Shown here piece after piece: positions 1 through 64,000 of a stretch of 64,000 nt of DNA (its first letter is position 1; each line of letters starts with the position of its first letter). This DNA comes from Candidatus Binatia bacterium (GTDB taxonomy: Bacteria; Desulfobacterota; Binatia; HRBIN30; BPIQ01). The position numbers were made by a program, and so were the translations under genes. A model generated the notes under the pieces. That model ran no database searches. It had not been told where the DNA came from and saw nothing but the letters and a program-made list of their open reading frames with translations. The stretch lies in NCBI GenBank assembly GCA_026004195.1, contig BPIQ01000002.1, positions 496,001 to 560,000 of the forward strand. The letters are read 5' to 3'.

Positions 1-184
1 CCCTCGTGTCGAGGAACCCTCCGGCGCAACCGAACTCGACTTCCGGGCCACGGGCCGTTCTACCGCGAAGCAAGCCCGTAGGTGGAGGCACCGAACATCC
101 GTACCCCGCTGCCTCCGGTTCCGCACGCTTCCCGGACACCTGGCGAGGCCGAGTCGCGATCCGCTATCTATGTGCGTAGGTGCT

Positions 185-467
185 ATGGACAACAGCGAAC
201 CCAAGCGTACCACCATACCGATTCCTTTCGAAGAAGAGTTGCTCGACTCGCTTCGCACGCTCAATCTACCGGTAGAACAGGCCGTGCGCGAGCTGATCGT
301 CCTTGAACTCTACCGACGGGGTGCCGTCTCGAGCGGCAGAGGCGGCCGAACTCTTGGGCATGTCACGCTGGGAGTTCGTCCACCACGCCTCGCACCTCGG
401 GATCCCGTACTTTGCGATGACCCAGGACGAGTGGGAGGCGGAACGGAGTCGAAGCGAAATGCTGTGA
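185..467 (+). pseudogene. UPF0175-family antitoxin, frameshifted
   Basis: This would encode a small UPF0175 antitoxin that pairs with the PIN toxin directly downstream. The first half (from ATG 185) reads as a typical N-terminus ending in LELYRRGAVSSGR. The family's helix-turn-helix half, with AAELLGMSRWEF and ending in RSRSEML, lies in another frame and stops at 465-467. One surplus G near 341 (agaGgcggcc) accounts for the switch. I cannot tell a real mutation from a sequencing indel. The stop codon overlaps the GTG start of the PIN gene, the usual arrangement for a cotranscribed toxin-antitoxin pair. If the frameshift is real, the toxin has no intact partner here. Family recognition is from motif similarity. 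Confidence 0.7.
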
Positions 468-934
468 GCGCCGGGCCGGTTGTGGCCAATTCCAGTCCAC
501 TGATCGCTCTCGAGCGAATCCGTCGCCTCGGGCTCTTGAAAGAACTGTTTACCCGCGTGCTTGTTCCGCCGGCGGTCGTACAGGAAACGTCGCCGCGACT
601 GGCTCTACCGACTTGGGTCACGGAGCGGTCTCTGACACAACCGATCGGTCCGCAGCTTCTGCGGGGATCGTCGGGCCCGGGGGAAAGCGAGGCGATCGCT
701 CTCGCCCTCGAAACGCGTGCTCGCTGGCTCATCATGGATGACCGCCCGGCACGCCGAATCGCAGAAGCGCTCGGGCTTCCGGTCATCGGTACGCTTGGAA
801 TCTCGTTGACTTCCAAGCGCAAGGGGCATTTGCCCTCCGTTCGACCCTGCCTCGAATCGCTGGCCGCCTCTGGATTTCGCATTTCGCAGGAACTGATGGA
901 CCGGATCCTCCTGGACGCCGGCGAGAGCGCTTGA
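464..934 (+). CDS. PIN-domain toxin (DUF3368-like)
   Basis: A 156-residue protein of the PIN-like DUF3368 group, predicted to be a toxin with ribonuclease activity controlled by the UPF0175 antitoxin upstream. The N-terminus VANSSPLIAL matches the family start, with Ser in the position of the usual first acidic residue. GPGESEAIALA carries a conserved Glu, and LIMDDRPAR carries the acidic pair of a PIN active site. The GTG start at 464 overlaps the TGA of the antitoxin frame, so translation is probably coupled. An uninterrupted upstream reading frame exists from 170, but only because the antitoxin is frameshifted into the toxin frame. The 179 bases from 935 to 1113 hold nothing recognisable. 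Confidence 0.75.
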   Translation: MSAGPVVANSSPLIALERIRRLGLLKELFTRVLVPPAVVQETSPRLALPTWVTERSLTQPIGPQLLRGSSGPGESEAIALALETRARWLIMDDRPARRIAEALGLPVIGTLGISLTSKRKGHLPSVRPCLESLAASGFRISQELMDRILLDAGESA

Positions 935-1113
935 TCCGCATGGAGGAGCGGGGAAACGGGTCGTGGGGGTTTCCCCGAATTGCTGCGAAGGCTTAGAGGG
1001 TACCTCAGCAGACAACGCCGCTTGGATAGGGTGGAAGACGGAAGCGCAGAGCTTGGAAGGGAGGGACACGTCCGACGAGCAGTCGCACGCCGCGCCGTGC
1101 ACCCGTCCCGGAC

Positions 1114-1764
1114 CTACACCAACGCCTCCGCCCCCTCCGCGCGCAGGGCTTCGATCGCGTCCTCGAGCCGCCACTCGAGGAGGTATTTCTTCTCGCCGCG
1201 GTCGTCGATAAAGGGCGTCACCCTCTCACCCGGATACTCCCGAAACGCCTTCGGGAAGTGCGGGTGCTTTTCCCACGGCGCCGCCGCTCGCACCGACTCG
1301 TAACCCAGCGAGCGAGCGTGCTCGAAAACACGGTACAAAAGGTGCCGGAAAACCCTCCACGAAAGCTCCTCCCCGAGAAGGTCCATCCTCACACCTGCGG
1401 CCCCGCACCAGAAGGCTTTCTGGTGCCGGTCCACCTCCGGGTTCCCGTAACTCCGCGCGGGCCGCGAGGGCGCATCACAGTACGCGACGATCCGCCCCTC
1501 GAGCTCGACGACCAGGGAGGCAGGACGCTTTCGTACCGCGTGCTCGGCCCAGCTCCTCGTCCACTCCTCCCTGCAAACTCCGTGGAAGGACTCCCCCGTC
1601 GCCACACACGAGCGCATCAGCGCAAGAAGCTCCTCCTCGTCCCCCTCCCGCACCTGCCTCACCTCCCAGAGAGCTGCCCCCGCTAGGGCGCCACGCACGC
1701 GCTTCGGCAGAAGCGGCCAGAGAAAGCCCCCGGCCAGGGAGAGGAGAAACTTCCGGCGATCCAT
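1114..1764 (-). CDS. GNAT-like protein with an exported or anchored N-terminus
   Basis: A 216-residue protein. The ATG at 1764 gives MDRRKFLLSLAGGFLW, a Tat-like or signal-anchor N-terminus with twin Arg and a hydrophobic stretch. From about residue 35 the chain looks like a GNAT acyltransferase fold (WEVRQVREGDEEELLAL, then SLVVELEGRIVAY), with FRHLLYRVFEHARSLGYESVR where the acyl-CoA-binding region would be. The canonical pyrophosphate-binding Q/RxxGxG/A is not obvious, so activity is uncertain. An exported acetyltransferase would be unusual; a remodelled GNAT fold with another role is possible. It starts 60 bases downstream of the stop of a decayed secreted-protein gene on the same strand. 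Confidence 0.5.
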   Translation of the reverse strand: MDRRKFLLSLAGGFLWPLLPKRVRGALAGAALWEVRQVREGDEEELLALMRSCVATGESFHGVCREEWTRSWAEHAVRKRPASLVVELEGRIVAYCDAPSRPARSYGNPEVDRHQKAFWCGAAGVRMDLLGEELSWRVFRHLLYRVFEHARSLGYESVRAAAPWEKHPHFPKAFREYPGERVTPFIDDRGEKKYLLEWRLEDAIEALRAEGAEALV

Positions 1765-1823
1765 CCGACCGAGCTTCGAGAAGAGCGCTCTGCCTTCCAT
1801 CGATGCTTCTCCCCCTGCCCGCC

Positions 1824-3119
1824 TCAGGGCAGGACGTAATGCACCTCGAGGTACATCCGGCGGGTCAGAAGCTGCGCGGACTGCTCCTCCTTGCTCTGGA
1901 ACGCCACCACCGCAGTCACCGTGTTGTCGACCTCGTTCACCCACCGGAGCTGCCAGGAGCACTGGCCCCCGCGGTTCGCCATGCAGTCCTCGACAAAAGC
2001 CGTCACCTCCTGCGCCGTCCAACCCCAAGCTGACGGCGGCAAATGCCAGACCAGGGGCGAAGGCACCGTGGCAGCCGAGGGCTGGTTCTGCCAGGTGAGC
2101 GTGGACTCCTCGAAAGTCGCGGCATTCCGAAAAATGACCGCCGCATCCGGATTGGAGAGCGTGGTAGGATATCCGTAGAGCCACGCACCGGCGACGCTCG
2201 CACCCGGCGGGAGAGCCCCCAAAAGGTCGAAGGCCACAAAAGAACGTAATTTCCGCGGCGCGCTCATGCCTTTGACCTGACCGGAGAGGACCCCAACAAA
2301 AAGGAACCCGTCGCTCCCGTGGTTAAGAGCCGGATTCAGGGAGTCCACCCAGCCGTCCTCCACGGCTTCGAGCACCGCTACCCCGCAAGCTCCCCGGCTC
2401 TCCGCACTGCTGCGCGCAGGCCCGCGCTGCGTACCGAGCCCGCACCTCGCTCGGAGAGGAGCGCCCGGTCGTAGATCGCCACCTCGTCGAGCGTCGCATC
2501 CACGTTGTTGAGACCGCCGCTTCCCGCCGCTCCCAAAAAGAGATCCGCGCCTGTGGTGCCGAGCCCGAAGTCGATCGCCACCGGAGCAAAGGCCGCCTCG
2601 CCGTCCTTGTACCCGTAGAAGAGTCCCGCCTGCCGGTCGTAGCTGTAGACGATGTGGTGCCACGCGGTGTCGTCGACCGTGATGGCACTGTAGGGGCGCG
2701 GGTCCTCTCCCGTGAAGGTCCCCGCACCCAGAAAGAGCTCCACCGTCTGGGGCACGTAGCCGTAGAGCACGGCGTAGTGGTTTCCCTTGTTGAGGAGGTA
2801 TTTCTGCGACTGCGCCGTCGTGCCGAGTCGCACCCAGAGCTCGATGGTGAAGGAATCCTGGAGCTGGAGAGAGGGTGACGTGCCGGGAGCGACGACGTAG
2901 TCGTCGGAGCCGGACAGGTCGACAGCCGTGTCCGCGTCTCTCGCAAGCGCCCCCGCAGCCCCGAGGCCCGTGACGTTGACGTAGGTGCCATCGGCACCGC
3001 CCATCGTGTCCAGAGCCACACTGCCGCCGGGATTCTCCCCGAGCCGCCAGTACGCAGCCGGGCCGCTACCGAGCACGTGGTCGCGATAGCTCGCGCAGGC
3101 TGGCGGATCCGGGTAGTTA
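1824..3119 (-). pseudogene. C-terminal part of a secreted LamG/DNRLRE protein, split by an IS and frameshifted
   Basis: This is the downstream part of the gene that begins at 6480. The first piece (to about 2450) is a LamG/concanavalin A-like jelly roll, beginning GPAAYWRLGENPGG and ending DEVAIYDRAL. The reading then has to change frame twice, near 2450 and between about 2390 and 2325, to reach EVRARYAARACAQQCG and then EDGWVDSLNPALNHGSDG. The last piece is a DNRLRE-type extracellular beta domain with SFVAFDLLGALPPGASV and FEESTLTWQNQPSA. The domains suggest adhesion or carbohydrate binding outside the cell. With one insertion and two frameshifts, the gene is dead in this assembly. It is contiguous in frame with the 4445-6480 piece once the IS is removed. 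Confidence 0.75.
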
Positions 3120-3281
3120 GGAGGCTGCTGAAAAATGCCTTCGCGGAAGAAGTTTCACCTCCGCCGGAAGGTCTTTCGACCTTCAGAGGCGGGCTCTCGG
3201 TCTCCCTGGAGGCCTCCCCGTTCCTCTGATGAGCCCCTTTTCGGCCTTCGCGAGGGCCTTTTCCATCTCTTCTGCGTCCCC

Positions 3282-4355
3282 TCAGGCGCTCTCGGCCAGA
3301 AGGTTCCGCATCCGCACCAGGTTGTAGGCTGCAAGTGTAAGCGTGAACATCCAGCCCACCCGGGCCACTCCCCTGTGGCGGGTCTTCCGGAAAAGCCCCA
3401 CCGTCTTCAGCCACCCGAAGACCGCCTCCACCCGCCGCCTCATGCGCTGCGTCGCACGGTAGCTCCGGTGCCTTGTCGTCCTGCGGTCGAGCGCACTCCC
3501 GAGGCGCCTCTGCGCCACGTGCGGCACCAGCCCGAGCCTTCTCACCTCGCGCACGAAGCTTGCCACGTCGTAGCCCCGGTCCGCCCCGAGCCGTGCCCCC
3601 CTGCGGTAGCGTGCCCGCCCGAGCATCTCGAGCGCAGCCTCCCTCTCCGCACTCCCCTCGGCCCGCGTCAGGCTGGCCCCCACCACAAGCTGGTTCTCTG
3701 CGTCCACCAGCACGTGCCCGAGGTACGAAAGCCTCGCCTCCGCCCCATCTCCGCGCCGGTAAAGCCTCGCGTCGGGATCCGTCCTCGAGACATGCGTCCG
3801 GTTTGTCCTCCGCTCCCCGCGGAAATCCGCCCCTCCCTTCTCCTCTTTTCCGTCTCCGCCTGCTTCCTCCCTCGGCCGGAAGCTTCTCTGGCTCGCCCAG
3901 GCTTCCACCAGTGTCCCGTCCACCGTGAAGTGCTCGTCCGAAAGAAGCCCCTGCTCTCGCGCAAGCCCCAGCACCTCCGCGAAAAACGCCTCGGCCACCT
4001 CCCCGCGCAAAAGCCGCTCCCGGTTCTTGCTGAAGGTCGACGCATCCCACACCTTCTCGTCCATCCCGAGCCCCACAAACCACCGGAAAAGAAGATTGTA
4101 CTCGAGCTCCTCCATCAAAAGACGCTCGCTCCGCACCGAGTAGAGAACCTGCAAAAGCAGCGCCCGCAGGAGCTTCTCGGGCGGAATCGAAGGCCTCCCG
4201 ACCCGTGCGTAAAGCCGCCCGAGCCTCCCGGAGAGCCTCCGCAGCGCCGCGTCCGAAATCGCCCAGATCGTCCGCAGCGGATGCTCCCGCGGCACGCGGT
4301 CCTCGAGCGACACGTAGCTGAACATCGCCCCCTGGAACCGATCCTCTCCCCTCAT
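3282..4355 (-). CDS. IS5-family DDE transposase
   Basis: A 357-residue transposase. The N-terminal DUF772-type region (VPREHPLRTIW through RPSIPPEKLLRALLLQVLYS) is followed by an RNase H-fold DDE domain. The first catalytic Asp is in FTVDGTLVEAWAS, the second in RLGADRGYD and the Glu in RRRVEAVFGWLKT. The stretch of charged and Arg/Thr-rich residues between the first and second acids is the usual insertion of this group. It catalyses cut-and-paste movement of the surrounding element. Length and domain order are complete, with no internal stop. It is the only recognisable transposase in the window and is not of the Y1/RAYT type expected to move REP-like repeats. Confidence 0.9.
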   Translation of the reverse strand: MRGEDRFQGAMFSYVSLEDRVPREHPLRTIWAISDAALRRLSGRLGRLYARVGRPSIPPEKLLRALLLQVLYSVRSERLLMEELEYNLLFRWFVGLGMDEKVWDASTFSKNRERLLRGEVAEAFFAEVLGLAREQGLLSDEHFTVDGTLVEAWASQRSFRPREEAGGDGKEEKGGADFRGERRTNRTHVSRTDPDARLYRRGDGAEARLSYLGHVLVDAENQLVVGASLTRAEGSAEREAALEMLGRARYRRGARLGADRGYDVASFVREVRRLGLVPHVAQRRLGSALDRRTTRHRSYRATQRMRRRVEAVFGWLKTVGLFRKTRHRGVARVGWMFTLTLAAYNLVRMRNLLAESA

Positions 4356-4407
4356 CCTCCTCCACCTCCTCCTCTTCGGGCGGAATTTGTGTGGTGTCTT
4401 CTTTACA

Positions 4408-4434
4408 CTACCCGGAGGAAAAAGGGTAGTTTTT
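4408..4434 (+). terminator. Terminator-like hairpin at the right end of the IS
   Basis: The arms CTACCC (4408-4413) and GGGTAG (4424-4429) are followed by TTTTT, which overlaps the terminal inverted repeat. On the plus strand this has the shape of a weak intrinsic terminator. It could stop transcripts running antisense to the transposase from leaving the element. The stem is only 6 bp, so the call is tentative. Confidence 0.35.
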
Positions 4435-4444
4435 CAGCAAGCTC

Positions 4445-6480
4445 TTATCGCACGCGTCGCCACGCCCATCCTGATCGCGGTCCTCCTGACCGACGTTGTA
4501 CACCGCCGGGCAGTTATCGAGGTCGTCCGGAAAACCGTCCCCGTCTGTGTCGGTCAGCCGGTCGCCTGAAAACACTGCGCCCGCTTCGACGCGTCTGCTG
4601 CACGTCTGAGAACCATTATCCAGCACATGTTGCCGGATTACACGCGACATAGGCCCGAACATCGGACCAAAGCGTGCGGCACCCGCCGTCTCGCATCCGT
4701 GGAAACGGCAGTATCCGCTCCAGGATTGCTGACCCACCGGTGGGCAGACCGCCGTCCCCTCATAACATCCGGCGGGACACTTTTCGATTATGGGGTCATA
4801 CGAGTCGGTGTGCTGGCCGTTGAAGATGTGCGACAGCTCGTGTCCACACGTATCCACCACACTCAGCCAGGAGTCGTCGTGAAGGCGGGGATCCGCAAGA
4901 AAGTTATGGTAGTAATGACCACCCCAGACAACCGGACGGCACATGAAACTACTTGCGCCCCCGCCAAACCCGGTAGAAGGCATCAGCCGATACACAAAAT
5001 CCACCGCGGGTAGATTATTCTCCCAAAAGGCATATGACTCCAGGTCGTCGGCATGCTCTACCTGATCGAGAATGCGCACGTGCTTGATCTGCAACACGAC
5101 GCCGACATCTCGCCGAAAGACAGCGCCGACCGTAGAGAAAATGTCACGAATATGCCGCAGGATGTCGTCGATGCTAGCAGGACGCGGTGGGCTCCCAAAC
5201 TGGAACTGTTTCCATTCGTTTGTAACCTCAAGACCGAATTCCGCATGGTAGAAAGTGTTCCAATCACTGACCGACGCCGGCACGGGTTCCGGATCGCAAG
5301 TTTGCGTACCACACTCGAAACCAGCCCCCGCCCCCGAGCTTACGAAGTCCGTTGCTCCTTCCCCGGGACCCCGAGGTAGAACGAGCGGGAAAGTTGGCCC
5401 ATTGTCGATGCTCATCGTCGCATCTTCTAAGAACGGCGTGCCAGGCGACACAGCGTGAGCCCGCGGCAGGGTGCCTATCAACAAGGGTACCAACACCCAT
5501 AAACATAGCCCGGTCTTACACGCGACCGCCGCAGTGAGTCGAATCAACAGAGCTCCACCGAGCAGCAGAACAAGCCCGTAAATTTTTTCGAATCTCCCCC
5601 TCGTCGAGCATCCGCCATTTCTGCCGCTCGCCGCTGGAGTTGGAGGGATAGCCGTGGGCGACGGCGCGGGAGTCTTTTCTGACGATATTGCCCTGCCCGC
5701 AACGGTGAGGCTCACCACGGTGTCAGGCAGCATCACCTGTTTCAGCGCCCTCCCCGTTCGCACGTCATACACGCCCAATGTCAGGCGGAAAAACTCCTCC
5801 GACAGCACGTAAAGCTCGTTCTCCACCAGCGCGCCCGATCCGGTGAGACAACAATAGACACCAATGGAACGAGTCTCCCGAGTAGTAACGTCGAGCACAC
5901 GAACAGAAGAGCTCTCCAGCACAGCCACCTGGTTTCCGTTGGTTACCGCTGTCAACCTGCCATGCAGCCGACCGACGGGGAACGTCTCAAGCACGGCGCC
6001 GGTATCCGGATCGATCAGAACTACAGCATCCTTGGTAACGCCGTAGACGGCAGCCGAACCTGCATCATTCGCGATAGCCAGACTGACCAAAGTCTCGGGA
6101 AGCGCCACCCGCTTCAAAAGCGCGCCGGTCGGGACATCGTAGACGCCTAATGTCAAGCCAGAAGACTCTTCTAGCATGACGTAAAGCTCCGTACCCAGCA
6201 GGGCGCCCGACCCCGTCAGACAACACGGAACACCAATGGAACGCGTCCGGCCGGTAGAAAGGTCGAGAAGCAGAACGGAGGAGTCCTGCAACACGGCCAC
6301 GTAGGTTCCGTTGGTAACTGGTGTCGGCCTGCCCCGAAGGGCACCAACCTCGAACGTCTGCCGGACGGCGCCCGTATCGGAATCGAGCAAAACTATCGCA
6401 TCGTTTGTCACGCCGTAGATGAGAGACGAGTGGAAATCTGCAGAAGCGAGGAATGCAAGAAAAACACCTAGTGCCGTCAT
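4445..6480 (-). pseudogene. N-terminal part of a secreted propeller/metzincin protein, truncated by an IS
   Basis: From ATG 6480 the chain has a short hydrophobic leader, then two tandem beta-propeller-like segments of about 115 residues. Each carries VTKDAVVLIDPDTGAV-type strands and a CCLTGSGAL motif. A proline-rich spacer, a membrane-like helix and a second signal-like segment ending PRAHA follow, then a metallopeptidase domain with HELSHIFNGQH (zinc ligands HExxH plus a third His, metzincin-like but with Asn in place of the usual Gly). Thrombospondin type 3 calcium repeats (DTDGDGFPDDLDNCP) precede the break. The IS adds a foreign tail (KSLLKNYPFSSG). The membrane helix followed by a signal-like segment hints at an older fusion of two exported-protein genes. 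It is visibly less GC-rich than its neighbours. Confidence 0.75.
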
Positions 6481-7271
6481 ATAGCTACCTGACGCAAGCT
6501 GCCCACGTCTGCGCGTCGGACTCGGCCTTCATCGAGGTCGACTTTCGAGCCAACCCTCTCGCGAATTTCGAAGAAAGTGCGACGCAACAAGCCAGCCTCC
6601 ATGGACGCAATTCCGCTCGGTTGCCCCGAAGGAACAGGCCTTGCCGCGGCGGGTCCATCGGGCTGTGGAAGCGATTGCAACTCTCCAAGGTCGACGCACG
6701 ACGGTCTGTGCGTAAACACGAGACGGCACGAGCGACAAAACGGCGGAGAGCCCGGACACGAACACAGCCCAGACGACCAACCACCCAGGTTGCTTCCGGA
6801 GGAGCCGGAGCACGAAGACGACCCGGCAGGGGCTCGGCGCCGTGACCGACACTCGCCTGTCGCGTTCGGCCTCCTTGCCGTCGTGCTCCCCCTGACGTGC
6901 CATCCTCGCGCTCGACGATGTTGCTCCTTTACCCCCCCCCCGGGAGCTGCTTGTCAAGAGGCGCCCCTTCACACCCACTTGCAGACCCGGCCGCCGTGCG
7001 CTGCCTTTCCCATTGACGCAAGACAAGGGCGGACGATCCGCTTCGCGAACGAACAGGCATTTTCGCGTCTGCACGACACGGGGGCCCCGAGAGCGCCTCC
7101 CCGAGCACCCCCGAAACCGAGGCCGAAGTCCTCCAACGGCGCAAAGGCACGGTCGACGCATGCGGCTGGGTTATTGGGGCTCGTACACCTCGGCCAGCTA
7201 TCGCCCCCCGAACCGATCGCCAGGGCGCGAAAGCGCGAGTTCTCGGATGGCTCATGGTCCTCCGAACGTGG
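6481..7271. other. Intergenic region with degenerate exported-protein remnant
   Basis: No intact gene is supportable here. On the minus strand, inside the 350-bp repeat, a frame encodes LRLLRKQPGWLVVWAVF followed by a signal-peptide-like stretch ending SRVYAQ, then nonsense. This looks like the leftover start of an exported-protein gene related to the neighbours. The rest (7101-7271) shows no motif. Confidence 0.5.
6752..7100 (-). repeat. 350-bp direct repeat, copy A1
   Basis: A near-identical copy lies at about 10349-10696 in the same orientation. Both copies contain the same minus-strand TTGACA box, a long G tract and the LRLLRKQP coding remnant. The G tract has 10 G in this copy and 9 in the other. 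The block probably spread together with upstream and N-terminal sequence of a propeller-gene family. Confidence 0.8.
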
Positions 7272-8177
7272 TCACGACCAGCAGCATACGTGGCACGTTC
7301 CTGTGGCGTCTATCGGACCCAATCCCTGCACGTTGACGTGGGAAAGACTTCCGCGCACGATGCGCTGGATCCTGTTCCACTGACCGTCGCCGCTTGGCCC
7401 CACCAGGGTGATCACGAAGGCATCGGCCGCATCCCCCTCGTCCGGCGGCAGGTCTCCCTGCGGTGCGGGGGCGCTCACCACCAGGAGCGTTTCCCCGACG
7501 AACAACATTCGGCACACCGTGCCGGGAACGCTGAAGCCCGCGGCTACCTCCTCCTGCAATTCCGGAATCCGATACACCGTCACGCCGGACGGAAACCGGC
7601 ACATCCAGTTTCCCGGGCAGTCCTGCCACGCAACGAACAAGAAGCGATCGTCCGGACTGGCAACCATGGCCTTGGTCTGTACGGGCGACCGCACCCTTTG
7701 GACCACCTCGCCCGTGTCCGGCGCGATCTGGAGGATTTCGCTGAACGTGCTGTTATTGTCATCGTAGATGAAGTCCCGCGTCACCGCAGCGAAGGACGTG
7801 AACGGGCCGCCTCGCGCGAAGCGGCTCGTGCCCGTCGTCAAGTCGGCGAGGACCAAGCTGGTCAGGAGTGCGGGTCCCTCGACGACATCGCCGGGCCCGG
7901 GCGTAGCGGTGGGCGAAGGGCCGGGAAGCGAGGTAGGCGTCACCGTGGCAGTGGGGCTTTGCGGCACGGAGGTGAAAGTCGGCGAAGGAGACCCGGCCCG
8001 ATCAGCGGGTGAGGACGCGGCCCCGTTCCCGTTGCAAGCATGCAGCGCGCATAGGAGGAGCAGCAGAACAAGGAACGCAGGTCCCGACTCGTATCCTCCG
8101 TAGCTCGAGGCAGCAGAACGCCCATCCGAGGCGATTCGCCCCAACGAGATGTCGGGCCTTTTCGCCGTCTTTCCCAT
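7272..8177 (-). CDS. Predicted lipoprotein with beta-propeller-like repeats
   Basis: A 301-residue protein. ATG 8177 was chosen because it precedes the leader FLVLLLLLCALHAC, whose LHAC fits a lipobox with Cys at about residue 49. A Pro/Ser/Thr-rich spacer follows (PTATVTPTSLPGPSPTATP), then a domain with repeated strand motifs such as FAAVTRDFIYDDNN, APDTGEVVQRV and SPDDRFLFVAWQD. These resemble YVTN or WD-type propeller blades, so the protein is probably a surface-anchored propeller of unknown ligand. It belongs with the exported propeller proteins at 4445-6480 and 9641-10210 on the same strand. A possible -35 box lies 146 bases upstream. No enzymatic motif is visible. Confidence 0.65.
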   Translation of the reverse strand: MGKTAKRPDISLGRIASDGRSAASSYGGYESGPAFLVLLLLLCALHACNGNGAASSPADRAGSPSPTFTSVPQSPTATVTPTSLPGPSPTATPGPGDVVEGPALLTSLVLADLTTGTSRFARGGPFTSFAAVTRDFIYDDNNSTFSEILQIAPDTGEVVQRVRSPVQTKAMVASPDDRFLFVAWQDCPGNWMCRFPSGVTVYRIPELQEEVAAGFSVPGTVCRMLFVGETLLVVSAPAPQGDLPPDEGDAADAFVITLVGPSGDGQWNRIQRIVRGSLSHVNVQGLGPIDATGTCHVCCWS

Positions 8178-8299
8178 TTTCCGCTCCCGCTCAGGTCTTT
8201 CCCGACTTCGAGGCCCTTTCCCAGGGACCCCGACCATGTCCTCGCCCGCAGGCTCTACCCATACTCGACTTCGTTGCCGCCGCAGGGGAGAGCTTCAGG

Positions 8300-8328
8300 C
8301 CTTTTCCCCCCCGACGATGACATGTCAA
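8300..8328 (-). promoter_or_regulatory. Candidate promoter box TTGACATGTCATCG
   Basis: On the minus strand TTGACA (8328-8323) is followed by TGTCATCG, a G tract and AAAAGG. The same TTGACATGTNATCG core recurs at 9234-9221, upstream of the next lipoprotein gene. TTGACA also sits in both copies of the 350-bp repeat (6957-6952 and its partner near 10551). No good -10 hexamer is present at 16-18 bases, so this could equally be a regulator site. Confidence 0.3.
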
Positions 8329-8499
8329 GCCACGAAAAGCTGCCTTGCCGCGGAACCGTTGTCCGCGCCCGCCACGGATGGGCCGGCGTGGCAACTCGTC
8401 GCCGAAGGTGCGCCGTCGGAGTCCTGGCGCCGCAGGTGGGTCACCTGCGGGCAGTTGTCGCGCGGTCGCCCCACGCCATCGGTTCCCTCGTTCCCCCTT

Positions 8500-9159
8500 T
8501 CACCGCTCCGGCACCGCAACCATGGTCAAAACGTACCCGGCGCTGGTGCCGGCTCGAATCTCGGCGCACTGCTCCGCTGGCTCACAGAATTCCCACCGCG
8601 CCGCTATGCGATCGATTCGGTCGGGGTCCAGAAAGCAAACCGGTCCCCCACCGCGTAGTTGGAGGCGATTGCCGTTGACGAACACTCGCAGCTCGCCCCC
8701 GAGTGTTTGTTGAGCCCCCTGGATGAAACGGCCAACGAGGAGACTTCGCTCGCCGGGAACGCTTTCGACGGTGAACCGGCCACCTGCGCGGAGGTGCAGG
8801 TCGTTCACCTCCAGCCCAAACGTGCGGAGCCCAGCATCCTTCAACCGAAACGTCCCCGTGAGCGGTTCGGTCACGACGCTGGTGGGACTCGGCGGGTCCG
8901 GCGAGAAGGTAAGAAAACTGCCTTCCAAAAGGCGGTACGGGATCCCGGCTTCCTCCTCGGCGGCTTCGGTGCCGCCGTCCCCGCAACCGACGAGAATGCC
9001 CAGGAGCAGGGCCCAGAGAAGCCGCAACCCGTTGGTCCGCGCACGCCGTCGACCCGCTCTCGCGGGATCACCGTTCGCGCCGCTGTCCGCGTTGGACGCC
9101 GTGTCGGCCACCGCCACGCGGCGCGGTATTCTCACCAGCGTGCCTTGCGCCAGCTCCAC
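8500..9159 (-). CDS. Small predicted lipoprotein
   Basis: A 219-residue protein with hydrophobic leader LRLLWALLLGILVGC, whose VGC resembles a lipobox, placing the mature Cys near residue 58. The mature part starts with an acidic linker, then an all-beta-looking region (PLTGTFRLKDAGLRTFGLEV, GGRFTVESV, LGGELRVFVNGNRL) and two short Cys-containing motifs near the end (GPVCFLD, FCEPAEQC). I do not recognise the family. The long basic N-terminus before the leader suggests that the true start may be downstream of the ATG at 9159, but no better start codon stands out. It shares a TTGACATGT box upstream (9234-9221) with its neighbour. Confidence 0.55.
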   Translation of the reverse strand: MELAQGTLVRIPRRVAVADTASNADSGANGDPARAGRRRARTNGLRLLWALLLGILVGCGDGGTEAAEEEAGIPYRLLEGSFLTFSPDPPSPTSVVTEPLTGTFRLKDAGLRTFGLEVNDLHLRAGGRFTVESVPGERSLLVGRFIQGAQQTLGGELRVFVNGNRLQLRGGGPVCFLDPDRIDRIAARWEFCEPAEQCAEIRAGTSAGYVLTMVAVPER

Positions 9160-9640
9160 GGGCGCCTCCTCGCTCTTGCCCCGCTCGGCCTGTTTGTCGT
9201 CGCAGGGGAAAACTCACCCACGATCACATGTCAAGAGAAGAAAAACCGACGGTCTACGAGTACGTGAATCGACCGGTCGGGAGAGCAAGTGAAGTGTCTG
9301 CTCGCTCGAGCTCGCCCCGGAGGGGAAGAGGCCGGCGCTCGTGACAGTGGTGGGCGATGCCACCGGGAAGCTTCTGGACACACGGCTTTGGCCCCAGGAG
9401 ACCACGCGGGCGATCCTCTGGGCGCTCCAGGACGTGCATCCAAAGACGCTTTCTCCGGCCCTTCAACGAGGAGTTTCGGCGCCGAGCGGCCGATCCGGCC
9501 CTGGCCTTTGTTGGATGTCGAACGCACGAACTCGCACCGCCATGGCCGATAGGAGGACGATGAAGAGCGAGACCAGGAAGCTGGTGAAACGCGGGGTAAG
9601 GTCGGTCCTGCGGAGCCGGAGGTGCGCGATGTGCAGCCGA
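9160..9640. other. Intergenic region with a possible broken exported-protein gene
   Basis: On the minus strand a frame from about 9663 encodes a basic start, then a signal-like helix (FTSFLVSLFIVLLSAMAV). It continues for about 40 residues and then runs into unrelated frames with no domain. It overlaps the end of the dockerin-like gene at 9641. This may be the remnant of another member of the exported-protein family; it is too degenerate to call. Confidence 0.3.
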
Positions 9641-10210
9641 TCACTGGCTACTCGCTTCCTCATCGGGGCAGCCTCCAAAAATGTTTGCCACTAGGCGCAC
9701 GAGCTCCGCCGCCGTAACCATTCCATCACGATCGTAGTCCCCGAAGCAGCCCGATGGAGGTGTGGTCGTACGAGCGGGAATCGCGCCGACTACTGTAAGG
9801 GCACGGACATCGGAAGGGAGGGGTACGCTGCGCAATCCCCGACCAGTCCGAGCGTCGAAAGTATCGAGGGAAAACTCGAAGAACTCCCCTCGGCCTACGT
9901 AGATGCGATCCTGCACTACAGCGCCCCATCCCGTCGTGCAGCACGGAACAAAAAACGAAGCCATCTCCTTCGTTTCCAGGTCGAGGACGACTACGTCCAG
10001 GTCGCGGATAATGAACACACGGCCACCATCACTTACGATAGCTCGAGCGCCCCGAGCAACGTCGGAACCCACCTCGATCCGCTCCAGAACCAAACCTGTC
10101 TCCGGATCGATTCTGAAGACGCTATCGTTGGTAAGAGCATAAGCGACAGGGGGGTCTTCGGCGAAGGCAGGGCCCGTAGAGCACAACCAAAGAACGTAGA
10201 TCCATCTCAC
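9641..10210 (-). CDS. Exported propeller fragment with a C-terminal EF-hand/dockerin-like motif
   Basis: A 189-residue protein. GTG 10210 was chosen because it yields a compact signal peptide VRWIYVLWLCSTGPAFA, cleaved before EDPP. The mature chain repeats the blade pattern of the 4445-6480 protein (YALTNDSVFRIDPETGLVL, then VLDLETKEMASFFVPCCT and FDARTGRGLRSVPLP), showing common ancestry. It ends with a calcium-loop motif DYDRDGMVTAAEL typical of EF-hand or dockerin type I sequences. The upstream frame stays open into the 350-bp repeat A2, but that part is not protein-like. Roles in cell-surface assembly are possible; no enzymatic motif is seen. Confidence 0.6.
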   Translation of the reverse strand: MRWIYVLWLCSTGPAFAEDPPVAYALTNDSVFRIDPETGLVLERIEVGSDVARGARAIVSDGGRVFIIRDLDVVVLDLETKEMASFFVPCCTTGWGAVVQDRIYVGRGEFFEFSLDTFDARTGRGLRSVPLPSDVRALTVVGAIPARTTTPPSGCFGDYDRDGMVTAAELVRLVANIFGGCPDEEASSQ

Positions 10211-11394
10211 CAGAGGAACCCAGCGCGTGTGCCGACGAGGTCGATGTCGGGCACAAGCCCGCCCCTGGCTCTTGGGTGAGTTCACGCCGGATGCGTCGTG
10301 GACCTCCTGCCGCCACCGCGACGGCGCGTCTCCTCGATCACGCGCACCGGACACGAACACAGCCCGGACGACCAACCACCGAGGTTGCTTCCGGAGGAGG
10401 CGGAGCACGAAAACGACCCCCCACGGGCTCGGCGCTGTGACCGACACTCGCCCGTCTCGTTCGGTCTCCTTGCCGTCGTGTTCCCCCCGACGTGCCATCC
10501 TCGTGCTCGACGATGTTGCTCCTTTACCCCCCCCCGGGAGCTGCTTGTCAAGAGGCGCCCCTTCGCACCCACTTGCGGACCTGGCCGCTGTGCGCTGCCT
10601 TTCCCGTTGACGCAAGGCAAGAGCCGAACGATCCACTTGGCGAAGGAACAGGCATTTTCGCCTCTGCACGACACGGGGGCCCCGAGAGCGCCTTTCTGGG
10701 GCACCCACGGGGTCGATCGCGAGCAGATCCTCTGCAAGCAGGAGGAGTGAGTCGTAGCGCCCGACAATACGGTGAGCTCCGAGGGCGTTCGGCCGTACAT
10801 CGAAAAGCAGCCCGGGCGGCGGACCTCCGCCCGCGCGGGTCGTGGTGCGCGGGCACCTTGACGGTACCTACTCGATCGGGAAGAGACGAACGGACCGCAA
10901 GTCGGGCGTACCGTGCAAACCAGGACCGGACATTTCATTCGTCGAAGTGAGCGGTCATGATTCATGTGGCAGCAGACAGCCTTGGGCCTTCGCGTCTCAC
11001 GGGTACGCCGAACGCGCATGCCCCCGGGCCGGCCGGGAGCGGCTCCGCGGCACGGGCCACCCAACGAGGCTTCCTAGGAGGTATTGGTTACTCGTGGGCG
11101 TTGGGGTGCGCCTTCGGGTGGCCGTCGCTGTTCCAGTTGGAGTCAAGGTCGCCAGCGGAACAACTGCGTGGACCTCGCTCTGGGGAATTCACGGAGTCGA
11201 ACCTCACGGTGCCAGGCGAAGGAAACGCTGCTCGGGAAGCACCGGAGACGGCCCCGCGGAGCCCGTCGAGAGCTCCTAACGAGCGCCGGACGTACCCCTC
11301 GACGGCCTGGCAACGGAACGTTACGGCGTCGGGCGGCCCCTGCACGACGCATTTTCTGCGTTGACTCCGCCCACTTCCGGTCTAAGCTCGGCGC
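10211..11394. other. Long intergenic region containing repeat copy A2
   Basis: Nearly 1.2 kb without a supportable gene. The first half holds copy A2 of the 350-bp repeat. The rest (about 10700-11394) shows no coding signal with recognisable protein character on either strand and no hairpin of the GGAGG family. The start region of the PQQ-type dehydrogenase lies at its right end. Confidence 0.5.
10349..10696 (-). repeat. 350-bp direct repeat, copy A2
   Basis: This is the partner of 6752-7100, about 3.6 kb away. Similarity begins around gacacgaacacagccc and extends past the G tract and the gcatttt/ggggccccgagagcgcc segment. It differs from A1 by scattered substitutions and by 9 rather than 10 G in the tract between TTGACA and TAAAGG on the minus strand. 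The pair could recombine and delete the intervening lipoprotein genes. Confidence 0.8.
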
Positions 11395-13218
11395 GTGCTC
11401 GTGCCGCTCGTCACTGCCGTGTTCCTCGCGCTGATGAGCGCCTCTCTCGCCGCGGACCACCCGGTCGAAGGCGACTTCCTCCGCCTCCGGGACCCGGGAA
11501 ACCCGGAACGACGCGTCGCACGCTTTCGCGCCTCCCGAGACCCCGCCATCCAGATCGACGACGTTCCGGACCCGCGCATCACCGGGGCGGACCTCGAGAT
11601 CGAGGGCACGCTTCCCGGAGACGGAAGTTCGGGCACGATCCATCTCGCTGCGGCCCTCTGGCAGGGTCTCGGCAAACCTCCGGGCAGCAGGGGGTACCGC
11701 TATCTCGACCCGGAGCTTACCACCGGTGTGAGGCGCGTCGTCATCCGGCGTGCGCGAAACGGCGGTGCCATCGTGATCGCAGCCAGGAAATCGAACTGGC
11801 CCTACACGGTGACGCAGCCCCAGGGCTCGATCCACGTGCGCCTCTCGTTCGGGAGCGAAACGTACTGCGCGGCTTTCCACACCTACCGGCGCAACGAGGT
11901 CACGCCGAAAGGCGTGGGCATCGTCGTCGGGCGAAAAGCGCCGCCCCCGGCCACCTGTGCGCCGGCGGCTTGCGGGAACGGCGTGGCGGAGGGGCTCGAG
12001 GAGTGCGACGACGGCAACACGACCGACGGCGACGGGTGCTCCGCCGACTGCGAGCTCGAGAACACTTCGGCCGTCTGCGCCGGGGTCCCCACGGCGAGCG
12101 GCACGTCGCTCGACACCGTGCTCGTCGCGAGCGGTCTTGCCTCGCCCGTCGACGTGCAAGCCGCGCCTCTCGACCCGAATCGGATTTTCGTCGTCGAGAA
12201 AGCGGGGCGGATCCGCGTCGTGAAAAACGGCGCCCTGCTCCCGACCCCGTTCCTTTCCATCGAAGGAAAGGTGAGCGGGGGTTTCGAGCAGGGCCTTCTC
12301 GGGCTCGCCTTCCACCCGGACTACGAGAACAACGGGCGATTCTTCGTGAACTACACGGACACGAACGGCGACACGGTCGTGGCACGCTACCAGGTGAGCG
12401 CCGATCCCGACGTCGCCGACCCGGCTTCGGAAACGGTGGTTCTCACCGTGGACCAGCCCTTTTCCAACCACAACGCGGGGCAGCTCGCGTTCGGACCCGA
12501 CGGGTATCTGTACGTGGGTCTCGGAGACGGTGGCAGTGGCTTCGATCCCGCCGATCGGGCGCAGGACGACACGACGCTTCTCGGGAAAATGCTCCGGATC
12601 GACGTGGACGTCGACGCGCCTCCCTTCCGCGCGGTGCCGCCTTCCAATCCGAACGCCGGGGCCGGAGATCCCCTGGGCCTCGTCTGGGCCAAGGGGCTAC
12701 GCAACCCCTGGCGCTACAGTTTCGACCGCCTGACGGGCGACCTCCTCGTCGCGGACGTCGGGCAGAACGAGTGGGAGGAAATCGACTTCCAGCCGGCGTC
12801 GAGCTCGGGCGGAGAAAATTACGGCTGGGACATCTTCGAGGGGACGCACTGCCTCGAGCCCGAACCGCACTTTCCGAGCTGCCCCGATCCGCCGGTGGGC
12901 TTCACGATGCCGATCCACGAGTACTCGCACGCAGGCGGGGCTTGTTCGGTCACGGGTGGCTATGTCTACCGCGGGTGCCGCATGCCGGACCTCCGCGGCA
13001 CGTATTTCTACGCCGACTGGTGCGCGGGCTTCGTCCGGACGTTCGAGATCGGCCCGGGCGGCCTCGCGCAGAACCACGCCGACCGGACGGCCGACCTGGC
13101 CCCGGGCGGCGGGCGCTCGATCGACAACGTGACGTCGTTCGGCCAGGACGCCCGCGGCGAGCTCTACATCGCCGACCAGGACGGAGAAATCTTCCGGATC
13201 GTGCCAGGCGGGGGTTGA
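11395..13218 (+). CDS. PQQ-dependent sugar dehydrogenase-like protein (glucose/sorbosone dehydrogenase family)
   Basis: A 607-residue exported protein from GTG 11395, with leader VLVPLVTAVFLALMSASLAA. An N-terminal beta-rich part of about 180 residues is followed by one Myxococcus-type cysteine repeat (CGNGVAEGLEECDDGN). A six-bladed GSDH-type propeller covers about residue 235 to the end. Diagnostic stretches are VEKAGRIRVV, GLLGLAFHPDYENNGRFFV, HNAGQLAFGPDGYLYVGLGD, GLRNPWRYSFD and ADVGQNEWEEID. In characterised members the propeller holds PQQ and calcium and oxidises aldose sugars in the periplasm. Many relatives are of unknown substrate, and I cannot confirm all PQQ ligands here. It stands alone, with no PQQ biosynthesis genes in the window. 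Confidence 0.85.
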   Translation: MLVPLVTAVFLALMSASLAADHPVEGDFLRLRDPGNPERRVARFRASRDPAIQIDDVPDPRITGADLEIEGTLPGDGSSGTIHLAAALWQGLGKPPGSRGYRYLDPELTTGVRRVVIRRARNGGAIVIAARKSNWPYTVTQPQGSIHVRLSFGSETYCAAFHTYRRNEVTPKGVGIVVGRKAPPPATCAPAACGNGVAEGLEECDDGNTTDGDGCSADCELENTSAVCAGVPTASGTSLDTVLVASGLASPVDVQAAPLDPNRIFVVEKAGRIRVVKNGALLPTPFLSIEGKVSGGFEQGLLGLAFHPDYENNGRFFVNYTDTNGDTVVARYQVSADPDVADPASETVVLTVDQPFSNHNAGQLAFGPDGYLYVGLGDGGSGFDPADRAQDDTTLLGKMLRIDVDVDAPPFRAVPPSNPNAGAGDPLGLVWAKGLRNPWRYSFDRLTGDLLVADVGQNEWEEIDFQPASSSGGENYGWDIFEGTHCLEPEPHFPSCPDPPVGFTMPIHEYSHAGGACSVTGGYVYRGCRMPDLRGTYFYADWCAGFVRTFEIGPGGLAQNHADRTADLAPGGGRSIDNVTSFGQDARGELYIADQDGEIFRIVPGGG

Positions 13219-13479
13219 ACGGCGACGTCCGGTCGCCGACTACCCACGGAGGCGTCCCCCGGGGGGCCGTCCTTTCATCGCGAACGCGGCCGATCGAGTG
13301 TCTCCGAGTCGCCGCGGTCCTGCGTGGCGGGCTCGGTCCTTGCACGCGCGACGTTTGCGTACGTCCCCCACGTCCCGCGGAGGCGACGGGAGACGTCTGT
13401 CCGCACCCCGTTTCGCCCGAGGAGTTCGAAGGGCCGATGATCCCTGCAGTTTCGCCCGGCCGGCAGTCCCGACTCGCCC

Positions 13480-13875
13480 TCAACCCGCAAAGCGGACCGG
13501 GACATCGTACTGGCGGAACTGGCGGTCCGCCGTCACGAGGACAAGGTGCTCTAGCTGCGCCTGGGCAACGAGAAGGCGGTCGAAAGGATCCCGATGGTGC
13601 CGCGGAAGGTCGGCGACACGCAGGGCGTGTGCGTGGGTAACAGGCAGACCGCGAGTGCCGGTGGCTTCCATGCGACCAGGCACATAGGCGTGCGGAGGTT
13701 CGGGCAACTGCAGCTTGCCGAGCATGTACTTGATTGCGATCTCCCAAGAGCTGGCGGCCGAAAGCAGGAGCTCGTTCCGCGGATCCTCCAAATGTGAAAG
13801 GAGCCCTGCCGGCAGACGCTCGGGAGAGGTCAGGAGCCAGAGCCAGCAGTGGGTGTCGATCAGGTACCTCACCAC
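13480..13875 (-). CDS. VapC-type PIN toxin
   Basis: A 131-residue PIN-domain protein, predicted ribonuclease toxin of a type II system. LIDTHCWLWLL carries the first catalytic Asp, SSWEIAIKYMLGKL carries the conserved Glu, DPFDRLLVAQA carries the third acidic site and VTADRQF the fourth. The length is standard for the family. The GTG start at 13875 lies 1 base after the antitoxin stop, so the pair forms one transcript with the antitoxin first. The 261 bases downstream (13219-13479) hold nothing recognisable. Confidence 0.88.
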   Translation of the reverse strand: MVRYLIDTHCWLWLLTSPERLPAGLLSHLEDPRNELLLSAASSWEIAIKYMLGKLQLPEPPHAYVPGRMEATGTRGLPVTHAHALRVADLPRHHRDPFDRLLVAQAQLEHLVLVTADRQFRQYDVPVRFAG

Positions 13876-13876
13876 C

Positions 13877-14104
13877 TCACGCCTCGAAGGATTCGAGGAG
13901 ATCCTCGGGCAAGGGAGCGTCGAAATCCTCCGGGACGACGAACAACCCCCGGTCCATCCCGAACCGCCGTGGGCGTCCTTCGCCGACCGGGACCAGCTTG
14001 GCTACCGGCTTTCCAGCACGCGAAATCACGATTTCTTCCCCGGCGGCAACGCGGCGGAGAAGCTTCGAGAGATGCGTCTTGGCCTCGTGGACGTTGACTT
14101 CCAT
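13877..14104 (-). CDS. Phd/YefM-type antitoxin
   Basis: A 75-residue antitoxin. MEVNVHEAKTHLSKLLRRV is the classic Phd/YefM DNA-binding start, and GEEIVISRAGKPVAKLVP completes the fold. The acidic C-terminus (DFDAPLPEDLLESFEA) would wrap and block the VapC toxin encoded immediately downstream. Antitoxins of this type usually repress their own promoter. The sequence just upstream of the start (14113-14140) contains the near-palindrome GACTAAGTCCATCACTTAGTC, a good candidate autoregulatory operator. Confidence 0.88.
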   Translation of the reverse strand: MEVNVHEAKTHLSKLLRRVAAGEEIVISRAGKPVAKLVPVGEGRPRRFGMDRGLFVVPEDFDAPLPEDLLESFEA

Positions 14105-14117
14105 GGAGTGGGTAATG

Positions 14118-14138
14118 GACTAAGTCCATCACTTAGTC
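14118..14138. promoter_or_regulatory. Candidate antitoxin operator, inverted repeat GACTAAG/CTTAGTC
   Basis: GACTAAG and CTTAGTC are perfect 7-base arms separated by TCCATCA, positioned about 14-34 bases upstream of the antitoxin start on the minus strand. The spacing and AT-rich arms fit binding by a Phd/YefM dimer. No experimental support is possible from sequence alone. Confidence 0.5.
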
Positions 14139-14385
14139 AATCTCTTGTCCCCGGATCTCGTGCCATTTGATCAGCTGCAGATAACGGTGGCCGCATCGTC
14201 ACTACACACTTCGCTTGCCGCCCCCTCGCTGCGCCGCCCGCACTGGCGAGGCTCGCGGTTTTCCCGGAGCACCCCACCCTCTGTCGTCGCCGTCGTGGTT
14301 CGGAGGGCCCCCATTATGCCGGATCCGCCTCGCTCGACCCCACGACGTTCTTTGCCTGCATAACGGCACGTCCCTCCTCCCGATC

Positions 14386-14700
14386 CCCCCGGACGCGACG
14401 GAGCGCGTCCCTCCGGATGGCGGCCGCGGTCGGCGCGGCGTTTCGAATATGCGATCGGAGGGCCACGCTCTGTCGTGGCCGTGTCCGCGAACGGGGCTGG
14501 CGATCATGAGGCGACGTCCAACGCCCCCTACGCTTGCAGGGCCACGTTGTTGTCCCGCGTCGGGCCACCGCCCCGGACGCGACGGAGCGCGGAGCGTGTA
14601 AAAAAATTCGCCGCACGCGTTTCGCCCCCCTGATTTCGTTGGGTTTTTTCGTGCGGAATTCGGCCGACGGGGAATTTCTTCACGAACCCGTGTCCCTCCG
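14386..14700. repeat. GGAGG-hairpin cluster with a long-form copy
   Basis: Three hairpins of the window-wide family: type 1 reversed at 14391-14410 (stem GGACGCG/CGCGTCC), type 2 forward at 14461-14480 (stem GGCCACG/CGTGGCC), and a type 1 reversed copy starting at 14575. The last copy is interrupted at 14591-14691 by the 100-bp internal element and resumes with GTCCCTCCG. The remainder of 14139-14721 shows no gene. The segment 14215-14350 looks like further decayed repeat sequence. Confidence 0.8.
14591..14691. repeat. 100-bp element nested in a hairpin, copy 1
   Basis: AT-richer than its surroundings, with inverted ends GTGTAAAAAAATTC and GAATTTCTTCAC. Related copies lie at 27098-27199 and 27337-27437. 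It sits exactly where the right arm of a type 1 hairpin should begin, so the hairpin halves flank it. Confidence 0.6.
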
Positions 14701-14721
14701 TCAGGAGGCGGGGTGGTCCGT

Positions 14722-15456
14722 TCACGTCCGCCGCCGTAACTCCCGGAGCACGGGCATGCGGCGAAGGTCTTCTTCGTCGAGAAGACTCCAGTCGATACCA
14801 CGGGGCGGTGGCAGCGGGCGCCGCACCTGCAGCGTCCGCGTCGGTGTCACGATCCAGGAAAGTGGCAGGTCGTTCGGGTCGCGCGGGAAGTCGGCCACGA
14901 TCTGAAGGTCGTGGACGGTCGTGACGACGGGCGCCGGAGGATGGCCGAGTTCCCGGAGAATCGCGTACTCGAGATCTCCGTATCCCTCCCCTTTCCCGCA
15001 GCGCTTGCCGGCGGGGGTGACGGCAACCGACCCTGTGACGACCAGGTCGACCCGAGGCAGCTCCTCGAGACCGACGGGCTCCCCGTAGCGGCGCACGTTC
15101 GAGAGAACGGCCGCGCGCTCGACTTCCGCCGCGGGAATGCGTGCCGGGTCGAGCCGCCAGAAGCCGCCACGGAGACGCGGGGTCGGCACGAAAAGCACGA
15201 TGCCGCGCCGCAGCGCCTCCGCCCGCACGGGCCTCTGCGGCGCATCGGGGTTCACCTTGATGGCCCGGACTCCGCGCCAGAGAGGCAAGGAGAAAAGGCG
15301 GCGCGCGGCCTCTTCGGCGCCCTCGAAGTTAGGGATGCGTCCCCGCGGCGGAAAGGGAAATCGCGCGGCGCGGCGCCGGACGAGCTCTTCCCAGACGTAC
15401 TCCCGGGCCGCCTGTTTCGTGGCAAAGCGGGGCAGCTTTTCACCCCGTCCTGCCAC
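14722..15456 (-). CDS. 5-formyltetrahydrofolate cyclo-ligase-like protein (MTHFSD type)
   Basis: A 244-residue member of the 5-FTHF cyclo-ligase fold, closest in its motifs to the MTHFSD branch: RIPNFEGAEEAARRLFSLPL, IKVNPDAPQRPVRAEALR and CGKGEGYGDLEYAIL. The last is the equivalent of the GxGxGYYD nucleotide-phosphate loop of the cyclo-ligase. The true enzyme converts 5-formyl-THF to 5,10-methenyl-THF using ATP, but MTHFSD-type proteins have not been firmly shown to do this. The GTG start at 15456 overlaps the end of the molybdenum-storage-like gene by 17 bases, which suggests coupled translation. A metabolic link between the two is not obvious. Confidence 0.75.
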   Translation of the reverse strand: MAGRGEKLPRFATKQAAREYVWEELVRRRAARFPFPPRGRIPNFEGAEEAARRLFSLPLWRGVRAIKVNPDAPQRPVRAEALRRGIVLFVPTPRLRGGFWRLDPARIPAAEVERAAVLSNVRRYGEPVGLEELPRVDLVVTGSVAVTPAGKRCGKGEGYGDLEYAILRELGHPPAPVVTTVHDLQIVADFPRDPNDLPLSWIVTPTRTLQVRRPLPPPRGIDWSLLDEEDLRRMPVLRELRRRT

Positions 15457-16291
15457 CTTCCCTCTCGTCGTAAACGACCGTGCCGACGTCCTCGCCCGCG
15501 AGAGCTCGCGTGAGCTGGCCCCGTTCGAGGCCGTTGACGATCTGGATTTCCCGACAGAAGCGAGCCCGCGTGAGGTACTCGATCACCACACGTTCGACGA
15601 CCAGGTCCGGGAGGTCGAGACGCAAAAGCTCCTGCGCGGAGATCCTCGGAATCCGCCGCGCCCTCGGATTTTTCTTGGGGTCGTCGTCGTAAAGACCGTC
15701 TTCGTCCTTGACGAAAATCGCCCTTCGCACGCCCAGGAACTCCGCCGAAAGGAACACACCCGCGTCCGTCCGGTTCGGAGGAATCCGCCCCTTCTCGGCC
15801 GGCTTCTCCCAGTAGGAGAACGGCGGCATCCCCGTCATGATCGGGATGCAGCCCATCCGGAAGTAGAGCGGCAGCTTCTCGAAGTCGTCGTTCTGGATGA
15901 AGACCCCGCCGTGGCGCGCGAGCAGCATCTGCAGCATCCGCGCGTTCTGCCGCGGCACGTACGCGCCGAGCGCCGCGAGCACACCGGTCGGCAACTCGAG
16001 GTCGGCGGCCACGGCGTAGAGGTGGCGGGCGCGCGTACCACCGCCGCAACAGAGGAGCATCCAGTGCTCTTCCTTCGCCGCGACGATTTCCTCGATCAGC
16101 GGGAAGACCGCTGCGCGCCCCCGATCCATGATCGACTGCCCCCCGATCTTGATCACTTTCACCTCGGGGAGAAGTGCGACCGGGTCGTACTCGAAGGGGA
16201 CGGCGGAAGTCGTAAGCGGATGGTCCGCAAGAGCGCTCGCGAGCGAGAAGGGAGCCTTTTCCGTACCGCCCCGGCTTTTTCTCCTGCTCAC
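15440..16291 (-). CDS. mosB-like: Molybdenum storage protein subunit homologue (MosB-like)
   Basis: A 283-residue protein of the amino-acid-kinase fold, resembling subunit beta of the Azotobacter molybdenum storage protein. Shared features are VIKIGGQSIMDRGRAAVFPL near residue 50, CCGGGTRARHLYAVAADLELP in the nucleotide-binding loop, GMPPFSYWEKP, IPPNRTDAGVFLSAE and IFVKDEDGLYDDDPKKN. In the known complex an (alpha beta)3 hexamer uses ATP to pack polyoxomolybdate or tungstate clusters. A UMP kinase is unlikely because the MoSto-specific IPPxRTD and xPPY/F segments are present. The GTG start at 16291 has GGAAGG upstream. The partner-like paralogue lies at 17256-18110, separated by a plus-strand gene. 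Confidence 0.8.
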   Translation of the reverse strand: MSRRKSRGGTEKAPFSLASALADHPLTTSAVPFEYDPVALLPEVKVIKIGGQSIMDRGRAAVFPLIEEIVAAKEEHWMLLCCGGGTRARHLYAVAADLELPTGVLAALGAYVPRQNARMLQMLLARHGGVFIQNDDFEKLPLYFRMGCIPIMTGMPPFSYWEKPAEKGRIPPNRTDAGVFLSAEFLGVRRAIFVKDEDGLYDDDPKKNPRARRIPRISAQELLRLDLPDLVVERVVIEYLTRARFCREIQIVNGLERGQLTRALAGEDVGTVVYDEREGGRTG

Positions 16292-16556
16292 CCGAAAAAC
16301 CTTCCTTTCACGAAAGCGACGTCGTCCCGCGCACCCGAAGGCGAGCCCGAACCTCGCGCCGGAGCCCCGTGGGCGGCACAGTACCGGCCTTCCCCCCGCA
16401 CCCCCCGGCTCGACCTCGACCTCTCGCGGACGAGAGCGAGCCTCGCCCCCGGTCGTCCTGCGGACGGCCGCATGCTGCTTCCCGGACCCTGCGGGCAGCC
16501 GGACCCCGGACCGTGCCGGCTCGACGCGAACCCGCCCTGCCTGTAAAAGGCACGGG

Positions 16557-17204
16557 GTGAGAACCTACGTCAAAGAGCCCTTCGATTCTTTTTCCCATCT
16601 CTTCGGTGCCGTCCTTTCGATCGCGGGACTCGTCTTCCTCGTCCACGGCTCGTGGGGAGACCCCTGGCGCGTCGTGGCCTTCTCGGTATACGGCGCGAGT
16701 CTCGTCCTCCTCTACGGCGCGAGCGCACTCTACCACGGTCTTCACCTCCCGCCCCGCTGGGAAGACCTCTTCCGGAGACTCGACCACGTCGCCATCTTCG
16801 TCCTCATCGCGGGTTCCTACACGCCCGTTTGTCTCGTGACCTGGCGGGACGGCTGGGGATGGAGCCTCTTCGGCATCGTCTGGGGTCTGGCGATCGTAGG
16901 GACGTTCGTCAAGCTCTTCTTCGACCATCTCCCCAAAGGCGTATCCACCCTCTTCTACCTCGGCATGGGTTGGCTCGCCGTCGTGGCTCTCGTGCCGCTC
17001 GTCGAGAGCTTCTCGCCGCGGGCGCTCGCCTGGCTTCTCGGGGGCGGCGCGGCGTACACTGCGGGCGCGCTCGTCTACGCGTGGGAACGGCCGAACCCGC
17101 TGCCGGACATCGTGGGCCACCACGGAATCTTCCATCTCTTCGTGCTCGCGGGGAGCGTCCTGCATTTCGTGTTTCTCGCCGGCTACGTCCTTCCTCCGAG
17201 CTAG
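16557..17204 (+). CDS. Hemolysin III family membrane protein (TrhA/YqfA type)
   Basis: A 215-residue protein with seven predicted membrane helices, of the hemolysin III/PAQR-like superfamily. Signature residues are present: SHLFGAVLSIAG at the start, SALYHGLH in helix 2-3, LDHVAIFVLIAGSYTP, and HHGIFHLFVLAGSVLHF near the end. These His and Asp residues form the metal site of the superfamily. Bacterial members affect membrane energetics and lipid order; true haemolytic activity is doubtful despite the name. GTG 16557 was chosen because it begins exactly where family similarity begins (VRTYVKEPFDSFSH). It is the only plus-strand gene inside the minus-strand storage-protein cluster. Confidence 0.88.
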   Translation: MRTYVKEPFDSFSHLFGAVLSIAGLVFLVHGSWGDPWRVVAFSVYGASLVLLYGASALYHGLHLPPRWEDLFRRLDHVAIFVLIAGSYTPVCLVTWRDGWGWSLFGIVWGLAIVGTFVKLFFDHLPKGVSTLFYLGMGWLAVVALVPLVESFSPRALAWLLGGGAAYTAGALVYAWERPNPLPDIVGHHGIFHLFVLAGSVLHFVFLAGYVLPPS

Positions 17205-17255
17205 GTACCGCGCGGAGACACGCAGCCTCCGCGACGCTTCCACCCGCACCCCCGC

Positions 17256-18110
17256 TCACCCGTCGCGCTCGATCACCGTCCCCACGTCTTCTCCGTCGAG
17301 CGCCCGAAGAAGCGCCCCCCGCTCGAGACCGCTCACGACCTGCACCCGCCGTACGTGCCGTGCGGTCTGCCATGCCCGAAAAAGCTGCCGGTCGAGGATC
17401 GACTCCTCGGGGAGATTCCGGAGAAGTTCCGAGAGAGTCGTCCGCGGAACGAACACCGCGTCCCGGTGCTTTTTCGGGTCCTTCGTGTAGAGGCCCCGCT
17501 CGTCCTTCACGAAAATCACGCGCTCCATCCCGAGCACTTCTGCCACGATGAAAAGACCGAAATCCGAACCGTGGGCCGGGACCGGGCCTTCCTCGGGCGG
17601 CGGCTCCCAGAAGTGGTAGGGCGGAATGCTGATGACGATGGGGAGCATCCCGCTCTCCAGGTAGAGCGGCAGCTCCCAGAAATGGTCGCGCTGCATGATC
17701 ATCGAACGGTGCTTCGCCAGGAGCGCGTTCAGCATGATGGCGTTGGCCTCTTCCATCGCGCCCACGAGCTGGGCGATTCCCCCGGTCGGGATTCCGAGGT
17801 CGAGGGCGATGGAGACCGTGTGGCGCACCCGCGTCCCGCCCCCGACGCCGACGACGATCTTGTGCTTGCGCCGGGCCTCGACGATCTCCTCGGCGAGCGG
17901 CAGGAGCGCCGAGCGCCCGCGGTCGAAGATCGAGTGCCCCCCGATCCCCACGAGCACGACGTCCGGAAGAATCTTGTGCTCCCGCTCGCTGTGTGTCCGG
18001 GCGATGACGCGCCGGTCGACGAGCGACTCGCGCATGAGCGGAGAAACGATGTGGGTCCGCCCGTCGGTCGTTACGAGCCTGCCCAGGTTCTTCGTGCCGT
18101 TCGTGTCCAC
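17256..18110 (-). CDS. Molybdenum storage protein subunit homologue (second paralogue, MosA/B-like)
   Basis: A 284-residue paralogue of the 15440-16291 product. Shared motifs are VLVGIGGHSIFDRGRSALLPL, VVGVGGGTRVRHTVSIALDLGIP, SIPPYHFWEPPPEEGPVP and VIFVKDERGLYTKDPKKH. The phosphate loop GIGGHS replaces KIGGQS: the usual Lys is Gly here, so ATP handling may differ between the two subunits. The closing segment HVRRVQVVSGLERGALLRAL matches the family C-terminus. The GTG start at 18110 lies 40 bases inside the upstream membrane-protein gene, so the two are almost certainly translated together. Two non-identical subunits match the alpha/beta arrangement of MoSto. Confidence 0.78.
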   Translation of the reverse strand: MDTNGTKNLGRLVTTDGRTHIVSPLMRESLVDRRVIARTHSEREHKILPDVVLVGIGGHSIFDRGRSALLPLAEEIVEARRKHKIVVGVGGGTRVRHTVSIALDLGIPTGGIAQLVGAMEEANAIMLNALLAKHRSMIMQRDHFWELPLYLESGMLPIVISIPPYHFWEPPPEEGPVPAHGSDFGLFIVAEVLGMERVIFVKDERGLYTKDPKKHRDAVFVPRTTLSELLRNLPEESILDRQLFRAWQTARHVRRVQVVSGLERGALLRALDGEDVGTVIERDG

Positions 18111-19270
18111 CAGTCCACCTCCCCCTCGGTGACGAGCCGTGCCAGGTGGAAGGCTACGTAACCGGAAAAAAAGCCGAAAACCAGCGACGTCACGAGCTCG
18201 GGCAGAAAAAAGGCGTACGCCACCGCCGGCGCCTGCGTGAGTGCCACGACGGCGAACGTCGTGGCGAAGCGGCCCGAACCGACGAGCGCACCGAAAAGAC
18301 ACCAGGCGAGGCGCCCCCGGCCCACGACGAGGGGAACGACGAGGTCGCAGAGAGCGCCCGGCGTCACGTGCTTGAGGATCTCGAAGACGCCGTAGCGACC
18401 GTCGCCCATGAGAAAGGCCACGCTTCCCATCGTAAGCCCCGTGTAGGTCGCACCGAGTCGGCTCCTGGTGCGGAGCGCCGCGAAGACGTAAAGCGGCAGC
18501 AAGACGACCATCTTGTGCCCCGGCGCCACCGGAAGTCCGGGCAGGACTTTCACCGCCTTGAAGCCGAGCATGGCGAGCGAAACGCCCGCGACGACGGCCA
18601 TGTCGGCGACGGCCTCTCCCGAGCGTCCTTCGAAGCGGCGCCGGGCTCGTTCGATCTGCGCGTCGACTCTCTCCACGAGTCCCCGCACCTGCGCGGGGCC
18701 GAGACCCCGGAGCCTCTGCCGCAAAGCGAGAAAGCCCCCGCGGCTTCCCCCAGGCGATCCCTCTCCTTTCTCTTTTTTTCGCTCCGAGCTTTCTTTCCTT
18801 CGCTCGGAACGCTCGGGCCCGAGAAGGTCGAGGACGAGGTCGATCGGGACAGCGATGCGCTCGGGGACCCCGAGGCGAAGGAGGCCCCGCGCCACGGCGC
18901 GCGGGTCGCCCTCTCTCGCAATTTGCGAAGCGGCGACGACTCCGAAGACGCGAAGCAGCATGAGAGCACCGAGAAGAAGCCCGCCCACGTTGAGCGGAAG
19001 GGCCGTGCCCGCAAGGCCCACCGAAACCCAGCGGTCGGCTTCGGCTTCGACGGACGTGAAGGCGTACGAGAGAAGGACGAAGAGCGCGAAGACGGAAAAT
19101 CGCCGGAGCTGGAGCAGGATCGGACGGAAGGATCGGGCCAGACCCGCCCACGCGAGAGCCTGTGCGACGACGAAGGCCGCGACGAGCCAGGGCGAGGCGA
19201 CGAGAAGAAGGAGCGCCGCCGTGCCGCCGAGGTAGGCGACCCGGAAGACGGCTCCCGCGTCCCCGCTCAC
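18071..19270 (-). CDS. Fused ECF-like membrane protein (T-like half plus S-like half), possible oxyanion transporter
   Basis: A 399-residue integral membrane protein. The first about 130 residues have four to five hydrophobic helices and resemble the T component of energy-coupling-factor transporters (SFRPILLQLRRFSVFALFVL, with GLLRLGVPERI in the place of the cytoplasmic coupling segment). A highly charged linker of about 70 residues follows. The second half has six helices in a compact S-component-like arrangement (YVFAALRTRSRLGATYTGLT through FGFFSGYVAFHLARL). No ATPase gene is nearby. GTGA overlaps the aldehyde dehydrogenase stop, and the 3' end overlaps the storage-protein gene by 40 bases. 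Its job may be uptake of the stored metal oxyanion; this rests on context only. Confidence 0.55.
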   Translation of the reverse strand: MSGDAGAVFRVAYLGGTAALLLLVASPWLVAAFVVAQALAWAGLARSFRPILLQLRRFSVFALFVLLSYAFTSVEAEADRWVSVGLAGTALPLNVGGLLLGALMLLRVFGVVAASQIAREGDPRAVARGLLRLGVPERIAVPIDLVLDLLGPERSERRKESSERKKEKGEGSPGGSRGGFLALRQRLRGLGPAQVRGLVERVDAQIERARRRFEGRSGEAVADMAVVAGVSLAMLGFKAVKVLPGLPVAPGHKMVVLLPLYVFAALRTRSRLGATYTGLTMGSVAFLMGDGRYGVFEILKHVTPGALCDLVVPLVVGRGRLAWCLFGALVGSGRFATTFAVVALTQAPAVAYAFFLPELVTSLVFGFFSGYVAFHLARLVTEGEVDWWTRTARRTWAGS

Positions 19271-21240
19271 GGCGTTCGCTCTCCTTCTTTCTCCGATCGG
19301 GCAGCCTTCTGGGAATAGCGCTCGAGGCGGAGGCCGGCACGGAGAAAACGGGGAAAGGTCCGCCACCCGTCGCCGAACTGCGCTTCGACGAGCTCCGAAA
19401 AGAGCCGATACTTCTCCGGCGTGTACGGGAACCAGTTCGCCTCGACCTTGCCGCTGTCCTTGTCGACGAGGACGGACTTCACGTTCGAGAAAGCGTGGAG
19501 GCCATGCTCGCCCTTGTAGCGGCCGAAGCCGCTTTGCTTGACGCCGCCGAAGGGAAGGGCGGGGTTGGCCTCGGTGAGCATGACGTTGTTGATGGACACG
19601 CCGCCTACCTCGAGGGCTCGCGCCACGCGTTCGGCGCGTCGCAGGTCGCGCGTCCAGACGCTCGCCGTGAGCCCGTAGGGCGAGTCGTTCGCCATGCGCA
19701 CGGCTTCTTCTTCGGTCCGGAAGCGAAAGAGGGGGAGCACCGGCCCGAACGTTTCTTCCCGTGCCACCGCCATCTCGGGAGTGACGCCGTCGAGGACGAG
19801 CGGCGGGATCGCGGGAGACCGGCGGTCCCACGTCTCGCCCGTGAGCAGCCGTGCGCCTTTCGCGAGAGCGTCCTCGAGGTGGCGCGCCACGATCTCGACC
19901 TGGAAGTCCGTCGTCATCCTCCCGATGTCCGCGTCTCCGTCCCGGTCGACCGCCTGCTTCACCTTTCTCGCCTCGCGCACGAGTGCCTCGCGGAAGGCGT
20001 CGTAGATCGAGTCCTGGACGTAAATCCGCTCGACCGACGTGCAGGACTGTCCGGTGCACGTGAGTCCGCCCCAGAGTGCCCCCGCCACCGCACGGCGGAG
20101 GTTGGCGTCCTCGAAGACGATCATCGCGTCCTTCCCACCCAGCTCCAGTTCCACGGGTACGAGGTGACGGGCCGCCTGCTCGAGAACCTTGCGTCCCGTC
20201 CGTGTGCTGCCGGTGAAAAACACCTTGTCGGGCTTCTCGTCGACGAGCGCCGCCCCGACACTCCCGTCGCCGTAAGCCACGCGCACCCAGTTCGGGGCGA
20301 AGCCAGCCTCCTCGAGGAGGCTCTCGACGAGCCCTTCGAGGGGCGTCCACTCCGACGGCTTGTGGACGACGGTGTTGCCCGCCGCGAAAGCGAACGCGAT
20401 CGGGACGAGAGCCTGGTAGAACGGGTAGTTCCAGGGGGCGATGACGAGGATCGTGCCGAGGGGCTCGTACCAGATCCAGGACTGCTTGCCGAAGAGCGCG
20501 AGCGGTGTCGGGACCTTTTTCGGCGCGAGGCAGCGGGGGGCGTTCTTCTCGAGCCAGTGGAGGTTCTCGAGGACGCCGTAGACCTCCGAGACGAGCGCGT
20601 CCGTCCGGCTCTTTCCGGTCTCCTTCTGGATGCGGTCCACGATTTCTTCCCGACGGCGCAAGACGACGCGCCGGAGCTCGCGGAGAAAACCCACCCGTTC
20701 GCGCACGTCGAGAGCCCGGAGCGATCGCGTCCCCGCCTTGGCCTCTGCCATGATCCGGGCTTCGCGCGTCTCCCCCGAAGGTCTCGGCGGCTTCGGGAGA
20801 ATGCGCACCACGGGAGCGACCTCCTCCACGTCCGCGGGCCGCGGCGAGGGAGGCTCTCCTACCTTGGCATCCCAGCCCATCACGGCGTGGACCGACCGAC
20901 CGCGCCCTACGTCCGAGTAGTAGAGGGTCCAGACGAGACCCTTGAGCCCGAGAACGAGGAGCCGGACGGCACGCCCCAGGGGACCGCGCGCGGACTGAAG
21001 CTCCTCGAGAGCCCAGAAGAACGCCCGGAGAACGGGCCGCGGGCAGAAACGAAGGATGCCGAGGAGAAAAACGAGCCCCTTGCGGTCCGATTCCGGGAGG
21101 GCAGCGAGAAAACGGTCCGCCTGCTCGGCGGCACCCGTTTCCGAGAAGGGGGGGAAGTCCCCGTCGCCCGGCGCCAGGACGTCGCCCACGCGGAGGAGAC
21201 CCGAGAACTGACCGGGCGTGAGATAGCGCGTGGCACTCAT
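19267..21240 (-). CDS. Aldehyde dehydrogenase with an N-terminal GMC-partner-like domain
   Basis: A 657-residue protein. Residues 1 to about 140 (TPGQFSGLLRVGDVLAPGDG onwards) resemble the small partner subunit of GMC alcohol dehydrogenases (gluconate 2-dehydrogenase subunit 3 type). From about residue 160 it is a complete NAD(P)-dependent aldehyde dehydrogenase: IAPWNYPF, FFTGSTRTGRKV, ELELGGKDAMIVFEDA with the general-base Glu, GLTCTGQSCTSVERIYV with the catalytic Cys, and ALPFGGVKQSGFGRYKG near the end. It would oxidise the aldehyde made by the GMC enzyme encoded just upstream. ATGA overlap with that gene and GTGA overlap with the membrane-protein gene show one operon. The fusion would tie both oxidation steps together physically. 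Confidence 0.82.
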   Translation of the reverse strand: MSATRYLTPGQFSGLLRVGDVLAPGDGDFPPFSETGAAEQADRFLAALPESDRKGLVFLLGILRFCPRPVLRAFFWALEELQSARGPLGRAVRLLVLGLKGLVWTLYYSDVGRGRSVHAVMGWDAKVGEPPSPRPADVEEVAPVVRILPKPPRPSGETREARIMAEAKAGTRSLRALDVRERVGFLRELRRVVLRRREEIVDRIQKETGKSRTDALVSEVYGVLENLHWLEKNAPRCLAPKKVPTPLALFGKQSWIWYEPLGTILVIAPWNYPFYQALVPIAFAFAAGNTVVHKPSEWTPLEGLVESLLEEAGFAPNWVRVAYGDGSVGAALVDEKPDKVFFTGSTRTGRKVLEQAARHLVPVELELGGKDAMIVFEDANLRRAVAGALWGGLTCTGQSCTSVERIYVQDSIYDAFREALVREARKVKQAVDRDGDADIGRMTTDFQVEIVARHLEDALAKGARLLTGETWDRRSPAIPPLVLDGVTPEMAVAREETFGPVLPLFRFRTEEEAVRMANDSPYGLTASVWTRDLRRAERVARALEVGGVSINNVMLTEANPALPFGGVKQSGFGRYKGEHGLHAFSNVKSVLVDKDSGKVEANWFPYTPEKYRLFSELVEAQFGDGWRTFPRFLRAGLRLERYSQKAARSEKEGERTP

Positions 21241-22643
21241 CGGCACGCCTCCTCGATCGTCTTCGCCGCGCGCAGCGAAAGCGCCATGATCGTGAACGAG
21301 GGATTGATCCCGGGCGCGTCGGGAAAGATGCTCGAATCGGCGGCGTAAAGCCGCTTCGAGCCGTGGAGGCGAAAGTCCGGTCCCACGACCGAACGCGCGG
21401 GATCGGTCCCCATGTTGCATCCGCCCATCAGGTGAAGCCCGATGGGGAAGCTCCCACGCAGGATCTTTTTCGCCCCCGTCGCCCGGAAGATGTTCTCCAC
21501 GGCGCGAAGACCGCGGTCGCGGCGGCGGCGATCTTCTTCGTTGAGCCGCTTTTCGATCCGGAGCCGTCCGTTCCCGTCGACGCCGATCCTTCCGGGATTC
21601 GTGTCGCGGATCGCGACCTCGATGCAGGCGAAGTGCCGGATGCGCTTCATCCACGCGTGGTGCTCGCGCCCGAAGCCCGGTAGCAACATCGCGATGGCCA
21701 CCGGTGGAGCGAAGACGTTCTCGAGTTTGAAGCCCGAGCGGCGGAAGCCGGGGTCGTCGGACTTGTAGGACTGCAGAGGGCCCTTGTGGGCGTTGACGGG
21801 TTCGTCGTAGTACGCGAGGGTCATGTACTGCGGGTGCGTGTAGAAATTCCGCCCGAGTGCCGGGAGCTTCTCGCCGAACCCGGACTGGAGGAGAAGCCGG
21901 GAGTTGCCCACGGCTCCGCACGCGAGCACCCCCACGCGCCCGCGGAACTCCCTCGCCCCTCCGTCGCTGCCGCGTCCCCCGACGCGCACCTCGTCCGCCA
22001 GCTCTTCGACCCGCCGTGCCTCGAACTCGGGGACGATCACGAGCCCTGCCTCCACGGCCCGGGGCAGGACGGTGACGGCCGTGCTCTGCTTGCTGTCGAT
22101 GCGGCACCCGGCGAGGCACTCGATACAGTCGTTTCCGTCCTGGAAGCGGCAGTCGGCCTGGGCCCGCCGGAGCGGTGCCCAGCGGTAGCCGTTCCACTCG
22201 AAGCCCGTCCGGAAAATTTCGGCGTTGCCGTTCCGGTACTCCTCGGGGACGGTGCGGATCGAGATCGTCTTTTCGACCTCGTCGTACCAGGGGTCGAGCT
22301 CGGCGCGCGAGAAAAACGAAATCCCGGAGGTCTCGCGCCAGGAATCGAAGGCGTCGTCGTCGAAGCGGTCCATGAGAGCCTGGTTGACGATGGAGCCGCC
22401 TCCGACGGCCTTGGGGCGCAAAAGGCCGATGCTCGCGTCCACGTCGAGCTCGATGCCCCCGCCCCAGTAGAGCTCGGCATTCGCGTCGAGTTCGCGCCTG
22501 GGATAGGTCTCGCGCGTGTACGATTTTCCGGCCTCGAGAAGCACGCAGCGCAGCCCGGCGCGGGTGAGCGAGTAGGCCACGAAGGAGCCGGAAACTCCGG
22601 CACCGACGATGACGGCGTCGTAGACTTCGGCGGGTTCGGGCAT
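21237..22643 (-). CDS. GMC-family FAD-dependent oxidoreductase
   Basis: A 468-residue alcohol oxidase or dehydrogenase of the GMC family. The FAD Rossmann motif is VIVGAGVSGSFVAYSL, followed by LLEAGKSY and KAVGGGSIVNQALMDRF. A Cys-containing insert (DCIECLAGCRIDSKQST) is typical of the branch with a partner subunit. The C-terminal catalytic region has HLMGGCNMGTDPARSVV (active His) and DAPGINPSFTIMALS (the Asn of the His/Asn pair). Substrates of relatives range from sterols to long-chain and polyether alcohols; the sequence does not settle which. It is the first gene of a coupled minus-strand operon and hands over by ATGA to the aldehyde dehydrogenase fusion. Confidence 0.87.
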   Translation of the reverse strand: MPEPAEVYDAVIVGAGVSGSFVAYSLTRAGLRCVLLEAGKSYTRETYPRRELDANAELYWGGGIELDVDASIGLLRPKAVGGGSIVNQALMDRFDDDAFDSWRETSGISFFSRAELDPWYDEVEKTISIRTVPEEYRNGNAEIFRTGFEWNGYRWAPLRRAQADCRFQDGNDCIECLAGCRIDSKQSTAVTVLPRAVEAGLVIVPEFEARRVEELADEVRVGGRGSDGGAREFRGRVGVLACGAVGNSRLLLQSGFGEKLPALGRNFYTHPQYMTLAYYDEPVNAHKGPLQSYKSDDPGFRRSGFKLENVFAPPVAIAMLLPGFGREHHAWMKRIRHFACIEVAIRDTNPGRIGVDGNGRLRIEKRLNEEDRRRRDRGLRAVENIFRATGAKKILRGSFPIGLHLMGGCNMGTDPARSVVGPDFRLHGSKRLYAADSSIFPDAPGINPSFTIMALSLRAAKTIEEACR

Positions 22644-22736
22644 CGTTTTCCTCCGGCTCGCGCCTAACTCTGTGCCCAGCGGTCGGCGGGCGTCAAGCGG
22701 GGGCTGGCGCGACGCGCGGGAGCGCGAACAAGCAAT

Positions 22737-22812
22737 CGGAGGGGCAGGCTCTGTCGTGGCCGTGTGCGTGCATACCTCCACCCCCCGGACGCGACGGAGC
22801 GCGTCCCTCCGG
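22737..22812. repeat. Facing pair of GGAGG hairpins
   Basis: A degenerate type 2 hairpin (about 22741-22761) faces a type 1 hairpin (22787-22806, perfect 7-bp stem GGACGCG/CGCGTCC). It lies upstream of the GMC operon and downstream of the propeller gene region. Confidence 0.75.
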
Positions 22813-22850
22813 GCTCATGGTCGCGTTTGCCACGTCCCCGCCACCGGACG

Positions 22851-23975
22851 CTAGCGCGACGCGAACACGAGCCTGGCGAGGAAATCTACGTCCGAGACCG
22901 TGAGCGAGCCGTCGCGGTCGGCGTCGGCCCCGCACGGAAGCCCCATGCCCTCGGCCAGAAGGGAAACGATGCGGGGGAAATCGGCCGCTGTACGGCGTCC
23001 GTCACAGTTGGCGTCTCCTGGCGGGGGCGGAAGCACCGCAATCGCAAACGGGTTCTCGAAAACCCCGATTTCTCGGGCGACGGACCGTCTCGCGAGGTCC
23101 ACGACGGAAACCGTCCGGAATGCGGAGTTCGCGACGTAGAGAAAGCGGGCGTCGGCCGAGAGCGCGAGTCCGGTCGGTGCATCTCCCACAGGAACGGAGG
23201 CCACGGTTCCGCTCGCGAGATCCACGACGTCGACGCGGTCGAACGCCTGAACCGTCACGTAGGCTTCCGCTCCCGAAGGATGGAGCACCACTTCCTGCGG
23301 GCAGCTTCCCACGCCGAACCTGCGAAGGACTTCGCCCGAAGCGATCTCCACCTCGGCGAGCTCGTTCGGAAGCTGGAGCGTCACGTAGGCGCGAGCAGCG
23401 TCCGGAGAAAAAGCGACGCCGAACGGCGCTCCGGCCAGGGGGAAACTCCCCTCCACGCTCGGCTCCTCGGCGTCGATCGACCACACGCGGCCGGCAAGAT
23501 CCGTGACGAGAGCCCTCCGCCCGTCGGGCGACACCGCCACCTTCTGGGGTACGCCTCCGAGAGGAAGCGTTCCGACTACCTCGAAGCTTTCGCCGTCGAC
23601 GACCGAAACGTCCGCGGAACCGGCATTCACGACGAAGGCCCATCTTCCGTCGGGCGCAAAAGCGACCGAGCGCGGCTCGTCACCGACTCCGACGCTCAGC
23701 AGGATCGCACGTGCGTCCACGTCGAGCACCGAAACCGAATCTGCACCGCTTTGCGCCACGAGCACGAACCTTCCGTCGGGGCGAGCCGCAAGCGCCAGGG
23801 GTGAGGCGGCCGTCGGCACGGGCGGCAAAAGAAGCTCGTTCCGCAAGAGGTCGAGGATTCCCACGACGTTCGCTTCCGGGTGTGCGACGAAGGCCAAGGG
23901 CTCGCCGAAGGAGGGGCTCGAAGAGCCCGAGAGACACGCAAGCAGCACCACGACCACCGGAACCCCACGTCTCAT
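22851..23975 (-). CDS. Exported YVTN beta-propeller protein with dockerin-like tail
   Basis: A 374-residue protein from ATG 23975, with signal sequence MRRGVPVVVVLLACLSGSS. Seven or so YVTN-type blades follow, each with the pattern seen in VAFAPDGRWAFVVNAGSADV, VAVSPDGRRALVTDL and LALSADARFLYVANSAFRTV. The tail holds two EF-hand or dockerin-like calcium loops (GDANCDGRRTAADF and DADRDGSLTVSDVDFLARLV). Such proteins are surface or matrix components in related bacteria; no active site is visible. An in-frame ATG 21 bases further upstream (23996) is possible but would only lengthen the n-region. Confidence 0.82.
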   Translation of the reverse strand: MRRGVPVVVVLLACLSGSSSPSFGEPLAFVAHPEANVVGILDLLRNELLLPPVPTAASPLALAARPDGRFVLVAQSGADSVSVLDVDARAILLSVGVGDEPRSVAFAPDGRWAFVVNAGSADVSVVDGESFEVVGTLPLGGVPQKVAVSPDGRRALVTDLAGRVWSIDAEEPSVEGSFPLAGAPFGVAFSPDAARAYVTLQLPNELAEVEIASGEVLRRFGVGSCPQEVVLHPSGAEAYVTVQAFDRVDVVDLASGTVASVPVGDAPTGLALSADARFLYVANSAFRTVSVVDLARRSVAREIGVFENPFAIAVLPPPPGDANCDGRRTAADFPRIVSLLAEGMGLPCGADADRDGSLTVSDVDFLARLVFASR

Positions 23976-24304
23976 CGCCGCACACCCGTTTACCACGGTT
24001 CCCGGTAGACCGCGAAGGCTCGCGAAAGACGGACCGTCAGTGCGGACGCGACAGAGCGCCCCCCTGTGCGTGACCGCCTAGGTGGGGGCCACGCACCGTC
24101 ATCCCGGGCCCGACGCCACGGCAATCCTCCGAACCCGAGAGGGGCCTTCCATCCGGAAGCCCCCGGTTTTCCACCGAAAAAAAGCCTTTGTGGACCGTTC
24201 CGCGGGTGTCCCCGGGGCGGCGAAATTTTGTCCCTAGACAAGTCCGGGCAGCGGCCACTAGACTGCGTGCCGTGGTGGATACTCGGCTGCGAGGGGAGGA
24301 AGAG
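23976..24304. other. Intergenic region before the small membrane protein
   Basis: Contains a decayed hairpin of the GGAGG family on the minus strand near 24037-24060 (gacgcgacagagcgccccc) and an AT-rich piece around 24175-24240. No gene is seen. The last bases, GAGGGGAGGAAGAG, are a strong ribosome binding site for the 43-residue protein that follows. Confidence 0.5.
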
Positions 24305-24436
24305 ATGGATCAAGAGTTTTTCCGGAAGCTCGAAGAGCGGGGGCTTCCGATTCTCGCGGGAGCCGCCCTCGCCGTAGGGCTCAGTTTCGCGCTCTGGATC
24401 GCGATTCTAGTCGGGGGCTGGCAGGTTTTCGGCTGA
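24305..24436 (+). CDS. Small single-pass membrane protein, 43 residues
   Basis: ATG 24305 is preceded by a strong purine-rich ribosome binding site (GAGGGGAGGAAGAG). The product starts with a charged segment (MDQEFFRKLEERG), followed by one hydrophobic helix (LPILAGAALAVGLSFALWIA) and a short tail. No family is recognised. Its last 30 bases overlap the end of the convergent caspase-like gene. Small proteins of this size are easily overcalled; the quality of the ribosome binding site and the clean amphipathic/helix layout are the reasons for listing it. Confidence 0.5.
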   Translation: MDQEFFRKLEERGLPILAGAALAVGLSFALWIAILVGGWQVFG

Positions 24437-26782
24437 GATCGGTTTTCCCTCCACCGGTTCCGCTCTGCCGAGCAGTTCCGCGCCGCCCCACTTCCAGCCC
24501 TCCACCGTGAGCCCCTTCCGCAGGTCGTAGCCCGCCTGGTAGTGGCGCACCACCCCGTTTTCGTCGACGAGCACGAAAGTCGGGGTTCCGCTCACGCCGA
24601 AGGCATCGAACGTCCGCCGGTACTTGTCCGAGAGGACGTTCTCCGGGAAAGGCCCTTTGTAGCTCCCGAAAAATCGCTCGAGCGTGGCCGGAACCTCGTC
24701 CGTCACGGCGAAGACCTCCACCTGGCGTACGAGCGAAAAAGCCAGCACCTCCGGAACGGCCGCGTGGCAGAACTGACACCAGGTAGCCCAGAAGAAGACG
24801 AGCTTGGGGCCCGTGACCTCTTCGGGTCGTTTCCCCCGAAAGACCTCCGCGCGAATCGGAGGAGCGGTGCTTCCCACCTCGACGGGCGGGTGAAGCTCGG
24901 GAAGCTCGAGCGGGTAGGGCTCGATGCGGAGGCGGACGCTCGTCCTGCGCCCGTCTCGCAGGACGGCGAGAGCCTCGGTCGTGCCGAGTTCGCGCGACAT
25001 CGTCCACTCCCGCACTTCGTGGGGCTCGCGGAAAAGACGGCGCGGGGGGCCCAGAAGGATGTCTCCGACTCGGAGCCCTGCCCTCTCGGCGGGCGAGTCC
25101 TTGTAGACCGCCTGCACCATCACCGCGCCGCGGGAGGCGCCGAACTCCCTTTGCTGGTCGGGGGTGAGCGGCTGGTAGCGGATTCCCATCCACCCGGGCA
25201 GCACGCTGCGCACGATCCGCTCCTCGGACGCGAGCGGCGGGAAGGGTTCGGGCTCGGGCAGAGGTCGCGAGAGACCGTTTCCCAGTCGGACTCGCTCGCA
25301 CGCGAGCAATTCCTCGTAGTCCTTTCGCTCCTCGACTGTCGCGCCCCTTTCGAGAAAAAGCCGGCCCGCCACGCGCAGCAAGAGCGACTGCATCCGCAGG
25401 ACGACACCGAGTCGCACGTCGGACCGATACGCCGCTTTCTGTGCCTCCTTCACCTTGCGGGATAGCTCTTCGAGGCGGCGCAGTCGCTCGGGGCGCGAAG
25501 CGGAAAACTCGGCGAGTTCGGCGAGAAGCTCGGATCGGAGTGCCGCCCGCCCCTCCTCGTCGAGCTTTTCGAGGGCCTTCGGGGCGGTCTTTTCCTTCCA
25601 CTCCGGGCGCTCCTCGAGAAACTCCTGGAAGTTCTCGACGAGCAGCGCCTCGAGTGCCTCTCGCCAGCGGGAAGCGTAGAGCCGGAGCTGCCGGGAAAAG
25701 CTCTCGAGCGTTTCCTCCCGCTCCTCCAGCTCCGCGAGACTGCGCGGGCTCGCCATGCCGAAAACCTGCCCGATGCGGTCGAGAAGCCGGATTTCCGGCT
25801 CCCACCTTTTCGGGTCCTGCCAGGCTTCTTCGAGGAGCCGATCGACGAACTCCGAAGGATCCATGCCTTCTTCGTCCGCCGCAGCCGCGAGAAGTTCCTC
25901 CAGGAAGAAGTCGCTCGTGGACAGCGGGACATCGGGCGAATCGTCGAGGCCGAGAACCGCCTCGTGCGCCGCGGCGAAGTCGAGCCCCGCGGCCCAGGCC
26001 TCGAAGAAGTGATGGGAGTGCCCGATGCCTTCCTTTCCCAGGTTCTCGGGGTAGCAGCCGTACGCGGGCCGGTCCGCCGTGGTGGAAAAAAAGCCGCAGA
26101 GGCCGGGTCTGGGGTCGAGATCCTCGTCGTTCCCGAAAATGACGTTCGCGAAGGACCCGGAAAAACACTGCGACATGAGGAAGACGACCTGCACGCCCGG
26201 CCGCAGTCCGCGGAGAAGATCGCGGAGTTCGTGGACCGTGAGGGACTCTCCCCAGAGCGTGATGAAGTTGTTTCTCGGGTCTTCCTGGTTCTCCTCGCCG
26301 TGGTCCGTCACGTAAAAGAGAAGGAGATCTCCCTTCTCGAGCTTCTGCCCCTCCCGCCGGAACCACGTTCGGAGGGCTTCCTTTCTGGCGGGCCGCAGCT
26401 CCACTCCCGGAAGCTCCGAATTCACGTACGCAATTTGCGGTCGGAGCCTGCGGCGAAGGCTCCGGGGGAGCAGCCAGAGCTCGTCGTCGTCCCCTCCGTC
26501 CCGCACCGCCAGGTCGAGACCGGGGTCCGAGCCGTCGGCGCTGAACACCGCCAGGTGGGTCCTCGGCACACCCGCCGCGTCCAGCAATTCCACGAGAGAG
26601 CGAAGGTGCTGCAGATGCGAGCGGTAGTTCGTGGCGGGCTCGCCTCCCCCGTTGACCAGCACGGCGTAGACCTGGGGCTTTCGGCGGGCGTCGCGCAGGA
26701 GAATCGTGCTGCAGCTCCAGGTAACGAGGACGAGCACGACGAGGCTCGAAAGGATCCGGTGGGCTCGCACGCCCCCAAGCAT
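24407..26782 (-). CDS. Caspase-like (C13/clan CD) lipoprotein with PDZ and thioredoxin domains
   Basis: A 791-residue lipoprotein from ATG 26782; LVVLVLVTWSC ends in a lipobox Cys. Residues 30-260 look like a clan CD cysteine peptidase related to legumain: LLLFYVTDHGEEN supplies the catalytic His and VVFLMSQCFSGSF the catalytic Cys. A long helical, charged region follows (about 300-470). A PDZ domain comes next (MVQAVYKDSPAERAGLRVGDILLG), then a TlpA/thioredoxin-like domain with the redox pair in FFWATWCQFCHAAVPEV and the cis-Pro loop VSGTPTFVLVDENG. The protein should be anchored facing the periplasm or cell surface. I know of no characterised protein with this order. Its 3' end overlaps the convergent small membrane protein gene by 30 bases. 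Confidence 0.78.
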   Translation of the reverse strand: MLGGVRAHRILSSLVVLVLVTWSCSTILLRDARRKPQVYAVLVNGGGEPATNYRSHLQHLRSLVELLDAAGVPRTHLAVFSADGSDPGLDLAVRDGGDDDELWLLPRSLRRRLRPQIAYVNSELPGVELRPARKEALRTWFRREGQKLEKGDLLLFYVTDHGEENQEDPRNNFITLWGESLTVHELRDLLRGLRPGVQVVFLMSQCFSGSFANVIFGNDEDLDPRPGLCGFFSTTADRPAYGCYPENLGKEGIGHSHHFFEAWAAGLDFAAAHEAVLGLDDSPDVPLSTSDFFLEELLAAAADEEGMDPSEFVDRLLEEAWQDPKRWEPEIRLLDRIGQVFGMASPRSLAELEEREETLESFSRQLRLYASRWREALEALLVENFQEFLEERPEWKEKTAPKALEKLDEEGRAALRSELLAELAEFSASRPERLRRLEELSRKVKEAQKAAYRSDVRLGVVLRMQSLLLRVAGRLFLERGATVEERKDYEELLACERVRLGNGLSRPLPEPEPFPPLASEERIVRSVLPGWMGIRYQPLTPDQQREFGASRGAVMVQAVYKDSPAERAGLRVGDILLGPPRRLFREPHEVREWTMSRELGTTEALAVLRDGRRTSVRLRIEPYPLELPELHPPVEVGSTAPPIRAEVFRGKRPEEVTGPKLVFFWATWCQFCHAAVPEVLAFSLVRQVEVFAVTDEVPATLERFFGSYKGPFPENVLSDKYRRTFDAFGVSGTPTFVLVDENGVVRHYQAGYDLRKGLTVEGWKWGGAELLGRAEPVEGKPISAENLPAPD

Positions 26783-27097
26783 ACCTTCTTTCGGCGCCTC
26801 GGCCGAGTCCCGTTCGGGCCGGGACCCCGTCCCATCCCGGCGGGAGTTCGCGGCGAAGGCGATCACGGCCGCCGCGGAGGGACGCGCTCCGTCGCGTCCG
26901 GGGGGGCGGACGCGTCAGATAGGAACACGGCCACGACAGAGCGTGGCCCTCCGATGCGTCCGGGGGGCGGGGAACGTGGGCCCCACACCTGCGATGACCG
27001 CTCGTGCCGTTTCCGACCACGGCCACCGCGGAGGGACGCGCTCCGTCGCGTCCGGGGGGGCGGACGCGTCAGATAGGAACACGGCCACGACAGAGCG

Positions 27098-27199
27098 GGG
27101 AGGACGTGAAGAAATTCCGCCCACGCCATCGTGGGCTGGAATTTTGATGGGATTTTCTCGCGCGAAATTCGGATGACCGGGGATTTTTTCACGATCCCG
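27098..27199. repeat. 100-bp element nested in a hairpin, copy 2
   Basis: The ends CGTGAAGAAATTCC and GGGGATTTTTTCACG are imperfect inverted repeats. The two halves of a type 2 hairpin (GGCCACGACAGAGCG and TGGCCCTCCG) flank it directly. It shares its internal GCGAAATTCGG segment with the copy at 27337-27437. Confidence 0.65.
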
Positions 27200-27336
27200 T
27201 GGCCCTCCGATTCGCGGATTCGAAGCCGCCTTGCAGAGGCGCACGCATGACGCACGCACGTGCCGGAGGGACGCGCTCCGTCGCGTCCGAGGGGGGGCGG
27301 ACGCGCGTCAGATAGGAACACGGCCACGACAGAGCG

Positions 27337-27437
27337 GGGAGAACGTGAAAAAATTCCGCCCGTCCCACCGGAGGCTGGAACTTCATGGAATTTTTTCGGG
27401 CGAAATTCGGGCGACCGGGGATGTTTTCACGAACCGG
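27337..27437. repeat. 100-bp element, copy 3
   Basis: Related to copy 2, with ends CGTGAAAAAATTCC and GGGGATGTTTTCACG. The left half of a type 2 hairpin precedes it, but the right half is missing and the sequence runs into unique DNA. Confidence 0.6.
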
Positions 27438-27506
27438 GATCCCGCGATTCCCGGGGGACACGGGCCAACAATTGCCTCCCCGGTGGATCGGTGCGAACCT
27501 CCAATC

Positions 27507-28940
27507 GTGCGAAAGGGCGCACGCACCTGGACACGGGGCACGAGGGTTTCCCTCGTCCCGCCTCTCCTCTTCGCTCTGTCGCTTTTCGCCCTGCCTTTTT
27601 TGCGTTCGGGCTGCCGGAGCCCGACGCCACCGCCGGCGCATCCCGACGTCGTCCTGGTCACGGTCGATACCCTTCGGGCCGACCACGTGGGTCTCTACGG
27701 ATACGAACGACCCACGACACCGGCGGTCGACCGCTGGTTCGGCGGCGGGGCCATCTACGAGCGTGCGTACTCGACGCATGCCGCGACCCCTCAGAGCGTC
27801 GTGAGCATCCTGAGCGGCCTCCTTCCCCAGGAGCACCGCGTGCGTCTTTTCTACCAGCTCGCGCCGCCGGAGCTCAGGCTCCTTCCGGACCTCCTCCGCC
27901 CCCGCTATCGCACAGCCGCTTTCGTCGCCAACATGCTTCTGACCGAGGAGGCGCTCGGGATCGCGGGGCGCTTCGACCACTACGACGACTACGTCGATCA
28001 GCTCCAGCACAACCGCGACATCTACGAGCGGAACGCGGAGCGGACGACCGACGCCGTCCTCCGCTGGCTCGAGCGCGAGAACGACCCCGGACGGCCGCTC
28101 TTCCTCTGGGTCCACTACATGGACCCGCACGGGCCCTACCATCCGCCGGCGGACTGGAAGTTCCGCTTCCGCCACTCCGGGCGGAGGGAAATCGACCCGA
28201 ACCGCGTTTCGGCCTACATGCGCATTCCGGGGGAAACGGATGGCCTCGTGTACGTCGACCGCTACGACGAGGAAATCGCGTACACGGATTTCCACCTGGG
28301 ACGTCTCTTCGAGGGCTACGAGAAGATTCGGCCGGTCGAAAAAAGCCTCTGGATCTTCACGGCGGACCACGGCGAGACGATGATGGAGCACGAGTTCTGG
28401 TTCACGCACGGCTACCACGTCTACGAGCCGATCGTGCGAGTTCCGCTGCTCTTGCGCGGGCCCGGCGTCGTGCCTGGCAGGAAGACCGCGCTCGCTTCCG
28501 GCACCGACATCGCGCCCACGGTGCTGCGGTTTGCCGGCGTGGAGTCTCCGCCCGAGCTTCCGCGCGTCGATTTGAGGACGGGCGAGGGCCTCTCGGCCAA
28601 CCGGGTCGTCTACGCCGAAGCTCGAGGTCTCCTGCAACAACGGGCGGCCGTCGCAGCTCGTCGCAAGTGGGTCGTCTCTCTCGAGCCCGGGACGGGGAAG
28701 ATCGTCTCGAAACGGACCTACGATCTCGAGCACGATCCCGGCGAGTCGGCGCCCGAGCCCTGGCAGGACGGGCCGGCGGGAGAGAGCCTCCTCGAGCTTT
28801 GCCGGAGCGACCCCGACCCGGGCGGTGCCCCGGTGCAAGTGCGAAAAGGGACGAAGCTCACGGCCCCGAAAATCGCCCCGCGAGCGGAAGCAGAGGTGCG
28901 CGAGCGGCTCCGGGCGCTCGGTTACGAGGAGGAGCCGTAG
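27507..28940 (+). CDS. Sulfatase/alkaline-phosphatase-superfamily lipoprotein
   Basis: A 477-residue protein. GTG 27507 gives VRKGARTWTRG, then leader LVPPLLFALSLFALPFLRSGC, possibly a lipobox. The sulfatase fold is clear: VVLVTVDTLRADHVGLYGY (metal-binding Asp), then the nucleophile region THAATPQSVVSILSG, HYMDPHGPY, and FTADHGETMMEHEFWFTHGY (metal-binding Asp-His). The canonical C/S-x-P-x-R that becomes formylglycine is absent; Thr or Ser occupies the site. A phospho- or sulfo-transfer by a Thr nucleophile, as in phosphoethanolamine transferases and LTA synthases, is an alternative to sulfate ester hydrolysis. It is flanked on both sides by hairpin arrays. Confidence 0.78.
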   Translation: MRKGARTWTRGTRVSLVPPLLFALSLFALPFLRSGCRSPTPPPAHPDVVLVTVDTLRADHVGLYGYERPTTPAVDRWFGGGAIYERAYSTHAATPQSVVSILSGLLPQEHRVRLFYQLAPPELRLLPDLLRPRYRTAAFVANMLLTEEALGIAGRFDHYDDYVDQLQHNRDIYERNAERTTDAVLRWLERENDPGRPLFLWVHYMDPHGPYHPPADWKFRFRHSGRREIDPNRVSAYMRIPGETDGLVYVDRYDEEIAYTDFHLGRLFEGYEKIRPVEKSLWIFTADHGETMMEHEFWFTHGYHVYEPIVRVPLLLRGPGVVPGRKTALASGTDIAPTVLRFAGVESPPELPRVDLRTGEGLSANRVVYAEARGLLQQRAAVAARRKWVVSLEPGTGKIVSKRTYDLEHDPGESAPEPWQDGPAGESLLELCRSDPDPGGAPVQVRKGTKLTAPKIAPRAEAEVRERLRALGYEEEP

Positions 28941-28960
28941 GGAAACGTGCCGTTCGCCCC

Positions 28961-29450
28961 GGAGGGACGCGCTCCGTCGCGTCCCGGGGGGCGGACGCGT
29001 CAGATAGGAACACGGCCACGACAGAGCGTGGCCCTCCGATGCGTCCGGGGGGGGCGGGAAACGTGCGCCCCACACCTGCGATGATCGCTCGTGCCGTTTC
29101 CGAACACGGCCACCGCGGAGGGACGCGCTCCGTCGCGTCCCGGGGGGCGGATGCGTCAGATAGGAACACGGCCACGACAGAGCGTGGCCCTCCGATGCGT
29201 CCGGGGGGCGGGGAACGTGGGCCCCACACCTGCGATGATCGCTCGTGCCGTTTCCGAACACGGCCACCGCGGAGGGACGCGCTCCGTCGCGTCCCGGGGG
29301 GCGGACGCGTCAGATAGGAACACGGCCACGACAGAGCGTGGCCCTCCGATGCGTCCGGGGGGGGCGGGAACGTGCGCCCCACACCTGCGATGATCGCTCG
29401 TGCCGTTTCCGAACACGGCCACCGCGGAGGGACGCGCTCCGTCGCGTCCC
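28961..29450. repeat. Tandem array of a 155-bp unit built from two facing hairpins
   Basis: Units start at 28961, 29117, 29271 and 29426 (periods 156, 154, 155; the last is partial). Each full unit has a type 1 forward hairpin, the spacer gcggacgcgtcagatagga, a reversed type 2 hairpin, and a tail with cacacctgcgatgatcgctc. The same unit occurs twice at 26876-27100. Open frames across the array on both strands are artefacts of the repeat. No gene is present in 28941-29716. Confidence 0.9.
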
Positions 29451-29689
29451 GGGGGGACCCCGGGGCGGAATCGCCGTCGTCGTTTCGCGTTCGAGCATGG
29501 ACGTTCGCGGCATCCGCGAACACGGCCATCCGGAGGGACGCGCTCCTGGCCTCCTTTGTCGGAGTTTCCGGCAGCCGGATGCACGGGATCACGGTGGGGA
29601 CAGAGCCCGAACGTCTCTTCGCGTCCTCGGGGCGCATGATCCACCAAACCCGTGGCCCTCCGGCACTGCGGCCGTTGACTTCCCACCGA

Positions 29690-29709
29690 AGTCGACGCTA
29701 GTGTCGACT
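29690..29709. promoter_or_regulatory. Candidate TetR operator, AGTCGAC/GTCGACT palindrome
   Basis: Two perfect 7-base arms flank a GCTAGT centre, ending 7 bases before the TetR start codon at 29717. The position, overlapping the likely ribosome binding site or promoter, fits autorepression by the TetR protein and control of the two downstream genes. A further half-site (TTCGTCGA) follows at 29709-29716. Confidence 0.5.
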
Positions 29710-29716
29710 TTCGTCG

Positions 29717-30364
29717 ATGCAAGCCCTTCCGCTGAGGCTCGGCAAACGCGAGCAAACCAAGGCCCGTAACCGGGCCGTCATTCTCGCCGCGGCCCGTCTC
29801 GTTTTCGGTCGCCTCGGCGTGGAACGCGCCACCGTGCGCGACATCGTGCGGGCCACGGACCTCTCGGTCGGGACCTTCTACGAGTACTTCCGCGACAAAA
29901 AGGACGTCTTTCGCGCCGTCCTCGAGGACACGCTCTCCGGTCTCCGGCAGAGACTCCGGTCGGTCCGGCGGGACGTTTCCCTGCCTTTCGAGGAGCGGAT
30001 CTACCGCGCCTATCTCGCCTTTTTCCGGTTCGTCGTCGAGGAACGCGTGCTCTTCGAGGTTCTCGAGCGGAACGTCTGGCGCCTCGGGGAAGACCCGACG
30101 ACGGCTTCGCTTTCGCGGGCTGTCGAAGAGCTGCGGGAGGATCTCCTGCCGGACTTCGCCGCGCACGCACCGGGCGGACACGACCCCGAGGACGTGGCGG
30201 CAGCCATGATCGGAACGGGTCTCATGGTGGCGCGGCAGCGTCTCGTTCGTGGTGAACTCGACCCGGAAAAAGCAGCGAGGTTTTGCACGGCCTTCAGCTT
30301 GCGCGGGCTGACGAGGGCGTCGACTTCGGAGAGGCTCCCGTATCCAAAGGAGGAAAAACGATGA
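29717..30364 (+). CDS. TetR-family transcriptional regulator
   Basis: A 215-residue regulator. The N-terminal helix-turn-helix is typical: RAVILAAARLVFGRLGVERA, then TVRDIVRATDLSVGTFYEYF and RDKKDVFRAVL. The ligand-binding half is all helical and not diagnostic. The stop overlaps the next gene's start (ATGA), placing the regulator first in an operon with a LLM monooxygenase and a hydrolase. It probably represses this operon from the palindrome at 29690-29709 and responds to the substrate of those enzymes. Confidence 0.9.
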   Translation: MQALPLRLGKREQTKARNRAVILAAARLVFGRLGVERATVRDIVRATDLSVGTFYEYFRDKKDVFRAVLEDTLSGLRQRLRSVRRDVSLPFEERIYRAYLAFFRFVVEERVLFEVLERNVWRLGEDPTTASLSRAVEELREDLLPDFAAHAPGGHDPEDVAAAMIGTGLMVARQRLVRGELDPEKAARFCTAFSLRGLTRASTSERLPYPKEEKR

Positions 30365-31587
30365 AACACTTTCTCTTCCATCTCATGCCGTACCGCGACC
30401 TGCCGGCGGACTTCGAGAAGCGCTACGAGTCGGCGTGGGTCTGGATCCCGAACTCGCTCTTCGACGAGAAAAAGGGACACCGGTACTACAACGAGTATCT
30501 CGACCAGCTCGCCGAGGCCGAGGAGCTCGGCTTCGAAGGCGTCTGCGTGAACGAGCACCACCAGAACGCCTACGGCCTCATGCCCTCTCCCAACATCATC
30601 GCCGCGATGCTCGTCATGCGAACCAAGCGGATCAAGATCGCCGTCGTGGGAAACGCCCTCCCGCTCTACGACCCGCCCACCCGCGTGGCCGAGGAAATCG
30701 CCATGCTCGACTGCATCTCCGGCGGAAGGATCATCTCCGGACAGGTCATCGGCGGCGGCCCCGAGTACTTCTCCTTTTCCATCAACCCCGCCGAAGCCCG
30801 AACCCGCTTCCGCGAAGCCCACGAGATCATCATGCGGGCCTGGACGCAGCCCGGTCCCTTCGAGTTCTACGGAGAGCACTACAAGCTCCGCTACGTGAAC
30901 TGCTGGCCCAAGCCGCTCCAGAAGCCGCACCCGCCCGTGTGGATCCCCGGCGCGGGTTCCGTGGAAACCATGGAGTTCGTCGCCAAGCGGCGCTACGCCT
31001 ACATGGGCATCCCCTACTTCCACATCGACTTCTTCAAGAAGAACTACGCGCTTTTCCGCGAGATCTGCGAGCGCGAAGGCTACAAGGCCCACCCGGAGCA
31101 GATGGGGCTCTTGATGCCGATTTACGTCGCCGAAACGGACGCGAAGGCACGCGAAGAGTTCGAGCCCCACTTCTGGTACTTCAAGAACAAGCTCATCCCG
31201 GGGCTCACGATCTCGCCCCCGGGATACACCTCCGTTCGCTCGGCTCTGCGTGTGCTCAAGGCGCTCCGAAGCGGGAAAATGTTCGTCAACAGTGTCGAGA
31301 CCTGGCAGGACGTCGAGGAAGGGTGCTTCGCGATCGTAGGGAGCCCGAAGACCGTCGCGCAGAAGATCGTCGAGCACGCCAAGGAGATCGGGTGCGGGAA
31401 CCTCCTCGGGCTTTTCCAGCTCGGCGACATGCCGCCCGAGAAAGCCAGAAAGAACGCGCGTCTTTACGCCGAGGAAGTCATGCCGCTCGTCGACAGGGAA
31501 ATCCCGAACACGACCGAGCCCATGCCTCCGTCGAACCCGTTCCCCGAGGAAGAAGAGGAACGACCGAGAAAGGTGGCCGTGAGCTGA
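30361..31587 (+). CDS. LLM-class flavin-dependent monooxygenase
   Basis: A 408-residue bacterial luciferase-like TIM-barrel protein from ATG 30361 (AAAGGAGG upstream). Typical stretches are LFHLMPYRDLP at the start, EAEELGFEGVCVNEHHQNAYGLMPSPNIIAA, LPLYDPPTRVAEEIAMLDCISGGR and AHEIIMRAWTQPGPFEFYGEHY. Such enzymes use reduced FMN (or F420 in some branches) and oxygen to hydroxylate or cleave small organic molecules; the substrate cannot be read from sequence. It overlaps the TetR gene by ATGA and the hydrolase gene by one base (TGATG). The acidic tail (EEEEERPRK) is unusual for the family. Confidence 0.9.
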   Translation: MKHFLFHLMPYRDLPADFEKRYESAWVWIPNSLFDEKKGHRYYNEYLDQLAEAEELGFEGVCVNEHHQNAYGLMPSPNIIAAMLVMRTKRIKIAVVGNALPLYDPPTRVAEEIAMLDCISGGRIISGQVIGGGPEYFSFSINPAEARTRFREAHEIIMRAWTQPGPFEFYGEHYKLRYVNCWPKPLQKPHPPVWIPGAGSVETMEFVAKRRYAYMGIPYFHIDFFKKNYALFREICEREGYKAHPEQMGLLMPIYVAETDAKAREEFEPHFWYFKNKLIPGLTISPPGYTSVRSALRVLKALRSGKMFVNSVETWQDVEEGCFAIVGSPKTVAQKIVEHAKEIGCGNLLGLFQLGDMPPEKARKNARLYAEEVMPLVDREIPNTTEPMPPSNPFPEEEEERPRKVAVS

Positions 31588-32384
31588 TGGAAAAGACGAC
31601 GACGCAGATTCTCGTCCGGGGCCGGAAAATCCACGAGATTCGTGGTGGCGAAGGGAAGCCCCTTCTCTACCTCCACAGCGCCGCGGGCGACGCCCTCTGG
31701 CTCCCGCACCTCGAGGGGCTCGCCCGCCACTACGAGGTGCATGCTCCCGCCCACCCGGGCTTTCTCGGCAGCGAAGGCATCGAGGAAATCCGCGACATCG
31801 AGGACTACGCCTACCACTACCTCGATTACATGGACGCGAAGGGCTGGTCGTCCGTCGACGTCGTGGGCGTTTCGCTCGGTGGCTGGATCGCCGCCGAGCT
31901 CGCGGCCCGATGGCCCGAGAAGGTCTCGCGGCTCGTCCTCGTCAACGCGGTCGGCATCTGGGTCCGCGAGCGGCCCATCGCCGACATCTTCGCCCTCGAC
32001 ACCCGCTTTCCCGAGCGCTTCAAGCAACTCCTCTTCCACGACGTGAACTGCCCTGCGGCGCAGATGATGCCGGGCCCCGGCCAGGTCGGAGAGCTTCCGG
32101 AAGAAATGGTCGTGAATTTCATGAACGCCATGGCCGCCACCGCCAAGGTCGGCTGGAACCCGCTTCTCCACGACCCGCGACTCGAGCGCATCCTCCACCG
32201 CGTGAAAGCCCCGACGCTCTGCCTCTGGTCCGAGAACGACCGCGTCGTGCCTCCGGTCTACGGGCGCAAATACGCCGAGCTCATCCCCGGCGCGAAGCTC
32301 GAGATCGTGCGCGAGTGCGGGCACCTGCTCCCGTTCGAAAAGCCGGAGGTCTTCGTGGAAAAGGTGCGGGCTTTTCTCGGCTGA
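31587..32384 (+). CDS. Alpha/beta-fold hydrolase
   Basis: A 265-residue hydrolase. The oxyanion region is PLLYLHSAAGDALWLPHL, the nucleophile elbow is VVGVSLGGWIAAELAAR (Ser), the acid is in LCLWSENDRVVPP (Asp) and the His in IVRECGHLLPFEKPE. This matches the meta-cleavage-product or esterase type hydrolases often encoded beside LLM monooxygenases in hydrocarbon-degrading bacteria. It probably acts on the product of the monooxygenase. The start overlaps the previous stop by one base. The 282 bases after it contain only a terminator-like hairpin. Confidence 0.9.
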   Translation: MEKTTTQILVRGRKIHEIRGGEGKPLLYLHSAAGDALWLPHLEGLARHYEVHAPAHPGFLGSEGIEEIRDIEDYAYHYLDYMDAKGWSSVDVVGVSLGGWIAAELAARWPEKVSRLVLVNAVGIWVRERPIADIFALDTRFPERFKQLLFHDVNCPAAQMMPGPGQVGELPEEMVVNFMNAMAATAKVGWNPLLHDPRLERILHRVKAPTLCLWSENDRVVPPVYGRKYAELIPGAKLEIVRECGHLLPFEKPEVFVEKVRAFLG

Positions 32385-32395
32385 GCGGAGAGGTC

Positions 32396-32425
32396 CCGCT
32401 CGGGCCCGGGTTTTTTTCCGAGCGG
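32396..32425 (+). terminator. Terminator-like hairpin with internal T tract
   Basis: CCGCTCGG (32396-32403) pairs perfectly with CCGAGCGG (32418-32425) around GCCCGGGTTTTTTT. A shorter stem directly before the T tract may be the effective terminator. It lies 12 bases after the hydrolase stop. The T tract being inside the larger stem-loop makes it unorthodox. Confidence 0.35.
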
Positions 32426-32666
32426 CACGGGAAGCCAAAACAGGGCTCCGACGGCCCGAGCGCGTGCGCCTGCAAAAAGCCCGAGACCCGTCTCCGCACC
32501 TGCCATGGGTTTTCCGCCTGCTGGACGCCTGGTGAGCAGAGCCAAGCCGGAAAGTCTTCCAGCTCGAGCTCGTTGCGACCGATGAGGTCCGAGCTCCGGG
32601 CACGAGAGCAAGCGAGGCTCTCACCTGCTCCCCCTGGCTCACGTAGGCCGAGGGCTCCCGCGAGCC

Positions 32667-35600
32667 CTACGGCCCGACCGGGAAGACGTTCGTGTGCTGC
32701 GGGTCGTGGTGGTACATGGGCCAGTCCGCCACGAGAGGGCCCGGGGTCCCGTTCACGGTCCACACGAAAATCCGGGTCGTCTCCGGATCCACCCAGATCA
32801 CTTCCTTGAGGCCGTCGCCGTCCAGGTCGGCCACCGCGGGCGTGTTCGCCCGCCTGTCGTCGAGACCCCCTAAGATCGGCATGAAGGGCGCCGGATCCCC
32901 GTCCCACCACGCGAACTCCGGCACGGCCTTGGGAAAGCCAGGCAAAAGGGAGCCGTCCGGGCGTTGTACGACCACGCCGCGACGGGTGGGGAAGAGCTGC
33001 TGGCCGCCGAGGACACAGTCATCTGCAGGACAGCCGAGCCCCGACACACCGACCACGAACTCCTGCGTGCCGTCCCCGTCCACATCGGCGATGGCCATAG
33101 CGGCGGGATCGTAGTCCAACCCGGTGAAGATCCGGTGGCGGAGAGCTCGCCGCGTCTCCGGCCGGCCGACGGAGTGGCGAACGATGTAGCCGAACTGCTC
33201 CAGCGAGTCCCGGGAGGCCAGGACGCTCTCGTACGAATACGCCTCGGGCACGCCGTCACGGTCCAGGTCCGCAAAGCTGAACTGCGAGCTGGCGGTGAGG
33301 CGGCGGCCCCGGGCCGTGCGCTGGCGCTTGAGGCGGAGGCGCTTCCCCGCCGCGTCCACGGCTCGCAGCTTCGCCCGCGTCTTGAACCGGTTCTCCGTAG
33401 CCACCCAGGCATCCAAGAGGCCGTCGCCGTCCAGATCGGCCATCCCGGGGTGCATAAAGAACTTCGCCCTGGTGGGTCGCTCGGCGAGGATGGTGCCGTC
33501 CGGCCGGTACACGCGAAGGAAGCCGCGGAACCCGTTGCCACGGAAGCGGAAGCCGAACTTTTCGTCGAACACCGCAAGCTCGGCCCGGCCGTCCCCGTCC
33601 ACGTCGCCGGGCGCGGCGGGGTTGCCCGAAAGGAGGCGGATGCGCGAGTCGGGTAGCTCGCTGCCGTCGCCGCGGAACGTCTGAACGCCGCGGACGCCGG
33701 AGCAGATGATGTCATCCACGCCGTCCCCGTCCCGGTCCGCAGCGGTGATCCAGTCGTTCAACGACCCCAGAAAGACGTCGACGACCCGGGGAAAGCCGGG
33801 TGCCAGAATGCCGTCGGCGGACCACACGAAGATCTCGTTGCGGTTCGTAGCGATAACGTCCAGGGCGCCGTCGCCGGTGACGTCGGCGACAATGGGAGAG
33901 CCCCGGGTCGAAACGAGGGGGAACGCGGACGTGGCCACCCGCTGGGGCCAGCCGGGGCGGACCGTCCCGTCCGGTTCGAAAACGATCACCTCGTCCCCCG
34001 ATCCGGCGAGGATTTCCTGGATGCCGTCGCCATCGAGGTCCACGACCGTGAGGTATTCGGCGTCGGCCACGGGGACGAGGGGCTGGGGCCACCCGGCCCG
34101 CAGGGTCGGATCGACCACGATGCCCGAGCGTGTCTTCACCCGGGTCCCGGCTCGGTTCTCGACGGTCAATCTGAAATCGAACCGCTCTCCCTCGGTCAGG
34201 CTCGAAACGTCCAGCGTCGCGAGGAGGCCGTTCCGAACCGGGGTGTCCGGCGGTCCCCCGAGGGTCAAACCGTCGGTGCGCCACACGTTCCGAGCCCGGG
34301 CGGGGCGAGCGTACTCGACCGTGTAGCTCCTGAAGCCGGCCCCGGCCGCCGTACCTCGGATCTCGATCGACGTCACTCCTTCCCCGAAGGCAGCCAGGGG
34401 CTCCGGGGAGTCGATCTGCACGTTGCGGAGAGAGACCGGCACCCGATCGGTGAACGCTTCGCCGGGGCGTTCCGCGGTGAGGCGCAGGACGTAGTCGCCG
34501 TCGTCCAGGTCCGAGACGTCCCAGGAGGCGAGGAGGCCGCCGCTCACTGCCGTCGTTACCGGCCCCACGATCGGGGTCCAGGGCGCGGTGGGGTCGTCCG
34601 CAGGGCGGTAGTCGACGGTGTACGACCCGAAGTCGGGACCGCTGGCCGTGCCGCGGACATCGATGGAAAGCGCGCCCACGATCGTCCCCCCCGCCGGCTC
34701 GTCGATGTGGGCCACTAGGGGAGGCCCCGCGGCGACGGCGGCCGCCGCATCGATCCGGCCATAGCCCGACTCGTCGTCCGGGCCGGGGGGATCGATGTCC
34801 ACCGCGGTGGTGCGCAAGACCTGACGGACTTCCTCGACCGAGAAGGACGGGTGGGCGGCCAAGACGAGGGCTGCTGTCCCCGCCACGTGGGGTGTGGCCA
34901 TGCTGGTCCCCGCGAGGCGCAGGTACTCGACCCCGCCCGCTTCGAGGAAAAGGCTCGGGTCGAGCCGGAGCCGAACGAAGGGATCGATGGCTCCCGAGCC
35001 GACGGAGAGGATGCTGAAGGACGGGATTTGTTCGGCGGGAGGAGGCGGGCCGTCGCCACCGCCGGGAGCGCCCACGTCGAGTTCGATGCCGAAGTCGGAG
35101 AAGTTCGCACGGACGTCTTCGTGGGTGAAGGCGGCGACGGCGATCGTGTTACGATCCGCGGCCGGATAGAGCACCGCCCCGCGGCGACCGCTGTTGCCCG
35201 CCGCCGCGACGAACACCACCCCGGCGGCCTTGGCCGCGCTCACGGCCTCGGAGAGCGTCTGCGAAAACTCCGAGGTGCCCCAGCTCGCATTGATGATGTC
35301 CGCTCCGTTCTCCACCGCGTAGAGGATGGGCTCGACCAGATCGCTCACCCGGGCGCTGCCGAACGTGCCCAGGGCGCGAACCGCCATGATCCGGCTCTCG
35401 AAAGCCACGCCCACGAGGCCAATGCCGTTGTTTCCCACGGCCGCCGCCGTGCCCGCCACGTGGCTGCCGTGACCGTTGTCGTCCATCGGATCGGCGTCGT
35501 CGTTGACGAAGTCCCAGCCTCGGACGTCGTCCACGAACCCGTTCCCGTCGTCGTCGAGGCCGTTGTCCGGCACCTCCCCAGGGTTCACCCAGATGTTGGC

Positions 35601-36386
35601 CGCGATGTCGGGGTGAGTGTAATCGACCCCCGTGTCGAGGACGGCAATCACGACGCCGGCGCCGCGCGTGACATCCCAGGCCGCGGGCGCGCCGATCAGC
35701 TTGACACCCCAGAGGTCGTCGAACGGCTGGCCCCACGATCCCCGGGTGGCAAGGAACGGATCGTTCGGGACGACCGCAGCCTCCACGACCGCGTCGGGCT
35801 CGCAGTACTCGACGGCGGGGTCGGCGGCGTACGCTCGGGCGACGGCCGCAAGGTCCGGGTGGCGGCGCAGCTCAAGCACGTACGTCCGACTCCAGTCCGG
35901 TGCGGGCGCTGCCGGGCGTCCCCGAAGGGCACGGACGGGGAAACGTGCCGCCGCCCGCCCGAGCCGTGCCGCCGTCTCCGCCGCCGACGCGGGTACATCG
36001 CGCCGGCCGGTGGACCGCACGAGGGCCTTCGCTGCGCGCACGCCGTAGCGCCGGTTGAGCTCGTCGAGCCTGCTCCCGACACCGAGCTTACCGAGAGGCG
36101 CACGCCGTGCCACCTGGCACGAGAGGCACGTGGCCACGCCCGCCTTCAGTTTCACGATGAGGCGGTCCGGAATCCCTACCCCTCGCGCCACGGCCTCGTC
36201 CTCGGGAACCGCCGCCGCGGACGCCGACCCCGCAACCACACCCGTCGGACTGAGAATCGCCTCGCCACTGGAGACCGCCCGGGCGGGGGCCAGGACCGCG
36301 AGCAGAGTCAGCGGGAGGGACAGTGCGACCGCCGCGGCAACCGGCCGTTTCGCGGGCTGCCCGGCCCTACCCCGGACTCCCTGCAT
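32667..36386 (-). CDS. Subtilisin-like S8 peptidase with FG-GAP/VCBS repeat region
   Basis: A 1239-residue secreted protein from ATG 36386. The signal sequence is the hydrophobic stretch VAAAVALSLPLTLLAVLAPARA. A propeptide-like segment follows, then the S8 domain with the complete triad: Asp251 (VLDTGVDYTHPDI), His306 (NGHGSHVAGT) and Ser495 (LAGTSMATPHVAG). Beta-sandwich repeats (VDYRPADDPTAPWTPIVG; RSYTVEYARPA) cover about 590-760. From about 790 on there is an FG-GAP/VCBS-type propeller with recurrent DLDGDGI, DVTGDGALDVI, DRDGDGVDDII and DVDGDGRAELAVFD calcium motifs. It is probably an extracellular protease held at, or acting on, the cell surface. No accessory genes are adjacent. Confidence 0.92.
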   Translation of the reverse strand: MQGVRGRAGQPAKRPVAAAVALSLPLTLLAVLAPARAVSSGEAILSPTGVVAGSASAAAVPEDEAVARGVGIPDRLIVKLKAGVATCLSCQVARRAPLGKLGVGSRLDELNRRYGVRAAKALVRSTGRRDVPASAAETAARLGRAAARFPVRALRGRPAAPAPDWSRTYVLELRRHPDLAAVARAYAADPAVEYCEPDAVVEAAVVPNDPFLATRGSWGQPFDDLWGVKLIGAPAAWDVTRGAGVVIAVLDTGVDYTHPDIAANIWVNPGEVPDNGLDDDGNGFVDDVRGWDFVNDDADPMDDNGHGSHVAGTAAAVGNNGIGLVGVAFESRIMAVRALGTFGSARVSDLVEPILYAVENGADIINASWGTSEFSQTLSEAVSAAKAAGVVFVAAAGNSGRRGAVLYPAADRNTIAVAAFTHEDVRANFSDFGIELDVGAPGGGDGPPPPAEQIPSFSILSVGSGAIDPFVRLRLDPSLFLEAGGVEYLRLAGTSMATPHVAGTAALVLAAHPSFSVEEVRQVLRTTAVDIDPPGPDDESGYGRIDAAAAVAAGPPLVAHIDEPAGGTIVGALSIDVRGTASGPDFGSYTVDYRPADDPTAPWTPIVGPVTTAVSGGLLASWDVSDLDDGDYVLRLTAERPGEAFTDRVPVSLRNVQIDSPEPLAAFGEGVTSIEIRGTAAGAGFRSYTVEYARPARARNVWRTDGLTLGGPPDTPVRNGLLATLDVSSLTEGERFDFRLTVENRAGTRVKTRSGIVVDPTLRAGWPQPLVPVADAEYLTVVDLDGDGIQEILAGSGDEVIVFEPDGTVRPGWPQRVATSAFPLVSTRGSPIVADVTGDGALDVIATNRNEIFVWSADGILAPGFPRVVDVFLGSLNDWITAADRDGDGVDDIICSGVRGVQTFRGDGSELPDSRIRLLSGNPAAPGDVDGDGRAELAVFDEKFGFRFRGNGFRGFLRVYRPDGTILAERPTRAKFFMHPGMADLDGDGLLDAWVATENRFKTRAKLRAVDAAGKRLRLKRQRTARGRRLTASSQFSFADLDRDGVPEAYSYESVLASRDSLEQFGYIVRHSVGRPETRRALRHRIFTGLDYDPAAMAIADVDGDGTQEFVVGVSGLGCPADDCVLGGQQLFPTRRGVVVQRPDGSLLPGFPKAVPEFAWWDGDPAPFMPILGGLDDRRANTPAVADLDGDGLKEVIWVDPETTRIFVWTVNGTPGPLVADWPMYHHDPQHTNVFPVGP

Positions 36387-36869
36387 CGACCGGGTACGGC
36401 CTGTGGTCGGCTGGCTCGACGTGGCCTGCCGCACATCCGCGCGGCGCAGCCCCTCTGCCCAGCATCCCGTGCGTCCGGACACATGGGGCATGGCCGCGCC
36501 TACCACGCCAAGCCGATCCCGGTCAACGGTTTTCGGCCCTCGGGTGTGACACCTCGGGTCGACGCAGCGGAGCGGGGAAGTGTCCAGGGGGCGCCCCGAA
36601 CGACGCTCGTAGTGCCATTGCTTCTACCGCCGCCCCCCTTGACGCCTCCGCTCGCATTTTCGCGGCGCTCGGATGGTCGTGGGCGGCCGAGGCGTTTTTC
36701 GTGCCGATCGCGAACCGGACCCCGTGGTGTCACGCCCTACGAAATCCCTTCCGAACACGATCATCCCTCGCCCCACTGCAGGCAAAAGGGTGGACGCGCG
36801 GCCGCTGCGTCCCGACCCGCAGGATCCGGAGAAAGCGGCAGAACCGGGGGTTCGGCGGCGAAGGGAACC
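36387..36869. other. Intergenic region between the subtilase and the histidine kinase
   Basis: About 480 bases with no supportable gene, no member of the hairpin family and no clear terminator. The subtilase promoter must lie in the left part, but no convincing -35/-10 pair stands out. Confidence 0.4.
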
Positions 36870-38315
36870 CTACGCGGCTTTCGGCGCCGGAGCTTCCTGC
36901 TTTTCGGCTTCTCCGGGATCGAGGCGCGGGAGCGTGAACCACACCGTCGTCCCCACCCCGGGATCCGAGTCGAGCCAGATGGTGCCTCCGTGTTTTTCGA
37001 CGATCTTCTTCACCGCGGTGAGGCCGAGCCCCTCGCCGGGAACGCCGTTCGCGTGGAGGCGGGCGAAAAGCCGGAAGACCTTTTCCTGGTGCTCGGCCGG
37101 AATTCCGCGGCCCGTGTCGCGAACGTAGAAGAGGTGGTCCTCCTCGCCCGGTAGGTAACCGATTTCGATCCGAGCTTCTCCCGTGGGCTTCATGTACTTG
37201 ATCGCGTTGTCGACGAGGTTGCTGAAAACCTGACCCAGCCGGACCGGGTCACCGACGACGGTCGGCAGGGGGGAAACCCGCACGTCGATGTTTCGCTGCG
37301 AGATCTGGTAGTGGAAAGACCGGAGAATCTCCTCGAGCAGGGGGCCGAGCTCCACGGGTTGCGGCGGAGCGGGCCGGGTCTCGATCCGGGAGAGCTGCAG
37401 GATTCCGTCGACGAGCTTTTCCATCTTGGCGACACCGCCGCGGATGAAACCGACGGACTCCTCGAGCGTCTCTCGAAGCTCGCGCCAGCGCTCGGAGAGT
37501 TTTCCGTCCTGTCTTGCCGCATCGTCGAGCAGCGCCTCGACTTCCTCGATCGTGCTTTCGAGCTCCCGGGTGAAGCCCTCGACGTTGATCAGCGGAGCAC
37601 GGAGGTCGTGCGAAAGGACGTAGAAGAGGTCGGTGAGCTCCGCGTTCTTCGCCTCGAGCTGCGCGGACTGCCGCGCTGCGAGGTCGTTGGCGCGGCGGAG
37701 GCGTTCTTCCGTTACGAACTGCCGGTACCTCCACCTGGTGATCACCGCGGCCACGACCGTCGTCAGCAGGGTCGCGACACCCAGCCCTACGACGTAGAAA
37801 CCGAAGTTCGGGTGACCGGGCGGAATCACGAGGAGAAAAAGGCTCGTGAGGATCCCGCAAAGGCCGAGCTGCCACGGCCAGGGCCACTGGATCGAGATGA
37901 CCGTGAGTCCGTAGACGGCAAGGAGGTGGAACGAGAGCCGGCCCGGCGCCGGCTGCACGTAGCCCAGGGAGTAGACGTCGGTGGCGAGCGTCGCGAGGCA
38001 AAGCGCGAAAAGAAGGGGGAAAACCCGCTGCCGGACGGCGGAAAAACGCAGAGCGACGGCAAGGCCCAAGAGTGCTGCCAGAACGCCGCCGTTGAGCGCG
38101 AGGCGGACCCAGAGCACCGCCCCGTGCGCACGGTCGACGAAAACGTCGAAAAGCGTGAAGACGAGAACGCCCCCGATGCTCGCCCAGAGGAGCCAGCGAA
38201 TGCGCTCGCAACATTCCTCGCGAAGGAGGGTGTCGAAGCGGGTTTGCCGCACAGGGTCTTCGGTACCGCCCCGCCACCGCACTCTGCGCGCGAACTCTTC
38301 GATCCAGCCTTGCAT
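36870..38315 (-). CDS. Membrane-bound sensor histidine kinase
   Basis: A 481-residue kinase from ATG 38315. About six membrane helices (residues 40-200; WLLWASIGGVLVFTLFDVF, FPLLFALCLATLATDVY, LGVATLLTTVVAAVI) are followed by a short coiled coil (RLRRANDLAARQSAQLEAK). The HisKA phosphoacceptor is in FYVLSHDLRAPLINVEGF, the N box in FSNLVDNAIKYMKP, the G1 box in VRDTGRGIP and the G2 region in GLGLTAVKKIVEKHGG. The composition matches phytochrome- or bacteriophytochrome-type output kinases without a photosensor. No response regulator gene is adjacent, so it is an orphan here. The sensed signal is unknown. Confidence 0.9.
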   Translation of the reverse strand: MQGWIEEFARRVRWRGGTEDPVRQTRFDTLLREECCERIRWLLWASIGGVLVFTLFDVFVDRAHGAVLWVRLALNGGVLAALLGLAVALRFSAVRQRVFPLLFALCLATLATDVYSLGYVQPAPGRLSFHLLAVYGLTVISIQWPWPWQLGLCGILTSLFLLVIPPGHPNFGFYVVGLGVATLLTTVVAAVITRWRYRQFVTEERLRRANDLAARQSAQLEAKNAELTDLFYVLSHDLRAPLINVEGFTRELESTIEEVEALLDDAARQDGKLSERWRELRETLEESVGFIRGGVAKMEKLVDGILQLSRIETRPAPPQPVELGPLLEEILRSFHYQISQRNIDVRVSPLPTVVGDPVRLGQVFSNLVDNAIKYMKPTGEARIEIGYLPGEEDHLFYVRDTGRGIPAEHQEKVFRLFARLHANGVPGEGLGLTAVKKIVEKHGGTIWLDSDPGVGTTVWFTLPRLDPGEAEKQEAPAPKAA

Positions 38316-38726
38316 CCCGCTCCCGCGCCAACAGGAGCAAAGCATGTACCACCGCACTCCCGAGCGGGACCGCGTCTCCCGAGGTTTTCCCGCACCCGCG
38401 AGGCGGGAGCTTCCCACCTCCGCCGACAAATTTTGGCACCCCGGTCTTGCTTTTGCGCCGGCGCCTCCTGCCTGCAGGGCCGGGGCGCGCAAGTCGGTTG
38501 TCGTGCGACCTTGCGTGCATTTTGCGTAAGAGCCCGGGAAACGAGGTCGGAGGCCGTGGAGAGCGGGACGAAGAACCAGGGGGCCAAGCAAAAAAGAAGC
38601 CCGGCACGCGAGCCTCCCTCTTCGCCACGCACACGACATGCGAACGTTCGCGGATGCTTCGCCGGCGCCGGAAAAAAGCGACCCTTGCACCACGGGAAGA
38701 CTCGGCGCTATGAGGCAGGGCCGCGC
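38316..38726. other. Intergenic region between divergent genes
   Basis: About 410 bases separate the divergent histidine kinase and GH31 genes. An open frame crosses it in the GH31 phase, but its translation has no family character. No hairpin repeat is present. Confidence 0.4.
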
Positions 38727-40880
38727 ATGAGGCTTTGCAAGGCGGGCCTTCTTCTTGCGACGCAGCTTCTTGCCTGCGCGCTTTGCGTGCCGAGCTTTTT
38801 CGGCTGCGCGGGCGGGGATTCGCGGTTTTCCGTCGACACGGCCTCCGACCCCGTACTTCTCGAGAGCCCCGCCGTCGCCGTCGAGATCCACCGGAGCCCC
38901 TTCCGCCTCGCCTTCGGCGTCGGCGCCGAGAAGCTCCGGGGCCTGCCGGAGGGAGTTTTTTACGAGCGTCGGGGGCTCGAGAAAACCATCGCGGAGGTCC
39001 TCGACGCCACGCCCGAGGACCGGGGTGCTTTCCTCTCCGTCCGCACCGCCGACGGCGAGACCGGCCGAGTCGAGGTCCGCTTCCGCACGCCCCGGACGGT
39101 CGAGGTCGTCTTCGAGCCGGACGAGAAAAGCGGCCTCGAGGCGTTCGGCGCGAGGTGGGAGTCGCCCGAGAACGAGCGGATCTACGGCCTCACGGAAAGG
39201 CTACGCGACTCTCCGCTCTTCGCTCCGGGTGTGGCCGACATCCCGACGGACGACATCCGTCCACAGGAGGTGGGATCGCTCGACCGCCGGGGCGAGACCG
39301 TGGAGATGTTCGTCCGGCCGACGTTTTCCCTTTACGCTCCCTTCTACCACAGCTCGCGCGGCTTCGGGCTTCTCGTGGGCGGCACGATGCCCGGGACGTA
39401 CGACCTCGCCGCCGCGGACCCCACGGTGGTTTCCTTCCGCTTCGAGGCGGGTACGGTCCCGGAAAACCTGAGATTCCGGTTTTTCTTTTTCGGGGGCCCG
39501 GAGCACGCGGACATCCTCGACGAGTACACGCGTCTTACCGGACGGCCTCTCGTCCCGCCCGACTGGGCCTTCCGGAACTGGCGGTGGCGGGACGAGCTCG
39601 CCCCCGGCGAGCCGGCCGAGCTCGACGGCGTTCTCGTCAACGCCCAGGTCGCCGAAGACGTCCTCATGTTCGAGCGCTTCGGAATCCCCGCCGGTGTCTA
39701 TCTTCTCGACCGGCCGGTACTGCAGGGCAATTTCGGCTTCGCCCGCTTCGAGTGGGACGAAGAACGGCTTCCGAACGCGCGGGCGATGCTCGAGGTGCTC
39801 CGTCGGCGCGGATACCGGATCCTCACCTGGAGCGCCGCCTGGGCCTGTGGCACGGAGCCGGGAGACAACGGCACCGAAGCCCTCCGGCTCGGCTTTCTCG
39901 CGCCGAACGAGGGAGTGCCGTTCTGCAGCGACACGGGGGGCAACTTCGTTCTCGACGTGACCAACCCGAAGGCTCGTCGCTGGTTCGCCGAGAAGCTCGC
40001 GAACTTCGTCCGCGAAGAAGGGCTCGACGGGATCAAGCTCGACCGTGGCGAGGAGCACATTCCGTCGGACGCCGACGACATCTGGTTCGACGGGAGAAAC
40101 GGACGCGAAGTGCACAACGAGTACGTGATCCTGCAGGCACGGATGCACCGCGAAGCGCTGGAAGCGGCGAGGCCCGACGGCGACTGGGTACTGGTCACGC
40201 GGGCGGGATACACGGGCGTGCAAAAAGACGCGATCGTCTGGGGAGGCGACATCCCGGGAAGCGAGTTTTTCGGTGCGGGGCCGGGAACCGATCTCGGACT
40301 TCGAAGCGCCATCATCTCGCAGCAACGGGCGGCCTTTCTCGGCTTTCCCGTCTGGGGCTCGGACACGGGCGGCTATTACGAATTCAAGGACCGCGAGGTG
40401 TTCGCGCGCTGGATCGAGTTCAGTACCTTCTCCGGGATCATGGAAATCGGCGGCAAGGGAACCCACGCCCCCTGGGACATGCCGACCGAACCGCGGTTCG
40501 ACGAGGAAATGATCGAGATCTACCGGCGTTACACCGTGCTGCGCGAAGAGCTCCTCCCTTACATCGTCGAGACGGCGAAAGAAGCTCGGACCGGGATGCC
40601 GATCGTGAGACCCATGGTGTTCTACGATCGGACCGACCCCGAACTTTCGGACCTCTGGGATCAGTACATGTTCGGTCCCGACCTCATGGTGGCTCCGGTC
40701 TGGCGGATCGGGCAGAGAGAGCGCGAGGTTTATTTTCCGAGAGGCGGGTGGCGTTCCCTCTGGGACGAAACCGAGCGGTACACCGGACCCTCGCGGGTCA
40801 CCCTGCCGGTGCCTCTCGATACGATCCTGGTTTTCGTCCGCGAGGGCGCCCCGTCGCCTTTGCGGGACGGATCGTCGTAA
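38727..40880 (+). CDS. Glycoside hydrolase family 31 lipoprotein
   Basis: A 717-residue protein from ATG 38727, with leader LLATQLLACALCVPSFFGC ending in a lipobox-like Cys. The N-terminal beta-sandwich runs to about residue 280, followed by the GH31 barrel (PLVPPDWAFRNWRWRDELAP, where the family usually has a longer GxW motif). The nucleophile is Asp439 in DGIKLDRGEEH, and the acid/base is Asp508 in WGGDIPGS. SDTGGYYEF and RPMVFYDRTDPE are also typical. Family members hydrolyse alpha-glucosides or alpha-xylosides. Surface anchoring suggests use of external oligosaccharides. The frame is open upstream to 37311, but that part opposes the histidine kinase gene and lacks any domain. Confidence 0.9.
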   Translation: MRLCKAGLLLATQLLACALCVPSFFGCAGGDSRFSVDTASDPVLLESPAVAVEIHRSPFRLAFGVGAEKLRGLPEGVFYERRGLEKTIAEVLDATPEDRGAFLSVRTADGETGRVEVRFRTPRTVEVVFEPDEKSGLEAFGARWESPENERIYGLTERLRDSPLFAPGVADIPTDDIRPQEVGSLDRRGETVEMFVRPTFSLYAPFYHSSRGFGLLVGGTMPGTYDLAAADPTVVSFRFEAGTVPENLRFRFFFFGGPEHADILDEYTRLTGRPLVPPDWAFRNWRWRDELAPGEPAELDGVLVNAQVAEDVLMFERFGIPAGVYLLDRPVLQGNFGFARFEWDEERLPNARAMLEVLRRRGYRILTWSAAWACGTEPGDNGTEALRLGFLAPNEGVPFCSDTGGNFVLDVTNPKARRWFAEKLANFVREEGLDGIKLDRGEEHIPSDADDIWFDGRNGREVHNEYVILQARMHREALEAARPDGDWVLVTRAGYTGVQKDAIVWGGDIPGSEFFGAGPGTDLGLRSAIISQQRAAFLGFPVWGSDTGGYYEFKDREVFARWIEFSTFSGIMEIGGKGTHAPWDMPTEPRFDEEMIEIYRRYTVLREELLPYIVETAKEARTGMPIVRPMVFYDRTDPELSDLWDQYMFGPDLMVAPVWRIGQREREVYFPRGGWRSLWDETERYTGPSRVTLPVPLDTILVFVREGAPSPLRDGSS

Positions 40881-40893
40881 TTCCCTACCCCCC

Positions 40894-41791
40894 GGACGCG
40901 ACGGAGCGCGTCCCCCCGGCGGACAAGTCCAAAACACACCGAACTTCACGCGGCCCTTCGAACGTGCGGTCGGAGGGACCCGCTCTGTCGGGTCCGTGTT
41001 CGTGTGTGGCACCTCCGTCCGCCCCCGCGACGTCGTCGGAGGGCCACGCTCTGTCGTGGCCGTGGTCGGGAACGGAACCGGTGGTCGTTGCCAACGTTCG
41101 ACCGGCACGTGCCCACGCCCCCCCCCGGACGCGACGGAGCGCGTCCCTCCGGGTGGAACGCGTTCGCGCCCTGGCAGGGCCGTTCGTCGCCAACGCGACG
41201 GAAAACGCCCGTACGCGGCCTCCGCTTCGCCGGGGGGAATCGGAGGGCCACGCTCTGTCGTGGCCGTGGTCGGGAACGGAACCGGTGGTCGTTGCCAACG
41301 TTCGACCGGCACGTGCCCACGCCCCCCCCGGACGCGACGGAGCGCGTCCCTCCGGGTGGAACGCGTTCGCGCCCTGGCAGGGCCGTTCGTCGCCAACGCG
41401 ACGGAAAACGCCCGTACGCGGCCTCCGCTTCGCCGGGGGGGAATCGGAGGGCCACGCTCTGTCGTGGCCGTGGTCGGGAACGGAACCGGTGGTCGTTGCC
41501 AACGTTCGACCGGCACGTGCCCACGCCCCCCCCCGTCGCCAACGCGACGGAAAACGCCCGTACGCGGCCTCCGCTTCGCCGGGGGGAATCGGAGGGCCAC
41601 GCTCTGTCGTGGCCGTGTGCGCGAATGGTACCGGCGATCATCCAGGACGGCCGGCCGACCGATCCCCACATCCCCGGACGCGACGGAGCGCGTCCCTCCG
41701 GGTCGTTCGTGTTCGCCCATGCCGCGAACGTCGATCCTCGAACGCAAAACGACTACGTCGATTCCCCCCCCGGACGCGACGGAGCGCGTAC
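40894..41791. repeat. GGAGG-hairpin array with 204-bp tandem units
   Basis: Hairpins in order: type 1 reversed (40894-40913), type 3 forward (40976-40995, stem GGACCCG/CGGGTCC), then type 2 forward copies whose GGAGG starts at 41038, 41242, 41446 and 41591. Type 1 reversed copies lie near 41126, 41330, 41676-41695 and 41772-41791. The first two units are 204 bases each. The third is about 145 bases because the type 1 hairpin and about 45 bases after it are missing. The gene-free interval is 40881-41803. Confidence 0.9.
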
Positions 41792-41803
41792 CTCCGGAAT
41801 CGA

Positions 41804-42226
41804 TCAGGTTCCGGCCAGGGCGGCGGAGAGCCTCGCCGAAAGTTCCTGGAGTCGCTCGGGCTTACCCTGCACGCGGCTGTGAAGAGCCAGTGGTTCGCCG
41901 GGCGACCTCGGAAGCAGGTGCATGTGGTAGTGGAACACCGTCTGGCCCGCCGCACTTCCGTTGAGCTGGAACACCATGAGGCCCGCCGGCTCGAGCACCT
42001 CGCGGAGCGCGTGCGCGACCCTCTTCGCCGTCCGTGCCACGGCGGCGAGGGCTTCGGCAGAAGCCTCGAAAAGGTTCTCGAAGTGGGGCTTCGTGACCAC
42101 GAGCGTGTGCCCGTCCGTCACCGGATAGAGATCCATGAACGCCATGGTGTCGGCGTCCTCGTAGACCCGGTACGCTTGCGCTTCTCCCCGAACGATTCTA
42201 CAAAACACGCAATCTTTCGACTCCAT
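41804..42226 (-). CDS. HIT-family nucleotide hydrolase/transferase
   Basis: A 140-residue protein from ATG 42226. The start KDCVFCRIVRGEAQAYRVYE is the usual HIT beginning with the CxxC zinc-like pair. The diagnostic His triad is in GQTVFHYHMHLLPR (HxHxH). Members act as Hint-type AMP-lysine or adenosine phosphoramidate hydrolases or dinucleotide hydrolases. The start codon overlaps, on the opposite strand, the ATG of the paraoxonase-like gene (shared bases 42225-42226), so the two divergent promoters must each lie within the other's coding region or one start is misassigned. Confidence 0.9.
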   Translation of the reverse strand: MESKDCVFCRIVRGEAQAYRVYEDADTMAFMDLYPVTDGHTLVVTKPHFENLFEASAEALAAVARTAKRVAHALREVLEPAGLMVFQLNGSAAGQTVFHYHMHLLPRSPGEPLALHSRVQGKPERLQELSARLSAALAGT

Positions 42227-43361
42227 GCCCGGGAGCGTACGCGATCGTCGCCGCCGATTCCACTGCGACCGGCGCTCCGCCGCGCCGCGCCGACTCCCGC
42301 CGCTTCGCCCCCGTGTCGCGTGTCTCGCCGTCCTGCTTCTCTGCGTTTTGGCTTGCCAGGAGGAGACCGAGCACCCTCCGCAAGTTTCACTCGAGCGGGG
42401 ACCCGAGATCCACGACTGCCGTCGAATCGAACGGATCGAGGGCCAGCAGGGAGAACTCCTCGGCGTGGAAGATATCACGATCGACCCACGGACCGGCTAC
42501 GCGTACCTCTCCTCCCACGATCGGCGCCACTGGCGCACGCGGGGAGGTATCTACGGCTTCGACCTCTCGAAAAAACCCCTGCCCGACGCCGCCGAGCCTC
42601 TCACGCCCGACATGCCGCCGATCTTCCGGCCTCACGGTATCTCGCTGGCCACCGGGAAGAACGGCGACTGGCTTTTCGTCGTCAACCATGCCGGTGACAA
42701 GGACCACCGAATCGAGCGCTTCGCCGTGCGCGGAAGGGCGCTCGTCTACGAGCCGCCTGCCGTCGCGGGGCCCGAGCTCACGAGCCCGAACGACGTCTAC
42801 GCCGTCGACGCCGACGAGCTCTACGTGACCAACGACCACGGCAGCGCGACTCGGGTGGGGAAGATCGTGGAAGACCTCCTCGACCGGCGGATCGGGAACA
42901 TCGTGCGCTGGGACGGAAAGTCGCTCGAGATCGTCGAGTCGGGCCTTTCCTACGCGAACGGCATCCAGGGCAATGCCGAGGGGTCCATGGTGTACGTCAC
43001 CACGACGAGACCCAGAACGCTCCGAATCTACGAGCGCGAGCTCACGGGTCGACTCCGTCTCGTGCGCGAGGTTTTTCTGGATACGCTCCTCGACAACATC
43101 GAGATCGACAGCGACGGAAGCCTCTGGATCGGGGCCCACCCGAGTGCCTGGGCGTTTCTGCTCCACGCCGGAAGGCTCCGGAAGTACGCTCCGTCGCAGG
43201 TCCTGCGTGTCACGATCCGCGGGGACCAGGTGCGAGCCGAAGAACGCTTCCGGGACCGGGGCGAGCAGATTTCCGCCTCGAGCGTCGCCGCGCCCTGGGG
43301 CCCCTACGTTCTCGTGGGCAGCGTCTTCGACCGGGGGTTCCTCCTCTGCGAACGTTCGTAA
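42225..43361 (+). CDS. Paraoxonase/arylesterase-like lipoprotein (six-bladed propeller)
   Basis: A 378-residue protein. The leader ACLAVLLLCVLAC ends in a lipobox Cys near residue 44, after an unusually long Arg-rich start (RDRRRRFHCDRR). The body resembles serum paraoxonase/SMP-30: GVEDITIDPRTGYAYLSSHD, IFRPHGISLATGKNG, LTSPNDVYAVDADELYVTNDHGS and LSYANGIQGNAEGSMVYVTTT. The Glu, Asn and Asp residues in these motifs are the calcium ligands of the family. Lactone or ester hydrolysis is likely. The ATG at 42225 overlaps the divergent HIT start; a shorter protein starting nearer the leader is possible, but no better start codon is evident. The 288 bases after it hold nothing recognisable. Confidence 0.78.
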   Translation: MPGSVRDRRRRFHCDRRSAAPRRLPPLRPRVACLAVLLLCVLACQEETEHPPQVSLERGPEIHDCRRIERIEGQQGELLGVEDITIDPRTGYAYLSSHDRRHWRTRGGIYGFDLSKKPLPDAAEPLTPDMPPIFRPHGISLATGKNGDWLFVVNHAGDKDHRIERFAVRGRALVYEPPAVAGPELTSPNDVYAVDADELYVTNDHGSATRVGKIVEDLLDRRIGNIVRWDGKSLEIVESGLSYANGIQGNAEGSMVYVTTTRPRTLRIYERELTGRLRLVREVFLDTLLDNIEIDSDGSLWIGAHPSAWAFLLHAGRLRKYAPSQVLRVTIRGDQVRAEERFRDRGEQISASSVAAPWGPYVLVGSVFDRGFLLCERS

Positions 43362-43649
43362 AGAAGGCCCACCACTTGCGAGCACCGTCCCGAAGGCACG
43401 CGAAGATCCCGAAAAGTTTCGCCTACGCCATGCAGGCGGCGGAGCTCGAGGAGTTGCTTCGCACGAGATTGTCTCCTGCGCAACGCGGCCCGAAGTTCCC
43501 CCAGGCCCCGCGTCCCGGGAACGCGGACCTGCGGCACATACGACCTCGGACCCCAAAGACCGGTCCCCGCGATTCGTCGCCGGAACCCGGCGTTCGATCC
43601 GGGGCTCCGGACCTGATTGGTTTCCGCCATGACAACGAGTAACTGACAA

Positions 43650-45309
43650 ATGACCGAAGCGCCCGCCGCCCGACACGGCCCGTCCTTCTGGAAACTCCGG
43701 ACCATTCTGGCGCTCCTCACGGTGCTTGCCTTCGCGAACGGCCTTGGCGGGGACTTCGTATTCGACGATTTCGCGCTGGCCAAGTTCGCCTGGAACCGCA
43801 CGCCGCTTGCCGAGTGGGGATGGGGCAAACCTACCCCCTTCGGAACCGCGGCTATCCGCCCGGTAGTGACGGCGAGCTTCTACATGGACGCGGCCCTCTT
43901 CGGCCGCGACCCCCGCGGGTACCACCTGCTGAACCTTCTTCTTCACGTCGGCAACGTTCTTCTCGCCTTCGGGGTCCTGGTCCGGCTTGGTCTGGACCAG
44001 CGTGGAGCCTTCGTGGCAACTCTCGTGTTCGCGGTCCATCCGGTCCAAACGGAATCCGTTACCTACATCTCCGGCAGACGAGACCTCCTCTACGGTCTTT
44101 TTCTTTTTGTCCTCGCTTCTCCTCTACCTCCGCGGAGGGCGAGCCCCGGGAACGCTCGGGAATGTGGGCCTCCTGTTACTCTTCGCCCTCGGCCTGCTTT
44201 CGAAGGAGTCCACGGCCGTTCTTCCCGCAGTGTTCTGCCTCGCAGACTACTTTCGCGGGCGAACGTGGCCCGACGGGGCACTCCCTTCTTCCCTGCCACC
44301 GCCCGGTTTGCGACAAATCCTCGGACGTCGAAAATGGGTGTACTTGGGCTGCCTCGTCCTCGCATTCCCGTACCTTCTCCACCGCGTGGCCATCTCGCGA
44401 CACACGGGGTACATGGCCGATGCGGGCTGGATCGGAGGAACGATCGGCTCGCACGTGCTGAGCGCGGCCAAAGCACAGCTCCTCCTGCTCTGGCGGCTCC
44501 TCTTTCCGCTCCGCCTCGTCGCCGATTACTCGCCCCGACACTGGATTTACGCGAGCGGGTGGACCGATCCCGTGGGATGGGTCGCCGTCGTGGCGCTCGG
44601 CTCGGCCGTCCTGCTCACCGTCCGCTCCTTTCGCCGGAACTCGTGGGCCGGCTTTGCCGGCGCCTTCATGGTCGCGACCATGCTTCCCACCTCCCAGGTC
44701 GTGAGACTGACGGAGCTCGTCGCCGAACACTACCTCTACGTTCCCCTGCTCGGCTTCGGGATTCTCGTGGCGCGGCTCGACGCTGCTCTTCGGCGTAACC
44801 CCTTGCCGTACGCTCCTCTCGCGGCGACCGCTGCGATCACGGCCCTCGCCGTTTTTTACGCGGGACGCTGCTGGCTCAGAAACCGCGACTACCGAAACTC
44901 CCTCGTGTTCTGGAAAGCCGTCGAACGAGACGCCCCGGAGAACGCCCGTGCCCAGGTCAGCCTTGGTGTGTGGGAGCGCCTGGCCGGGGTACCACCGCAC
45001 CAGTACATCAAGAGGTTCGAAAGAGCCATCGAGCTCGATCCGAAAATCAGCAGCGGCTGGGCCAACCTCGGCTTCGAACTCATGCGACAGCAGCGCTACG
45101 CCGAAGCAGAGAAGGCGCTCGACCGAGCTCTGGAACTCGAGCCCAATGCAGCCGAGTTTCGTGCCGGAATGGCAGCGTTGTACCTGTCCCAGTGGCGGAT
45201 TTCCGACGCCGAGCCTTACCTCGAGTGGCTGCGAAAGCACGACCCGCGAAACCCCAAACTCGAAGTCATGGAGTTACTCCTCGAGCGCATGCGGCGCGGG
45301 GAGCGATGA
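43650..45309 (+). pseudogene. TMTC-like membrane protein with TPR tail, frameshifted at a T tract
   Basis: The N-terminal part (from ATG 43650) has the GT-C-like start FVFDDFALAKFAWNRTPL with the DD motif, HLLNLLLHVGNVLLAFG and ATLVFAVHPVQTESVTYISG. The frame then fails at ctttttctttttg (44097-44109). Removing one T joins it to the second frame, which reads SSLLLYLRGGRAPG and continues through about eight membrane helices to a TPR domain (AIELDPKISSGWANLGFELM, ALDRALELEPNAAEFRAGMA) ending at 45309. The combined product of about 550 residues matches the TMTC/PMT-like O-mannosyltransferase-related family with C-terminal TPRs. Whether the extra T is a sequencing error, a mutation or phase variation cannot be decided. 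Confidence 0.8.
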
Positions 45310-45797
45310 GAGGCGCACCCCATCGCCGTGGAGCTGCGCCCCGTGGCGAAGGATCCGACACGACGCTTCCGTCGCGCCCGGGCCAAAGGAGGGCGTCCCG
45401 CGGCGTCGCACGGAGACGCACCGTCCCCGGATTCGAGGCTGCCGCGGAGCCTGGCTTTTCCAACAGCCCGTGCGAACGGCCACATCAATGGAGCCGTCGC
45501 CCTCCGATGGGCTCGGCACTAGCGGGACGTGGTCTGTCGGCTCCGAGATGGAGGTTGGAACATGTAACCATTGGACCCGACGAAGCCCATCCCCATCCGA
45601 TTCGTCGTACGACACGGGTGATGTGAACGCGCGTTTTCGGGCCGCCGCCGAGACGTACGACGTTTCGAAACGTGAACGCGACTGGCGGGAGGGACGCGCT
45701 CCGTCGCGCCCGCCGGCGGCGGCTAGCCCGACCGACAGCGTTGCATAAGCCGGCCGGCCATGAAAAGAAAAGCCCCCGACACGGAAGGAGATGCCCC
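45310..45797. other. Intergenic region with one imperfect GGAGG hairpin
   Basis: Gene-free except for a single type 1 hairpin at 45692-45711 (stem GGACGCG against CGCGCCC, one mismatch, loop CTCCGT, GGAGG flank at 45688). No other structure is seen. GGAAGGAG just before 45798 is the ribosome binding site of the next gene. Confidence 0.6.
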
Positions 45798-46325
45798 ATG
45801 CCGCCGTTCCCCCGCGAGGAAATCGAAGAAGCGTTCCGCCACTACTGGCGAACCGGCGCCGTCGGCGAGGACTGGGATGCCTGGGCCGACCTGTTCACGG
45901 AGGACGCCGACTACGTCGAGCACGTCCTGGGCTCCATGAAGGGACGCGAGGCCATCCGTGCATGGATCAAGCCCATCATGGAGCAGTTCGGCGAGCTCTA
46001 CACGGTCTACGAGTGGCACGTCGTCGACCCCGAGCGAGGCCGGGTCGTCGTCTACATGCAGAACCGTCGCGACCACCCGAGCGGAGAGGGAACGATCGAC
46101 TTTCCCGGGATCACGATCCTCGACTACGCCGGCGACGGGAAATGGTCTCGGGAAGAGGATTTCTGGGCCCTACCCCGCGCACAGGAAGCGCAGCACCTCT
46201 ACGAAGAAGCCTGCCGGAAGTACGACCCGGAGCACCCTCGCCGCCGCACCCGATACAACTGGGGCGACGGCCCCGAGTGGACCCGCGGCGCGAGAACCTG
46301 GTTCGAGCGGGCGGGAAGGGGGTGA
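45798..46325 (+). CDS. SnoaL/NTF2-like protein
   Basis: A 175-residue protein with the NTF2-like cone fold: REEIEEAFRHYWRTGAVGEDWDAWADLFTEDADYVEHVLG at the start, then GREAIRAWIKPIMEQFG and RVVVYMQNRRDHP. His and Asp residues in the DADYVEH segment fit the polar pocket of SnoaL-like cyclases or isomerases. The C-terminal extension (residues 120-175, REEDFWALPRAQEAQHLYEE onwards) is longer than usual. A good ribosome binding site (GGAAGGAG) precedes ATG 45798. It stands alone; the substrate is unknown. Confidence 0.82.
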   Translation: MPPFPREEIEEAFRHYWRTGAVGEDWDAWADLFTEDADYVEHVLGSMKGREAIRAWIKPIMEQFGELYTVYEWHVVDPERGRVVVYMQNRRDHPSGEGTIDFPGITILDYAGDGKWSREEDFWALPRAQEAQHLYEEACRKYDPEHPRRRTRYNWGDGPEWTRGARTWFERAGRG

Positions 46326-46740
46326 AGCGGGGAGCCCCTGGCGGAGGCCGGCTTCCCGGGGCACCCCCAACCGGGTGTGAGAAGCATCCCGGGTGGCGTC
46401 ACTCCGTCCGGAAGAGCTCCTTTCTCCGCCGGACCGGGTCGTGCCAAAAAAGAGTGTCCTTCCGTGTCAACGACCTCTTGAAGCGCGAACTCGGTCTGTC
46501 GTAAACGGCTTGCGGCCTTATGGTCGGCTACTCGCTGCGTCCGACTTCTATCGCGTGGACGAGGGGTCCGGCGTCCGAAATCCCTCTGCCCCGCACCCCG
46601 TACTTTCGGGCGACGGCGGCCGCACGGGTTTCGCGGCACGCCCGAGCCGGACCGAACGGGCTCGGTATGCGCGCACGCTGCTACGAACCATTCCCGTTCG
46701 TGAACCCTGCACGGCTGAGCTCCAAAGCATGGAGGGAAAG
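46326..46740. other. Intergenic region upstream of the defence-like operon
   Basis: This must contain the promoter of the nine-gene operon. TTGAAG (46478-46483) followed after 18 bases by TAAACG (46502-46507) is the best sigma-70-like candidate I can see, but it is weak. An open frame crosses the region into the first operon gene without family character. GGAGGGAAAG at 46731-46740 is the ribosome binding site for GTG 46741. Confidence 0.35.
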
Positions 46741-47640
46741 GTGAACGAGGAGCATGTGGCGGATCCGGAGCGACTCCGCCGACAGGTCGAAGAATCCATT
46801 CGTCGACTCGAAACCGAGGCCCGTCAACGCTCGCAATTGGCCCGAACCCTGCGCCCGGTGCTCGGCAAGGGGGTTCTCGAAAACCCCCGTCGGCTCCAAC
46901 GAGTCCTGGAGCAAGTGGTGCAGAAGCTGCCGCCGAGTCTCGAGGCGAACGGCATCCAGAACCTGGTACTGGAACTTCGCAACTGGGCAACCGACGCCCC
47001 GAAGCGTCTCAGGCAGTACGTCGCCCGGCATCTCCAGGAGTACTGCAAACAAAAAGGGCTGACCCTCGAAGTGGTACGCAGGGAAGACCCGGTCGAGGTA
47101 CGGATTCCACCGTTCTCGCTGGTTCTCGATTTTCCTCGAGGCCGGGCGGCGTGGCGCTTCGCCCGCGAATCGCTGAGGGAAATGCCCTTGGACGTGGGGC
47201 TCGTACTCAAAACGTACGAACAGTTGCGGCGAGAATTCGAGCAGCGTGCGTTGGCCCCGGCGGATTTCTTCCAGCGCTGTCTCCGGGCCTACCGGGAAAC
47301 CCTTGCCGCGGTCGGGGGGCAACCGGGCGACCGGGTGGAGTTCGAGCATTTTTTGCCGCGGCTGGCGCTGCAGATGCAGGAACGGAGCTTCCGACGCGAC
47401 CCGAGGCAGAAAAACTACCGCGAGTACTCGCGAGCTCATTTTGCTTACGACGTGTGGCGCCTGCGCCGAGAGGGCTTGTTGAGTCACGGCGGTTGGAGAT
47501 TGAACCTGGGCGTGGCCACGGGGGCGACCGCTCAGCAAAAGGAGCGAGTGATCTACTTCGAGGACGAAACGGGCCGCGGAGAATACAAGCTGACGATTTT
47601 CTTCACCCGTAACGACGAAGGAGAACGGGGGCAGCCATGA
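46741..47640 (+). CDS. Unknown protein, first gene of the defence-like operon
   Basis: A 299-residue soluble protein that I do not recognise. GTG 46741 is preferred because GGAGG lies 6-10 bases upstream; ATG 46729 in the same frame is the alternative. The N-terminal about 100 residues are helical and charged (RLRRQVEESIRRLETEARQ; RLQRVLEQVVQKLP). The middle has a beta-like segment (VEVRIPPFSLVLDFPRG), and the C-terminal part is Arg/Tyr-rich (RDPRQKNYREYSRAHFAYDVW), ending in two strands (YFEDETGRGEYKLTIFFT). No catalytic motif is apparent. Its stop overlaps the next start (ATGA). Position suggests a structural or DNA/RNA-binding partner of the BrxD-like ATPases. Confidence 0.7.
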   Translation: MNEEHVADPERLRRQVEESIRRLETEARQRSQLARTLRPVLGKGVLENPRRLQRVLEQVVQKLPPSLEANGIQNLVLELRNWATDAPKRLRQYVARHLQEYCKQKGLTLEVVRREDPVEVRIPPFSLVLDFPRGRAAWRFARESLREMPLDVGLVLKTYEQLRREFEQRALAPADFFQRCLRAYRETLAAVGGQPGDRVEFEHFLPRLALQMQERSFRRDPRQKNYREYSRAHFAYDVWRLRREGLLSHGGWRLNLGVATGATAQQKERVIYFEDETGRGEYKLTIFFTRNDEGERGQP

Positions 47641-48911
47641 ACGGAATCGAGCAGGAGCGACTCCTAGCCCGACGGATCGTGCAGCGGATGGGAGAGACGG
47701 GACAGCCTCCGGAGCGCGGTGCTCTCAGAGTGAACGTCGGAACCGACGTCTTCCTGGAGGCACTGAAACGAGAATACCTCGAGCCCATTCGGGCAGTGGG
47801 CCTGAACTCGACGTTCAAATTGATCCAGGGACCTTTCGGCGGCGGTAAATCGCACTTCTTGCGCTGCTTCCGGGAAATCGCCTGGCAGGAGGGGTTCGCG
47901 ACCTCCTTGGTGAACGTTTCCCCGAGGGAGTGTCCCTTCACCGACATGCAGCAGATCTACCGTAGGGTCGCCGAAACCGTGGAGTTGCCGCCCGGAGACG
48001 ACGTTGCGGAACCGGTCCAAGGGATCGACGCCGTGCTCCGCCAAATCGTCGAAGCCCGCGCCGAGGCAACGGACGAGCCGACTCTCTTCGAATGGCTACG
48101 CAACGAGGCCGCCCACGCTCGGGTGGAAAGCCACGCGTGGCGTCGCGCGGCGTTTCTCTACATGGAGGCCGTGCTGGCGCGACAAACTCAGCGCACCGAA
48201 CTCCTCGGGGATTGGCTACGGGGGACGAGGGTACCGTCGAGCGAGGTGCAAAGACTCGGCGTCCGCGAGGACCTCGAACCCTCCACGGCCTTTCGTTGGC
48301 TACGCAGTCTCGTCCAACTTTTCCGTGTGCTCGACATACCGGGAATCGTGCTCATGTTCGACGAAATGGACCGAACCTTGAGCCTACCCCGCCGACAACG
48401 AAGGGAGATCGGCGACAATTTGCGCCAACTGATCGACTCTTGCGGGCAGAGTATCCTGCCCTCCGCGGTGTGTCTCTACGCCGTTCCGCCGGAGTTCATG
48501 ACGAACGTCGTTCCCGAATACCCGGCGTTGGAACAAAGACTTCGTGGGCCCACGACGTTCAGCGATGTGTGTCCCACAGCACCCATCATCGATCTCGACC
48601 GGGTTCCTCTCGCGCCGGAAGAAATGCTTCGTGCGATCGGGAAAAAGCTCTTCGGGCTCTACACGATCGCACACCCCGAGGCGGCCCTCGACGAGGCCAC
48701 ACAGGACGCCAACCTCCTGGCCCTGGCGCGCCAAATCGGCGGATCGCAGCTGGAGATCGGGAGCCGGCGAACTTTCGTCCGCGCCGCGGTAGCGCTGCTC
48801 GCGGAGCAGCACCGGGCAGGACAACGGATTCTCGACGAGGAGGAAATCCGACGACTGGCCGGACTCTCGGCGGAGCTGCCCCCGGCCCTGGAAGGCGAGG
48901 AGGTGTTCTAG
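47637..48911 (+). CDS. BrxD-like P-loop ATPase 1 (DUF2791 type)
   Basis: A 424-residue ATPase. Walker A is GPFGGGKSHFLRCF with Lys71, Walker B is GIVLMFDEMDRTL with Asp242-Glu243, and VCLYAVPPEFM follows at the sensor position. This arrangement, with the short RxxVQRMGETGQPPERGA lead-in, is that of the DUF2791 proteins called BrxD in BREX systems, whose exact role is unresolved. The start overlaps the preceding stop (ATGA), and its own TAG overlaps the next GTG by one base. The product is about the usual length for the family. A second, divergent paralogue follows directly, suggesting a heteromeric ring or two functionally distinct motors. Confidence 0.8.
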   Translation: MNGIEQERLLARRIVQRMGETGQPPERGALRVNVGTDVFLEALKREYLEPIRAVGLNSTFKLIQGPFGGGKSHFLRCFREIAWQEGFATSLVNVSPRECPFTDMQQIYRRVAETVELPPGDDVAEPVQGIDAVLRQIVEARAEATDEPTLFEWLRNEAAHARVESHAWRRAAFLYMEAVLARQTQRTELLGDWLRGTRVPSSEVQRLGVREDLEPSTAFRWLRSLVQLFRVLDIPGIVLMFDEMDRTLSLPRRQRREIGDNLRQLIDSCGQSILPSAVCLYAVPPEFMTNVVPEYPALEQRLRGPTTFSDVCPTAPIIDLDRVPLAPEEMLRAIGKKLFGLYTIAHPEAALDEATQDANLLALARQIGGSQLEIGSRRTFVRAAVALLAEQHRAGQRILDEEEIRRLAGLSAELPPALEGEEVF

Positions 48912-50260
48912 TGAGACCGGGCGATCGCGTGACCCACGCGCGTCACGGCCCGGGGACCGTCGAGGTGGTGAGGACGGACGGAAGGGTGTCCGTCCGTTTC
49001 GACGCGGCGAGAGAGCTCCCGTGGACCGTGCCGGCCCACGAACTGGTCGTCGACGGAGCAGAGATGCCCTCCGCGCGAGCAATCCGAGTCCTGCGGCACG
49101 TCCCACCGCAGCTACCCCTCGACGCAGAACACGCGAAACTTCGGCAGGTCATCGAAGCACTCAGGCTCGGCGTCGTTCCGGCTTCTCACCTGCACGAATA
49201 CACCGTCGGGCGGGAGGATGCTGTGCGGAAGGCTCGGGAGTTGTTGCGAGCGCGCCAGGGTATGAGTCTGGTGTTCGGGGACTACGGCGCAGGGAAGACG
49301 CACTTCCTGGAATTGGTCGAGCAGGAAGCTTTGGAACATGGTTTCGTGACGAGTCGCGTCACCCTCGACCAGCACGAAACGCCGCTGAGCCACCCGCAGA
49401 GGCTCTGGCGAGCGATCGCGGGAGCGCTGCGCTACCCCGGCACCGTTCGACGGGGTCTCCTGCCGCTCCTCGAATGCCTCGAGGACGACGCCGACCACTT
49501 CCATCCCAACGGACGTCGTTTCCACAGATTCCTGACGCCCGTTCTCTGGGCCATTCGAAGGAAACGGAACGACCTGCTCGAAGACGTTCTCCTCGACTAC
49601 ATCGAAGGGCAACCCGTGGATGCCGAGCAAGTCAACTGCATGCTTCGCCGCGCTCGGTGGTCGGGCCCCAGGCTCCTCGCGCTACCGGACTACCGAACGT
49701 ACGGTCGCGTCTACGCCTACATCCTGGGCGGTGTAGCCACTTGGGCGGCGGACGCGGGGTTCACTGGAGCCTGTCTTCTCTTCGACGAGGCGGAACAGGT
49801 CGACACTTTCGACCGCAGACGACGGGAATTCGCCTACGAGGTGATTTGCCACTACGCCGCAGCTTCCCTTCCGAAGAAGGAACTGCTCTTCGACCCCGAG
49901 GAACTCTACCGCGGCGGCCAGGAAGTACACAGGCAACTTCCCCTCCGGTTCACGGCGAGTCAACCACTGGTCGTCTTCGTGGCGCTCACGCCCGAACCGG
50001 AGATCCAGCTCATGTGCAGCCGCCTCTTTCGTCACGACAACGCCATCGAACTTTCCCCGCTTTCCCCTCGGAGCAGGGGAAAACTCGTCGGGAAAGTCGT
50101 GGATCTCTACCGCAGGGCCTACGGCCTGGAACAACCACCGGAGCCCCACTTGGAAAGGCCCCCGTCGTGGTACGAAAGTCCGCGCCACCTCGTCCGGGAG
50201 CTCGTGGCCGCCCTGGACCGTGAACGCTACCAGTCGCTCGCGTCCCGCGAAACAGCATGA
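48911..50260 (+). CDS. BrxD-like P-loop ATPase 2 with an N-terminal Tudor/CarD-like domain
   Basis: A 449-residue protein. Residues 1-50 (RPGDRVTHARHGPGTVEVV, then VSVRFDAARELPWTVPAHEL) form a small SH3-like barrel of the kind seen in CarD and at the UvrD C-terminus, which bind RNA polymerase. After EALRLGVVPASHLHEYTVGR, typical of DUF2791 proteins, Walker A is FGDYGAGKTHFLELVEQEA with Lys129 and Walker B is ACLLFDEAEQVDTFDRR with Asp292-Glu293. RFTASQPLVVFVALTPEPE is the sensor strand. The added domain could dock the ATPase on RNA polymerase or on the helicase encoded next. It overlaps the previous gene by one base and the helicase gene by ATGA. Confidence 0.8.
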   Translation: MRPGDRVTHARHGPGTVEVVRTDGRVSVRFDAARELPWTVPAHELVVDGAEMPSARAIRVLRHVPPQLPLDAEHAKLRQVIEALRLGVVPASHLHEYTVGREDAVRKARELLRARQGMSLVFGDYGAGKTHFLELVEQEALEHGFVTSRVTLDQHETPLSHPQRLWRAIAGALRYPGTVRRGLLPLLECLEDDADHFHPNGRRFHRFLTPVLWAIRRKRNDLLEDVLLDYIEGQPVDAEQVNCMLRRARWSGPRLLALPDYRTYGRVYAYILGGVATWAADAGFTGACLLFDEAEQVDTFDRRRREFAYEVICHYAAASLPKKELLFDPEELYRGGQEVHRQLPLRFTASQPLVVFVALTPEPEIQLMCSRLFRHDNAIELSPLSPRSRGKLVGKVVDLYRRAYGLEQPPEPHLERPPSWYESPRHLVRELVAALDRERYQSLASRETA

Positions 50261-52344
50261 CCATCGGGAGGCCGGAGCTTCCACGCGTTTACGGAGCGTT
50301 CTTCGGTCGCTTCCTCCGACCTACCCCGATCCAGGAGCGCGCCGTCCCTCCGATCCTCGAGGGGAAAAACGTCTTCGTCGTAGCCCCGACCGCTACGGGG
50401 AAAACCGAGGCATACGCCGCGCCGCTCGCCGAACGTTTTCTCGGCACGGTCGTGCGCAAGGGACCGGTCCACACCATCTTCGTGGCACCGACTCGGGCAC
50501 TCACCAACGATCTGTACCGACGACTCGCCCCTCCCTTCGAACAGTTGGGGATTCCACTCGGTCGCTACACGGGAGAGCACCGGGAACGCGTGGCCGGAAG
50601 TCTGCCTCCGTCCGTAATCGTCACGCCGGAAGCGCTGGATTCTCTGGTGACGCGCCGACCCGAGACGATGAAGGGGGTGCGCGCGATCGTTCTCGACGAG
50701 CTCCATATCCTCGACGGCACGCCCCGAGGCGACCAACTTCGGCTCGTTCTCCACAGGCTGGACAGGCTCGCGGGACCGACGCAGCAGCGTCTCGCAGCGA
50801 GCGCGACAGTACCGCGTCCTGCGGAAATGGCTTCGCGCTATCTGGGAGAGGCCGAGATCGTGGAGGAGCGCACCGGCGAGCGTTCCGTGGCAGCACGGCG
50901 CTTTTTCGGTCGAAGCCCGCGGGCCCTCGCGGGTCATCTCGAAACGTTGGCGGAGCACGGCTTCCGGAAGATCCTCGTCTTCGTCAACTCCCGCAGGGCG
51001 GTGGAACACATCGCGACTTTTCTCTCCCGACACAGTCGTTTCCGCGACGCCGTTTTTCCCCACCACGGATCCCTCTCGCGTACACTCCGGGAGCGTACGG
51101 AACGACGGTTCCTCGAAGCACCCGCCGCCGTCGCGGTCGCGACGCTCACGCTCGAGCTGGGAATCGACATCGGCAGCGTCGACTACGTCCTGCTGGCAGG
51201 CGTTCCGCCCAGCGTTTCCAGTCTGTTGCAACGCATCGGTCGCGGAAACCGCCGGACCGGCAAGATCCGGGTCGGGTACGCCTGTGCCGACGCGGCCGAA
51301 GAACTTCTCTACCGCATCCTCCTGGAGCGAGGTGTGGCAGGCGACCTCTGTGCCGGTCCGTACTCTTTTCGCAGCAGCGTGTTGGTACAACAGGCCCTGG
51401 CAATCGCAGGGGCCGAGCACTTCGTCACGGTCGGTCGCCTGGCTGGAATTTTGCCGCCCGACCTGAAGCGGTGCTACCCTCCCGACCGGCTTTTGCAGAT
51501 TCTCGACGAGATGGTTCGGTACGGCCTGCTCGAACCACCACAAGGCGGACGCTACGTGCTGACCGACAAGACCGAGAGATGGTACGCATACGGGAGAGTC
51601 CACTCGAACATCGACGACCCGGCGGGCGTGATAGTCGAGGACCGCCTCACCGGCGAAGTCGTCGGACGGATGGACGATCCCGAGCCGGCAGCGCTGGACA
51701 TTCGGCTCGGTGGGCAAGATCGGCGAATCCGGGCAGTGCTGCCCGGGCGCGTGTTGACCGACGGCGTCAAAGGGGTAGGAGAAAGCCGGTTTCCCGTGGT
51801 GTCGATTCCGACGGTCAGTTCCGAACTCGCCCGCACGGTCGTGGAGCGGCTGGGAGCGGAGCCCGGAGAGATGTTGGTATGCCGGGCCGGTGACGGGTGG
51901 CTGCTCCTTCACGGGCTCGGGACCTGCTGGGTACGTTTGTTCGCGGACTATCTCCAGGCCGTCGTGGCATGGTCACCGTACGTCATCCTTCTCGAGAAAC
52001 TTCCCGAAACGCTACCCCTCCCCGATACGACGAACCTCGAAAATTCGGTCTCGCGCAACTTGCGATCCTTGGAACGAGCCGTGGGCATGGGTCCTTACCA
52101 GAAGTACCTTCCGCGAGAGGAACGTATCCAGTCGGTGGTACGATTGCTGAACCTCGAAGGGCTGAGTCGCTTCTTGCAGTCTGCGACGCTGCGGCGCGTT
52201 CACGGCGAGGCACCGACCGAATGGCGGGGGCTCCTGGGCGCTCACCGGGACGACCTGGAATCGGCCGCGCGGATCCAGCGGCAACGGAATACTCGACAAG
52301 AGCGCGGAAACCCCTCTATCCGAGAGGCGAAGGGAGAGCGGTAG
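50257..52344 (+). CDS. Superfamily 2 DEAH helicase, Lhr/BrxHI-like
   Basis: A 695-residue helicase. Q-motif-like PTPIQERAVPPIL, Walker A VVAPTATGKTEAYAAPL (Lys49), motif Ia VAPTRALTNDLYRR, DELH at Asp147 in IVLDELHILDG, motif III LAASATV, motif IV-like ILVFVNSRRAVEHIA, motif V ATLTLELGIDIGSVD and motif VI LLQRIGRGNRRTGK are all present. The order and the RIGRGNRR motif match Lhr-like helicases such as BrxHI, which in type 2 and type 6 BREX accompanies BrxD. The about 300-residue C-terminal part is not assignable. The start overlaps ATPase 2 by ATGA, and a 45-base gap precedes the GHKL gene. Confidence 0.85.
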   Translation: MTIGRPELPRVYGAFFGRFLRPTPIQERAVPPILEGKNVFVVAPTATGKTEAYAAPLAERFLGTVVRKGPVHTIFVAPTRALTNDLYRRLAPPFEQLGIPLGRYTGEHRERVAGSLPPSVIVTPEALDSLVTRRPETMKGVRAIVLDELHILDGTPRGDQLRLVLHRLDRLAGPTQQRLAASATVPRPAEMASRYLGEAEIVEERTGERSVAARRFFGRSPRALAGHLETLAEHGFRKILVFVNSRRAVEHIATFLSRHSRFRDAVFPHHGSLSRTLRERTERRFLEAPAAVAVATLTLELGIDIGSVDYVLLAGVPPSVSSLLQRIGRGNRRTGKIRVGYACADAAEELLYRILLERGVAGDLCAGPYSFRSSVLVQQALAIAGAEHFVTVGRLAGILPPDLKRCYPPDRLLQILDEMVRYGLLEPPQGGRYVLTDKTERWYAYGRVHSNIDDPAGVIVEDRLTGEVVGRMDDPEPAALDIRLGGQDRRIRAVLPGRVLTDGVKGVGESRFPVVSIPTVSSELARTVVERLGAEPGEMLVCRAGDGWLLLHGLGTCWVRLFADYLQAVVAWSPYVILLEKLPETLPLPDTTNLENSVSRNLRSLERAVGMGPYQKYLPREERIQSVVRLLNLEGLSRFLQSATLRRVHGEAPTEWRGLLGAHRDDLESAARIQRQRNTRQERGNPSIREAKGER

Positions 52345-52389
52345 CCAAGAAGTACGATACACGGAGCCAACGAGCCTTCGCGAGGGGAG

Positions 52390-54204
52390 ATGGACTTGGA
52401 CGCACGCTGGGAGTTCGAGAGGGTAAGCCCCATGGGAGGTGCCACCGGAAACGCTTACGCGAACACCCTCCAGGGGGCCGGCAAGTCCCCGGAGGAAGAG
52501 CTCGCTAGGGAAGCCATACAAAACTCCTGCGATGCGGCGAGGGCTCGGAACGGACGTGTGAGGGTCGACTTCCGCGTCGTGAATTTGCACGGCCGACGAG
52601 CGGAGACATTCATAGAAGCCCTGTACCTCCGGCCTGCCTTCGCCCCGCGCCTTTCCGCTTTGAACCTGCCCGAGTCGAACTGCATCAGCCGGCCCCCCGG
52701 CGCCAAGCTTCAGCTTACCTACGTGGAAGACTACGGCACCATCGGGCTAACGGGGAACCCGCATCATCCGAACTCCCACTTCCACAAGCTGTTGCTTTCC
52801 GTGGGTGACACATCCAAGCGGAGGGCCGCACCGGGAATGGGCGGTTCCTTCGGGTACGGGAAGGCCGCTTTTTCCATGAATTCACGGATCCGCACTGTCG
52901 TGGCTTACACGATCCTGGGGCGAACGAGAGACGAACCCGGCGTCTACGCGCGATTGATGGCTTGCTCGTACTTCGACGCGCACGAGTTCGCCCACGAACA
53001 CTGGACCGGAAGAGCTTGGTTCGGCCGGGCGAAGACAAGACCCGGCGGCACCGTGGTGTCACCCCTGGAGAACGAGGAAGCGGACCGTCTTGCGCAGGCT
53101 CTGGGCTTTGCAAGGGCAACCGATCGAGAGCCAGGCACATCCATTCTGATTGTCGACACCGATCTCGACCACAGCCAGTTGGTGCGGGGTATAGAAGAGT
53201 GGTGGTGGCCTCGGCTCTTGGAACAGATGCTGGAGGCCTCCGTGGAGACAGAAGACCAGAAGCTTTTTCCCCGCCCCAAAGATCGGCCGGAGCTGGAGCC
53301 CTTTTTGGAATGCTACTCCCTCGCGGTAGGCAGAACATCCCCCGCTGGGTCTCACCAAAAATCCGATCGATTCCGGAGATTGAACGGATTGTCCCTAGGG
53401 TGCTACGGGGTGACCTTGCTCACGCCCGAAAGCGGTCTGCTCCCGGAAGATCGGCTGGGAACGGTAGCGCTGATACGCGCGCCGAGAATGGTGGTCGAAT
53501 ACGCCCGCCTCGGACGACCCTCACCTCCGGCCGTCGGTACCTTCGTAGCGGACGAAGACGTCGACGAGATCCTGAGATTGTCCGAGCCGCCTACCCACGA
53601 CCGGTGGGATCCCGACTCCCGGAGACTCGAGACCGCCGAACCGGACGAGCAAACGGCGCGGGCTGTCGTTCGTCATATCCTGAAGAGGCTGAAGGATCAG
53701 ATTCGGCGGCTTCAGGCGGAAGCTTCTCCTCCCCGACACGCGGACCCGAGCGGGATCCGGTTTCTGGAGCGGGAACTGGGATCTCTTTTCGGCAGAACGG
53801 CAGGTTCGGGTTCGTCGCCAGGGGGCAGGCCGGCCGCGCCGGTCGAAATTCGGTTCATCGAAGGGCCGACAACGGAACCAGCGGGTCAGGACCGAGTGAG
53901 AACATCCGCACGTGTGAGCCTTCGGCTCCGGGAGGGGGAGGATGGCAAATCCCAGTCTGCACGGATCCGCCTCCGAGTGGTGATCCTCGAGAACGAAAAC
54001 GGCATCGAAGCAGAGACCTTGCCACTCTCCGTCGAGGGCTCGCAAGGTCCCCTCGAAAAGAGCGACTCCGACGGTGCCTTCGAGACGGTCGTCTCGCTCA
54101 CCCCCGAAAATTCCTTGGAATTCACCGTTCGAACCGCACCATACGATGCCGGGTGGAGCACCAAGCTCGACGTGGAAGTTCTGCCGGAGGGCGAGGGAGA
54201 GTGA
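52390..54204 (+). CDS. GHKL-type ATPase of unknown family
   Basis: A 604-residue protein from ATG 52390, with GAGGGGAG before it. The Bergerat fold is recognisable: N box AREAIQNSCDAAR with Glu41, Asn45 and Asp48; G1-like segment LTYVEDYGTIGLTGNP; and G2-like lid GMGGSFGYGKAAFSM. After about residue 400 a helical segment (RAVVRHILKRLKDQIRRLQAEA) leads to a beta-rich C-terminal domain (RVRTSARVSLRLREGED, then FETVVSLTPENSLEFTV). The architecture recalls MutL- or Hsp90-like defence ATPases, for example the GHKL component of MZA, but the partner set differs. GTGA overlap with the next gene implies that the two products act together. Confidence 0.78.
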   Translation: MDLDARWEFERVSPMGGATGNAYANTLQGAGKSPEEELAREAIQNSCDAARARNGRVRVDFRVVNLHGRRAETFIEALYLRPAFAPRLSALNLPESNCISRPPGAKLQLTYVEDYGTIGLTGNPHHPNSHFHKLLLSVGDTSKRRAAPGMGGSFGYGKAAFSMNSRIRTVVAYTILGRTRDEPGVYARLMACSYFDAHEFAHEHWTGRAWFGRAKTRPGGTVVSPLENEEADRLAQALGFARATDREPGTSILIVDTDLDHSQLVRGIEEWWWPRLLEQMLEASVETEDQKLFPRPKDRPELEPFLECYSLAVGRTSPAGSHQKSDRFRRLNGLSLGCYGVTLLTPESGLLPEDRLGTVALIRAPRMVVEYARLGRPSPPAVGTFVADEDVDEILRLSEPPTHDRWDPDSRRLETAEPDEQTARAVVRHILKRLKDQIRRLQAEASPPRHADPSGIRFLERELGSLFGRTAGSGSSPGGRPAAPVEIRFIEGPTTEPAGQDRVRTSARVSLRLREGEDGKSQSARIRLRVVILENENGIEAETLPLSVEGSQGPLEKSDSDGAFETVVSLTPENSLEFTVRTAPYDAGWSTKLDVEVLPEGEGE

Positions 54205-55127
54205 ACACGCCGTGGCTGCGCTCTGAAAGTCGAGTCGTCAGGCCCATCGAAGTAGCCGGCGTGCTTTCCGATGTTCGCCTGCGCTTGTGCCGCGGCGGGA
54301 GTTTCGAGAAGCCCGGAAGGCTCGAGGTTCGACCCGAGGACTTTCCGAAACTCGATCCCGAGCTCCATTTGGCGTTGAACGTCGAAGCTCTCTCATCCGC
54401 TGCGCTTTCCCCCCTTTTGGAGCGTCTGGGGCTCGTGGTGAGGCTGAGCTGTCGGTCACTCCGACGAAACTACCAGGGTTTGCGGGGCGATCTGGGGAAC
54501 TTGCCCGAGAGGTGGCGCGTACCACCCACCATTCTCCGCGCGCTGCCCTGGAAGGCAGGCGTCGAGATAACGGTGGCGCTGGTAGCGAAGGGGTGGCCCG
54601 CAGGCCCGACGCTGTACTCTGTACGTCCCGGTCAGTGGCTCGAACGAGTAGATTTCGTGATCGGGCGAACTCCGCGCCCTCTCTTTCAGGCGGAGCGCTG
54701 GCAACGCGAAGATTTCGAGCGAGCAGGCCTGCCGGGAGACACCGTGTATTGGCTCCAGTTCGTTTCCGACGACTTGAACGATGTTTTCGAGGAGCCACAG
54801 GATGCCTTTCGCCTCTTCATCCGCGACGACATCTTCGATCGGCTCAAAGCCGCCGAGAACACCTCATCCGGCAAGGCATTCCTCGCCTTCTTTTACTCGG
54901 ACATCGTCGCGGAGATCTTGTACCGCGGCTTGCGAAACTTCGACGGCGGCGAGCTCGTGGAGGGCGGACTACTAGGGAAGCTCGTGCGGCGAATAGAGCG
55001 TTCTACCGGACGTGACCTCGCATTCTTGAGCGCGCTAGCCCAACAAGAAGACCGCCCCGCACTCGCGGCGGTGGTACAGGCAGCCCTGGGAGTGCGAAGG
55101 TGGATCACCAAATTGGGAGTTTCCTGA
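54201..55127 (+). CDS. Unknown protein, coupled to the GHKL ATPase
   Basis: A 308-residue protein from GTG 54201, whose start overlaps the GHKL stop (GTGA). The family is not recognised. The N-terminal half alternates short beta-like runs with Arg-rich segments (GLVVRLSCRSLRRNYQGLRG; GVEITVALVAKGWPAGPTLY). The C-terminal half is helical and contains FRLFIRDDIFDRLKAAEN, FLAFFYSDIVAEILYRGL and GGLLGKLVRRIERSTGRD. No nuclease or protease triad stands out. The steady coupling suggests a dedicated partner of the GHKL protein. Confidence 0.68.
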   Translation: MNTPWLRSESRVVRPIEVAGVLSDVRLRLCRGGSFEKPGRLEVRPEDFPKLDPELHLALNVEALSSAALSPLLERLGLVVRLSCRSLRRNYQGLRGDLGNLPERWRVPPTILRALPWKAGVEITVALVAKGWPAGPTLYSVRPGQWLERVDFVIGRTPRPLFQAERWQREDFERAGLPGDTVYWLQFVSDDLNDVFEEPQDAFRLFIRDDIFDRLKAAENTSSGKAFLAFFYSDIVAEILYRGLRNFDGGELVEGGLLGKLVRRIERSTGRDLAFLSALAQQEDRPALAAVVQAALGVRRWITKLGVS

Positions 55128-55131
55128 AGCC

Positions 55132-55854
55132 GTGAAATACCCCGCAGTGAAGCGTGCCGTGGCACGAACGGCCCTCGCTACCCTGAGCCGCGGGCCTGAC
55201 GCGTATTTGGAAGAGACGGTCGAGACGAGAGGTGACGGACCCGAGTTCGACTGGGAGGTCGTTCGGGAACTCGAGAGGGAGCTGGAGACCATCAAAAAGC
55301 GTTACCCCGAGTCGCTGGGGATCAGGGACGAAAGGGGCGGGCAATTCGAAGCCGAAGCATGTGCGATCGTGCACCATGTGTTTCGGGATCTCGAGCCGGA
55401 CATACTAGCGGATCGAGAATTCTGGGTTTGGCTAGCTCTGATCCCCTTCCGGACGCTGGTGATGTGGCGCCACGCTGGTAAGCCTGCCCCCGACAATTTC
55501 GGTACCGGTTCCGCAGTCGAAAACTTCTTGTTTCGAATGTGGTTGCGGGCAGACGCGGGGTACGACGAGGGGAAACCGGACCCTTACGAGATATCGAAAA
55601 TGGGGGACCAAGACTTCTGGCGAAGCCACATATTGCGACAGGATTACGGACGTTGCCGCCCCCTCGTCCGGGCTCTGGTGAAGTATCAATTCGCGAACGG
55701 CACCAAGCGGATGCGTGACCCCCAAATCCGAGAGCTCGCGAAATTGCTGAGGCGACTCCATGCGAACGTGATCTTCGACTTTCTGACAGAGGAAGAAGCA
55801 CGCGATCTCGTTCATGAGATGGCTGAGCGCGCGGCCCGGTCGCTGGCGGATTGA
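55132..55854 (+). CDS. Unknown protein of the defence-like operon (DUF6339-like at most)
   Basis: A 240-residue, mostly helical protein starting 4 bases after the previous stop. Segments such as EFWVWLALIPFRTLVMWRHA, FLFRMWLRADAGYDEG, DFWRSHILRQDYGRCRPLVR and ANVIFDFLTEEEARDLVHEM suggest an alpha-helical bundle with conserved Trp and Arg. I cannot assign it firmly; a loose resemblance to DUF6339 proteins is from memory and unverified. It sits between the GHKL pair and the methyltransferase, and its stop overlaps an upstream TTG start possibility of the methyltransferase gene. Confidence 0.68.
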   Translation: MKYPAVKRAVARTALATLSRGPDAYLEETVETRGDGPEFDWEVVRELERELETIKKRYPESLGIRDERGGQFEAEACAIVHHVFRDLEPDILADREFWVWLALIPFRTLVMWRHAGKPAPDNFGTGSAVENFLFRMWLRADAGYDEGKPDPYEISKMGDQDFWRSHILRQDYGRCRPLVRALVKYQFANGTKRMRDPQIRELAKLLRRLHANVIFDFLTEEEARDLVHEMAERAARSLAD

Positions 55855-55877
55855 CGAGGTTGGAAGGAGGGTTGGGG

Positions 55878-57182
55878 ATGCTGGCGGAGTGTTACTACGA
55901 AGGCGCGGGCCTGATAGTGAGGCGGTTACGGATCGGTAAGAGGGTGCTCGAAAGCTCGATTCAAGACGTCTCCTCCCTACCCCCGGAGGCTCCTGCTTGG
56001 TCCAAGTGGTGGCGTTCGTACCTGAAGGGTGCCGAATCACAAACTCCTGGGTTCACGGGTCGGCGAATCACGATCGTCGATCTCTTCTGCGGCTGCGGCG
56101 GTTTCGCATTGGGGGTGAAGGAGGCCGCTCGTGCCCTGGGTCTGAAACCCGTTTTCTTGTTGGCCGTCGACATCGACAGCGACGCTCTAGCCACTTACGC
56201 GCACAATCTACGCCCCCGCGCGACTCTCCGCGCCGACGTGCATCGTCTCGCCGAGTTCCAGTGTGTGGGCTGGGGAGGGTCTACGCGGTTCGCGCGACCG
56301 CCCGAAGTGCTCGACCGAAGCCTCGCCAGCTTGGTCGGGAGGCCGGATCTGGTCATTGCGGCGCCCCCCTGTCAAGGTCACTCGAACCTGAACAACCACA
56401 CGCGACGAACCGATCCGCGGAACTTACTTTACCTGGATGCGGTCGCGGTCGCAGTAGCCTTGGAGGCCGGCGCGATCCTGGTCGAGAATGTGCCCGACGT
56501 GGCGAACGACAGAATGGGAATCCTCGAAACCGCGAAGTCGTTGTTGAAGACTTCGGGATACCAGGTCGTCGAGGGTATTCTCTCGGCGGAAGAGGTCGGG
56601 CTGCCACAAGTCCGGAGAAGGCGGTTTCTCGCCGCTTCACGCGGCCCACTGACGGAGTTCCACGTCCTCCGCAAGGCCTTTCATAGAAAGCCCGAAGGAG
56701 TCTGGTGGGCCATCGAGGACCTCTTGGACGCTCGGTCGGACGACGTCCTGGATTCCTCGCCGAAACTCTCTGCCGAAAACAAGAAACGCGTCGACTACCT
56801 CTTCGAGCTCGGTCTCTACGAGCTCCCTCCTCAGATGCGACCCCCGTGCCACCGTAACGGCCACACCTACCCTTCGGTGTACGGGAGGCTTCGGTGGGAA
56901 GAGCCGGCGGGTACTATCACCGGGGGTTTCATGTCCCCAGGACAAGGACGCTTCATCCACCCGCTGCAAAGAAGGACCCTAACACCCAGAGAAGCCGCGC
57001 GGCTTCAAGGTTTCCCCGATTCTTTTCGTTTTCGGGTCCCTGCGGCAATGCCACCCACCCGCCGAAGCCTGGCAAAGCTCATCGGCGATGCCGTTCCTCC
57101 GCTGCTCGGCTACGTGGCCGCTTTTTCCGTTCTCGCAGGGCTTGTCGATGCACAAGAGGGTGCGGACGGCCGCTGTCCGTAG
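55878..57182 (+). CDS. DNA (cytosine-5) methyltransferase
   Basis: A 434-residue C5 methyltransferase. The SAM motif I is IVDLFCGCGGFALGV, the catalytic motif IV is IAAPPCQGHSNLNNH with Cys165, then AILVENVPDV (motif VI), GLPQVRRRRFLAA (motif VIII), LTPREAARLQGFPDSF (motif IX) and LIGDAVPPLLGYV (motif X). A sizeable target-recognition region lies between VIII and IX, so the protein is complete. ATG 55878 has GGAAGGAGG at the right spacing; TTG 55851 would overlap the upstream stop and is less likely. It presumably marks host DNA so that the operon's nuclease or translocases spare it. Its 3' end overlaps the Vsr gene start. Confidence 0.92.
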   Translation: MLAECYYEGAGLIVRRLRIGKRVLESSIQDVSSLPPEAPAWSKWWRSYLKGAESQTPGFTGRRITIVDLFCGCGGFALGVKEAARALGLKPVFLLAVDIDSDALATYAHNLRPRATLRADVHRLAEFQCVGWGGSTRFARPPEVLDRSLASLVGRPDLVIAAPPCQGHSNLNNHTRRTDPRNLLYLDAVAVAVALEAGAILVENVPDVANDRMGILETAKSLLKTSGYQVVEGILSAEEVGLPQVRRRRFLAASRGPLTEFHVLRKAFHRKPEGVWWAIEDLLDARSDDVLDSSPKLSAENKKRVDYLFELGLYELPPQMRPPCHRNGHTYPSVYGRLRWEEPAGTITGGFMSPGQGRFIHPLQRRTLTPREAARLQGFPDSFRFRVPAAMPPTRRSLAKLIGDAVPPLLGYVAAFSVLAGLVDAQEGADGRCP

Positions 57183-57687
57183 GTCTACCGTCGCAACTAC
57201 TCCGGAGCGCTCGCGACTCATGAGCACCGTAAGGCGGTCCGACACCGCTCCCGAGGTAGCTCTGCAGCGTGCTCTGAGAAGGTTGAAATTACGGTTCGTG
57301 ACCCAGAACCGCCATCTCCCGGGCACGCCCGACATCGTGTTCAAAAAGTCGCGCTTGGTGGTATTCGTTCACGGGTGCTTCTGGCATCGGCACCCCGACT
57401 GCCGCCTTGCGACGGTGCCGAGAACGAACCGCGCGTTTTGGCTAGAGAAGTTCAAATCCAACGTACGCAGGGACCGGCGGAAAGTCAGACTGTTGCGCCA
57501 GGCGGGATGGCGCGTAGCGGTGGCTTGGCAATGCCGAATCGAGGACGATGTCGAAAAAATAGCGAGGCGCCTTGCACGGATGGCCGCGAAGCGGCGCGTC
57601 GTTCCAGGGGCGAATTGGCAGGGCGTGGAAGCGGCGGGTATCAAGCGCGACGGCCGACGATACCGAACCTCCGCGGAGAAAACGTGA
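57148..57687 (+). CDS. vsr: Vsr-type very-short-patch-repair endonuclease
   Basis: A 179-residue nuclease. The family core is intact: TPERSRLMSTVRRSDTAPE, LRFVTQNRHLPGTPDIVF (catalytic Asp), VVFVHGCFWHRHPDCR with zinc and active-site Cys/His residues, FWLEKFKSNVRRDRR and GWRVAVAWQC. ATG 57148 is chosen because similarity begins before the internal ATG at 57220; the C-terminus extends about 30 residues beyond the usual Vsr end. In Dcm systems Vsr nicks T:G mismatches arising from methylcytosine deamination. Vsr-like proteins can also serve as restriction nucleases, and here it is the operon's only recognisable nuclease. It overlaps the methyltransferase gene by 35 bases. Confidence 0.9.
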   Translation: MHKRVRTAAVRRSTVATTPERSRLMSTVRRSDTAPEVALQRALRRLKLRFVTQNRHLPGTPDIVFKKSRLVVFVHGCFWHRHPDCRLATVPRTNRAFWLEKFKSNVRRDRRKVRLLRQAGWRVAVAWQCRIEDDVEKIARRLARMAAKRRVVPGANWQGVEAAGIKRDGRRYRTSAEKT

Positions 57688-58010
57688 ACGACCCTTGTGC
57701 GAAACTCGTGGAGAGGGTCCTCGGGGAGCTGGACACACTTTCCCCACGGGAGCGAGAGATTCTGAAAAAGCGATTCGGGATCGGGGGACCGTCGCGGACC
57801 ACGGAGGAGCTGGGGCGTGAGTTCGGCGTTACGGGAGTCAGAGTTCGGCAAATCGAGGCCCGAGCCCTTCGAAAACTCATGTTCCCCAGCGGAAGCAGAA
57901 TTCTGGGCACCCGGTATTTTCGGCCTTCCCGCGGGACACTGTTCGGCACCGTGACCGGGAGACGGCGATCGTCTCGGAATCCGACGTTTGCAAAGCTCAA
58001 GTCGAGCTAG
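57684..58010 (+). CDS. Free-standing sigma-70 region 4 (HTH) protein
   Basis: A 108-residue protein from GTG 57684, whose start overlaps the Vsr stop (GTGA). Residues 12-65 match region 4 of primary sigma factors: DTLSPREREILKKRFGIGG, TTEELGREFGVTGVRVRQIE and ARALRKLMFPS. Regions 1-3 are absent, and the tail is basic and unstructured-looking (GTVTGRRRSSRNPTFAKLKS). Sigma region 4 alone can bind a -35 element and the beta flap, so it may act as a transcription regulator of the operon or, less likely, be a fragment of a longer sigma. The clean overlap start argues against a chance fragment. Confidence 0.75.
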   Translation: MNDPCAKLVERVLGELDTLSPREREILKKRFGIGGPSRTTEELGREFGVTGVRVRQIEARALRKLMFPSGSRILGTRYFRPSRGTLFGTVTGRRRSSRNPTFAKLKSS

Positions 58011-58149
58011 CCGCCACGGGTAGCAACTCCGAGCTACGGCGCCGAGCAGAGAGGACGGCCGGGCATTTCCACCTCGTCGACGCCTGGCGGGAGACCCGTG
58101 ACGGCCGGCGGGTCTTCAAGTTCCGCCTCGTCGCCGCCGAGGCCGACGC

Positions 58150-59503
58150 CTAGATCTCCGGTGGCGTGACGCCCTCGCACACTTCGATGTCCAGGCGAGC
58201 TGCCGTCTCGCGTGCCCGCGGCTCGACGTACGGGCTGATGATCAGGCGCCGGTCCACCTGCACGCCCGTGACTTCGCGGTAAAGCTCCGCCTTTCGGGCG
58301 AAGCCGACGACGTCGAAAACGGAGACGGCCGACTTGATCTCCACCAGGATGTGCTGCCCGTCCCTGACGAGGACGTCGACTTCCACGTCCGAAGGATAGC
58401 CGAAAAGCTTCCCCGCGGCGTCCCGATGGCGCCACTGCTCCACGTGGACGTTGGGCTGGTCGCCGAAGAGCGAGCGGATGCCAGCCCGGAAAGCTTCCTC
58501 GCTCATGAGGCCCCACCGGGCGCCGAGCCCCATCACCTGGCGCTGCAAGGCACCGATCGCACGCCCCTGCTCTTCGACAGCTCGCGTGAGCCGCTCGATC
58601 GCGGCTCCGTGGGTTTCCACGACCCGCGTGAGCCGTTCGAGCCTTTCGCCGTGCTCCTCCACGACCCGCGTGAGCCGTTCGAGTCGCTCGCCATGCTCGG
58701 CAAGCCTCCGGCCGTGGTCCTCTACGACTTGCGTGAGCCGCTCGAGCCTCTCGCTGTGTTCCTCCACGACCCGGGTGAGCCGCTCGAGCCTTTCGCCATG
58801 CTCGGCAAGCCTCCGGCCCTGCTCCTCTACGACTTGCGTGAGCCGCTCGAGCCTCTCGCTGTGTTCCTCCACGACCCGGGTGAGCCGTTCGAGTCGCTCG
58901 CCGTGCTCGGCAAGCTTCCGGCCATGGTCCTCCACGACTTGCGTGAGGCGCTCGAGCTTCTCGCTGTGCTCGGCCAGACGCCGGCTATGCTCCTCGATTC
59001 GGCGGCCCTGCTCCTCTACGGCTCGCGTGAGTCGTTCGAGTCGTTCGCTGTGTTCGGCGAGCTGGCGTGTGTGCTCCTCGACGGCTTGCGTGAGCCGCTC
59101 GAGTCGTCTCGCTGTGTTCGGCGAGCTGGCGCGTGTGCTCTTCGACGACTTGCGTGAGCCGCTCGAGCCGCTCGCTGTGCTCGGCAAGCGTCCGGCTGTG
59201 CTCCTCTACGACTTGCGTGAGCCGTTCGAGGCGCTCGCTGTGCTCGGCCAGACGCCGGCCGTGTTCTTCCAGACGCCGGTCGATGGCCTCGAAGCGCTCC
59301 GCGAAGTCCTTGCGCAGTTGCCGCAGTTCGGAGAGAAGGGCCGCGGTTTCCTCCCTCGTCGTAAGGGACTCGACCAGCGTGCCGATCAAAAGGGCCCGGA
59401 TCTCCGGGTCCTCTCGCAACAATCGTGGCAAGGCAGTCCGCAGCTGATCGAGAAAAGAAGTCTTTCTGGCACCAGCCATCGAGGCGATTATGAGGTCGGC
59501 CAA
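58150..59503 (-). pseudogene. Long coiled-coil protein with C-terminal PD-(D/E)XK-like nuclease domain, frameshifted
   Basis: From ATG 59503 (or 59479) the product begins with a helical segment (LREDPEIRALLIGTLVESL), then enters a run of near-identical 14/21-residue heptad repeats of the form EHSERLERLTQVVEEHGRRL. After about 130 residues the frame breaks at 59106-59110, where one extra base interrupts the repeat (gagtcgTctcgctg). The other frame carries the remaining repeats to a C-terminal domain with VEVDVLVRDGQHILVEIKSA, a PD-(D/E)XK-type active site, followed by GFARKAELYREVTG. This layout is common among DUF3782-like proteins of unknown function. The repeats could length-vary by slippage. 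The gene is convergent to the defence-like operon, 139 bases away. Confidence 0.75.
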
Positions 59504-59794
59504 GACGGAGCGTCAATCGCTGTGGGACATCCGTGGAATGCACCCTCATCCACCCGCTCCGTCGACCCTGCTCCGGAAGATTTCCGCACGGCCCTTTCCG
59601 CATGCACCCGAGGGCCTTTGACTCCGCACCTTCGCAGGTGCTTCGAGCCTCCGACGCGATTTCTGCCTCCGCGGTCCCCCGAGAGCGGTAGTTCGGGCGG
59701 GTCGCCTATCTCCCCGAGAGGGGCCGGGGGTGAATGGAACAGTCACAGTTCATTCACAGGTCGGCCGTTTTTCCCAGCTTCTCGGGAAGCCCTC
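59504..59794. other. Gene-free interval between the nuclease gene and the tRNA-Arg terminator
   Basis: No coding frame with family character, no hairpin repeat and no integrase or tRNA fragment is visible. The promoter of the coiled-coil nuclease gene should be here but is not recognisable. Confidence 0.4.
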
Positions 59795-59805
59795 AAAAAG
59801 AAAAA

Positions 59806-59824
59806 CCCCCGAAAAACTCGGGGG
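59806..59824 (-). terminator. Intrinsic terminator of tRNA-Arg
   Basis: On the minus strand CCCCCGA pairs with TCGGGGG around a GTTTT loop and is followed by TTTTTCTTTTT. It lies about 11 bases downstream of the 3' end of the tRNA-Arg gene. Confidence 0.85.
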
Positions 59825-59834
59825 TTCTTCCCAG

Positions 59835-59908
<74 letters not shown>

Positions 59909-60266
59909 ACAACGCGGATACGACCCGAGAGATACCCGAGCACCTCCCGGCAGTCAACGTGAGGACGGAAGCTGCGCGGGAAGGCAGAGGCCGCCATGCG
60001 AGGGGAGCTCTCGCCGACGCCCTCCGCGTAGATCCCGGCCAGGCAGTCGACGAGCTTCTTCCCGGGGACGCAATGCATCGGCGCGGAATTCGCGGCGCCG
60101 AGGCAACACGGAGCGGCGCCCGCTCCGGTAGAGCCCGAGAACCGAGAGCCCCCCGACACGCTCCGAGAAGGCCCCGGCCCGCCGGCCCTCGCCTCGCCGA
60201 GGTCGGCTTACCGCCCGGTTTCGTCCAGTGCTCCGTCGACGGCACCCGCGCCGGGGAAAGCAGAAG
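59909..60266. other. Spacer between the two tRNA genes
   Basis: About 360 bases with no supportable gene. Because both tRNAs are on the minus strand and far apart, each probably has its own promoter. Confidence 0.4.
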
Positions 60267-60357
60267 CGGAGAGGGAGGGATTCGAACCCTCGGTGGGGTT
60301 TTTAGCCCCACACACGCTTAGCAGGCGTGCGCCTTCGACCAACTCGGCCACCTCTCC
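60267..60357 (-). tRNA. tRNA-Ser (anticodon GCT)
   Basis: A 91-base class II tRNA on the minus strand. The acceptor stem is GGAGAGG/CCTCTCC. The anticodon loop CTGCTAA gives GCT, the long variable arm is formed by GTGGGGCTAAAAACCCCAC, and the T arm is GAGGGTTCGAATCCCTC. CCA is not encoded. Confidence 0.96.
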
Positions 60358-60414
60358 GCGCCGGTCTCCCCCACTCCTACACCAATCGCGCAGGAGGTGG
60401 CAACGCGGCGCGGC

Positions 60415-61743
60415 TCAGGCCGGAGCAATCCGGAACGGAGGCGGCTCGGGGTCGATGCCGAGGAGATGACGCAAAAGAAGCAGGTACCGGCGAAGCAGCT
60501 CGGGCAGGAGAAAATGCGTGCGCACGTGCTCGCGCCCCCTCTCGCCCATCGCGCGTGCACGGTCGGGATCGGCCAGAAGGTCTCCGATCCGGCGGGCGAT
60601 TTCGTCGACGTTCTTGGGATCGACGAGAAAGCCCGTCTCGCCGTCTCGCACTTGCTTGACGATGCCTCCCACCCGCGAGCCCACGACGGGCGTCCCCTGC
60701 CAGAGAGCTTCGGAGACGACGAGCCCGAAGCCCTCGCGCGTGGAAACGTGGACGAAAACGCTCGCGAGCCGCATGAGCGCGCCGACCACGCGGTCGTTGT
60801 CGGGAACGTTGAGCCAGAGACGCACGTCGGGGTCGTCCCCCACCTGGTCGACGAGCGAGGCGTAGACCTGCATGCCTTCGGGGTCGTCCGTGGCCGAATT
60901 GCCGACGAAGATCAGATACGGCGGGGGCGAAAGGCGTCCCTCGGCTCGCAGACGCAAGAACGCCTGCAGAATGCGGCTCTGGTTCTTGTGAACGTCGTAC
61001 CTCGAGATGGCGACGACCAGGGGGCGCTCGGGGTCGACGTTGTGTGCGTGGAAAAGCGGGGCGAGGACATCGAGTGCTTCGGAGCGAAGGTAGGGGCGAT
61101 TTTTCTCCGCCAGCGGGTCGATGCACGGCGAGAGTTCGTAGACGGGAACTCGGAGGCCGGGTGCGACGAACTCGGGCATGGTGAAAATCGCGCCCGCGAA
61201 CTGGTTGATGTACGGCAGCAGGAAGCGCCAGAGGATCGGGTTGGGCGCGGAGGTGTCGATGTGGCAGCGCCAGAGCGCACGCGGCGGCAAGATGCCCTGG
61301 GCCACGATGGCCGCCGGCTGTGGGTCGTGGACCACGACGAGGTCGGCGTCGAGCTCGAGACGGCGAGCGTTTTCCTCGATGGTGCCGAGGTAGCAATCGA
61401 AGATTTCGTCGAGGCTGAGCGGCTGCTCGATCCCTTGCAGCATGTTGTGGAACTTTTTCGTGACGGCGAAAAAGCCGTTGTGCCCCTCGATCACCGCCCA
61501 GCGGCAGTCGATCCCGAGTGCACGGGCGAGCGGAACGAGACTCCGGAGGATTTCCGCCACTCCACCACCCACGTAGGTGGAGTTGAGGTGCGTCCACCGG
61601 CACCCGGCGAGCGGTTCGGCGAGGGCGAGCAGCTCTTCGAGCCGGGACCGACCGACGTAAGGAGCGTAGTCCCCGAGCGAGCGCTCGTGGAACAGAGCCC
61701 CGAAAGAGGGGGGCGAACCGTCAGGGTCTTCCCGCAAGAGCAT
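60415..61743 (-). CDS. treT: Trehalose synthase, GT4 family (TreT)
   Basis: A 442-residue glycosyltransferase with two Rossmann domains. HLNSTYVGGGVAEILRSLVP near residue 53 and WAVIEGHNGFFAVTKKFHN are characteristic of TreT and related retaining GT4 enzymes. VVVHDPQPAAIV and WRCHIDTSAPNP follow, with the donor-binding Glu motif in STREGFGLVVSEALWQGTPVV. TreT makes trehalose from an NDP-glucose and glucose, reversibly, giving a compatible solute. It is a single gene on the minus strand, 57 bases downstream of the tRNA-Ser 5' end. Other trehalose phosphorylases of the same clan cannot be excluded. Confidence 0.87.
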   Translation of the reverse strand: MLLREDPDGSPPSFGALFHERSLGDYAPYVGRSRLEELLALAEPLAGCRWTHLNSTYVGGGVAEILRSLVPLARALGIDCRWAVIEGHNGFFAVTKKFHNMLQGIEQPLSLDEIFDCYLGTIEENARRLELDADLVVVHDPQPAAIVAQGILPPRALWRCHIDTSAPNPILWRFLLPYINQFAGAIFTMPEFVAPGLRVPVYELSPCIDPLAEKNRPYLRSEALDVLAPLFHAHNVDPERPLVVAISRYDVHKNQSRILQAFLRLRAEGRLSPPPYLIFVGNSATDDPEGMQVYASLVDQVGDDPDVRLWLNVPDNDRVVGALMRLASVFVHVSTREGFGLVVSEALWQGTPVVGSRVGGIVKQVRDGETGFLVDPKNVDEIARRIGDLLADPDRARAMGERGREHVRTHFLLPELLRRYLLLLRHLLGIDPEPPPFRIAPA

Positions 61744-62011
61744 GGCGCTCGCCTTCTACGTTTGCTTGGATCGTTCGTCGGCTTTCGCTGGCGAACTCGA
61801 AAGAAAGCACGGGACGTGCCAAGGCCGGCCTCGTGGGAACCACCCCGGAGAGACGAGCGCGGTCGCACGCACGAGGTCTCCCGCAAGAGACCGCCCCGCT
61901 GCCCGGCTCGACCCCGCCACTTCCTCCGCCTCCACCCACACTCGCGAAAGCGAAGCTATCATGTCTAAAAAAAACGCGAGTGCAAGGGTGTTTTGCAAGA
62001 AAAAAACGATG

Positions 62012-62929
62012 CTATGCCGTTTGCCGTCCCCGAGCGGGGGGAAGCTCGAGGCGGGCCCCGCTCTGCGCCTCGGCGAGCTCGACGATGTCGGTGAAGTCCC
62101 GCTCGCCGAGCCCCGCACCCACAGCGGCGACAAACGCCTGGGAGATCTGTGCAAAGGCGTGCAGCGGCACGCCGAGCTCCCGGCCGAGCTCGAGAAGCAG
62201 ACCTGCATCCTTGGCGGCCAGACGAAGCGAAAAGGAGGCGGGCCGCCCCCTCTCGTTGATCCCTTCCACCATCCGGTCGATGAACACGTTCCCGGCCCCC
62301 GACGCCCGCACGATCTCCACCATGGTTCGGAGGTCGAGCCCGGCCTTGGCGGCCACGGCGAGCCCCTCGAGCGAGCACCAGGTCGCCGCGAACGCCATGA
62401 GGCTGTTGACGAGCTTGGCCACGTTGCCGAGCCCGAGGGGGCCTACGTGGAACACGGCGCGACCCAGGCGCTCGAGAATCGGCCGGCAGCGCTCGTACAC
62501 CGAGACCTCGCCGCCGACCATGAAAACGAGAAGCCGTGCCTGCGCCCCCGGGGCACCGCCGGTGAGAGGCGCCTCGAGGAAGCAGCGCCCTCGGGCGGCC
62601 ACCCGCGCGCCCAGGGCCCGCACCGACGCAGGCGCGTTCGTACTCAGGTCGACGAGCACGGATCCCTCCCGGGAGCCCTCGAGCCATTCGGTGGCCACGG
62701 CATCGACGACCTGGGGCGTCGGAAGGGAGAGGAACGTGATCTCGGCTTCCCGCCCCAGTTCGGCCACGCTCGCGGCCGCGCGCGCGCCGCTGGAGGAGAG
62801 CGCCGCGACCCTCAGGGGATCGATGTCGTGGACGGAGACGGGGTAGCCGTCTTCCAGGAGGTTTTTCGCGATCGCCCCGCCGATGTTCCCGAGGCCGACC
62901 ACACCGAGCCGGAGCACTTCGTCCGTCAT
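62012..62929 (-). CDS. 3-hydroxyisobutyrate dehydrogenase-family NAD(P)-dependent oxidoreductase
   Basis: A 305-residue beta-hydroxyacid dehydrogenase. ATG 62929 starts directly before the Rossmann motif LGVVGLGNIGGAIAKNLL. FLSLPTPQVVDAV, VLVDLSTNAPASVRALG and the substrate loop EAPLTGGAPGAQA follow, with catalytic Lys in VAKLVNSLMAF. It acts on a small 3-hydroxy acid or serves as a glyoxylate or succinic semialdehyde reductase-like enzyme; the sequence does not decide. It is divergent from the DUF2889 gene, with 80 bases between starts. The 268 bases downstream (61744-62011) contain an A-rich stretch but no clear terminator. Confidence 0.88.
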   Translation of the reverse strand: MTDEVLRLGVVGLGNIGGAIAKNLLEDGYPVSVHDIDPLRVAALSSSGARAAASVAELGREAEITFLSLPTPQVVDAVATEWLEGSREGSVLVDLSTNAPASVRALGARVAARGRCFLEAPLTGGAPGAQARLLVFMVGGEVSVYERCRPILERLGRAVFHVGPLGLGNVAKLVNSLMAFAATWCSLEGLAVAAKAGLDLRTMVEIVRASGAGNVFIDRMVEGINERGRPASFSLRLAAKDAGLLLELGRELGVPLHAFAQISQAFVAAVGAGLGERDFTDIVELAEAQSGARLELPPARGRQTA

Positions 62930-63009
62930 GAGCGCGGCCTCTACCACGAGACGGCTCGCCCGACCAAGTATCCTTGCCTCGAGGGCCACGGGCGGGGCAA
63001 AGTAACGCA

Positions 63010-64000
63010 ATGGAGCTCGACGTCCGCGGCCACCCGCTCCACACGCGCTCGCTCACGGTGGAGCTTCGCTCGGCCGGCCGAGGCCGTGTAAGGGCAAACG
63101 GGCGTGTCCTCGACCTCCGGAAGCGCGGCTTCGTTCCCGTGGCGGCCGATCTGCAGAGTTCCGGGGTCGTCCACGACATGGAAATCGAAGCGCACGTCGG
63201 CCTCCGCGACCGGACACTCGGCGGCATTCGGTGCGAGCAGCGGGCCGTCGCGTTCGAGCCATCGGCCCTCACGCGGGGGGAGAGTTGCCGCGACCCGAGT
63301 CCTCGGCTCGCCCTACTCGAGGGTGTGCGGCTGGACGAGAATTACGCCGCGAAGCTCGCCGAGGCCATCGGAGGCACGAGGGGGTGCACGCACATCCTCA
63401 CGCTGGCACACCTGCTCGGCGCGACCGTCGCGCACGTGCTCGCTTCGGGGGGACCCGAGCCGAGGGAACCCGGGATGCGGATGTTTCGGCGAGACGTCGT
63501 CGTCGACGGGTTCGAGGTCGACCCGACGCACATGGACCTCGTCCTCCAGATGACGGACCTCCGTTTTCGTCCCGCTCCTCCGATCGTGAGCCCGATGCAG
63601 CGGTTCGGGTCCGAGCTCGAGGTCCGGGCGGTCTTCGAGGTGTACGTTCCCGAAGCGCGGATCACGAACCTCCGCGCCGCGACTCGGGCGAGGGAACTCG
63701 AGAACCTCGAATCGGCCACCTGGCAGGATCGGAGCGGGGAGATCGCGGGGCTCGTCGGCGCGAGTCTCACGCGCGGCATCGCTCGCCGGATTCTCGAGTT
63801 CTTGCCCCACCCCGGCCCGCTTCGCGACGCCCTCCTCATGATGGCTCCTGCCTTCGTGCAGTGCGCGGCAGGCCTTTCCGAAGCATGGCCCGTCCTCTTC
63901 AAGAACAGCGGCTCTCTCGTGGGCATGGGGGGTTTTCCGGACTCCTGCTACATGTGGCGACGTGGCGGGCCGCTCGCCGAAGCGCAAAAGAACGACGAGC
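63010..64000 (+). CDS. DUF2889 domain protein, truncated by the window edge
   Basis: The frame is open from ATG 63010 to the end of the window (330 residues seen). The first part (RSLTVELRSAGRGRVRANG, then VVHDMEIEAHVGL) and the motif GGTRGCTHILTLAHLLGATVA identify a DUF2889 domain, a family of unknown function common in proteobacteria beside hydrocarbon or steroid catabolism genes. A second half (VDPTHMDLVLQMTDLRFRPAPP, then AGLVGASLTRGIARRILEFLP) is longer than the usual domain and may repeat or pair with it. The C-terminus lies outside the window. Confidence 0.78.
   Translation, partial: MELDVRGHPLHTRSLTVELRSAGRGRVRANGRVLDLRKRGFVPVAADLQSSGVVHDMEIEAHVGLRDRTLGGIRCEQRAVAFEPSALTRGESCRDPSPRLALLEGVRLDENYAAKLAEAIGGTRGCTHILTLAHLLGATVAHVLASGGPEPREPGMRMFRRDVVVDGFEVDPTHMDLVLQMTDLRFRPAPPIVSPMQRFGSELEVRAVFEVYVPEARITNLRAATRARELENLESATWQDRSGEIAGLVGASLTRGIARRILEFLPHPGPLRDALLMMAPAFVQCAAGLSEAWPVLFKNSGSLVGMGGFPDSCYMWRRGGPLAEAQKNDE

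Follow-up and report, generated by a model that had tools for sequence, protein, structure and literature searches.

The 64,000-nucleotide stretch of DNA analysed here (the window) carries 26 copies of a 24-nt hairpin unit, and the genome to which it belongs (the host genome) holds about 700. We put at roughly 80% the probability that these hairpins are REP elements arranged in BIME- or REPIN-like composites, which were spread by a cognate RAYT transposase, since lost or left out of the assembly, and later multiplied by tandem amplification. An earlier inspection of the letters (the sequence-only reading) had likened the hairpins to REPINs or BIMEs, and this likeness is borne out by their copy number, intergenic sites, alternating heterodimers with fixed strand polarity, arrays, and the hairpin-flanked RAYT genes of two other genomes.

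Each unit consists of the tag GGAG, a 7-bp stem and the 6-nt loop CTCYGT. At least twenty hairpins with a GGAGG flank, a stem of this length and this loop had been described, with three stem types, and all of these features are recovered. The loop sequence is divided by type: type A (stem GGACGCG/CGCGTCC) has the loop CTCCGT, whereas type B (GGCCACG/CGTGGCC) and type C (GGACCCG/CGGGTCC) have CTCTGT. The ends of the hairpins are GGAGG and GTCC or GGCC. When the unit is folded as DNA, the 7-bp stem and 6-nt loop have a predicted energy of -7 to -8.5 kcal/mol; folding predicts the stem, but not pairing between tag and loop. In every form, the tag GGAG and the loop CTCY match as complements, by Watson-Crick pairs for CTCC and with one G-T wobble for CTCT. 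That this complementarity has a part in recognition is a guess.

The hairpins lie at 14.4, 22.7, 26.9-27.3, 29.0-29.4 and 40.9-41.8 kb, with one lone copy at 45.7 kb, matching the positions first given for them (Table 1). Besides the 26 full copies there are two interrupted type B copies and one half type A copy. A sulfatase gene separates two of the clusters, which are therefore intergenic, and the genes adjoining the window clusters have solid Pfam matches.

Table 1. Hairpin elements of the window and the sulfatase gene between two clusters
Feature	Position	Strand	Remark
REP type A	14391..14414	-	
REP type B	14457..14480	+	GGCCACG stem
REP type B	22738..22761	+	2 mismatches
REP type A	22787..22810	-	
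REP type A	26876..26899	+	
REP type B	26929..26952	-	
REP type A	27030..27053	+	
REP type B, interrupted	27083..27208	-	~102-bp insert (27098-27199, second repeat family)
REP type A	27265..27288	+	
Sulfatase gene	27507..28940	+	PF00884, E 2e-41; between 26.9-27.3 and 29.0-29.4 kb clusters
REP type A	28961..28984	+	first in tandem A/B array of 154-156-bp units
REP type B	29014..29037	-	
REP type A	29117..29140	+	
REP type B	29170..29193	-	
REP type A	29271..29294	+	
REP type B	29324..29347	-	
REP type A	29426..29449	+	
Half REP type A	29532..29546	+	only head, 5' arm, loop start; read from sequence
REP type A	40894..40917	-	1 mismatch
REP type C	40972..40995	+	GGACCCG stem
REP type B	41038..41061	+	
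REP type A	41127..41150	-	
REP type B	41242..41265	+	
REP type A	41330..41353	-	
REP type B	41446..41469	+	
REP type B	41591..41614	+	
REP type A	41676..41699	-	
REP type A	41772..41795	-	1 mismatch
REP type A	45688..45711	+	single copy, 1 mismatch

The sequence-only reading had named confinement of the repeat to the window as an observation that would speak against it, and had proposed a genome-wide count of the stem types. This count extends the repeat far beyond the window. The host assembly (3.63 Mb, 6 contigs, 98.9% complete) yields 474 type A and 204 type B matches when up to 3 mismatches are allowed, and 696 matches to a free-arm pattern when up to 2 are; a reversed control pattern gives none in the whole genome. 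Direct reading of 2.37 Mb (65% of the genome) found 718 elements (429 A, 208 B and 81 C), grouped in 141 separate clusters of 1 to 27 elements. Exact copies account for 516 of these 718 elements, and for 309 of the 429 of type A. On contig C1 the hairpins occur in islands, and the lists of exact matches are empty at about 45-600, 601-931 and 1117-1660 kb.

The elements are almost entirely intergenic, as the sequence-only reading had supposed. Of 477 elements examined for placement, 472 lie outside called genes, though 82% of that sequence is coding. This count rests on a strand-aware gene model that was trained on the host genome and recovers the sulfatase. An earlier figure of 52 hairpins in genes was discarded, since the codon model behind it had no strand control and called the shadow strand; the strand-aware model reduces the number to 5.

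The arrangement of the types follows a strict rule. Within a cluster, type A occupies one strand and types B and C the opposite one, and none of the 577 neighbouring pairs departs from this. As in BIMEs and REPINs, the hairpins thus form inverted pairs in which each class keeps to its own strand. The description of the hairpins as facing pairs with GGAGG outermost fits many pairs but not all, because in the 14.4 kb pair the GGAGG heads point inward. In the arrays both spacings alternate, and the phrase "GGAGG outermost" thus captures just half of the arrangement. The 29.0-29.4 kb array is a tandem repeat with 97% identity between its units. Among 489 spacers, 246 have a partner of at least 85% identity within the same cluster and 190 have one in another cluster. 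In gaps between tandem genes, hairpin polarity agrees with gene direction 26 times and opposes it 26 times, and polarity flips from one cluster to the next. A role as transcription terminators and an explanation by replication strand, the latter judged by eye, were set aside on these grounds.

The joint change of both arms had been taken as covariation, and single-arm changes as frequent as paired ones had been named as evidence to the contrary. Within the host genome, such single-arm changes prevail: departures from the founder stems are one-sided in 153 cases and two-sided with pairing kept in 4. Types A, B and C are three fixed founders there, and later changes are decay after copying, not compensation. 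Because one-sided changes dominate, the within-genome evidence speaks for hairpins copied as a unit and not for continuing compensatory change. Between lineages the covariation is real. A search of viral contigs with a pattern that fixes head and loop but lets both 5-nt arms vary found 136 matches in two groups. Perfect complementarity is seen in 46, compared with 0.13 expected, although many of these come from one viral lineage and so are not all independent. At least 12 different stems are perfectly paired among these matches. An alignment of 22 distinct hairpins gives a covariation score of 0.838 (0.172 when shuffled and at most 0.18 when slid), but its rows were picked as paired hairpins, so that it serves as description and the free-arm count in viral contigs is the real test. 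Since changes within the genome are one-sided, the argument for selection on the pairing comes solely from the cross-lineage comparison.

Among 395 genomes of the same phylum, the host genome alone is rich in hairpin copies; it is the sole representative of its family among the genomes compared, and none of 15 genomes of the same class carries the hairpin. A few copies occur in G182, G385, G331 and G273, each from another family of the phylum, with the same A or B stems, unrelated flanks and much lower G+C. A search of 372 genomes of the phylum of the Planctomycetota MAG BroJett003 gave 91 matches in G714, 38 in G599 (part of them incompletely paired) and 20 in G774. In G714 and G774 the two REP classes likewise lie on opposite strands. 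Identical 24-nt units with unrelated flanks occur in other families and phyla. Named plasmids and phages yielded no full hairpin and gave partial matches at E 0.07 or worse. The tag is GGAG(G) in every lineage found, by search patterns that fix this tag and to which other tags are invisible.

Outside the host genome, the hairpin also occurs in other settings. In one viral lineage (L231, L250, L264 and others), a hairpin with the stem GGACGAC lies in frame at the 3' end of a gene, reading ...RRVGLGGTTSVSSVAS... Viral contigs L183 and L187 carry tandem arrays with a 33- or 63-bp period and the stems GGCAACG and GGATGAC, and these stem types share one strand, unlike the opposite-strand rule of the host genome. 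Positions 1700-1851 of L188, from Planctomycetota BroJett003, hold a short array in which A-type hairpins occur together with others that end in GGGGCC, apparently within an open coding frame (read by eye) that resembles a DNA methyltransferase.

The sequence-only reading had reported no RAYT gene in the window and had proposed a search for a Y1 (RAYT) gene flanked by the hairpin. The absence extends to the whole assembly as far as it can be tested, whereas the search succeeded in two other genomes, G714 and G774, which belong to the phylum of BroJett003. At G714 locus L464, a gene for a 159-aa protein (CDS 305-784, minus strand) lies between hairpins at 276-299 and 807-830, which carry that genome's own stem type. 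At G774 locus L463 (CDS 1423-1896), there is one hairpin at 1345 and three in tandem at 1930, 2005 and 2080. Judged by their sequences, both proteins are RAYTs: they score 96 and 88.3 bits against NF047646 (REP-associated tyrosine transposase; cut-off 80), match E. coli TnpA-REP 4er8, and contain the HUH and Y motifs MPDHIH and YVxxNPVR. They share 54% identity.

In the host genome, no Y1_Tnp match was found in the whole assembly (PF01797, E up to 1), and a cognate RAYT profile and tblastn found nothing in 2.37 of the 3.63 Mb. For about 1.2 Mb of contig C1, the negative result comes from the Pfam search alone. The G714 RAYT scores 20.1 bits in this search, below the Pfam cut-off of 23, and a still more divergent RAYT could therefore hide in C1. 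Contig ends of the host assembly are rich in hairpins. Because the contigs break in hairpin-rich stretches, a small gene could have been left out of the assembly.

About 30 other RAYT loci were examined and are without flanking hairpins of the GGAG-tagged family; these include RAYTs of G182, G385, G331, G273, G399, G506, G599 and G754, that of G387, and further loci of G714 and G774 themselves. A search for RAYTs in viral contigs found nothing. The unflanked loci in G182, G385, G331, G273, G387 and G399 had suggested that the hairpin is unrelated to RAYTs, a view that the G714 and G774 loci overturned.

The model that we favour for these observations treats type A as one REP class and assigns B and C, which lie on the other strand, to its partner class. 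A RAYT of the small subfamily represented in G714 and G774 (a Y1 HUH endonuclease) would recognize the tag and hairpin in single-stranded DNA, cut beside the folded hairpin, and move single or paired units from one intergenic site to another; the arrays would then arise as A/B units are duplicated locally in tandem. This mechanism is drawn from RAYT biology (PMC8266576, PMC3686654, PMC3116915) and hairpin anatomy, from which we infer that such an enzyme recognizes and moves these hairpins. The host genome would once have carried a cognate RAYT, since lost or situated in an assembly gap. Against the model stand the lack of a Y1 or RAYT match in the host genome and the unflanked RAYTs of eight other genomes. 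It is also odd, if the mobilizer was lost long ago, that most copies are still exact.

Those exact copies, in an assembly that is nearly complete and has no Y1_Tnp gene, are also what would be expected if the mover in the host were not a Y1 RAYT but another HUH enzyme or an unknown transposase. The lack of a RAYT would then be normal, as proposed for CGTC-tagged REPs, which have no dedicated transposase (PMC3733652). We consider this unlikely, since the same hairpin flanks RAYT genes in G714 and G774, recent RAYT loss is documented (PMC3686654), and a small gene could be missing where the contigs break. The flanked RAYT genes likewise count against the view that the hairpins act in RNA, as regulatory or terminator-like elements that selection on transcripts maintains and that multiply by duplication alone. 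Such elements would account for the intergenic placement, for the frequent position of the first element near the 3' end of a gene, and for a slight excess of convergent gaps (18 of 84 regions vs 37 of 247 gaps longer than 150 bp). However, the polarity of the hairpins is independent of gene direction, the stem is not followed by a T-run, stems in the host genome change one arm at a time, and copies lie within coding frames in other genomes; an RNA function of this kind is quite improbable.

Purely passive repeats, which would have grown from a few ancestral copies by slippage, recombination and gene conversion without transposition, would explain why one spacer in two has a near-identical partner within its own cluster and why the 29.0-29.4 kb array is a tandem repeat. 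They would hardly produce 141 separate clusters, nor place identical 24-nt units amid unrelated flanks in other families and phyla, and we give this explanation very little weight. The spacer counts fit dispersal together with tandem amplification, as in the favoured model.

The resemblance to E. coli REP/BIME elements (Y, Z1, Z2) and TnpA-REP is extensive. In both systems, intergenic hairpins number in the hundreds, bear a 5' tag of 4 nt, fall into three classes and form arrays, and the strand of one class is opposite to that of its partners (A corresponds to Y, and B and C take the role of Z1 and Z2); in both, too, a RAYT is flanked by the repeat, here in G714 and G774. In contrast to E. coli, the tag is GGAG(G) rather than GTAG, the stem is a perfect 7 bp rather than bulged, the loop is a fixed CTCYGT complementary to the tag, and the host genome is without a RAYT. 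The REPINs of Pseudomonas fluorescens SBW25 (PMC3116915) are similar in that they are extragenic, seem to have the inverted REP doublet as their unit, and form tandem arrays of two REP groups in fixed orientation, but the doublets described here normally join hairpins of unlike stem class (A with either B or C) and are known from sequence alone.

The GTAG and CGTC REP superfamilies (PMC3733652) also consist of short tagged palindromes that form homo- and heterodimers, with PVC bacteria among the hosts, and CGTC REPs have no known transposase. Our hairpins carry neither tag: the CGTC at one end is absent, and a REP-flanked RAYT in the same genome, typical of the GTAG class, is found in G714 and G774 but not in the host. 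Class 3 TnpA-Y1 genes with atypical structures (PMC6006769) offer another parallel in their atypical tag, Planctomycetota and Acidobacteriota hosts, and high-copy structures beside the gene, but their foot is different (CnGA), and the G714 and G774 proteins lie above the NF047646 cut-off. RAYT loss with REPs left behind has already been described (PMC3686654).

The hairpins are short palindromes (about 20-40 nt) of high copy number and extragenic location, as REPs are; the GGAG tag, where published REPs have a 5' GT(A/G)G tetranucleotide, speaks against the assignment. Because most REP/BIME/REPIN features are present but this tetranucleotide and, in the host genome, a linked RAYT are not, we file the family as a GGAG-tagged variant. 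We did not find a GGAG-tagged REP class described in the literature searched, and the term GGAG is absent from the main text of PMC3733652, PMC6006769, PMC3686654, PMC2817692, PMC8266576 and PMC3116915. A tentative proposal, to which we would give slightly less than even odds, is that the family is a third REP superfamily, with members in two or more phyla and in some uncultured viruses, with a GGAG tag and a loop CTCYG complementary to it. A small RAYT clade would read a freely varying but always-paired stem core, and the tag-loop match may act in recognition or in the choice of cleavage site, unlike in GTAG REPs.

These elements extend REP/RAYT biology to a tag unlisted in the literature searched and to poorly known lineages. 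About 20 natural stem variants share a constant tag and loop, which allows a direct test of the recognition rules with the two RAYTs named above. Among REP populations that are large and little decayed but have no visible mobilizer, that of the host genome is one of the clearer cases, and it is relevant to how such populations are maintained.

Other repeats are present in the window. A second family, whose members are about 100 bp long and have inverted ends (CGTGAAxAAATT ... TTTTTTCACG), interrupts type B hairpins; its window copies lie at 27098-27199 and about 27338-27437, and some 20 copies occur in 2.37 Mb of the genome, mostly less than 200 bp from a hairpin. A stretch of about 350 bp is duplicated at 6752-7098 and 10347-10693 (92% identity, 3.6 kb apart). 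Finally, positions 58574-59293 contain a repeat array in multiples of 21 bp within a minus-strand coding frame, which probably encodes a coiled-coil protein.
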